In this document: piece after piece, positions 1-30,139 of the stretch
Layout of the letters: each line of letters begins with the position of its first letter
Position numbering within the stretch: the stretch's first letter is position 1
Source: a virus
Reading direction: 5' to 3' (one strand)
Length of the DNA: 30,139 nt
Virus record (IMG/VR): IMGVR_UViG_3300030117_001134
Span: 1-30,139 of that record
Notes under the pieces: model-generated
Told to the model about the DNA's origin: nothing
Seen by the model: the letters and a program-made list of their open reading frames with translations, nothing else
The model's database searches: none
Made by a program: the position numbers and the translations under genes

Positions 1-90
1 TATGCTCAAAAACGCAGTTACAGGTTAGTATATAGACAACGTGGTTGTGCCATGTCAGAGGTTGTGCCTCGAAGTAAACATTCTTATTAA
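1..90 (+). CDS. 3' end of an unidentified upstream gene (partial)
   Basis: Frame 1 is open from the first base to a TAA at 88-90, while the other two forward frames are closed quickly. It would encode the last 29 residues of a protein, basic and ending in SKHSY. It ends 5 bases before the capsid gene, so it probably belongs to the same late transcript. In related phages the gene before the capsid is often a scaffold, protease or small head protein, but nothing in these residues identifies it. It could also be untranslated sequence. Confidence 0.45.
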   Translation, partial: YAQKRSYRLVYRQRGCAMSEVVPRSKHSY

Positions 91-95
91 TTCAC

Positions 96-1133
96 ATGGC
101 GACAGTTCGCAGTGATTTAATCATTCCAGAGGTGTTTACACCCTATTTGATTGAGGCTACTACACAGACAGATAGCTTTCTTCAAAGTGGGGTTGTGCAA
201 CCTTTGGCTGAATTAAATCTTTCCTCCACTGCTGGAGGTGACTTCGTAAAAATACCGTTTTACAAGGCAAATTTATCAGGAGATTTTGAGGTTCTTTCAG
301 ATTCAACATCATTAACTCCATCAAAAATCCAAGCTGATAACCAGATCGCTGCTGTTCTACACAGAGGTCGTGCTTTCAGTTCAAGAGATTTAGCTAGTCT
401 TGCAGTTGGTAGCAGTACAGATCCAATGGCTGCTATTGCTCAGAAAATGGCTGCTTATGTAAATAACCAGAAACAGAAGGATCTATATTCTTGCTTAACT
501 GGTGCTTTTGGTTCTATTAATGCAAACTCAAGCAGTTCAGCATTGTTTGACCTTACTATTGACTCTGAGTCAGGTGATACACCTACAGCACTAAGTCCTA
601 GACACGTTGCAAAAGCTCAGTCACTACTTGGCGATCAAGGCGGCAAGCTTACAACAATCGCAATGCATAGCAAAGTGTATTACGACCTTGTTGAAAGAAG
701 AGCAGTTGACTTTGTTGCAGCAACAGACATCAATGGTGGTGGTGCTACAGCGTCAGGTGGTTCTATACAGAACGCATTTGGTAGCCCAACAGTCCCAACA
801 TTCATGGGTCTAAGAGTTATCGTTTCTGACGATATTCCTACAACAGGCTCTGGATCTACAACTGAGTATTCAGTATTTATGTTTACAAATGGTGCTGTTG
901 TTACTGGTGAGCAAGCTCCGATCAGAACACAGACAGATAGAGACATTCTTGCCCTAGAGGAAGCAATGGCAGTGGATCTCCACTACATCTATCACCCTGT
1001 AGGTTTGAAATATGCCGTAACAACTGTTAACCCAAATAGAACAGTTCTTGAAACTGTAGGCTCTTGGTCGAAAGTCTATGAAACAAAGAATATCGGTATC
1101 GTAAGAGCTACCGTTGTTTCTAATAACGACTAG
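96..1133 (+). CDS. Major capsid protein (HK97-fold type)
   Basis: A 345-residue protein, a usual size for an HK97-fold coat protein, placed first in a head-neck-tail gene order. The N-terminal third contains IIPEVFTPYLIEATTQ and a GGDFVKIPF segment like those of phage coat proteins that build the shell without an obvious cleaved delta domain. Later features are the HSKVYYDLVERR helix, a GLRVIVSDDIP strand and an ALEEAMAVDLHYIYHPVGLKY segment, which fit the A-domain and P-domain of such proteins. There is no clear Shine-Dalgarno sequence before this ATG, but it is the first in-frame start and follows the previous stop by five bases. Assignment rests on remembered family patterns plus gene order. 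Confidence 0.85.
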   Translation: MATVRSDLIIPEVFTPYLIEATTQTDSFLQSGVVQPLAELNLSSTAGGDFVKIPFYKANLSGDFEVLSDSTSLTPSKIQADNQIAAVLHRGRAFSSRDLASLAVGSSTDPMAAIAQKMAAYVNNQKQKDLYSCLTGAFGSINANSSSSALFDLTIDSESGDTPTALSPRHVAKAQSLLGDQGGKLTTIAMHSKVYYDLVERRAVDFVAATDINGGGATASGGSIQNAFGSPTVPTFMGLRVIVSDDIPTTGSGSTTEYSVFMFTNGAVVTGEQAPIRTQTDRDILALEEAMAVDLHYIYHPVGLKYAVTTVNPNRTVLETVGSWSKVYETKNIGIVRATVVSNND

Positions 1134-1145
1134 AGGTAATTAATT

Positions 1146-1511
1146 ATGTCATCTTTATTTGATGTAACTGCTGGGTCATTAATCGGCCCAACAACAGGCG
1201 GAACTGTAACTCAGGCATCTAACAAGTCAACAGGTGTGACTTTAAATGCTGAGTCTGGCCAGATCACCATGAATGGTGCGGCTTTAGGTGCTGGTGCGGA
1301 AGTTAGCTTCACTGTCACAAACAGCAAAATCTCATCTACTGATGTTGTCCTTGTAAACCATAGTTCTGGCGGCACTGCTGGAGCATATATGGCTCAAGCC
1401 AACTTAATTGCTGACGGATCATTCAAAATATCTGTTACCAATTTGACAAGTGGATCTGAGTCTGAAGCGATTGTCCTTAGCTTTGTTGCCCTCAAAGGTG
1501 CTTCAAGTTAA
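1146..1511 (+). CDS. Head decoration-like small structural protein
   Basis: A 121-residue, beta-rich protein high in Ser, Thr, Gly and Ala and free of cysteine. Two segments, TGVTLNAESGQITMN and VSFTVTNSKISSTDVVLVNH, match a small phage protein commonly found just after the capsid gene. I infer a role on the outer face of the head, such as decorating or cementing capsomers, from position and composition. A good ribosome site (AGAGGT, about 1132-1137) supports this ATG. The stop overlaps the next start as TAATG. Confidence 0.6.
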   Translation: MSSLFDVTAGSLIGPTTGGTVTQASNKSTGVTLNAESGQITMNGAALGAGAEVSFTVTNSKISSTDVVLVNHSSGGTAGAYMAQANLIADGSFKISVTNLTSGSESEAIVLSFVALKGASS

Positions 1512-1657
1512 TGTCAATTTACGCTTTTAGGCGTATGAGGGAACAGAACGAAGCTGCTCAAAAGGCGGCTTCAGTTTCCAAATCTAAGCCAAAACCAAAA
1601 CGCAAGTCACAAAAGGTATCAGTTAATGGCGATCTCAATAGTAGCGACAGTCGGTAG
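1511..1657 (+). CDS. Small basic Ala/Lys-rich protein
   Basis: A 48-residue ORF starting on the A of the previous stop (TAATG coupling). It begins MSIYAFRRMREQNEAAQKAA and continues with a Lys/Pro/Ser-rich stretch (SKPKPKRK), so it is strongly basic. Its end overlaps the next gene by 32 bases in another frame. Small basic proteins of this kind often sit between decoration and connector genes in marine phages, but I know of no assigned function. The coupling and the start that fits it argue that it is real. The long overlap with the next gene is the main reason for caution. Confidence 0.5.
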   Translation: MSIYAFRRMREQNEAAQKAASVSKSKPKPKRKSQKVSVNGDLNSSDSR

Positions 1658-2186
1658 TGCTTCAGCTAACAGCTATGTCACACTAACTCAGGCTCAAGCT
1701 TTTATAGATGGGCTAACTGAGTCAGAAGATGTGGTTGCATGGGGAAATAGCACTGACGATCAAAAAAACAGGGCATTATTTAGCTCAACCCAAAGAATTG
1801 ATCGTGAAAAGTTTTTGGGAGCTAGAGTTGCCGATACACAGGCACTCGAATGGCCAAGATCAGGAGTAAGGAAACCTGACACATACACCAACTTGTATGG
1901 GTTGAGTTTTCCAAATAGATTAGTCGCAGACTATTACCTCGACACTGAGATTCCAGATCGTGTCAAACACGCACAGATTGTTCTTGCTGTTTATTTGAAC
2001 AACAATAAGGACGGTATGGGACTTAGTGGGCTTGAGGACTTTGCCTCAGTAAATATTGGCAATTTAAACGTCACTCCCAGATTTTATGGGGCTGTGGGCA
2101 TTGATAGGATTCCACCAATCGTTGACCACTATTTAATGGGCATTAGAATAGGTGGAAGAGCAAACTTACAAATCAAGAGGTCTTAA
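1626..2186 (+). CDS. Head-tail connector protein (DnaT-like ssDNA-binding annotation family)
   Basis: A 186-residue protein. The N-terminal pattern VGSASANSYVTLTQAQAFIDG, followed by about 40 residues and RALFSSTQRID plus ALEWPRSG, is the signature of the phage family labelled putative DnaT-like ssDNA-binding protein. The position between capsid and head-closure genes indicates that it is really a connector of the gp6 or neck type, joining the portal to the head-closure ring. It starts inside the small basic ORF and its stop directly abuts the next ATG. I am confident of the family and less so of the precise place in the neck. Confidence 0.7.
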   Translation: MAISIVATVGSASANSYVTLTQAQAFIDGLTESEDVVAWGNSTDDQKNRALFSSTQRIDREKFLGARVADTQALEWPRSGVRKPDTYTNLYGLSFPNRLVADYYLDTEIPDRVKHAQIVLAVYLNNNKDGMGLSGLEDFASVNIGNLNVTPRFYGAVGIDRIPPIVDHYLMGIRIGGRANLQIKRS

Positions 2187-2429
2187 ATGTACGGCTACGA
2201 CTATCCATCTGCAATAATAATTACAGATCATACACAGGCATTTACTGGTAGATTTGGAAAAGTTGTTGCATTAAAAAATTCAACTGTTGATCTAGTTGCT
2301 GAAAACATCACAGAGAACACATCTTCAACAATTTCTGGAATACCTTTGCATCATTCAGCAGAGATTTGTGGTGTGATTACAAGTGTTCAAGTTGCAAGTG
2401 GTGACGCTGTTATCGCTTACCGTTTATGA
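2187..2429 (+). CDS. Small structural protein of unknown function (neck region)
   Basis: An 80-residue, mostly beta-type protein with no catalytic motif. The middle (AFTGRFGKVVALKNSTVDLV) and the end (VASGDAVIAYRL) resemble short proteins encoded next to capsid and connector genes in other marine phages, some of which decorate virions. The start immediately follows the previous stop and the end overlaps the next gene by ATGA, so it is translated as part of the head-neck block. Function is unknown. A minor head or decoration protein is the simplest guess. Confidence 0.55.
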   Translation: MYGYDYPSAIIITDHTQAFTGRFGKVVALKNSTVDLVAENITENTSSTISGIPLHHSAEICGVITSVQVASGDAVIAYRL

Positions 2430-2779
2430 GTATTGCAAACGCATTAAAAAAAGCAGCTTCCAAGACAATCAAGGCTCTTGGTGGCGATATTACTTATAGA
2501 AGAGTAACGACTGGAATATATAACCCTACTAGCGGCTCAATGAGTGAAGTCAAAACAGATGTCAGTATAAAGGGTGTCGTAAGCAACGTAACAAGGTCTG
2601 AGGTGACTGACCTAGTTTCTAGTCAGGACAAACGACTTACCATATCTGCTGGTGATATTACTTTTACTCCAACAACATTTGATCGGGTAGTTATAAGCGG
2701 GACAGAATATAAGGTTGTTCAGATCAATACAAATGAGCAAAATAATACAGCCATTAGCTTTGACATTTTCTTGAGGTAG
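2426..2779 (+). CDS. Head-closure (head-tail adaptor) protein
   Basis: A 117-residue protein. The segment TYRRVTTGIYNPTSGSMSE followed by a VKGVVSNVTRSEV stretch and ending in a beta-rich half (FDRVVISGTEYKVVQINTNEQNNTAISFDIFLR) fits small phage head-closure proteins of the gp16/FII type, which cap the connector and receive the tail. It overlaps the preceding gene by four bases and is followed two bases after its stop by the next ATG. The call leans on gene order. Sequence similarity in this family is always weak. Confidence 0.55.
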   Translation: MSIANALKKAASKTIKALGGDITYRRVTTGIYNPTSGSMSEVKTDVSIKGVVSNVTRSEVTDLVSSQDKRLTISAGDITFTPTTFDRVVISGTEYKVVQINTNEQNNTAISFDIFLR

Positions 2780-2781
2780 TC

Positions 2782-3150
2782 ATGGCCAGACAGATAAAAG
2801 TTTCTGAGATTGATGATTTTTTTGAGGAACTTGTTGTTGATTTAGTTGCTGCTACAACTTTGGAGTGGACAAAAAGAGTGAAAAAAGCAACACCAGTGAG
2901 AATAGTTTATAAGGGGGAACCAAAAGGAGGTGGCCAACTTAGGGCTGCATGGCAAACAAAGATTGAAAAATTTAAAGGTGAAGTCACAAATAATCTTGTA
3001 TATGCAGAACCTGTATGCTTTGGTGTAAACCTACCACCATCATGGGGCAATGTTTATAGAACAAGACAAAACACTGTTGCTGGCTTCCCTGAGCTTATTG
3101 GTAAAGAGCTAGAGCAATATGTAATCAAACAACTTAGGAGGGGCATCTGA
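2782..3150 (+). CDS. HK97 gp10-like neck / tail-completion protein
   Basis: A 122-residue basic protein. It has an N-terminal helical part (FFEELVVDLVAATTLEWTKR) leading to KATPVRIVYKGEPKGGGQLRAAW and then NNLVYAEPV. The arrangement ATPV..TGQLRAAW...I.NN..YA is typical of HK97 gp10-type proteins (tail-completion or neck proteins). It lies between the head-closure and tail-terminator genes, exactly where such a protein is expected. A strong Shine-Dalgarno sequence near its end (AGGAGGGG, about 3134-3141) serves the following gene, and its stop overlaps that start. Confidence 0.65.
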   Translation: MARQIKVSEIDDFFEELVVDLVAATTLEWTKRVKKATPVRIVYKGEPKGGGQLRAAWQTKIEKFKGEVTNNLVYAEPVCFGVNLPPSWGNVYRTRQNTVAGFPELIGKELEQYVIKQLRRGI

Positions 3151-3587
3151 TGGCAGCTACTAATTTAAATACAGTTAGAGCAACTATAGAAAAACGATTA
3201 AATGATGAATTTAGGACAGGGCCTTCAATTCCTCTAGTATTTAATAATATTCCTTTTGATGCTTCAAATGTCGATCAATATATTCAATGTATTACTAGCT
3301 TTGGATCAAGTGAATACCTTACACAGCAAGCACCTAATTCAGCCACCACAGCAACTAATCTTGTTGTGGGTCTTGTTACTTTTAATATTTATACAGAGCA
3401 AGGACTAGGGGCAGGGGCAAACTTTGCTATAGCTCAAAGGCTTAGAAATTTATTTAACAGAATTATTGTTTCAAATGTACGTTTTGATCCACCAATAGGG
3501 CCTGAGATATTTCAATCTACTCCAGAAGGTAAATTTCAGACGCAGATTAGAATAACATTTGAATTATATGAGGCACTTACACCATGA
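3150..3587 (+). CDS. Tail terminator protein (lambda gpU-like)
   Basis: A 145-residue protein beginning with a helix (NLNTVRATIEKRLNDEF), then IPLVFNNIPFD, and a later run of strands and helices (VVGLVTFNIYTEQGLGAGANFAIAQRL). This matches the DUF4128/gpU-like tail-terminator fold, which forms a hexameric ring that ends tail polymerisation and docks on the head. It is preceded by a strong ribosome site (AGGAGGGG). It sits just upstream of the tube protein, as in lambda-like tail modules. The 3' end overlaps the next small ORF by ATGA. Confidence 0.7.
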   Translation: MAATNLNTVRATIEKRLNDEFRTGPSIPLVFNNIPFDASNVDQYIQCITSFGSSEYLTQQAPNSATTATNLVVGLVTFNIYTEQGLGAGANFAIAQRLRNLFNRIIVSNVRFDPPIGPEIFQSTPEGKFQTQIRITFELYEALTP

Positions 3588-3724
3588 TTGAAATTACAGA
3601 AGAAATGCTTGACGCAATCGAAGCGGTCAAAGGTATAAGAGATCCAAGATATTGGGATCCTAAGTGCAGACGATATATGGAAAGCCAAAAAACAAAAGCT
3701 GTAAAAAAACCAAAAAAAGGTTAA
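3584..3724 (+). CDS. Small acidic-then-basic protein of unknown function
   Basis: A 46-residue ORF linked by an ATGA overlap to the tail terminator. The first half is helical and acidic (MIEITEEMLDAIEAVKG). The middle has DPRYWDPKCRRYME, and the end is a Lys-rich tail (KKPKKG). I do not recognise it. The tight overlap and codon use like its neighbours suggest translation. It may be a tail accessory peptide, but no function can be supported. Confidence 0.5.
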   Translation: MIEITEEMLDAIEAVKGIRDPRYWDPKCRRYMESQKTKAVKKPKKG

Positions 3725-3738
3725 TATAATTATAAATA
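3725..3738 (+). promoter_or_regulatory. Candidate internal promoter before the tail tube gene
   Basis: The 29-base gap before the tube gene is extremely AT-rich. It contains a perfect sigma-70 -10 box (TATAAT, 3725-3730) followed directly by TATAAATA (3731-3738), the T4 late-promoter consensus. No good -35 box is seen 16-18 bases upstream. A start here would lie close to the ATG at 3754. Because AT-rich gaps produce such strings by chance, this is only a candidate for boosted expression of the abundant tube protein. Confidence 0.3.
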
Positions 3739-3753
3739 TTTATTTTTATTGTT

Positions 3754-4173
3754 ATGGCTGCTGTAAAAGGTGATGTCGGGCAAGTCAAATTTGATGATGG
3801 CGGCTCTTCAGTCAATCCAGTTTTAGGCACTAGATCATGGTCTATGTCTATCACCAAAGATACCCAAGAAACAACTGTTCAAGGAGACACTTTCAAATCT
3901 TTTGTTGGTGGTCTTATTGAAGGTGAGGGTTCTGCTGAATTAGTATATGACGATGCCGCATCTGGTGAGACTGCAACATTTATTGATGGTGTATTGACCA
4001 CAGGCGACTCCGCAACAGCATCTTTTGAGCTTTTTCCTAATAGTGCAAGCGGAACTAAAAAAATCAGCTTTACTGGCCTTGTAACAAACTTTGAGCAAAG
4101 TTCATCATTAGGTGATGTCAATACAATTAGCATCACATTTAAACCATCTGGCACAATTACATCAGCAATTTAA
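3754..4173 (+). CDS. Major tail (tube) protein
   Basis: A 139-residue protein of the size and composition of compact siphovirus tube proteins. It begins AAVKGDVGQVKFDDGG, has an internal VLGTRSWSMSITKDTQETTV segment and ends with ISFTGLVTNFEQSSSLGDVN and ISITFKPSG. The alternating strands and the pattern of WS..I..D..ETT are typical of tail tube monomers that polymerise into stacked hexamers around the tape measure. Position between the tail terminator and the G/GT chaperones is the expected one. The gap upstream has a possible promoter. Confidence 0.75.
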   Translation: MAAVKGDVGQVKFDDGGSSVNPVLGTRSWSMSITKDTQETTVQGDTFKSFVGGLIEGEGSAELVYDDAASGETATFIDGVLTTGDSATASFELFPNSASGTKKISFTGLVTNFEQSSSLGDVNTISITFKPSGTITSAI

Positions 4174-4197
4174 AAGTAAAATTCTTCGCATTTATTT

Positions 4198-4554
4198 ATG
4201 GCAACACAAAGATCCGCAGACATACTGCTTGGGGCGTTTCAAGATGAAATGGTCACAAGAAGAAAATTTGACGTAAAAAACTCAAAAGATGAAGTCATTA
4301 TGAGTTTATACTTCAAACCGATTACAAGATATGCAAGAGTCAAAGCAACACAATTAGCTGGCCCTGATGCTGATGCTTTAGTTGTATCAACACAACTCCT
4401 TTGTCAAATGGCAGAAAAAGAAGATGGAACACTTGCTTTTGATATGTCAGATGCTCCTATATTGCAAAGACAGCTTCCAGAAAAAGTTTTAAATGATCTT
4501 GAGCTTTTTCTTAATAACATCACACTTGATATTGATACAGCAAAAAAAGAATAG
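4198..4554 (+). CDS. G: Tail assembly chaperone gpG-like
   Basis: A 118-residue protein between the tail tube and tape measure genes, the place of lambda gene G. It contains KRKFDVKN-type and YFKPITRYARVKATQL segments, then an acidic C-terminal part. The protein would bind the tape measure and tube subunits during tail assembly. Its last codons run through seven consecutive A bases (4542-4548) just before the TAG. A second open frame without a start codon follows, so this is the unshifted product of a G/GT pair. The family call is by gene order and the frameshift arrangement. Confidence 0.75.
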   Translation: MATQRSADILLGAFQDEMVTRRKFDVKNSKDEVIMSLYFKPITRYARVKATQLAGPDADALVVSTQLLCQMAEKEDGTLAFDMSDAPILQRQLPEKVLNDLELFLNNITLDIDTAKKE

Positions 4555-4730
4555 TTGGGGATAGCTGGTTAAGATTTGAGTTTTTCCTAGCAACAGAACT
4601 CGGTAAGACAGTGCAAGAACTCAGAATGAATATGACTGAGGCAGAGCTTATTTATTGGGCTGGATATTATGAAGTTAAAACAGACGAAGAAAAGAAAGCG
4701 TTGCAACGACAAAAACGCAATTCAAGGTAA
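4198..4730 (+). CDS. GT: Frameshifted tail assembly chaperone gpGT (-1 programmed frameshift)
   Basis: A -1 slip on the A-run at 4542-4548 moves the ribosome into the frame that stays open to a TAA at 4728-4730, giving a product of about 177 residues. The added T part reads GDSWLRFEFFLATELGKTV, then ELRMNMTEAELIYWAGYYEVK and a basic tail. The motif L..MT.AEL..W..YYE is what T domains of tail chaperones look like. The T frame has no ATG, GTG or TTG start placed before this conserved part. In lambda, gpG and gpGT are made in a fixed ratio and both are needed for tail assembly but absent from the virion. The slip itself is inferred, not measured. Confidence 0.8.
4542..4549 (+). promoter_or_regulatory. 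Slippery site for -1 ribosomal frameshift
   Basis: In the G frame the codons are GCA AAA AAA GAA TAG. The heptamer A AAA AAA followed by G allows both tRNAs to re-pair one base back and continue as AAA AAA AGA ATA. It sits six codon positions or fewer before the G stop and directly joins the T frame. A clear downstream pseudoknot is not obvious by eye. Confidence 0.75.
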
Positions 4731-4754
4731 TATAGAGTAAAGGTTTTTTTATTT

Positions 4755-6701
4755 GTGGCAGAGGCAGTCGTTAGATTAAGAGTTGATGCCAGCGGTGCGA
4801 CTAGGGCGTTAAATGGTGTACAGAATCAAACTAATAAATTACAAAGCTCATTTAATGGCTTGAGGACTGCGATTCTTGCATCAGGCGTTGTTTTAGTTGG
4901 AAGGCAAGCGGTTAAGACATCAGCAAATTTTGAAAAGCTTAACGTAAGATTAGGATTGCTTACAAAAAGCAGTTCAGATTTTGCAAAGTCGCAACAGATT
5001 GCGGCAGATGCACAGAAAGCCTTTGGATTAAGTGCAACTGAAGCTCTTGAGGGCGTTACAGATATAACAGCAAGACTGGCTCCACTTGGAACATCAGTTG
5101 AAGATATAAGAACTGTGTTCTTTGGATTTAATACGGCAGCAAAACTGGCTGGTGCATCAGCGATAGAATCATCAAACGCATTTAGACAACTAGCACAGGC
5201 TCTTGGCTCAGGAAGGCTGGCTGGTGATGAATTTAGGAGTGTTTCAGAACAAGTGCCAACAGTTCTTGCTCCTATAGCTGAAGAACTTGGCGTTACTATT
5301 GGTGAGCTTAAAAAATTAGCTGCTGATGGCAAATTGACCAGTGATGTTGTTCTTAGAGCTTTGGGAAGAATAGGAAATGAAGGCAGTGGATTTTTAAAAG
5401 AATTATTAAAAAACGATCCGACACAAGTATTTAAAAACTTTTCAAATGCAACAGAAGATTTGTCGAGAGCCTTTGGTGATGAGCTTAGACCCGCTGTTGA
5501 AGCTGTTACAAAGCTTCTTACTGATTTTATTGTCAAAGTAACTGAGTTTGTTAAATCTGATGCTGGACAGGCAGCAATTATGATTACAAAGATTGCTGTT
5601 GCTGCAAAACTTTTGGCAGTGGGTATTCCAATAGTCACAAGTGCATTGACGGCATTGTTAGTCAAAATTAATATGGTCGGTGTTCAGAGTCTTATTGCCT
5701 CTGGTGGTTTTACAGGTATGCAAGCGGCCTCACTATTAGCCGCTGGTGGTATAGGAAAAGTAACTCTTGCACTTGGAGCATTAAAAATTGCAATCGCAAC
5801 AACTGGTATAGGTTTGCTTGTTGTTGGTCTTGGAACTTTGGCTACAAAATTAATTAAAGCAACTAAAGAACAAAAAAATTACAATAAAGCACTTAAAGAA
5901 GGAAGTGAACAAGCGTTAAAAAGTGCATTTAATGATTTATTTATTGAAAGACAAAAACTATTAAAAAGATTAAGAATTGCACAAGAAAATAATAATAAGA
6001 GAGCTATAAATTCACTTAAGAGACAGATTGAAATTAATAAAGAGGCAATGGCTCCTATAAAAGCAAAATTAGATCAAGAAAGAGAAATTACAGCAGAGAT
6101 AGAGAGGCAAAATAAAAAGAAGGAAGAACAAGAAGAACTTATCAAAAAAAATGAAGAGGCAGCAAAAAAATTAAAGGATAAAATGACAGCTATAGGTGAA
6201 GAGATTGAAGGCAGTATAAAAAATAATCTAAGGGAGGCTATAACAGGCGCACAGTCATTTGGAGAAGCTATGACAAATGTATTGAACAAAATTAGGGACA
6301 AGATTATTGACGCACAGATTGACAAGCTTATTGGTAACTTTGGAGAAAACTTTGGCAAATCTGCCTCTGTTGGAGGAGGCAAAGGACTTGGAGGATTCTT
6401 AGGTGGTGTTTTAGGAGGTTTATTTGCTAATGGTGGTAGGCCACCAGTAGGCAAAGCATCTATTGTAGGTGAACGTGGGCCAGAATTATTTGTTCCAAAA
6501 GTTGCTGGTACGATTATTCCAAACAATAAACTTGATGGAGGTGACAATACTACAAATATTGTTAATGTATCAGTAGATGCCTCTGGTTCCTCAGTATCTG
6601 GTAATGGTGCAGACGCACAGCAACTAGGTGCTGTTATCGGGGCTGCTGTACAGGCACAACTAATTAAAGAAAAACGAAGTGGAGGTTTATTAGCAAGATA
6701 A
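4755..6701 (+). CDS. H: Tail tape measure protein
   Basis: A 648-residue protein with a GTG start, about 11 bases after an AAAGG ribosome site. The N-terminal part (VRLRVDASGATRALNGV, then residues about 55-215 with KTSANFEKLNVRLGLLT and SGRLAGDEFRSVSEQVP) matches the TMP_3 tape measure domain. Residues about 270-365 hold hydrophobic, probably membrane-active helices. Residues about 375-480 are a charged coiled coil rich in Lys and Glu. Near residue 572 there is the usual C-terminal tape measure motif GERGPELFVP. At about 0.15 nm per residue the tail would be near 97 nm. The stop overlaps the gpM start. Confidence 0.93.
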   Translation: MAEAVVRLRVDASGATRALNGVQNQTNKLQSSFNGLRTAILASGVVLVGRQAVKTSANFEKLNVRLGLLTKSSSDFAKSQQIAADAQKAFGLSATEALEGVTDITARLAPLGTSVEDIRTVFFGFNTAAKLAGASAIESSNAFRQLAQALGSGRLAGDEFRSVSEQVPTVLAPIAEELGVTIGELKKLAADGKLTSDVVLRALGRIGNEGSGFLKELLKNDPTQVFKNFSNATEDLSRAFGDELRPAVEAVTKLLTDFIVKVTEFVKSDAGQAAIMITKIAVAAKLLAVGIPIVTSALTALLVKINMVGVQSLIASGGFTGMQAASLLAAGGIGKVTLALGALKIAIATTGIGLLVVGLGTLATKLIKATKEQKNYNKALKEGSEQALKSAFNDLFIERQKLLKRLRIAQENNNKRAINSLKRQIEINKEAMAPIKAKLDQEREITAEIERQNKKKEEQEELIKKNEEAAKKLKDKMTAIGEEIEGSIKNNLREAITGAQSFGEAMTNVLNKIRDKIIDAQIDKLIGNFGENFGKSASVGGGKGLGGFLGGVLGGLFANGGRPPVGKASIVGERGPELFVPKVAGTIIPNNKLDGGDNTTNIVNVSVDASGSSVSGNGADAQQLGAVIGAAVQAQLIKEKRSGGLLAR

Positions 6702-7048
6702 TGGCAAGTTTTCCAAACTTTACTCCGATTTACGGATCTTCAAAAACAATAAATACAAAAGCTGTAGTTGTTAATTTAGGTGATGGCTACCAGCACCGCA
6801 CACTTTTTGGACTGCCGCAGAATCAAAGTCCAATGACATTAGATTTGACGTTCAGTGTAAGTGAAAGCGAATCTGACACAATATTTTCTTTTCTTAATGA
6901 TAGAGACTTGGATCAAGCAGCTTTTGACTATACTCCCACAGACGAGGCAAGCAGTCTTAAATTTGTTTGCATAAAAAAAACAAAATCAATACCATATAAC
7001 AACAGAGCAATAATAAATTTAACTTTTGTACAAGTATTTGAACCATAA
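6701..7048 (+). CDS. M: Minor tail protein M
   Basis: A 115-residue protein of the Phage_min_tail family (lambda gpM). It opens FPNFTPIYGSS, has the family hallmark VVNLGDGYQHRTLFGL near residues 25-40 and ends LTFVQVFEP, a typical strand and tail for this family. gpM acts at the tail tip, joining the tube to the tip proteins. It starts on the last base of the tape measure stop, and the L gene starts on its own stop (TAATG), showing tight translational coupling within M-L-K-I-J. Confidence 0.9.
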   Translation: MASFPNFTPIYGSSKTINTKAVVVNLGDGYQHRTLFGLPQNQSPMTLDLTFSVSESESDTIFSFLNDRDLDQAAFDYTPTDEASSLKFVCIKKTKSIPYNNRAIINLTFVQVFEP

Positions 7049-7620
7049 TGGCTATACCAACATCTGAATTACAAAATATAAATCCAAGTGCGGTGATTGA
7101 TCTTTTTATTGTTGAGCTTAATACTCTTTTGCATGGATCAAATCAAATTTATAGATTTCATGCAGGGACAAACCAATTAAACAACAGCATCGTTTGGCAG
7201 GGAGATACTTATGATAAATTTCCTATACAAGCTGAGGGATTTGAATATTCTGGAAGGGGATCACTCCCAAGACCAACATTAACTATTTCTAATGTTTTTG
7301 GTTTTGTAACTGCTTTAATTATTGACACAAATAAAGTTACTGCAAAAAATGATTTACAAGGAGCTAAATTTACAAGAAGAAGAGTCCTTGCAAGTAGTTT
7401 AGATGACGTTAACTTTTCTTCTGGCTCAAATCCCTTTGGAACTCCAAATGCAAATGAACTGCCCCAAGAGATTTATTTTATTGACAGAAAAACAGTGGAA
7501 AACAGAGAGTTTGTGCAGTTTGAATGTGTATCAGTTCTTGATTTGCAAGGTGTAAGAGTTCCAAAAAGACAGATTACAAGGAAAGATTTTGACGGTGTAG
7601 GTACTTTTATAAATACATGA
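7048..7620 (+). CDS. L: Minor tail protein L, short form without the C-terminal cysteine domain
   Basis: A 190-residue protein matching the N-terminal domain of Phage_tail_L: VIDLFIVELNTL, then NSIVWQGDTYDKFPIQAEGFEYSG and SLPRPTLTISNVFG are its hallmark segments. Lambda gpL is 232 residues and carries a C-terminal domain with four cysteines that bind an iron-sulfur cluster. Here the protein stops soon after RVPKRQITRKDFDGVGTF and has a single cysteine, so that domain is missing. The end overlaps gpK by ATGA and no orphan Cys-rich frame is seen downstream, so the short form looks genuine rather than a sequencing error. Confidence 0.88.
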   Translation: MAIPTSELQNINPSAVIDLFIVELNTLLHGSNQIYRFHAGTNQLNNSIVWQGDTYDKFPIQAEGFEYSGRGSLPRPTLTISNVFGFVTALIIDTNKVTAKNDLQGAKFTRRRVLASSLDDVNFSSGSNPFGTPNANELPQEIYFIDRKTVENREFVQFECVSVLDLQGVRVPKRQITRKDFDGVGTFINT

Positions 7621-8324
7621 CTTGGAAAACTGACGCTGAAAAACACGCTTTTGATTGTTTACCAAATGAGTCCTGCGGATTATTGGCAATCATTAAAGGA
7701 GAAAAAAAATATTGGCCATGTAAAAATATTGCAGAAACTTTGCATGAATATTTTATTATTGACCCTGATGATTGGGCAGATTGTGAAGATAGTGGAGAAA
7801 TTATTGGCATTGTACATTCACACCCTGTAGGTTCTATTTACCCCTCAGACAATGACAAAGCCAGTTGTGAGTTTTTGGATCTTGAATGGTTTATTTTTAG
7901 TCCTGTCATGAAAGATTGGTATTCATTTAAACCGTCTGGCTGGAAACCACCATCATTAATAGGACGAAGTTTTGTATGGTCTGTTCATGATTGCTGGTCT
8001 ATAATTCATGACTATTACAAAGAAGTTAAAAATATAAATTTAAAAGAATGGGCAAGACCAAAAAGAATAAAAGATTTTATTGCAAGCCCTATATTTGAAG
8101 AAGGTTTGCCAATTACAGGTTTTAAGAAACAAGAGACTTTAGATAATATACAAAAAGATGATGTTTTGCTTTTTCAATCGGTGACAGGTAATTTAGATCA
8201 TGTGGCTGTTTATGTTGGTGATAACATGATATTAAATCACAATATACATAAATTGTCTTGCAAGGAGCCTCTTGATATGGCTTACCTTCAAAATCTTAGA
8301 GGAGTTTATAGGTATGACCCTTAA
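7617..8324 (+). CDS. K: Tail tip peptidase/peptidoglycan hydrolase K (JAB + NlpC/P60)
   Basis: A 235-residue protein with two catalytic domains in the gpK order. Residues about 1-100 form a JAB/MPN (JAMM) domain with Glu18, the HSHP motif (His67, His69), Ser77 and Asp80, a complete zinc-binding set. Residues about 118-230 form an NlpC/P60 papain-like domain with catalytic Cys126 in HDCW and His195 in LDHVAVYVG. Such proteins process tail components and cut cell-wall peptide bridges during DNA entry. No separate endolysin is seen in the window. The gene overlaps L by four bases and I by eleven. Confidence 0.93.
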   Translation: MTWKTDAEKHAFDCLPNESCGLLAIIKGEKKYWPCKNIAETLHEYFIIDPDDWADCEDSGEIIGIVHSHPVGSIYPSDNDKASCEFLDLEWFIFSPVMKDWYSFKPSGWKPPSLIGRSFVWSVHDCWSIIHDYYKEVKNINLKEWARPKRIKDFIASPIFEEGLPITGFKKQETLDNIQKDDVLLFQSVTGNLDHVAVYVGDNMILNHNIHKLSCKEPLDMAYLQNLRGVYRYDP

Positions 8325-9015
8325 AAAAATTAAAGTTTATGGAAAACTTAGGAAGTTTTTAGGTCAGTCATCTTTTGAAGCTGATGTTGATACACCTTCT
8401 CAAGCAGTAAAATTTCTGCTTTGTAATTTTCCAGAGGTAGAAAGTCATATGGCAAATCAACATTACAAAATAAAAATGGGTGAACAAGATATACCTCTTG
8501 ATTTATTACATCTAAAAGGCTCAGATGATATTAAAATTATTCCTATTGCATCTGGATCTATACCAGTTGTTGCTGCTGTAACTGGGGCATTTTCTGCTGG
8601 TGCTGCGGTTGTAGCTACTGCTGCTTCTGCTATTCCTGTTGTAGGAGGTATTGCTTCTGCGGCTATTGGTGCAGTGGGAACAGTTGTTGGTGCTGTTGGT
8701 ACTGCCGCAACTGCTGTGGCTGCTTTACCTGTTGTTGGGGGGATTGCTAGTGCTGTGGCAACAAGTGTTGCAATAGATGGGGTCACTTCTCTTTTGACAC
8801 CAACACCATCAGTTCCTGACATACCCTCATCTTCGGCCGCTGAAGCTTTTTCACAAAATGATCCACAATTACAATCTAGTAATTACGCTTTTTCTGGCAT
8901 ACAAAACGTCAGCAGAAGTGGTGTTGCAGTTCCGATAATATATGGAGAAAGGTTTGTTGGAAGTGTAATTGTGTCAAATGGTGTTGACACGATCCAAGTA
9001 GATGGTACAGCCTGA
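8314..9015 (+). CDS. I: Tail assembly protein I
   Basis: A 233-residue protein. The start is placed at the ATG at 8314, not the in-frame ATG at 8272, because a GAGGAG ribosome site lies about ten bases upstream and the protein then begins MTLKKIKVYGKLRKFLG, the usual start of lambda gpI. An N-terminal ubiquitin-like part (to about residue 80) is followed by a long hydrophobic Ala/Gly/Val region (about 85-160, possibly membrane-inserting) and the family ending VAVPIIYGERFVGSVIVSNG. In lambda gpI is needed to start the tail tip. The stop overlaps the J start as TGATG. Confidence 0.9.
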   Translation: MTLKKIKVYGKLRKFLGQSSFEADVDTPSQAVKFLLCNFPEVESHMANQHYKIKMGEQDIPLDLLHLKGSDDIKIIPIASGSIPVVAAVTGAFSAGAAVVATAASAIPVVGGIASAAIGAVGTVVGAVGTAATAVAALPVVGGIASAVATSVAIDGVTSLLTPTPSVPDIPSSSAAEAFSQNDPQLQSSNYAFSGIQNVSRSGVAVPIIYGERFVGSVIVSNGVDTIQVDGTA

Positions 9016-12000
9016 TGCCAATTCCAAGTTTTAATGAAAATCAAAGGATAACAAATCCAAAATTACCAAAGGATCATCTTAATAGTACTCAACGGTCAAC
9101 AGTTGTTCATGTGCTAGGTGAAGGAGAGATCTCAGGTTTTCCATCAGCAACTGGTAGTCAAGGTTCGGATCAATATAACGTAACTGCATTGCGTGATGTC
9201 TTTCTTAATGGCACACAAGTTTTACAACAAAATAAAAGTGGCAACTCAACAGATGATTTTAACTTTACTGACGTAGAGTTTGAGCCTAGATTTGGAACAT
9301 CAGGTCAAACACATATTGGTGGCATTTCAGACATTGAAACAGAAAACACTGTGGGAGTTGCCGTTACAAATGGATCACCAGTTTCAAGATCAATAGCTAA
9401 CTCTAATATAAATGCTGTCAGAGTAACTATTGGATTTAATTCTTTACAGAAATTTGAGGATAATGGAGATATATCTGGCACATCTGTTGCTTTAAGAATA
9501 CAAATAATACAAAATAATGGCACTACTACAACACCCATAAATGATACAGTCACAGGAAAAAGCCCTAGTGCATATTTTAGGGATTATAGAATAAATATTC
9601 CATCTGGTTTCAGTTTTCCCATAACTGTAAGAGTCATAAGAGATACGGCAGACAGTAGTGTTACAACCTTGCAAAATAGCACAGTTTTTTCCTCTTTTAC
9701 AGAAATTATTGACAAGCAAAATGCATATCCAAATACTGCTCATGTTGCGATAAGAGTAGATGCAGAGCAGTTTCCACAAACGCCAAGAACCATGTTTCGG
9801 GTGCGTGGAGTCAAGATTAAAATTCCACACAATGCATCTGTTAGATCAGATGGAAGTTTATCTTTTAGTGGTGTTTTTAATGGCACACTAAAAACAGATA
9901 AAGAATATTGTAATTGCCCAGCTTGGGTACTTTATGATGTTTTAACAAATGAAAGATATGGATTTGGCGATCATATATCAGAAAGCCAACTTGATAAATT
10001 TGCTTTTTATTCTGCCTCTGTTTATAACAATGAATTAATTTCAGACAATGAAGGAGGCACTCAGCCTCGTTTTAGTTGCAATGCGGTTATTCAAAATCAA
10101 CAGGACGCATATCGTTTGATAGGAGAGCTTTGTAGTGTGATGAGAGTGCAAGCATACTATCAAGCTGGGTCAATAACCATAACCCAAGATAGACCGACAG
10201 ATCCTAGTTATCTTTTTACTCTTGCAAATGTTTTGCCTGATGGTTTTAGCTACACAAACACATCTAAACGAATTAAATACACAGTAATAAATATTCAATT
10301 TTTTGATATGGAAACTCAAGAATTTGATTATGAGACTGTCGAAGATACATCATTACAGGCTAAATATGGATTTGTCGTCAAAAATATTCGGGCATTTGCA
10401 GTTACATCAAGAGGAATGGCACACAGGCTTGGAAAATGGTTTCTGTACACACAAGCAAATGAAGGTGAAGTCGTTACATTCACTACAACACTTGAAGCTG
10501 GTACTTTAGTAAGAGTTGGGGCTGTTATAAAAGTTGCAGATCCTGTAAGGTCTGGCTTAAGGAAAGGAGGAAGAATTACCTCTGCGTCAACAACACAAAT
10601 AATTGTAGATGATGCTAGTAGTGCTACAGATTTAGACGACACTAATAATCCAATAGTATCTGTAATATTGCCTGATGGAACAATCGAGACTAAAACTGTT
10701 TCCAATATCACAGAAAGAACTATTAATGTAAGTAGTCCTTTCAGTGCAACACCAAATCCAAACTCTGTCTGGGTACTAGAAAATGATGTAGTTGAAACTC
10801 AATTGTTTAGAGTTGTAGGAGTAACAGAGGTTGCAAGTCTTACTTATCAAATTACTGCTGTATTTCATAACACAGGTAAATATAATTTTGTCGAAGATGG
10901 TACAACGCTTCCAACAAGGACAATAACAACTTTAACAGATTTAAAAAATCCACCATCAAACCTTGAGGCAACAGAAAAAATTGTTGTTATAAATAACAAA
11001 GCCATAAGCAAATTGTTTATTACTTGGCAACCTGTAAAGGGTGTACAAGAATATCAAGTTCAGTACAGAGTTAATAATGGTAATTTTACAAATGTAAGTG
11101 TATCAAGAACTGATTTTGAGATTGTAAATACTGTTTTAGGAACTTATGAAATAAGAGTTTTTAGTTATAACGCTTTAAAAATTACATCAAATCAACCATC
11201 AATAATTACTGTTAACACAATTGGGAAAACAGCAGTTCCATCTAATGTACAAAATTTGAGAATAGAACCAGTAAGTCCAAAACTTATCCGTCTTAGATGG
11301 GACGCATCAGTAGATACAGATGTGGTGCATGGGGGTTTTTGTAGAATTAGACATTCTCCACAAGCTACTGGCTTTGCTACATTTCAAAACGCCACTGACA
11401 TAGATAAATTGGCTGGAAATAGCACACAAATTACTGTTCCATACATTGAGGGAGAATATCTGGTTCGCTTCGAGGACGATGGCGGCAGACTTAGTTCAAG
11501 TTCAGCTTCAATAATTATTGATTTACCTGATTCTCTTGGAGCTTTGACGGCGCAGACAAGGAGAGAAGATAATGATTCACCAAAATTTCAAGGTGCAAAG
11601 ACTAATGTTACCTTTGATTCATCTGTAAATTCATTAAAACTCACAGACCCAGCTACAAATGCCACAGGAGAGTATGCTTTTAATGAGGTCTTGGATCTAG
11701 GCGGTGTATTTAGTTTAGATTTAAAAAGGCATATACAAACTGAAAGTTTTTACTCAGGCAGTTTATTTGATTCAAGAACAGCTTTAATAAATACTTGGAC
11801 TGATTTTGACGGTGGACAAGCAACAGCAACAAATTGTGAAATGCTTGTTGCAGTGACTCAAGATAATCCCTCATCTGGATCTCCAACATTTACAGCTTTC
11901 CAAACATTTGTAAATGGCACATATAAAGGAAGAGGTTTTAAATTTAAAGTTATTTTGAGTACAGGTGATCCAGCCCAAAATATAAAAGTTTCTGAATTAG

Positions 12001-12302
12001 GTTATACTGCTACATTTCAAAGAAGAACAGAGCAAAGTGCAACTGCTATTGCGTCAACTGCTGGTGTTAAAAATATTACATTTGATAAACCGTTTTTCAC
12101 AGGCACTTCCGCTTTGTTAGGAGCAAACAGTAATTTGCCATCAATAGGAATTACAGCGACAGATAATATAACTAGCGGTGATTTTTTTCAAGTCACTAAT
12201 ATATCTGCAACAGGTTTTTCAGTCCATTTCAAAGACTCTACAAATGCAAGTATTAATAGAAATTTTAACTTTACTGCGGTAGGATTTGGTAAAGGTGTTT
12301 AA
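9015..12302 (+). CDS. J: Central tail tip / host-specificity protein J
   Basis: A 1095-residue protein, the largest here and close to lambda gpJ in size (1132). The start (LNSTQRSTVVHVLGEGEISG) and the central block (NCPAWVLYDVLTNERYGFG, then FSCNAVIQNQQDAYRLIGEL) are the conserved hub of phage tail tip proteins. Residues about 646-735 and 738-840 look like two fibronectin type III repeats (TWQPVKGVQEYQVQYR and RLRWDASVDTD). Residues from about 840 to the end are less conserved and probably carry or lead to receptor contacts. gpJ closes the tube tip, releases the tape measure and helps choose the host. Confidence 0.93.
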   Translation: MPIPSFNENQRITNPKLPKDHLNSTQRSTVVHVLGEGEISGFPSATGSQGSDQYNVTALRDVFLNGTQVLQQNKSGNSTDDFNFTDVEFEPRFGTSGQTHIGGISDIETENTVGVAVTNGSPVSRSIANSNINAVRVTIGFNSLQKFEDNGDISGTSVALRIQIIQNNGTTTTPINDTVTGKSPSAYFRDYRINIPSGFSFPITVRVIRDTADSSVTTLQNSTVFSSFTEIIDKQNAYPNTAHVAIRVDAEQFPQTPRTMFRVRGVKIKIPHNASVRSDGSLSFSGVFNGTLKTDKEYCNCPAWVLYDVLTNERYGFGDHISESQLDKFAFYSASVYNNELISDNEGGTQPRFSCNAVIQNQQDAYRLIGELCSVMRVQAYYQAGSITITQDRPTDPSYLFTLANVLPDGFSYTNTSKRIKYTVINIQFFDMETQEFDYETVEDTSLQAKYGFVVKNIRAFAVTSRGMAHRLGKWFLYTQANEGEVVTFTTTLEAGTLVRVGAVIKVADPVRSGLRKGGRITSASTTQIIVDDASSATDLDDTNNPIVSVILPDGTIETKTVSNITERTINVSSPFSATPNPNSVWVLENDVVETQLFRVVGVTEVASLTYQITAVFHNTGKYNFVEDGTTLPTRTITTLTDLKNPPSNLEATEKIVVINNKAISKLFITWQPVKGVQEYQVQYRVNNGNFTNVSVSRTDFEIVNTVLGTYEIRVFSYNALKITSNQPSIITVNTIGKTAVPSNVQNLRIEPVSPKLIRLRWDASVDTDVVHGGFCRIRHSPQATGFATFQNATDIDKLAGNSTQITVPYIEGEYLVRFEDDGGRLSSSSASIIIDLPDSLGALTAQTRREDNDSPKFQGAKTNVTFDSSVNSLKLTDPATNATGEYAFNEVLDLGGVFSLDLKRHIQTESFYSGSLFDSRTALINTWTDFDGGQATATNCEMLVAVTQDNPSSGSPTFTAFQTFVNGTYKGRGFKFKVILSTGDPAQNIKVSELGYTATFQRRTEQSATAIASTAGVKNITFDKPFFTGTSALLGANSNLPSIGITATDNITSGDFFQVTNISATGFSVHFKDSTNASINRNFNFTAVGFGKGV

Positions 12303-12305
12303 TTA

Positions 12306-12908
12306 ATGGCAAGAACAGATACAACAGGCGGAAGTGGGTATGTCATAGATAATGGCACAGGAGCGCAAGTCCGCACAAAATTAAATCAAATAACAGCAGC
12401 AATAAATTCTCTTAATAGTGGTTCTGGTGATCCTTCAATAAATACAGCTTTTCAACCTCATATTGATACAAGTACAAATTTATTTCGCATAAGAAATGCT
12501 GCTAATAATGGCTATATAACTTTAGGAAATATTAGTCAGGAAAACTTTGGTCATGCTGATCTTACAGGAGCAACATTTACTGGCTCAGTAATACACAATT
12601 ATACTGGTGCATTACGATTACCTGTAGGAACAACAGCCCAAAGGCCAACAAGTCCTAATGCTGGAGATATAAGATTTAACTCGACAACAACTGAAGCTGA
12701 GATCTTTAATGGTACTATTTTCACAGCAGTTGCTGGTGGGGCGGGTGCAACTGGTGGTGGAAACGATCAATGGGTGTTTGAAAACGATCAAACAGTCACA
12801 CAAAATTATGAAATTTCTGCCAATAAACACGCACATTCTGTTAGTCCAACAATTAACAATGGCGTGACAATTACTGTGCCAAGCGGTGCAATCCTTGTTA
12901 TCTTATAG
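12306..12908 (+). CDS. Short tail fibre / tip accessory protein
   Basis: A 200-residue structural protein following J. The N-terminal part (MARTDTTGGSGYVIDNGTG, then VRTKLNQITAAINSLNSGSG) is helical and probably anchors it. A cyanophage-type fibre segment LRLPVGTTAQRPTSPNAGDI, with RFNSTTTEAEIFNG after it, lies at about residues 105-135. The last 21 residues (PTINNGVTITVPSGA, then hydrophobic) closely match the last 21 residues of the large fibre encoded at 18001-19509, so both may share a tip module. Function as fibre or adhesin is inferred from context. Confidence 0.65.
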   Translation: MARTDTTGGSGYVIDNGTGAQVRTKLNQITAAINSLNSGSGDPSINTAFQPHIDTSTNLFRIRNAANNGYITLGNISQENFGHADLTGATFTGSVIHNYTGALRLPVGTTAQRPTSPNAGDIRFNSTTTEAEIFNGTIFTAVAGGAGATGGGNDQWVFENDQTVTQNYEISANKHAHSVSPTINNGVTITVPSGAILVIL

Positions 12909-12910
12909 TT

Positions 12911-13876
12911 ATGGCTTTAGCAATTAACGGAACAACTGGTATCTCTGGCGTTGACGGATCATCTTCCGCACCAGCGATTGTTGGTTCTGACTCAAATACA
13001 GGTTTTTCATTTGCATCTGATACTGTAAACATAAACACTGGCGGTACATCTAGAGTTAATATTGACAGTTCTGGGCATTTAAATATGCCAACTGATTCTG
13101 GACAAATACGTTTGGGAGCTTCACAAGATTTATTGATATTCCATGATTCTAACAATTCTGTAATTCGGGAATCTGGGACAGGCTCTTTGTTTCTTGAAAG
13201 TGACACTAATATTTTTTTAGGAAAAACAAACGGTGGAGAAGTATTTATAAAATGTGAGGCTGATGGTGCGGTGGAAATCTACCATAATAATGTTCGTATA
13301 ATAACCACAGGAGACGGAGGCAATGTTGATACTAATAAAGGTCAAATTGATATACAAGGTAAAATTCATACTCAATTAGGCAACAACGGTACTAATAGTT
13401 TTAATAGAGAAACATCAGGCAATCAAATTGTATTTAATACAACAGGAACAACAAGAGGCAGTATTTCATCTAATGGATCAACTGTTTCTTTCAATACGAC
13501 ATCTGACTATAGATTAAAAGAAAATGAAGTTGCTATATCAGACGGTATTACAAGGTTAAAAAAATTAAAACCATATAGATTTAATTTTAAATCAGACACA
13601 AATACAATAGTTGACGGTTTTTTTGCTCATGAGGTAACAACTGCTGTACCTGAAGCAGTAAATGGTGTTAAAGATGCAACTGAAACTACATATTATGATG
13701 AAAATGATACTATTCCAGATGGTAAAGTTGTTGGTGATGTTAAAGAATCTGCTTCGATTGTTCCTCAAGGTTTAGATCAAAGTAAATTAGTTCCTTTGCT
13801 TACCGCTGCATTAAAAGAGGCCGTTGGTAAAATAGAAACATTAGAAACAAAAGTTGCTGCATTGGAGGCTGCATAA
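12911..13876 (+). CDS. Tail fibre with C-terminal S74 intramolecular chaperone
   Basis: A 321-residue protein. Residues about 65-135 are a beta module (IRLGASQDLLIFHDSNN through DGAVEIYHNNVRI) also present three times in the fibre at 18001. The C-terminal 124 residues are a Peptidase_S74 chaperone: the catalytic SDYRLKEN motif begins at Ser198 and is followed by ITRLKKLKPYRFNF, DGFFAHEV and a closing coiled coil. S74 domains trimerise the fibre and then cut themselves off just before the serine, so the mature fibre should be about 197 residues. The protein is short for an S74 fibre and may act as a side spike. Confidence 0.85.
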   Translation: MALAINGTTGISGVDGSSSAPAIVGSDSNTGFSFASDTVNINTGGTSRVNIDSSGHLNMPTDSGQIRLGASQDLLIFHDSNNSVIRESGTGSLFLESDTNIFLGKTNGGEVFIKCEADGAVEIYHNNVRIITTGDGGNVDTNKGQIDIQGKIHTQLGNNGTNSFNRETSGNQIVFNTTGTTRGSISSNGSTVSFNTTSDYRLKENEVAISDGITRLKKLKPYRFNFKSDTNTIVDGFFAHEVTTAVPEAVNGVKDATETTYYDENDTIPDGKVVGDVKESASIVPQGLDQSKLVPLLTAALKEAVGKIETLETKVAALEAA

Positions 13877-14434
13877 ATGGCAAAAATTCAGCTAAATGCT
13901 GCGTCAGGGGGAGGCTCAGTTGCTTTAGAAGGGCCAGCATCTTTAGGTTCTGATAAAGTTATAAAATTTCCAAATAGTCCTAATCTTATAATTCAAGTTC
14001 TGCAAACTGTAAAAACAGATACTTTTAGTACAACTTCGTCTGGTTTTTCTGATATTACAGGTTTATCTGTAGCTATAACACCAACTTCAAGTAATAGCAA
14101 AATTCTTCTTCATTATGATGCTAATGTTGGTGGCAATGAAATAGTTTTTGTGAGACTTATGAGAGGCAGCACAGCTATTGGTATCGGTGATGCAGGTAAT
14201 AATAGACAAAGAGTTACACAAGGTGGTGTATTTAGAAATAATAATGATGATAAATTAAGTATTTTTAGTGGTTCTTTTTTAGACAGCCCTAGTTCAACTT
14301 CAACCCAAACTTACAAATTACAAGTTTTTTTATATTCAGGAACTGTAACAGTTAATATGCCTAAAAATGATACTGACGCAAGTTACACAGGTAGAGGTAT
14401 TTCCACAATAACAGCTATGGAGGTGTCAGTATGA
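13877..14434 (+). CDS. Structural protein of the fibre cassette, unknown function
   Basis: A 185-residue, beta-rich protein (MAKIQLNAASGGGSVALEG, later FSDITGLSVAITPTSSNSKI and a closing TITAMEVSV). This overall pattern, a short N-terminal tag, a D-I-TGLS strand and an ITAME ending, is common in cyanophage and marine phage virion proteins whose role is not known. It starts directly after the S74 fibre stop and overlaps the next gene by ATGA. I infer a head or tail fibre accessory protein. Confidence 0.55.
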   Translation: MAKIQLNAASGGGSVALEGPASLGSDKVIKFPNSPNLIIQVLQTVKTDTFSTTSSGFSDITGLSVAITPTSSNSKILLHYDANVGGNEIVFVRLMRGSTAIGIGDAGNNRQRVTQGGVFRNNNDDKLSIFSGSFLDSPSSTSTQTYKLQVFLYSGTVTVNMPKNDTDASYTGRGISTITAMEVSV

Positions 14435-14745
14435 GTTTCGACCATAATGCAGTTTTTAAAGCTTATCCAGCAGTAGTCACTTATGATGACTCATTTGGTT
14501 TATATGGCATAGATAAAGATGGAAATAAAGTGACAATGGAAGAGTCGAAAATTACTGAGGCTAAAACTACTCTTGATGCTGAAGCCGCTGCTATAGCTTA
14601 TAAGTCTGTAAGAGAACCTTTATATCCCTCTCTTGGTGATTTTGCAGATGCTATGTATTGGAATAGTAAAGGAGATTCTAGTAAACTTACAGCATATTAT
14701 GCAGCCTGTGAAAAGGTAAAAACAGACAATCCAAAGCCTAGCTAA
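14431..14745 (+). CDS. Putative tail fibre assembly-type protein
   Basis: A 104-residue protein. The first half (YPAVVTYDDSFGLYGIDKDG) is a small beta unit. The second half carries REPLYPSLGDFADAMYWNSK and YYAACEKVKTDNP, a pattern (YPS.GD..DA..W...GD......Y...C..VK..YP) seen in small phage proteins often annotated as fibre-assembly or tail-associated. It is linked to both neighbours by overlap or a two-base gap. Whether it is a chaperone or a virion part cannot be told from sequence. Confidence 0.55.
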   Translation: MSFDHNAVFKAYPAVVTYDDSFGLYGIDKDGNKVTMEESKITEAKTTLDAEAAAIAYKSVREPLYPSLGDFADAMYWNSKGDSSKLTAYYAACEKVKTDNPKPS

Positions 14746-14747
14746 TT

Positions 14748-15920
14748 ATGTCAACAATTAAAGTCAACAATCTAGAATCTGCAACTGGCGGTGGTGTTGC
14801 AGCAAAATTAACCTCTGTTAATGGAGGAAGAATAGGCACAAACAATCTGGTGGTTAACGGAGCAATGCAAATAGCACAAAGGGGTACATCATCTACAGCA
14901 CAAAATTATGGATCTTTGGATAGATTTAAAATCATATATTCAGGACATGATGAAGCACCTACACATTCACAGGTAGATGTTGCTGCTGGAACAACTCCTT
15001 ATATATCAGGATTTAGAAAAGCGTACAAAATAACTAATGGGAATCAAACTTCTGGTGCTCAATCTAATAGCAGAATTGAATTACAAACAAATTTAGAAGG
15101 ACAAGATCTTGCTCAAAGTGGTTGGAATTATGTTTCTGATTCAAGTTTTATAACTTTATCTTTTTGGGTAAAATCAAGTGTTGCACAAACTTTTGCAGGT
15201 CGATTACAAACCCAAACCGCAGGGGGAAATGGAGCTACATCAAGATTTAAATATAACTTTGCTTTGAATGCTAATACTTGGACTAAGATAACAAAAACAG
15301 TATCTGGAAATTCTAATTTAGCTTTTACTACTGATAATGAAAATGGTTTCAGAATAAGTTTTTTTGCATTTATGGGAACAACTTTTACAGACAGCAGCAC
15401 TGCAACAGATGTGTGGGCTGATAATACAGGTGGAGATAGAGCAGATGATATGACAAGTACTTGGTTTACAACAAATGACGCTACTTTAGAAATTACTGGA
15501 GTTCAGCTTGAAGTCGGTGAAGTGGCAACCGCCTTTCAATTTAAATCATTCGCACAGGAACTTGCTTTATGTCAGAGGTATTATTATCAAATAGGCTCAA
15601 CAAATATAGGTTCGGGAGATTATGCAATGCTACTAGGATATACTTTTTTTAATGGTTTGCGTATTGCTGCTGGTTTCATAGCACCTCATGCAATGAGAAC
15701 AACACCATCAATTTCTGAAATAGGAAATGGCATTTCTGGATATGGTCAAGGAACAAATAGTACTATTGCTTCAATATTTGGTATTGTTGGTGCAACCGAT
15801 TCAAACTGGATTGGATTTATTGCTGATGGAACTGGCAGTTTTGATTGGGGAAATGACAAGCATACCATAGCACTTACAAATACTGGTGGTGGTGGTCTAT
15901 CCTTTTCTGCTGAACTTTAA
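14748..15920 (+). CDS. Tail fibre / adhesin with carbohydrate-binding-like domain
   Basis: A 390-residue protein of a type common in marine phages. The N-terminal anchor (STIKVNNLESATGGGVAAKL) leads to NLVVNGAMQIAQRGTSS and a jelly-roll-like region (SFITLSFWVKSSVAQTFAG, then LEITGVQLEVGEVATAFQF) ending in a C-terminal region from about residue 265 that is probably specific to this phage. The phrase NGA..IAQRG.S and the GVQLEVG..AT.F motif mark phage fibres or spike proteins with a CBM-like fold that bind surface sugars. Enzymatic activity is not suggested by any motif. Confidence 0.7.
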   Translation: MSTIKVNNLESATGGGVAAKLTSVNGGRIGTNNLVVNGAMQIAQRGTSSTAQNYGSLDRFKIIYSGHDEAPTHSQVDVAAGTTPYISGFRKAYKITNGNQTSGAQSNSRIELQTNLEGQDLAQSGWNYVSDSSFITLSFWVKSSVAQTFAGRLQTQTAGGNGATSRFKYNFALNANTWTKITKTVSGNSNLAFTTDNENGFRISFFAFMGTTFTDSSTATDVWADNTGGDRADDMTSTWFTTNDATLEITGVQLEVGEVATAFQFKSFAQELALCQRYYYQIGSTNIGSGDYAMLLGYTFFNGLRIAAGFIAPHAMRTTPSISEIGNGISGYGQGTNSTIASIFGIVGATDSNWIGFIADGTGSFDWGNDKHTIALTNTGGGGLSFSAEL

Positions 15921-15922
15921 CT

Positions 15923-16099
15923 ATGACTATTTCTTACAAATTTACACCTTTAAACAGACAAGGCAAACAAGATACTGTTATTAAAATTGACAGCACAAAA
16001 CCTCAAAGAACTTTCATACCATTTAATTCTGCAAACACCGACTATCAAGAATATCTTGAGTGGGTAGCGGAAGGTAACACTACTGAGGCTGCTGATTAA
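15923..16099 (+). CDS. Small fibre-cassette protein
   Basis: A 58-residue ORF starting two bases after the previous stop and ending in TAATG overlap with the next gene. It reads MTISYKFTPLNRQGKQDTV at the start and ends with NTDYQEYLEWVAEGNTTEAAD. The ending Y.EYL.WVAEGN...AD is frequent in short proteins next to cyanophage structural genes. Function is unknown. It may help fibre assembly or be a small virion part. Confidence 0.6.
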   Translation: MTISYKFTPLNRQGKQDTVIKIDSTKPQRTFIPFNSANTDYQEYLEWVAEGNTTEAAD

Positions 16100-16443
16100 T
16101 GGCTATAGTTGCTGGAACTTATGATTTTACTGTTCAGAGAAGATCAGATCACACTGAACTTTTTAGAATTACTGATTCAAATGATAGTGCTGTAAATCTA
16201 ACTGGTTTTACAGTAGCTGCTCAAGTTTGGGATAAAGAGAGGACAGGAAAATATGCAGATTTTACGGTGGCTTATACAAATAGAACCAATGGTGAATTTA
16301 GTATCAGTTTGACACATGTTGAAACTTTGCAATTTACACCTAATGAGTTATCTTATGACGTTTTACTTTTAAATCCCAGCGGCAAGCGTGAATACTATAT
16401 TGAAGGTACTATATTTGTAAGTGAAGGCTATACCACATTATGA
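16099..16443 (+). CDS. BppU-like beta-sandwich structural protein
   Basis: A 114-residue protein built of alternating strands: YDFTVQRRSDHTELFRITD, NLTGFTVAAQVWDKE, FTVAYTNRTNGEFSISL and LSYDVLLLNPSGKREYYIEG. The order input range, LTG-V--Q-, then Y-V-L-PSG-- YIEG resembles the N-terminal sandwich of phage baseplate upper proteins (BppU-type) and many small cyanophage virion proteins. It is coupled at both ends (TAATG and ATGA). It probably attaches fibres to the tail tip. Confidence 0.6.
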   Translation: MAIVAGTYDFTVQRRSDHTELFRITDSNDSAVNLTGFTVAAQVWDKERTGKYADFTVAYTNRTNGEFSISLTHVETLQFTPNELSYDVLLLNPSGKREYYIEGTIFVSEGYTTL

Positions 16444-16676
16444 GCAACATTAATGTCACTCAAAATAAAAACACCGTTACTGTTAACGGTGAAACAAGAG
16501 TAGTTACTGTTAAAGCACAAGGCCCACAAGGGCCAACCTTTTCATCTTCTGGTGCTACTTTAAATGATTCAAGTAAAGTAGATGGGTCAGTGGTGTTTTT
16601 CGATTCATCTAGTGGTACATTTAAAGCAGACAGTACAACTACAAAACTCACACTTGTCAATGGAGGTAATTTTTAG
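16440..16676 (+). CDS. Small structural protein with a GPQGP motif
   Basis: A 78-residue protein. The first 30 residues are strand-forming (NVTQNKNTVTVNGETRVVTV), followed by one collagen-like GPQGP turn and a Ser/Thr-rich second half ending KLTLVNGGNF. The last part (DGSVVFFDSSSGTFKA) resembles the ends of small cyanophage collar or fibre proteins. It overlaps the gene before by ATGA and is followed three bases later by a fibre gene, so it is likely a virion accessory protein. Confidence 0.55.
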   Translation: MSNINVTQNKNTVTVNGETRVVTVKAQGPQGPTFSSSGATLNDSSKVDGSVVFFDSSSGTFKADSTTTKLTLVNGGNF

Positions 16677-16679
16677 GTC

Positions 16680-17975
16680 ATGTCAAATACTATAAGAATT
16701 AAAAAAAGATCAGCCTCTGGCAGTGCGGGTGCGCCGTCAAGTTTATCTCCGTCAGAATTAGCTTTTAATGAAAATGATCTTAAATTATATTATGGTTTTG
16801 GTGATAATGGATCTACCCCACCATCTGCTAGTTCAATCATTACTGTAGGTGGCTCTGGTGCATTTTTTAACAAGACAGATACAAGAACTGCAAATACAAT
16901 TTTAGCTGGCCCTACCACTGGATCTGCGGCTGCTCCTACATTTAGGTCACTTGTTGTTGCTGATATTCCAACGCTAACATCAGCAAAGGTCAGTGATTTC
17001 GATACACAAGTTAGAACAAATAGAGTAGATCAGTTAGCAAGTGCAACAAACCCTGTTACAGGTGTTACTCCTACAAATGACAATCATTTTGCAACAAAGT
17101 CCTATGTTGATGGTGTTTCTCAGGGTTTAGATGTTAAAGATAGCTGTGTTGCAGCAACAACAGGAAACATAACAATCGCCACTGCTCTTAACAACGGCGA
17201 CACTTTAGACGGTGTATCTTTGTCAACAAATGATCGAGTATTGGTCAAAGACCAGTCTAGTGCGTCCGAGAACGGTATCTACATAGTCGGGACATCACCA
17301 GCAAGGGCTGATGACTTAGCTGCTGGGGCTGATGCGGCTGGTATGTTTACATTTATTGAACAAGGTACAGTTAATGCTGACAATGCTTTTGTTTGTACGT
17401 CAAATAAAGGATCGGCTGTTGTCGGAACTAACAACTTGGCCTTCACTCAATTCTCTGGGGCTGGTCAAATTACAGCGGGTGATGGTTTAGATAAATCTGG
17501 AAATACTTTATCTGTTGATCTCAAATCAAATGGTGGTTTAGTCATTGAGTCAACTGAAATCGCTGTTGATCTTGCAGCTAGTTCAATTACTGGAACACTA
17601 GCGGTTTCTGATGGAGGTACAGGTGCGACCTCAGCATCTGCGGCAAGAACGGCTTTAGGATTAGTTATAGGAACTGATGTTGAGGCTAAAAGTGCAAAGC
17701 TTACAGAGCTTGCAACAATGGCACAAGCAACAGCAAATGCACTTGCTGACCTTACAAGCACAGAGGTTGGTATTTTAGATGGTGCAACTGTTACAACTGC
17801 TGAGTTAAATATCATGGACGGCGGCACATCTGCGACCTCAACCACTTTGGCAACAGCAGATCGTATGGTAATGAATGACAACGGTACAATGAAGCAAGTC
17901 GCACTCAGCGATCTGGTCACATTCCTTGAGGACGGAGCAACTTCTGGTTTTGATGTTAACGGCGGCACATATTGA
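16680..17975 (+). CDS. Tail fibre protein
   Basis: A 431-residue fibre. The N-terminal unit (MSNTIRIKKRSASGS, then SPSELAFNENDLKLYYG) is like the start of the fibre at 18001 and is probably the tail-anchoring domain. Residues about 125-260 (NDNHFATKSYVDGVSQGLDV, then GDTLDGVSLSTNDRVLVKDQ) and the repeat DGGTGATSASAARTALGL at about 310 are widespread in marine phage fibres. The end has TSTEVGILDGATVTTAELNI motifs and a segment that names a loss-type linker. No enzymatic domain or S74 motif is seen. It probably trimerises and carries receptor contacts. Confidence 0.75.
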   Translation: MSNTIRIKKRSASGSAGAPSSLSPSELAFNENDLKLYYGFGDNGSTPPSASSIITVGGSGAFFNKTDTRTANTILAGPTTGSAAAPTFRSLVVADIPTLTSAKVSDFDTQVRTNRVDQLASATNPVTGVTPTNDNHFATKSYVDGVSQGLDVKDSCVAATTGNITIATALNNGDTLDGVSLSTNDRVLVKDQSSASENGIYIVGTSPARADDLAAGADAAGMFTFIEQGTVNADNAFVCTSNKGSAVVGTNNLAFTQFSGAGQITAGDGLDKSGNTLSVDLKSNGGLVIESTEIAVDLAASSITGTLAVSDGGTGATSASAARTALGLVIGTDVEAKSAKLTELATMAQATANALADLTSTEVGILDGATVTTAELNIMDGGTSATSTTLATADRMVMNDNGTMKQVALSDLVTFLEDGATSGFDVNGGTY

Positions 17976-17985
17976 GCCTATTTTC

Positions 17986-17996
17986 TAAGGAGGTGA
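17986..17996 (+). promoter_or_regulatory. Full-length Shine-Dalgarno for the large fibre
   Basis: TAAGGAGGTGA is complementary to the 3' end of 16S rRNA over its whole length and ends four bases before the ATG at 18001. It is the strongest ribosome site I see in the late region, where many genes have none. Confidence 0.7.
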
Positions 17997-18000
17997 CTCA

Positions 18001-19509
18001 ATGGCTAATACAATCAAACTTAAGCAAGGTTCTGGAAGTGACCCAAGTGCAAATGATCTTGCTTTAGGCGAACCAGCCGTTAGAACCGATACAGGCGAAA
18101 TATTTCTTAAGAAAGATGATGGAACCATACAAAAAGTAGCTGGTACAGATGATGGTGACAAAGGCGATATAGTAGTCAGTAATAGCGGAGCAACTTTTAC
18201 CATTGATGCTGGTGTTATAACAAATGCAAAAGTTTCTGGTAGTGCAGCAATAGCAGGGTCAAAAATTTCTCCCATTTTTGGATCGCAAGATGTAGTAACA
18301 ACAGGAAATCTTGATTTATCTGACTCAACTGGTTCTGGTAATAACAGAATAAAACTCGGAACAGGCGATGATTTAGAAATTTATCACTCAAGTAATGTTA
18401 ACTTTATTGATTCTTCGACAGAGGTAAGGATTCGTGGAACATATGTTGCTTTACAACCTAATGGCGGTGGAGCACAGATGGCACTTGGAACGGCTGGTGG
18501 GAGCTTTGCACTTTTTCATGCTGGAAATCAGAAGTTAGAGACTACAAGCAATGGAGTCAACATTACGTCAGGAACTCCTTTTCTTACTGTTACGGCTTCA
18601 GGTAATGATGGTGATGCAACATTAAATCTTGTTGCTAAATCTGAAGATGGATCTATTGTTGGTGGTATTTCAAGAATAGTATCAGAGTCATCTAGCAATT
18701 CAAGTGGTGCTTCAGCCATGTCGTTGCAAACTCGGAATAGTAGTAATACTGTAGTTACTGCAATAAGAATAGACAAAGATCAAGATGTTACTTTACCAGT
18801 TGATAATCAAAAACTTAGATTTGGTGCTAGTCAGGATCTACAAATTTATTTCGATGGTACAAACAGTATCATAAAAAATAGCACTGGTTCTTTATTCATT
18901 AATGCAACAAGCTCAGAAGTTGGTTTGAAAATAATACCAAATGGAGCAGTAGAACTATATTACAACAACAGCAAAATTTTTGAGACTGTTAGTGGTGGAA
19001 TAAATATTACAGGTTCAGTAACAGATGATGGTGCAAGCCATGATGGTGATGTCAACTTTACTGGTGCTAATTCTTATAATGCTCAATGGGATAAAAGTGA
19101 CGCAAGTTTAAAATTATTAGACAATGCAAAAATAAAAATCGGAACTGGTGCGGATTTGCAACTGTATCACGATGAAACAACAAATAGAATTGATGCTGTA
19201 AGCGGTAATTTACATATTAAAGGTAGTAATTTATCTTTAAAAAGTTATGCAAATGAAACTTATTTAGATGCAACTGCAAATGGAGCCGTAGAGATATTTT
19301 TCGACAACAATTTAAAGCTTTCAACTTCAAGTTCGGGCTCTGTTACTACTGGTGTTCACTCTATAAGTAATGGAATACTTGAAGTTAAAGCTACAATAGC
19401 AACCTCGCATACATTAACTGCTGATTACAACGCATTAGCTGTTGATCCTACTATTAACAACGGAGTCACAGTTACAGTGCCGTCTGGCGCTGTTTGGGCT
19501 ATAGTTTAA
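18001..19509 (+). CDS. Large tail fibre with three repeated beta modules
   Basis: A 502-residue fibre. The N-terminal anchor (MANTIKLKQGSGSDPSANDL, GEPAVRTDTGEIFLKKDDG) is followed by three copies of a 70-75 residue module at about 116-191, 271-339 and 377-450. Each copy has the frame (K/R)(I/L)(K/R)(I/F/L)G...DLQIY(H/F), a central strand pair, and a later element in which copies 2 and 3 read NGAVE(L/I). A fourth copy is in the S74 fibre at 12911. The final 21 residues match the tip of the 12306 protein. It lacks its own S74 domain. A full Shine-Dalgarno site precedes it. Confidence 0.8.
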   Translation: MANTIKLKQGSGSDPSANDLALGEPAVRTDTGEIFLKKDDGTIQKVAGTDDGDKGDIVVSNSGATFTIDAGVITNAKVSGSAAIAGSKISPIFGSQDVVTTGNLDLSDSTGSGNNRIKLGTGDDLEIYHSSNVNFIDSSTEVRIRGTYVALQPNGGGAQMALGTAGGSFALFHAGNQKLETTSNGVNITSGTPFLTVTASGNDGDATLNLVAKSEDGSIVGGISRIVSESSSNSSGASAMSLQTRNSSNTVVTAIRIDKDQDVTLPVDNQKLRFGASQDLQIYFDGTNSIIKNSTGSLFINATSSEVGLKIIPNGAVELYYNNSKIFETVSGGINITGSVTDDGASHDGDVNFTGANSYNAQWDKSDASLKLLDNAKIKIGTGADLQLYHDETTNRIDAVSGNLHIKGSNLSLKSYANETYLDATANGAVEIFFDNNLKLSTSSSGSVTTGVHSISNGILEVKATIATSHTLTADYNALAVDPTINNGVTVTVPSGAVWAIV

Positions 19510-19517
19510 GAAAAACC

Positions 19518-19757
19518 ATGCAAAGTATCACTGAAAAGCAAATTCTTGAATGGAAAGAAGAGCTAAAAGTTCATAAAGAAAGACTAGAACAGGCAAAAGC
19601 TGTTGTAGAGCAAGAAACTAAATTTGTTTCAATGGTTGAGGGCGGTATTCAGTTTGGGGAAATGTTGTTGAAAAAGAGCGAGTCATCAAACCAGCAATCA
19701 GGTACAGTGGAGCTAGGCCAACAATCAAAAACAGCACCATCAAAGTCAAAGGCGTAG
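19518..19757 (+). CDS. Small coiled-coil protein of unknown function
   Basis: A 79-residue protein starting at the ATG at 19518. An in-frame TTG at 19494 is less likely because it would overlap the fibre gene. The region MQSITEKQILEWKEELKVHK, continuing to about residue 50, is strongly helical with heptad-like Leu, Val and Met spacing and many charges. The last 25 residues are Ser/Gln/Lys-rich and probably disordered. Position after the fibres and before the membrane protein suggests a late function. It might be a spanin- or holin-partner type protein, but there is no signal peptide. Confidence 0.55.
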   Translation: MQSITEKQILEWKEELKVHKERLEQAKAVVEQETKFVSMVEGGIQFGEMLLKKSESSNQQSGTVELGQQSKTAPSKSKA

Positions 19758-19788
19758 CCATTTTTAACAAAATTTCTTTTAACATAAA

Positions 19789-20043
19789 ATGCTAGACCGT
19801 ATCATAAAAATTATCTCTATTTTGTCATTTTTGATGTCATTATCAATGGCAGCTTTCGGATATGTAGCAATTCGCTATATGCAAAGCCCTGAGTTTGAGA
19901 GAACACTTAAAAACAAAATTATGGGAAGTCTGGAGGATAAACTACCAGATGTGATGGGAGAAAAGATCCCAAATTTCACAGGGCCATCTGTACAGCTACC
20001 AGAACCACCAAAGGTGAACAAACTTGGAAATCCCAAGAATTGA
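19789..20043 (+). CDS. Small single-pass membrane protein (holin or envelope candidate)
   Basis: An 84-residue protein with one clear membrane segment at about residues 5-29 (IIKIISILSFLMSLSMAAFG), a short positively charged N-terminus and a soluble amphipathic tail (LEDKLPDVMGEKIPNFTGP). Proteins like this occur next to fibre genes in cyanobacterial phages, but their role is not established. It could form the lysis pore, with the neighbouring proline-rich protein as partner. The following gene begins inside its last 20 bases on a TTG. Confidence 0.6.
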   Translation: MLDRIIKIISILSFLMSLSMAAFGYVAIRYMQSPEFERTLKNKIMGSLEDKLPDVMGEKIPNFTGPSVQLPEPPKVNKLGNPKN

Positions 20044-20587
20044 AATACCACAGATACGGATAAAAGAAATCTTTATTCCCAGAACAAGAACATGGGAGCA
20101 ATATCCAACAACTTTAGATATTATTGACAAACCAAAGCTTGATTATCCTGTTGTAAGTTATCCGACATTCGAGGCTTTGCAGTATCACCCTGACAAATTT
20201 ATTCCAACTGATCCAGTAAAACAACCAGAACAAAAGCAACCAGATATACCACAGCCGCCAGAATATAAACCTAAAGCTAAAAAAGATAAAGAGTTCTTTG
20301 TCAAATGCCCCAACGAAGATAATATTCCAGTAGGAAGTTACCCTAATGATTTGAAGTTACAAGTCGTTATCGGTCACAAAATAAAAAATGGCCGCTGCTA
20401 TGAAATCTTCAGAGATTCAACCTTTATTGAGAAATGGATACCTAGCACTCCTGTTCTTGTTAACACTTCAATTATTGCTGTTACTGCGGCTGGTTCACCT
20501 ATCATAGCCAATTTACTCAAAAACCTCATCAAAACAGCCATAAAGAAACTGAGCAAAAAGAAGGATAAATCAAAGGCACAAACATAA
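20024..20587 (+). CDS. Proline-rich protein with C-terminal hydrophobic helix
   Basis: A 187-residue protein. The start is a TTG at 20024 that overlaps the previous gene by 20 bases. No ATG is available before the conserved part. Residues 1-90 are rich in Pro, Ile and Glu (MEIPRIEIPQIRIKEIFIP, later PEQKQPDIPQPPEYKPKAKK). Residues about 92-135 form a compact region with two cysteines (FFVKCPNEDN and NGRCYEIF). Residues about 143-172 are a hydrophobic helix (VNTSIIAVTAAGSPIIANLL) and the end is Lys-rich. I infer an envelope or lysis-associated protein working with the membrane protein before it. Function is unproven. Confidence 0.55.
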   Translation: MEIPRIEIPQIRIKEIFIPRTRTWEQYPTTLDIIDKPKLDYPVVSYPTFEALQYHPDKFIPTDPVKQPEQKQPDIPQPPEYKPKAKKDKEFFVKCPNEDNIPVGSYPNDLKLQVVIGHKIKNGRCYEIFRDSTFIEKWIPSTPVLVNTSIIAVTAAGSPIIANLLKNLIKTAIKKLSKKKDKSKAQT

Positions 20588-20635
20588 GCAGACAAAATTA
20601 CAAGCCCCTTACAGGCGATTCTGAGTGGACTAAAT

Positions 20636-21385
20636 TTACTTATTTAGCTCAATTTTGTGCGTATGAGGAATAACTTGGTTCATTTTAGGTTTGCTTACAA
20701 TATCGGAGCAAAGATCAAAGTATTCAGATTCTGGAGAATACTCAGCTCCACTGACTCTCAGCTCATGGCAATTTTTTAGTCTGGCTAATTCATAGTTCAA
20801 TCTGGCTGTCGATAATTGTTGTCGCATTATCTTTTCCTGAGTGGTCGCACTTTTAAGGCAAGCAGTTTGAAAACGCTTATCAAGTGGGACAGATATTGTT
20901 GCTGCTATTCCAAAATTAAAGGAAGTAGCATCTTTGTTGCCGCTATAATTTTCTCGAAAATATAGAATTTCACCCGCATTTGTAAGATTGCCATCATCAT
21001 CTGTTGCCTCGTTATAAACTGGTGTATGAAAAATGTAGTCTTGAGGACGCTTTATTGCGACTGAAGTAGTTGCGAAGGGGCTGACCGACAGTGTAGCTCC
21101 AGAACATTGAATACCAGCACCATAGCTGTTTTCTGTCATAGGCCCCGTTAATACTTGGGTTGCGAAATTCGATACGCTTGAACTTGTATTCGACTGAGGA
21201 TTGGCTATTGTCGAGGTGTTGGCATAACTAGGCAGACAAGAAAAGAGGGTTATTAGTTGGAAAATATAATAGTAGTGTCTGTGACTATTTCTGACTGAAC
21301 TGTTCTTGTTATGTCGATTATTGATTCTAATGAGGGGCCTTTGTAAAACTCTGAAAATTGAAAGCTTTGCGAGGTTTGCTGCCAT
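20636..21385 (-). CDS. Exported protein of the cyanophage secreted family (start uncertain)
   Basis: The last gene of a leftward operon. From my memory of the family, the region from TQVLTGPMTENSYGAGIQCS to NQVIPHTHKIELNK matches a conserved exported protein of T4-like cyanophages. The hydrophobic segment FQLITLFSCLPSYA before NTSTIA looks like the end of a signal peptide. Four cysteines lie in the mature part. The start is a problem: the two ATGs available (21418 and 21385) lie deep in the previous gene and would add a long basic leader. Just before the hydrophobic part the previous stop gives TAATA, not TAATG. The coordinate given uses the ATG at 21385 (249 residues). Confidence 0.7.
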   Translation of the reverse strand: MAANLAKLSIFRVLQRPLIRINNRHNKNSSVRNSHRHYYYIFQLITLFSCLPSYANTSTIANPQSNTSSSVSNFATQVLTGPMTENSYGAGIQCSGATLSVSPFATTSVAIKRPQDYIFHTPVYNEATDDDGNLTNAGEILYFRENYSGNKDATSFNFGIAATISVPLDKRFQTACLKSATTQEKIMRQQLSTARLNYELARLKNCHELRVSGAEYSPESEYFDLCSDIVSKPKMNQVIPHTHKIELNK

Positions 21386-21672
21386 TGAGGTTTTTGATCC
21401 ATGTTCAAGCCTGTCCATTCGTAGGTAGTTCCATTGATGGTTTCTGTCACTGTGGCATTTGGCATAGATATTGAATCACAGTTGCCGCATGAAATACCAG
21501 AACCAGTGACACTGTAGGTATAACCCGAATTATAGCGAACCTCTCGGATTTGCTCAGTCAAGTTATTTACTGTCACGCTGCGAGAAGTGCTAGTAGCAGA
21601 ATTAAAGTTGGGGACTACAGTTTGAGCATAAGCTGGACTAATAAAAAATATAAGGGGCAGATATTTCCACAT
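21253..21672 (-). CDS. Small exported protein
   Basis: A 139-residue protein with a classical signal peptide (MWKYLPLIFFISPAYAQTVV, cleavage likely after AYA). The mature part is beta-rich, with TYSVTGSGISCGNCDSISMP and a FQFSEFYKGPSLESIID segment, and ends in TTIIFSN. As I recall, a similar protein is found beside the other two exported proteins in T4-like cyanophages. It would be moved to the periplasm or outer membrane surface, or be packaged. The start overlaps the previous stop (TAATG), and the two Cys (CGNC) could form a disulfide. Confidence 0.75.
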   Translation of the reverse strand: MWKYLPLIFFISPAYAQTVVPNFNSATSTSRSVTVNNLTEQIREVRYNSGYTYSVTGSGISCGNCDSISMPNATVTETINGTTYEWTGLNMDQKPQWQQTSQSFQFSEFYKGPSLESIIDITRTVQSEIVTDTTIIFSN

Positions 21673-22157
21673 TAATCAACTGTGAGATCAGTTACAAATT
21701 GACCAGTCAGAACAACCCCAGTTCCTGTTCCACCTGTAAGAGACATTGTGTGATGATCTAAAGTGACGGCTGCTGTTCCTACTGAACCAGCGGCAGTGGA
21801 AGTCAAATCACTAAAGTTGCCTACTGTTCCGACAGTTGGTGCTGATCCAGCAGTTTGGTCTCCTTCCAAGTAGGCTTGAGAAAAACTGAAAGTTTCACCC
21901 GCAACAGTTTGTGTTGCACTTGGCATGGTTACTGCGGGGACTCCATTCGTGACAGATCCAAAGCCACCCACACTTGCAGCGTCACCACTTGTAGTTGTTA
22001 TATTTGTGCCACTTATGCTGTAACTAGATCCCAGTTTATCGGCAGAGGTCGCAGCCGATAGGGATTCCAGTTTGACGCTTGATGTGATTGTGCTTTGAAT
22101 GTCGCAGTAGGCGGCAGATGGAAAACAGAGTGCAGCCAGTAGTAAAAGCTTTTTCAT
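21672..22157 (-). CDS. Small exported beta-rich protein
   Basis: A 161-residue protein with a signal peptide (MKKLLLLAALCFPSAAYC, cleavage around Ala-Tyr-Cys/Asp). The mature part is Ser/Thr/Gly/Ala-rich (ITSSVKLESLSAATSADKLG, then SYSISGTNITTTSG and FSFSQAYLEGDQTAG) and contains almost no charge. The phrase TSSVKL...A..A...GSSYS.SG and the ending TGQFVTDL fit, from memory, a family in cyanophages. It starts by ATGA overlap with the membrane protein gene. No function is known to me. An adhesin, anti-superinfection or lysis-related envelope protein would all fit. Confidence 0.75.
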   Translation of the reverse strand: MKKLLLLAALCFPSAAYCDIQSTITSSVKLESLSAATSADKLGSSYSISGTNITTTSGDAASVGGFGSVTNGVPAVTMPSATQTVAGETFSFSQAYLEGDQTAGSAPTVGTVGNFSDLTSTAAGSVGTAAVTLDHHTMSLTGGTGTGVVLTGQFVTDLTVD

Positions 22158-22393
22158 TTGGTGCTAGTTTTAGGAATCTTATTATCTACTATATTATCTT
22201 TTTTCTTTTTTATCTGAAAACCTAGTGAAGCTGTTGAAGCTGAAAAAATCGAAGCAATGAAGGTCGGGTCAAAATCTACAATCTTTTTGCCAGATGGCGG
22301 TTCATAGTATGAAAGGGATAAAAGTGTTGCCGACCACAAAAGTACGCAAACTTTCACGATAGTTTCAACTTTACTAGGCTCTTGATCGTCCAT
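22154..22393 (-). CDS. Small membrane protein, two hydrophobic segments (possible holin)
   Basis: A 79-residue protein that opens the leftward exported-protein operon. It has hydrophobic stretches at about residues 12-30 (VKVCVLLWSATLLSLSY) and 42-62 (DPTFIASIFSASTASLGFQI), with a charged Lys/Asp tail. Two short membrane helices, a small size and a basic C-terminus are what small holins look like, but many unrelated membrane proteins share this. Its start lies 38 bases from the start of a divergent gene, so promoters for both must sit in that short gap. Confidence 0.55.
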   Translation of the reverse strand: MDDQEPSKVETIVKVCVLLWSATLLSLSYYEPPSGKKIVDFDPTFIASIFSASTASLGFQIKKKKDNIVDNKIPKTSTK

Positions 22394-22431
22394 GAAAATT
22401 AAGATTATTGTTCAATACTGGTATTTTAGCT

Positions 22432-22617
22432 ATGTTTGGAAAAACAAACAATTCAATGATTAGATTTATCAAGCCCATTTTAAAATTTTTCGTTAAGTCA
22501 AATGCAGTGAAATCCTTAGTGATTTCGCTTTTGGAGGACTATAGTGCCTCAACAGAGACACAAATTGATGATGAAATTGTCAAATTGGTTAAAGAAAAAT
22601 TATGGCCTAGCGTCTAA
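22432..22617 (+). CDS. Small helical protein of unknown function
   Basis: A 61-residue protein beginning at the ATG at 22432. An in-frame TTG at 22408 would lengthen it by 8 residues. The first part (MIRFIKPILKFFVKSNAVKS) is basic and amphipathic, and the rest is helical and acidic (LEDYSASTETQIDDEIVKLV, ending EKLWPSV). There is no full membrane segment. It is coupled to the next gene by a TAATG overlap. I do not recognise it. The basic amphipathic start might bind membranes. Confidence 0.5.
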   Translation: MFGKTNNSMIRFIKPILKFFVKSNAVKSLVISLLEDYSASTETQIDDEIVKLVKEKLWPSV

Positions 22618-22901
22618 TGAAAAATATAATTCAAGCACTTACTGACAGCTACAGCCTTGAAGGTGAGTTCGAGGTACAGAAATCTATAAACTACATTGAA
22701 AATATGGAGGATATTGAATTACTTAAGCCCTATGCAATCAAGCTATTACAAACAAATGCAAGGCAAGCTCATTTTGTTACCAGTGCCATTGATCTGATTG
22801 CTCATCAGCAAGCTTATGTTGTAAGGCTAGAAAGTAAAGTACGCAAGAAAAAAGCGACCTTTTGGGATCGCTTTAGATATATAATATTTGGGAAGAAGTA
22901 G
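22617..22901 (+). CDS. Small helical protein of unknown function
   Basis: A 94-residue helical protein starting on the last base of the previous stop. The region YSLEGEFEVQKSINYIENME and LLKPYAIKLLQTNARQAH is amphipathic. The C-terminus is basic (VRKKKATFWDRFRYIIFGKK). Its last codons contain a hairpin that reads as a terminator only on the other strand. I cannot name the family. The two-gene unit with 22432-22617 is probably transcribed from the short divergent gap. Confidence 0.55.
   Translation: MKNIIQALTDSYSLEGEFEVQKSINYIENMEDIELLKPYAIKLLQTNARQAHFVTSAIDLIAHQQAYVVRLESKVRKKKATFWDRFRYIIFGKK
22848..22874 (-). terminator. Rho-independent terminator of the leftward recombination operon
   Basis: On the minus strand AAAGCGA (22874-22868) pairs with TCGCTTT (22857-22851), with an inner CC/GG pair and an AAAA loop, followed by six T bases ending at 22848. 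On the plus strand only three T bases follow the stem, so it is directional. It lies within the 3' end of the rightward gene at 22617, about 250 bases past the last leftward stop. Confidence 0.75.
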
Positions 22902-23126
22902 AGGTCTTACAGACTTTTATCGCTTACTTATTGAGAATTAGGTGGAGGAAAAATTAGTAAACCCCCATTTGCCCCCCAATAAGTCCTCGAAGGGAACTCA
23001 TATCTTTTTACAAAGTTGATGTGCTGGATTGACACAGACACAAGCTAGGCAATAAGGGCAATAGACCTCAAAATTGTAAAAGAGCAGCTTATGACCCTAA
23101 CAACCCAAGGATCATCATGCCTCTAC
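22902..23126. other. Non-coding stretch between convergent gene ends
   Basis: This is the 3' untranslated part of the leftward operon before its terminator. It holds no ORF longer than about 15 codons on the minus strand (one reads MSSLRGLIGGQMGVY) and nothing convincing on the plus strand. There are two C-runs near 22963-22978. I looked for a tRNA-like or attachment core and saw none. Confidence 0.5.
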
Positions 23127-23297
23127 TTATGGGACTAAATCTTTCTCTGTAATATCAAACCACATTGCTGATTCAGAAACCATACCAGTTAGCTGATCTG
23201 TTTTTAAAATCTCACAATATTCATAAAGTTTGTCCATTTCTGGTTCATAAAAGATTTGACCCACATAAGGGTTAACAGGAAAAGAAATTAATTTCAT
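23127..23297 (-). CDS. Small protein at the end of the recombination operon
   Basis: A 56-residue ORF whose ATG lies two bases after the stop of the SSB-like gene. It reads MKLISFPVNPYVGQIFYEPE and continues with YEYCEILKTDQLTG and AMWFDITEKDLVP. It is acidic, with a mix of strand and helix. The close spacing to the gene before it and sensible codon use support translation. I do not know its function. Confidence 0.6.
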   Translation of the reverse strand: MKLISFPVNPYVGQIFYEPEMDKLYEYCEILKTDQLTGMVSESAMWFDITEKDLVP

Positions 23298-23299
23298 AG

Positions 23300-23644
23300 T
23301 TAGAAAGGAAGATCATCTGGTAGCTCAGGCTGGTTCGCTTGTACATCTACAGTCCTCTCAGAGGCATCTTTATGGGGCATAGGCTGTATTCTGCCAGAGT
23401 TGCCCCACATACCGCCCCAAAGCGAAAATCCATCTACCTCATCATAATCTGATTTGCTTTTATAGACACGAATCTTTGTTCCGTCCATTTTGGCATTATC
23501 AACAGCTTGAGTTAACCAGTTTGCAGCTTTCATAGCTTCATCACAGGTGAAATCAATAACTATGTTTTGATCTGGTGCGTTTTCTTTGGTGCTGTTGTTG
23601 CGAGTAAATCTTACTTTTGCGAAGAAAGCAGGGGTGTTAGCCAT
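23300..23644 (-). CDS. SSB-like protein with conserved acidic C-terminal tip
   Basis: A 114-residue protein; the start chosen is the ATG at 23644 (MANTPAFFAKVRFTRNN), two bases after the HTH gene. An upstream ATG would overlap that gene by over 40 bases. The body has beta-type segments (KVRFTRNN, NIVIDFTCDEA, KIRVYKSKSDYDEV, FSLWGGMWGN) that could form a small OB-like fold. The C-terminus is a flexible stretch ending ELPDDLPF, like the DDDIPF tip of bacterial SSB that recruits repair proteins. Neighbours are an annealing protein and an exonuclease, so binding of single-stranded DNA in recombination is likely. The fold itself is unproven. Confidence 0.6.
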   Translation of the reverse strand: MANTPAFFAKVRFTRNNSTKENAPDQNIVIDFTCDEAMKAANWLTQAVDNAKMDGTKIRVYKSKSDYDEVDGFSLWGGMWGNSGRIQPMPHKDASERTVDVQANQPELPDDLPF

Positions 23645-23646
23645 AA

Positions 23647-23874
23647 TTAAAAAGGTTTGATAGGGGTGATTGCATTTGCCTCTTCCCATGCGAGGACTTT
23701 GTGTAGCTGGTATCTGATGCGGGTGTTGCCCCTCGCTAGTGGTAGCGATAAGGGCAATTCATAATACTCAGGGCCATATTCTCTGGCTCTCCAGCTTTTG
23801 ATGGTATTGGGACTAAGCCCATACCTTTCTGCTAACTGCTCTGTAGTTAGGAATTGAGTTTCGGTGACTGTCAT
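23647..23874 (-). CDS. Small helix-turn-helix protein (MerR/excisionase type)
   Basis: A 75-residue protein. Residues 8-35 (FLTTEQLAERYGLSPNTIKS followed by WRAREYGP) form a classic HTH_17/MerR-like helix-turn-helix, and the last part (RGNTRIRYQLHKVLAWEEA) is the usual wing-and-helix ending of excisionase or AlpA-type proteins. Such proteins act as transcription regulators or, with an integrase, as directionality factors. No integrase is in the window, so a regulator is as likely. It starts by ATGA overlap with the annealing-protein gene. Confidence 0.75.
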   Translation of the reverse strand: MTVTETQFLTTEQLAERYGLSPNTIKSWRAREYGPEYYELPLSLPLARGNTRIRYQLHKVLAWEEANAITPIKPF

Positions 23875-24518
23875 GCGGTTAGTTCAGCTTTTTTGGTGTC
23901 TAGTAAACCACTAAGGACTTTGTATTCGTCCTGAGTGATCTTTCTTTGAGTATAACGCACCTCTAAGTTTGATTCATGGGATAATAACCTCTCAAAATCT
24001 GTCTCTTTTTCAATAGCGGCTTTTGCAGCAATAAAGACATTTTGAGGTGGTGCGGCCTGTCTGGATTTGTGTGGCTTTTCTGTTTCGTTTGCACTTGCAA
24101 CTTCATTAAAAGCCCAAAGCTCATAACCCAGAGAAAAGGTAAAAGCGGCACAGGCGGCCAAAGCTCTGCGGTGTGAATCTCGAATATCGTTTGCAGTAAT
24201 CCTTTCACATTTGATCGGATTATTGCGGCTGTCCATTATGGAATATGGAAACAAACCAGTTTCACCACCTTTGGGGTCTGTGAAATAGCACATCAAATAG
24301 CCAGATCCGTCAGGTGCTTTCCATACCGCATTATAATTCAAAGGGCTTGTAGGCGAATCTGGAGGGAGTTTTAGTTGGAAATTCCAGCCTTTTGCGTGTT
24401 TATTCAAATAAAATGCGATTCTGGCCCATTTACAGTATTTGCGGCCAGCTTTCTCATAAACGTCTGACGGCTGAATAATGTTATCCAGAATAGGTTTTTC
24501 CATTGTTGAAATAGTCAT
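23871..24518 (-). CDS. Single-strand annealing protein, Sak3/DUF1071-like
   Basis: A 215-residue protein. From memory of the DUF1071 (Sak3) family, three features line up in order: an aromatic start segment (RKYCKWARIAFYLNKHAKGW), a middle GYLMCYFTDPKGGETGLFPY followed by SIMDSRNNPI (family: V..T.V...G....LPVMD.RN.AI), and ITANDIRDSHRRALAACAAF plus FSLGYELWA (family: DIN...RC..KAIAM.GLGLY). The final 70 residues are charged and probably bind partners. It would anneal strands made by the exonuclease encoded upstream. The match is distant, so the family is an inference supported by the neighbours. Confidence 0.55.
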   Translation of the reverse strand: MTISTMEKPILDNIIQPSDVYEKAGRKYCKWARIAFYLNKHAKGWNFQLKLPPDSPTSPLNYNAVWKAPDGSGYLMCYFTDPKGGETGLFPYSIMDSRNNPIKCERITANDIRDSHRRALAACAAFTFSLGYELWAFNEVASANETEKPHKSRQAAPPQNVFIAAKAAIEKETDFERLLSHESNLEVRYTQRKITQDEYKVLSGLLDTKKAELTA

Positions 24519-25522
24519 TTCTTAATTACCTGTATGATTGATGATTGTTTTTTTGCTGGTTTTTGAATTTTATACAGCTTAGTGTTTGGTCTGGGAGCAA
24601 TAAATTTGCTGATAGATTCTCTAGTGATATAAGAGTTAAAACACTTGATAAAAGCATTCAGCATATATCTTTGAGTTCCATAGTGCCTCTTTCTAAAATA
24701 TGGATCTGATAGTTGATTTCTAAAAGAAAGAATCACGCTATCTGAAGAAAGATTTGCACCTAATGTCACAGCGTCCCAAAACTCCCAGATTTGAACATCT
24801 GACCAGCCAGAATCTAAAAGCAACATAGAAAGAGCAAGGCCAAGACTAGGAGCAAAACATTTAAATCGTTTATGCTTTGTTTTAATTACTGAAAGCAAAG
24901 CCTCGATCTCATCTGATCTTTGTTTGTAAATGTCTGTGATTTCAATGGCGGTGGGCTGCACAATGGCAGTGCCACTCCATGATTGCTCTGGGAATTTTTG
25001 ATAACAAATAAAAATCTTTATTGCTCCAGAAACAACAAGGCCGTTTTCACTGCCAAGAATATCTAAAGCATCACCAGTAGTTCTTTTACAACCACTGTCA
25101 ACAACATTAAAGATGTCTGCTGGCATATTGGTAGCAACCATCATTGGTACAGTTTTGCGTGTCTGCAATACTGCGGCCAGTCTGTGTTGGCCATCAATTA
25201 AGTTACCCTCTTTGTCGAAGGCAAGACCTTGATTAGTTACTTTCCATTCACCTTTTTCAATAGCATCAGATAACTTTGCAAGCTGATTGTATCTGTACTT
25301 TCTGTTGTTTTTGTTCCTGTAAGTAAGAATCGTCTTTGCCATGTCTGGTGTAATATCATGCACCTCAAACTTTGGTTTGGTGTCTTTTTCAAATGCGACT
25401 TTAAATCCATTTGGGTGGAGTGAGTGTTTGGATTCCGTTGGGGGAGGCGTTTGTGTATCCACGCCAGTGTTTTGTTTGAGTTGCTTCAAGTATTTCCTGA
25501 AGAGTCTGCTCTTGGAGTTCAT
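24515..25522 (-). CDS. ParB-like DGQHRL domain protein
   Basis: A 335-residue protein (if the ATG at 25522 is used). From residue 54 it reads VHDITPDMAKTILTYRNKNN, then KGEWKVTNQGLAFDKEGNLI and DGQHRL at residues 110-115. This is a phage family with a ParB/Srx-like core whose DGQHR motif binds nucleotide or phosphate in relatives. The later VVDSGCKRTTGDALDILG is also typical. Its role in these phages is unknown, perhaps in replication or nuclease control. The N-terminal 40 residues overlap the exonuclease gene by 122 bases; GTG codons at 25462 and 25363 are alternative starts. Confidence 0.75.
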   Translation of the reverse strand: MNSKSRLFRKYLKQLKQNTGVDTQTPPPTESKHSLHPNGFKVAFEKDTKPKFEVHDITPDMAKTILTYRNKNNRKYRYNQLAKLSDAIEKGEWKVTNQGLAFDKEGNLIDGQHRLAAVLQTRKTVPMMVATNMPADIFNVVDSGCKRTTGDALDILGSENGLVVSGAIKIFICYQKFPEQSWSGTAIVQPTAIEITDIYKQRSDEIEALLSVIKTKHKRFKCFAPSLGLALSMLLLDSGWSDVQIWEFWDAVTLGANLSSDSVILSFRNQLSDPYFRKRHYGTQRYMLNAFIKCFNSYITRESISKFIAPRPNTKLYKIQKPAKKQSSIIQVIKK

Positions 25523-26111
25523 AGCCTTTGTTAATGAAAGATTGTGAAAGTTGATAAATGCCTACTGAGTAAGGCCATACTTTTTCTACTGCAATGAATA
25601 TAAAGCGTTTAGCTCCAGTTGCTTGCAAGTAGTGAGCCGCTTGCAGATGGTACAAAAAATTACAAATCGTTTTATTGAATTTGTCGGGACTTGCACCACC
25701 CTCAGCAGTAGTTTTGAGGTCGATCACCATGTCGTCAACCACATAGTCACAGCGGGCTTTACATGGCAAGCCTGTTCCACTGTGAGTCCACCAGTAAGAT
25801 TGTTCTGCCTTACCAGAAGTGTCATCAATGACATATTTTTTTGCAAAATCATTTCTGCTCAGGGCATTGTATATGCCCATAAATTGTGTCATTTCTGCTG
25901 TTGTAAAAGTTTCTCTGCCGCTTTCTGCAAGTTGCAAAGCTAACTTTTTACCCTCTTTGACGATACTGGGTGGATTATCTTTGCCAAACTTTTTCTGTTC
26001 TAAAGCTTCCAGTCCATTTGTAATGCCATATTTAAGATCACTAGCAGCCCAGTCTAATGCGGCTCTGTAAATATGTTCTGGAACATCATGGCCTTGAATA
26101 TGGTCTATCAT
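25401..26111 (-). CDS. RecE/DUF3799-type PD-(D/E)XK exonuclease
   Basis: A 236-residue nuclease. The catalytic core is LPCKARCDYVVDDMVIDLKT, with Asp122, Asp131 and Lys133 as the PD-(D/E)XK set, Glu103 upstream, and the YHLQAAHYLQATG motif (Gln157) typical of RecB/RecE-like exonucleases. FIFIAVEKVWPYSVGIYQL follows, as in the family labelled putative exodeoxyribonuclease 8. It should resect double-stranded ends 5' to 3' so the annealing protein can act. It starts by ATGA overlap with the 71-residue gene. The C-terminus runs into the start of the ParB-like gene. Confidence 0.85.
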   Translation of the reverse strand: MIDHIQGHDVPEHIYRAALDWAASDLKYGITNGLEALEQKKFGKDNPPSIVKEGKKLALQLAESGRETFTTAEMTQFMGIYNALSRNDFAKKYVIDDTSGKAEQSYWWTHSGTGLPCKARCDYVVDDMVIDLKTTAEGGASPDKFNKTICNFLYHLQAAHYLQATGAKRFIFIAVEKVWPYSVGIYQLSQSFINKGYELQEQTLQEILEATQTKHWRGYTNASPNGIQTLTPPKWI

Positions 26112-26323
26112 TTGACCACCTTGAGAAAGTTTCTTTTGCCGTAAGCTTCAATGAAGAATGGACTCTCAGGGCCATACTTTAAAACTAAGTCTGGAAAGGT
26201 TCTGAAGATTTTAGCCTTGTTGATAGGATCAGCAGCAAGACCAGCTTCAGCTAGTTTTCTGTAAAAGTGGCCACCATGCAAAATGGCCATTTCAAGTGTT
26301 TTTGTAAAATCGTCTGGTTTCAT
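26108..26323 (-). CDS. Small protein linked to the exonuclease gene
   Basis: A 71-residue protein (MKPDDFTKTLEMAILHGGHF, then YRKLAEAGLAADPINKAKIF and SPFFIEAYGKRNFLKVVK). It is helical and basic at the end and overlaps the exonuclease start by ATGA. Small proteins of this pattern, with an ADPINKAKI..TFP core, occur before phage exonucleases in my recollection, but I know of no tested function. The 62-base gap upstream contains two hairpins. Confidence 0.6.
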   Translation of the reverse strand: MKPDDFTKTLEMAILHGGHFYRKLAEAGLAADPINKAKIFRTFPDLVLKYGPESPFFIEAYGKRNFLKVVK

Positions 26324-26339
26324 AAGCTATAGTAAGATT

Positions 26340-26403
26340 GCGTCTTGGTGTTGACGCTTAGGTGAAAGTTGAATACTCCCAAAGGTCAGGGGTGGTCTTT
26401 GGG
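26340..26403. other. Two hairpins in an intergenic gap of the leftward operon
   Basis: The gap between the stops and starts at 26324-26385 holds GCGTC (26340-26344) pairing with GACGC (26353-26357), and CCCAAAG (26378-26384) pairing with CTTTGGG (26397-26403), the latter reaching into the last codons of the gene at 26386. On the minus strand neither has a long T-run, so they look more like processing, stability or attenuation elements than a terminator. Confidence 0.4.
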
Positions 26404-26766
26404 GGTATTTTTTTGATATTTCTCTGGTATTAAAGGAACCAGTAATTCAAGAAAATGTTTTTTGATCTTTTGCCAATTAATCTGGAGGACAGTGTGGTTC
26501 AAATCTAAATCTGATTTGCTGTAGTCTTTATATTCAGAGAACTTGTAATTATCCATGAAAGCGTCCCACTCAATCATCAAAGGAAGGTCACGCAGTTCAT
26601 CAAGCTCAAAGCAGTTGAGCATATCTTTCTTAAATTTTTTATGGTCAACCAGAACTAAACTAAGTTTGTGGTTGTAAGGATTAAGAGAAAGAGAGCAGCA
26701 AACAAAAGTCTTTGAGTCAAAGGATCTATATACTTTTTTGCCTATCAGGTCGTTGTGATGAATCAT
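26386..26766 (-). CDS. Hypothetical protein of the leftward operon
   Basis: A 126-residue protein with no motif I recognise. It begins MIHHNDLIGKKVYRSFDSKT, a small beta barrel-like start, and has FVCCSLSLNPYNHKLSLVLVDHKKF in the first half. The second half is helical and charged (WDAFMDNYKFSEYKDYSKSD, then NWQKIKKHFLELLVPLIPEK). It overlaps the preceding coiled-coil gene by ATGA, so the two are translated together. The end of the gene lies inside a hairpin. Confidence 0.55.
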   Translation of the reverse strand: MIHHNDLIGKKVYRSFDSKTFVCCSLSLNPYNHKLSLVLVDHKKFKKDMLNCFELDELRDLPLMIEWDAFMDNYKFSEYKDYSKSDLDLNHTVLQINWQKIKKHFLELLVPLIPEKYQKNTPKDHP

Positions 26767-27167
26767 AATTTTTCTGACTTCTTAGCTAGGTCTGTGAGTT
26801 CTCTACCGATTTTGTGCCATTTCTTAGAAACGTCCATCAACTGATCTTCAATCTTTTTTTGTTTAAGTGGATTAGCGTCTGAGTTTCTTAGTCTGACTGA
26901 TTCAGAGATAAGAGCCTTTCTTTTTTTATCAATATTGATAAATTGCATTTCAAGATCAGCAGTCTTTTGATCTAACTTAAGTCCATAATGATTAAGATTT
27001 ACTGTTGTTTGTTCTATTGGAACATCAACTAATATCTCAACTTGTTTTTGTCCCTCTGTTTCAAAGCACAGTTGATGAAAGTTTGTGATGGGGAAAGGAC
27101 ATTCATTAAGCCATTTTTCTAGTTGGCCATTTTTGAAGTCGAGGCGGTTTAGGTGTTCTTGGTTCAT
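26763..27167 (-). CDS. Hypothetical coiled-coil protein
   Basis: A 134-residue, mostly helical and charged protein. The first 55 residues include CPFPITNFHQLCFETEGQKQ and VEILVDVPIEQTTVNLNHYG. From about residue 65 to 130 (KTADLEMQFINIDKKRKALI, then SDANPLKQKKIEDQLMDVSK and KKWHKIGRELTDLAKKSEKL) it is a likely coiled coil. It overlaps both neighbours by four bases. It may pair with the 126-residue protein, but the function is unknown. Confidence 0.55.
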   Translation of the reverse strand: MNQEHLNRLDFKNGQLEKWLNECPFPITNFHQLCFETEGQKQVEILVDVPIEQTTVNLNHYGLKLDQKTADLEMQFINIDKKRKALISESVRLRNSDANPLKQKKIEDQLMDVSKKWHKIGRELTDLAKKSEKL

Positions 27168-27304
27168 TTTGAATAATGGGTGGCACAGGCCATAGGGATT
27201 TGATTAACTAGACAGTCATGTTTGGTCATGTCATCTAGTGTTGAGGTGAGTGCGAGGGTCATGATAGACCCTGCACTGAGAAATAGGAAAAGTTGATTGA
27301 GCAT
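27164..27304 (-). CDS. Small hydrophobic-start protein (46 residues)
   Basis: An ORF that begins on the stop of the gene before it (TAATG) and ends by ATGA overlap with the next ATG, a perfect coupling at both ends that is unlikely by chance. The start MLNQLFLFLSAGSIMTLALT is hydrophobic, like a membrane anchor or weak signal peptide, followed by a polar tail with two cysteines (HDCLV and MACAT). No function is known to me. It is too short for most gene finders, so it may have been missed in related phages. Confidence 0.6.
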   Translation of the reverse strand: MLNQLFLFLSAGSIMTLALTSTLDDMTKHDCLVNQIPMACATHYSK

Positions 27305-27645
27305 TAGTCGTACTCCGTTGTGTCAAATTGAATAGGTTGTGCATTGAACTCTTTTGATGGATCAAGAAATACATCTGCGATCTCATCAATCTGTCTTTCT
27401 AGATACTTGATGACCGCTTTAGCTTCATTCTCTGTGTAAATGTAATTGCTGCGATTGCCGCAGTTTTTGATTTGCTTAAAACGGAACTTGGCATCTTTGA
27501 GCCTTTGTGTGATAAGAACTTGAAATCTGTGTCTTTTGTGTTTGTTTTTTTTGTCTTTTAGTTTTGCCAAAAGTTCTGGGTCAATGTCCTTACCACCGAT
27601 AGGGGTGGCAAGAACCATGTCTGGGGGAAGTTTAGTTGAAGTCAT
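27304..27645 (-). CDS. Hypothetical basic protein of the leftward operon
   Basis: A 113-residue protein. The N-terminal part is MTSTKLPPDMVLATPIGGKD. A strongly basic middle (KLKDKKNKHKRHRFQVLITQ, then RLKDAKFRFKQIKNCGNRSN) is followed by a helix (ENEAKAVIKYLERQIDEIAD). The clustered Lys and Arg suggest nucleic acid binding, but no family is recognised. It starts by ATGA overlap with the 54-residue gene and ends in TAATG with the next. Confidence 0.6.
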   Translation of the reverse strand: MTSTKLPPDMVLATPIGGKDIDPELLAKLKDKKNKHKRHRFQVLITQRLKDAKFRFKQIKNCGNRSNYIYTENEAKAVIKYLERQIDEIADVFLDPSKEFNAQPIQFDTTEYD

Positions 27646-27806
27646 TTGTTTAAAAATAAATTTTCATAATATGCTTCCTCTTTGATGCCTATGCTCAAAA
27701 GAAACTGTCCCAAAGTTAGGTCAGTGTTTGGCAAAGGAGTGTCATCAGGCTCACCTGCATTAAGCATTTGTAATGCTGTTTTTACTTGTTCGAGAACTGG
27801 GTTCAT
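27642..27806 (-). CDS. First small protein of the leftward operon (54 residues)
   Basis: The first ORF after the leftward promoter, with about 38 bases of leader. It reads MNPVLEQVKTALQMLNAGEP, DDTPLPNTDLTLGQFLLSIG and ends NLFLNK, coupled to the next gene by ATGA. It is short, acidic and helical, a typical early phage peptide. Function is unknown. A role as an early host-takeover or regulatory protein would fit only by position. Confidence 0.65.
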   Translation of the reverse strand: MNPVLEQVKTALQMLNAGEPDDTPLPNTDLTLGQFLLSIGIKEEAYYENLFLNK

Positions 27807-27828
27807 TTGAAATACCTTGCGAAAGAAC

Positions 27829-27842
27829 GGCTATCTCTAGCC
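27829..27842. repeat. Inverted repeat at the leftward transcript start
   Basis: GGCTA, four bases (TCTC), TAGCC form a perfect 5-bp palindrome lying at about +2 to +15 of the predicted leftward transcript. It could be an operator for a repressor or a 5' mRNA hairpin. It is too short to decide. Confidence 0.4.
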
Positions 27843-27850
27843 ATGTATTA

Positions 27851-27879
27851 ATAATAAACCATACTTTGTTATACGTCAA
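27851..27879 (-). promoter_or_regulatory. Sigma-70 promoter of the leftward operon
   Basis: Read on the minus strand: -35 TTGACG (27879-27874), a 17-base spacer and -10 TATTAT (27856-27851). Five of six -35 and five of six -10 bases match consensus and the spacing is ideal. Transcription would start near 27844, about 38 bases before the ATG at 27806. Confidence 0.7.
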
Positions 27880-27885
27880 TAACCT

Positions 27886-27942
27886 ATGCAACTTGTTACA
27901 GAATCATAACATTTCTATATATATAAGTTGTATGGGTTGCAT
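27886..27942. repeat. Distant inverted repeat framing the divergent promoters
   Basis: ATGCAAC (27886-27892) and GTTGCAT (27936-27942) are exact inverse copies about 43 bases apart. The left arm lies just beside the leftward -35 box, and the right arm overlaps the rightward -35 (27937-27942). A second nested pair, CAACTT (27889-27894) and AAGTTG (27925-27930), is also present. This layout suits a dimeric regulator acting on both promoters. Confidence 0.4.
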
Positions 27943-27963
27943 TGTGGAAAACAATCATATAAT
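27937..27963 (+). promoter_or_regulatory. Candidate promoter for the rightward regulator gene
   Basis: A perfect -10 box TATAAT (27958-27963) with a TTGCAT -35-like box (27937-27942) at a slightly short spacing of 15 bases. A start near 27970 leaves about 50 bases before the ATG at 28020, and would leave no leader before the in-frame ATG at 27972, which is one reason to prefer the later start. Confidence 0.55.
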
Positions 27964-28019
27964 ATAAGTACATGAGGTCGAGAGATCGGCTGATTATTCA
28001 AACTTCGCAAAGGATTCAA

Positions 28020-28337
28020 ATGGAAAACAGAACTTACGAACTAACAGAAAAAGAAGCAAAAGTCGCTGAGTGTGGCGAAATTTGTTTTGATGACTTTCAC
28101 GATCCAGAACTAGGCTACCAACACTTTGATGGTGACCCAGCTTATATGTGCTTCACTTTAGAGGAAGCTCTAGAGACTGGATTTACAAAGCATCAAATTG
28201 CTGGATTGATAAGTAGTCTTGAAGCTAAAGGCATTATTGACATAGAGCATAGATGCCCAATAGTTGAAGGCCCTGACTTATATTGGTTAAACGAAAACTT
28301 CATCAACTATTTAGCAAGAAAAAATACACAAAAGTAA
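28020..28337 (+). CDS. Winged-helix-like protein, single-gene unit
   Basis: A 105-residue protein from the ATG at 28020, which has an AAAGGA ribosome site six bases upstream. The ATG at 27972 falls on the predicted transcript start and is rejected. The region FTKHQIAGLISSLEAKGIID, leading into IEHRCPIVEGPDLYWLN, is like the recognition helix plus wing of small winged-helix proteins (two Cys at CGEICF lie nearer the N-terminus). It has its own promoter and a strong terminator directly after, so it is expressed alone, as phage regulators often are. A DNA-binding role is inferred only. Confidence 0.6.
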   Translation: MENRTYELTEKEAKVAECGEICFDDFHDPELGYQHFDGDPAYMCFTLEEALETGFTKHQIAGLISSLEAKGIIDIEHRCPIVEGPDLYWLNENFINYLARKNTQK

Positions 28338-28346
28338 ACCTATCAG

Positions 28347-28374
28347 CCCCACCTCAACTGGTGGGGTTTTTATT
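28347..28374 (+). terminator. Rho-independent terminator
   Basis: CCCCACC (28347-28353), a six-base loop and GGTGGGG (28360-28366) form a perfect 7-bp GC-rich stem, followed by TTTTTATT. It lies 10 bases after the stop of the preceding gene. Confidence 0.88.
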
Positions 28375-28395
28375 CACCTATCACCCCTAAAACAA

Positions 28396-28557
28396 ATGCC
28401 ATACGCAAACTATCAGGAAAATCTATTAGACAGATGCGACCAAAGACTAATCGGTTGCAATCAAAGAATCGAAGAATTAACTCAAGAGCTTAGAAAAGCC
28501 AAGTCAGACAAAATTGAAATTCTTAAACTAATTAAAGCAATCAAGGAGGTTAAGTAA
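28396..28557 (+). CDS. Small coiled-coil protein (53 residues)
   Basis: The ORF starts 22 bases after the terminator and ends by TAATG overlap with the next gene, with a strong Shine-Dalgarno (AAGGAGGT, 28543-28550) in its last codons serving that gene. The protein reads MPYANYQENLLDRCDQRLIG, then RIEELTQELRKAKSDKIEIL, a probable coiled coil with two cysteines. No promoter is clear after the terminator, so it may depend on readthrough. Function is unknown. Confidence 0.6.
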   Translation: MPYANYQENLLDRCDQRLIGCNQRIEELTQELRKAKSDKIEILKLIKAIKEVK

Positions 28558-28892
28558 TGAACAAAGATCAAAGACTAAAACTTGCTCAAGCTCTTATCAC
28601 AGAGGCTAATGTTACTCCCGACATTATTGAAGCAAGACATCTTTCTGAGCTTGCTGTAAGGCATGAGTTTAAAGAAGAGATAGAAAAGCTTATAAAAGGT
28701 GATGTTGAACTATTCAAAATTACTTTTAAATCCATGTATTCCCAAAATAATAAAGCAAGGATTGTCTCAAGAATTATTCTAAATATGCTGATGGAAAATA
28801 AAGATTTCCAAAAAACATTTAGAGAAAAATATTATTTTGCAAGTCTTGAACTTTTAATTTTTGAAAAGCAACAAGAGTGGAGGGGCCAATAA
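28557..28892 (+). CDS. Hypothetical helical protein
   Basis: A 111-residue, all-helical protein (MNKDQRLKLAQALITEANVT, later ELAVRHEFKEEIEKLIKGDV and ELLIFEKQQEWRGQ). It is preceded by a strong ribosome site and ends in TAATG coupling with a GGAGGGG site for the next gene. I see no catalytic or binding motif. It probably belongs to the early small-protein set and may act on host proteins, but nothing in the sequence proves this. Confidence 0.55.
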   Translation: MNKDQRLKLAQALITEANVTPDIIEARHLSELAVRHEFKEEIEKLIKGDVELFKITFKSMYSQNNKARIVSRIILNMLMENKDFQKTFREKYYFASLELLIFEKQQEWRGQ

Positions 28893-29110
28893 TGTCAATT
28901 AAACCAGAAGAAACAAACTTGGGGCAATATAGCTTCAAGTTTACTCCTTACTCTAAACAGGATCACTTTGCCCTTTGTCATTTAGCAAAACTGCATGGCA
29001 CATCAAAAGGCCAAGTAATAAAGATGGCCTTTCATGAGTGGCTCAAAGATAACTTGCCAAAAGAGATTGAATTAGCTGCAATGATGGCAGACATAATGGA
29101 GGTTCAGTAA
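28892..29110 (+). CDS. Ribbon-helix-helix-like protein, copy 1
   Basis: A 72-residue protein starting at the ATG at 28892, which overlaps the previous stop; an upstream in-frame ATG at 28877 is less likely. The pattern YSFKFTPYSKQDHFALCHLA, KLHGTSKGQVIKMAFHEWLK and DNLPKEIELAA gives a short strand, a helix, a G-S turn and a second helix, like Arc/CopG ribbon-helix-helix repressors. It is related to the next protein by LAK..G.S..Q.....A..EWL.DN. A DNA-binding dimer is likely but not proven. Confidence 0.6.
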   Translation: MSIKPEETNLGQYSFKFTPYSKQDHFALCHLAKLHGTSKGQVIKMAFHEWLKDNLPKEIELAAMMADIMEVQ

Positions 29111-29319
29111 TGGATTCAGATAGGATTTATTTTAGAGCAGCCTCACAATCAGACTATGAGGCTATTCATGTTCTAGCCAAAGCTTTTGGGTGTTCTCATT
29201 CTCAGATTTGTAGATTTGCAATGGCTGAGTGGTTAAGTGATAATTTTGTAAAAAGGCTTGAATTTGCTCAAGCTTTACAAGAAGTCAAAGAGGCTCAAGA
29301 TGACTCAGGACAAACTTGA
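29110..29319 (+). CDS. Ribbon-helix-helix-like protein, copy 2
   Basis: A 69-residue protein starting on the last base of the previous stop, with a GGAGGT site upstream. It reads IYFRAASQSDYEAIHVLAKA, FGCSHSQICRFAMAEWLSDN and FVKRLEFAQALQEVKE. It aligns over its whole core with copy 1, so it arose by tandem duplication, but the strand and turn residues that contact DNA in such repressors differ, so the two probably bind different sites or form heterodimers. Its end overlaps the next gene by 20 bases. Confidence 0.6.
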   Translation: MDSDRIYFRAASQSDYEAIHVLAKAFGCSHSQICRFAMAEWLSDNFVKRLEFAQALQEVKEAQDDSGQT

Positions 29320-29509
29320 ATACCAGTTCAAAAAGGCTTTTTTAGAGCAAGAGTCAGATAAATATGTTGACTATCTTTGTGAGCCGAGAACTAAACTAGA
29401 AGTCTATGCAGCTATAGAAAAGATTGCATTGATACAGCTTCAGATCAAAAATTGTGACGATATTATCTACACAGCAAATATTCCAGAATTTGATGATCCA
29501 TTGTTTTAA
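29300..29509 (+). CDS. Hypothetical small protein
   Basis: A 69-residue protein from the ATG at 29300, with an AAAGAGG ribosome site six bases upstream; a TTG at 29258 is a weaker, longer option. The sequence MTQDKLEYQFKKAFLEQESD, DKYVDYLCEPRTKLEVYAAI and IQLQIKNCDDIIYTA is helical with two Cys. It ends acidic (EFDDPLF). I do not recognise it. Confidence 0.55.
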   Translation: MTQDKLEYQFKKAFLEQESDKYVDYLCEPRTKLEVYAAIEKIALIQLQIKNCDDIIYTANIPEFDDPLF

Positions 29510-29543
29510 GAGTTAATATCTAAATGTAAGAGATTACAACTTC

Positions 29544-29729
29544 GTGTACTTGAAAAACTACATGAACATTTTTCTCAACATCAAAGCTGAAGATGCCCAC
29601 AGGCTCAGACAGTTTTTGAAAAAGAACCCATCAACACCATCTGGATCTGGTATTGCAAGAGAACATCTTGACGCTGGCATTATTTCCAGAGTTGTTTACC
29701 AACTGGAACATGCATTGAACGAATTGTGA
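29544..29729 (+). CDS. Hypothetical small protein (start uncertain)
   Basis: A 61-residue ORF from a GTG at 29544, with a weak AAGAGA site ten bases upstream; the ATG at 29562 would give 55 residues. The sequence includes NIFLNIKAEDAHRLRQFLKK, SGSGIAREHLDAGIISRVVY and ends EHALNEL, helical in character. Its stop codon is inside the closing helix of the structured RNA candidate. Function is unknown. Confidence 0.5.
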   Translation: MYLKNYMNIFLNIKAEDAHRLRQFLKKNPSTPSGSGIAREHLDAGIISRVVYQLEHALNEL

Positions 29730-29849
29730 GTCGGGTAGCCTGATGACTTATGCAAAGCAAGTCTGAAAGCCATACAACACCTATTTTGTGATATTTAAGG
29801 GAAGGCAGGGCGGTTATGCGAAGAGCCGATCCATCACCCGACTACTCAC
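29726..29849 (+). ncRNA. Candidate structured RNA with two GNRA-capped hairpins
   Basis: GTGAG (29726-29730) pairs with CTCAC (29845-29849) and TCGGGT (29731-29736) with ACCCGA (29836-29841), an 11-bp closing helix with a 3-base bulge. Inside, GACTT (29745-29749) pairs with AAGTC (29759-29763), and CGGTT (29811-29815) pairs with AGCCG (29824-29828). The tips are nearly the same: AUGCAAAG and AUGCGAAG. Each can be read as an A.G pair, a U-A pair and a GNRA tetraloop (GCAA and GCGA). The other strand would not give GNRA loops, so I place it on the plus strand. GCC elements at 29738 and 29769 can both pair with GGC at 29804, allowing two folds. I match it to no known family. Confidence 0.5.
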
Positions 29850-30039
29850 ACAAAATATATTTAGCTTTTATATCTTCAACGATCATTTCTGGATATTGAA
29901 TTGTATGCCAAATGTGGCTGCACTTATAACATTCTCTACGTCTGACAATAACGTGTTTTGAGTTGCGGTCTGATCTTCTTACTTTTTGATCTGTGTATTC
30001 TTGGCACTTAGGACAGGCCACCCATGAAATCCGTTTCAT
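29842..30039 (-). CDS. Zinc-ribbon protein, NrdR N-terminal-like
   Basis: A 65-residue protein. CPKC at residues 9-12 and CYKC at 37-40 form a four-cysteine zinc ribbon. The spacer ends in VRRRECYKC, very close to the RRREC..C of the NrdR zinc ribbon, the repressor of ribonucleotide reductase genes, but the ATP-cone that senses nucleotides is missing. It probably binds DNA as a small regulator. The stop lies inside the structured RNA's closing helix. The ATG overlaps the 3' end of the upstream resolvase gene. Confidence 0.65.
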   Translation of the reverse strand: MKRISWVACPKCQEYTDQKVRRSDRNSKHVIVRRRECYKCSHIWHTIQYPEMIVEDIKAKYILCE

Positions 30040-30139
30040 TTATAGTTCTTATTTTTATGGTCGCACCAGTTTCAGATTCTGTTTCGCAATACTTTTTGAC
30101 AGCGTGTAAACTTACAACTTGGCTATCGTCAGCAAATGC
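30008..30139 (-). CDS. RusA-type Holliday junction resolvase (3' end only)
   Basis: The open frame enters from the right edge and ends at a TAA (30010-30008), giving the last 43 residues. They begin AFADDSQVVSLHAVKKYCET, and the DDSQV..L...K pattern is the C-terminal signature of RusA endonucleases, where the aspartates take part in metal binding and cleavage. This enzyme would resolve branched DNA made by the recombination set or before packaging. It overlaps the zinc-ribbon start by 32 bases. The N-terminus lies outside the window. Confidence 0.7.
   Translation of the reverse strand, partial: AFADDSQVVSLHAVKKYCETESETGATIKIRTINETDFMGGLS

Follow-up and report, generated by a model that had tools for sequence, protein, structure and literature searches.

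A new family of four-way-junction RNAs in Prochlorococcus siphoviruses and ocean virus contigs

Introduction

Near the end of the 30,139-nucleotide stretch of viral DNA analysed here (the window, from IMG/VR record IMGVR_UViG_3300030117_001134) lies a short segment that an initial annotation, made from the letters of the DNA, took for an uncharacterised structured RNA. What is this element, and what kind of RNA would it be? The genome is cyanophage-like, as that annotation had supposed, with a tail protein J closest to those of the Prochlorococcus siphoviruses MED4-117 and MED4-184/P-HS2 (46-47% identity). Structured RNAs such as manA, wcaG and PhotoRC-II have been described in marine and cyanophage sequences (PMC2864571). 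We found no description of this RNA in the open literature on marine and cyanophage RNAs (PMC2864571) or on hammerhead variants (PMC3088659), a search from which subscription papers and preprints were excluded. Our analysis makes it virtually certain that window positions 29729-29843 (+ strand) are a member of a new structured-RNA family. The family is new; the kind to which it belongs, the compact phage RNA, is already known.

Results

Relatives were collected through a search with the zinc-ribbon protein encoded beside the RNA, which gave 60 IMG/VR loci, and then with DNA patterns from the core, which gave many more. The collection comprises about 100 homologues from IMG/VR contigs and two isolates, with 85 distinct RNA sequences drawn from 121 distinct sequence contexts, some of which duplicate one contig. 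The RNA is present in cultured Prochlorococcus siphoviruses: homologues lie at 16348-16465 on the - strand of MED4-117 (NC_020857) and at 13798-13915 on the + strand of P-HS2/MED4-184. The annotation of these phage records places a RusA gene and a 'hypothetical protein' over it. Members range from about 92 to 133 nt (about 115 nt in the window), score 76-119 bits against the covariance model at the searched loci, and occur once per contig in all 18 positive contigs scanned with that model. Matches in ten loci (L147, L148, L156, L171, L175, L180, L186, L199, L201 and L247) were rejected as coding coincidences, as was L141, from a Burkholderiaceae MAG, the only match in genome_contigs. Zinc-ribbon contigs of the L020/L033/L036/L045/L058 type carry no RNA within the sequence covered. 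Cyanophages KBS-S-2A, S-H1 and S-2L (the last from base 5000 on) gave no match to the covariance model, and the RNA is therefore not essential to cyanosiphoviruses in general.

Among the tests that the initial annotation had named in advance were a search for a strong match to a known family and a search for homologues with compensatory stem changes. Both came out in its favour. Against Rfam 15 the window returned no family at E<=10 other than a 14-bit chance snoRNA match on the opposite strand, and eight diverse members returned no match at E<=3; homologues with compensatory changes exist, as described below. ARAGORN found neither a tRNA nor a tmRNA.

The fold shared by the family is a four-way junction of helices P1 to P4, all given here on the + strand. 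P1 closes the domain with 8 bp, pairing a 5' arm AGUCGGGU (29729-29736) with a 3' arm ACCCGACU (29836-29843). The closing helix had been described as 11 bp with a bulge; these 8 bp are kept throughout the family, whereas the three outer pairs beyond a 3-nt bulge (29726-28 with 29847-49) are found only in the window's clade. As annotated, both flanking ORFs end inside the helix: the stop codon of a small upstream ORF (phrog_34258, 29544-29729, + strand, likely start 29565, 55 aa) ends on the first base of P1, and the 3' arm overlaps the end of the zinc-ribbon gene (29842-30039, - strand). Junction strand J12, AGCCUGAU (29737-29744), in which AGCC is nearly invariant, leads into the P2 hairpin GACUU-AUGCAAAGC-AAGUC (29745-29763, arms 29745-49 and 29759-63; consensus GANN...NNUC), which is followed by J23, UGAAA (29764-29768), invariant in the alignments. 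In P3 (29769-29806) GCC 29769-71 pairs with GGC 29804-06 (consensus GYY...RRC) around an internal loop and a variable hairpin, P3', at about 29780-29800, absent from L158, L170 and L174. The invariant single A of J34 (29807) precedes the P4 hairpin GG(G)-CGGUU-AUGCGAAG-AGCCG-A-UCC (29808-29832), whose stem CGGUU/AGCCG spans 29811-15/29824-28 and whose A at 29829 is unpaired and conserved, and J41, AUC (29833-29835; AUA, ACC or AAC in relatives), completes the junction. Both hairpins of the initial annotation, together with their tips, are thus present where it had placed them.

Across 25 diverse sequences, standard pairs fill 98.5% of base-pair cells, and 13 of the 19 pairs show two-sided compensatory changes. 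An alignment of 61 members gives the same outcome (98.5% of cells, 13/19 pairs), although it was fitted to the model and the 25-sequence count is the cleaner one. When the partners are displaced by 1-3 columns, pairing falls to 24-50%, and none of 500 shuffles matches the real alignment in pairing, two-sided changes or covariation score. Every P1 cell is paired (100%), with two-sided changes in six of seven modelled pairs; the first two pairs of P2 (G-C, A-U) are invariant and the next two covary (CG/UA); P3 occurs as GCC/GGC, GCU/GGC, GCU/AGC, GUC/GAC and GUU/GAC; and P4 is paired in 98% of cells, with two-sided changes in its three upper pairs. This comparative evidence proves the structure. 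The folding check proposed alongside the initial annotation, by contrast, lent it no support: the single-sequence energy of the window is ordinary (z = -0.74, with 48 of 200 shuffles equally good) and the single-sequence fold mispairs P3, so that one sequence proves nothing and the case rests on the relatives. G-U pairs are frequent on the + strand, which places the function on that strand and, with the compensatory pairs, agrees with the earlier proposal of selection on RNA structure there.

The same covariation disposes of the suggestion that competing GCC/GGC pairings offer two folds and hence a switch. Near-identical relatives exchange C-G for U-A in P3 (GCU/GGC versus GUU or GUC/GAC), and GCC 29738-40 stays constant where GGC becomes GAC, which removes the alternative; only the pairing of 29769-71 with 29804-06 covaries.

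On the alignments, the signature of the family is the junction AGCCUGANGA-P2-UCUGAAA, rather than the twin GNRA tips to which attention was first drawn. Such tips are indeed found in the window and in some clades, but loops vary between clades while the junction is constant. Invariance extends to AGCCUGANGA (with AUCC in clade E and GGCC in two sequences as exceptions), to UCUGAAA, to the single A of J34 and, in P4, to the basal G's and the unpaired A, while loop and helix sequences vary. A conserved junction with variable loops and helices is typical of RNAs that are catalytic or that bind a protein or a ligand, and here it suggests a partner that reads the junction. UGANGA and UCUGA are invariant apart from N (position 29744), which is U in 71 of 85 sequences and C, G or A in the other 14. 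We take UGANGA...UCUGA to be the sequence of a box C/D-type kink-turn, in which 3b.3n is variable, and UGAUGA (29741-29746) together with J23 would match such a motif. At the level of letters, the tandem sheared G.A/A.G, the variable 3b.3n and an NC stem opening with G-C and A-U pairs can all be found. The RNA differs from a box C/D-type kink-turn in having no contiguous C-stem: AGCC and AAG, at the C-stem position, are not complementary, and the motif opens into the four-way junction, which could take the place of that stem.

A sigma70-like -10 box (at least 5 of 6 letters, with A2 and T6) lies 5-8 nt upstream of P1 in seven of 11 contexts from clades C-F; Markov resamples predict 0.8, and none of 2000 reached seven, a count to be used as a guide since these contexts are partly related. 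L151 and L162 carry the same RNA behind unrelated upstream DNA, and each has the box. This placement suggests that the RNA begins at a transcription start, and the conservation of -10 boxes at its 5' end in four clades is an argument for its transcription. The box occurs in none of 11 contexts from clades A, B and G, and clade H likewise lacks a promoter there. At the 3' end no terminator recurs consistently, U-rich tracts following P1 only in clade C and some members of D, and a free 3' end would thus need processing.

The position between convergent genes that the initial annotation reported holds for the window and is just one among several contexts. A small ORF, of one family throughout, precedes the RNA in clades A (that of the window), B (MED4-117 type) and H (L235 type), and its stop abuts P1. 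In clades D, E and F it lies behind DNA with a -10 box, in several cases after an intrinsic terminator. Clade C has the RNA ahead of a 57-aa ORF, and in clade G it lies between lysis-like ORFs and a portal gene whose product is nearest to that of cyanophage S-2L (40%). The rusA gene adjoins the RNA in clades A, B, D, E, F and H; in the window it is represented by a C-terminal resolvase fragment (30010-30139, low end approximate, - strand) that is cut by the contig end and is 91% identical over 43 aa to the RusA of L211. The order in clades A, B, D, E and F is RNA, inverted rusA (after the zinc ribbon in A), O-like initiator, TerL and portal, the last three on the RNA strand and rusA opposite. 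TerL lies 4-5 kb downstream of the RNA in many clades, and in clade G the RNA is placed between TerL and portal.

Several features of these neighbourhoods deserve separate mention. The gap between the RNA and rusA (29842-30039 in the window; also L235 and L240) is filled by clade-specific convergent genes, either an NrdR-like zinc ribbon or another protein of about 98 aa, or by nothing. The zinc ribbon of the window scores 28.1 bits against Pfam PF22811 (cut-off 27.2), an N-terminal NrdR domain, with the rest of NrdR absent, and could serve the phage as a transcription regulator. A cargo hot spot lies between the RNA and the zinc-ribbon gene, immediately 3' of the former (L008, L015, L017, L025, L042, L061), where a cassette comprises a conserved AT-rich promoter block, TTGACA...TATATT then ...TTTATAGATACAACTTC, a contig-specific small ORF and an intrinsic terminator. 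In clade B, intrinsic terminators on the RNA strand and antisense to rusA lie 148-164 nt (L214) and 157-175 nt (L222) from the RNA start, a distance resembling that of lambda tR'. The start codons of the divergent rusA and O-like initiator genes are within about 5 nt of each other or overlap across clades (L142, L143, L212-L214, L216-L219), so that each promoter must be inside the other gene or further out. In L215, of clade C, two 2OG-Fe(II) oxygenase-like proteins (recognised by eye) are encoded 1.8 and 5.7 kb upstream of the RNA among small structural-looking proteins.

Discussion

Identification with a hammerhead, a riboswitch, a tRNA or the known marine RNAs is either rejected or unlikely on these data. 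The manA, wcaG and PhotoRC-II RNAs share the setting of marine cyanophage sequences with our family; they are different families, and none was matched in the Rfam scans. The resemblance to the hammerhead is more specific, since the letters CUGANGA...GAAA recur on strands that meet at a junction, N is variable as in hammerheads, AUC or AUA precedes P1, and saltern hammerheads provide a precedent for an insertion before C3, of two nucleotides (G2a, C2b; PMC3088659). A divergent self-cleaving ribozyme of this kind, with P3 and P4 in place of stem III and cleavage after AUC beside P1, nevertheless seems very improbable to us. In all members UCU separates the covarying stem from GAAA, whereas stem II of a hammerhead is flanked directly and leaves no room for it; the UC instead pairs with GA to extend P2; AGC stands before C3; there is no simple stem III with A15.1-U16.1 and an NUH site, P3 and P4 being there instead; J41 is ACC or AAC in L144, L153 and L244; and no Rfam ribozyme model was matched in the window at E<=10 or in eight diverse members at E<=3. 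The initial annotation had likewise seen no fit to hammerhead, tRNA or tmRNA. A metabolite riboswitch, to which we give marginally more weight while still judging it improbable, would agree with the compact multi-helix junction, its invariant single-stranded core and the position ahead of an ORF in clade C. Against it, the RNA usually lies outside the 5' UTR of a sense gene, following a stop codon in clades A, B, G and H and followed by antisense rusA in B, D, E and F, with no adjacent expression platform and with varied neighbours. An RNA of the packaging motor or virion, comparable to the compact, phage-encoded phi29 pRNA, is suggested by the size of about 115 nt, the paired ends and the TerL gene downstream or, in clade G, adjacent. 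We regard it as no better a candidate than the ribozyme: these phages carry ordinary large terminases, the phi29 phage and motor are of other types, and kissing between the two hairpin tips was rejected because the P2 and P4 loops have, by eye, no consistent complementarity across clades. Least probable of all is an element that works as DNA, such as an origin, a pac or cos site or a recombination hairpin. The RNA does adjoin the initiator gene and RusA, but its common G-U pairs become C-A mismatches on the other strand, and promoters point in from one side only.

A more substantial alternative, which we consider possible although on balance unlikely, is a cis-acting leader at the head of the replication and packaging unit, providing put-like antitermination or 5'-end protection. 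Such a leader would enable transcription to continue through the stretch antisense to rusA, inserted terminators and the late genes. The RNA heads the initiator/TerL/portal unit in clades A, B, D, E and F; the near-overlap of the rusA and initiator starts leaves no room for a separate divergent promoter; the RNA is placed as at a transcription start in C-F; and there are obstacles to be crossed, in the form of moron cassettes immediately 3' of the RNA, each equipped with a promoter and a terminator, and the + strand terminator about 150-175 nt from its start in L214 and L222. With the put RNAs of HK022 it shares a phage origin and a position early in a transcription unit, and terminators follow it in several clades. 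The put RNAs, however, act only in cis and are two stem-loops of about 70 nt (PMC9378689), a fold unlike the four-way junction of 92-133 nt at variable locations described here; and placement downstream of a long-operon promoter is seen in clades D-F, is ambiguous in A and B and is lacking in C and G. In clade C the RNA heads merely a three-gene stretch, in G it lies inside the packaging operon, in A and B it is not at a start site, and promoters inside rusA are possible.

The best reading in our judgement, though one we hold tentatively and rate somewhat short of an even chance, is a stand-alone, protein-bound phage RNA acting in trans. Locations that change between clades, together with single copies, favour a trans-acting RNA. 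What speaks against it is that most clades have the RNA in one place, at the start of a long co-directional block of genes, as would suit a role in cis, and that no promoter adjoins it in clades A, B, G and H. We suggest that the RNA would be made from its own promoter, or as a stretch of an operon transcript that is later cut back to the domain closed by P1, and that the kink-turn-like element of P2, J12 and J23 would hold it in its active shape. During infection it might then act in trans, most likely in a complex with protein, and host transcription or RNA-processing machinery would be among the possible targets. The bolder form of this proposal, in which an autonomous four-way-junction RNA with a kink-turn-like core takes over host RNA polymerase, RNase or the ribosome in trans, is conceivable but rather doubtful.

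A well-supported RNA family with no catalogue entry is thus found in Prochlorococcus phages sequenced years ago and in about 100 ocean virus contigs, and the hosts rank first in abundance among photosynthetic bacteria of the ocean. Both P-HS2 and MED4-117 can be grown on MED4, so that tests of expression and of binding partners are immediately feasible. The conserved junction points to a specific partner, and, being encoded between early genes and packaging genes, the RNA is relevant to the way in which these small phages change from one gene programme to another. Should an autonomous RNA that takes over host machinery prove to be the right account, it would represent a new functional class of phage RNA, used by abundant marine cyanosiphoviruses.
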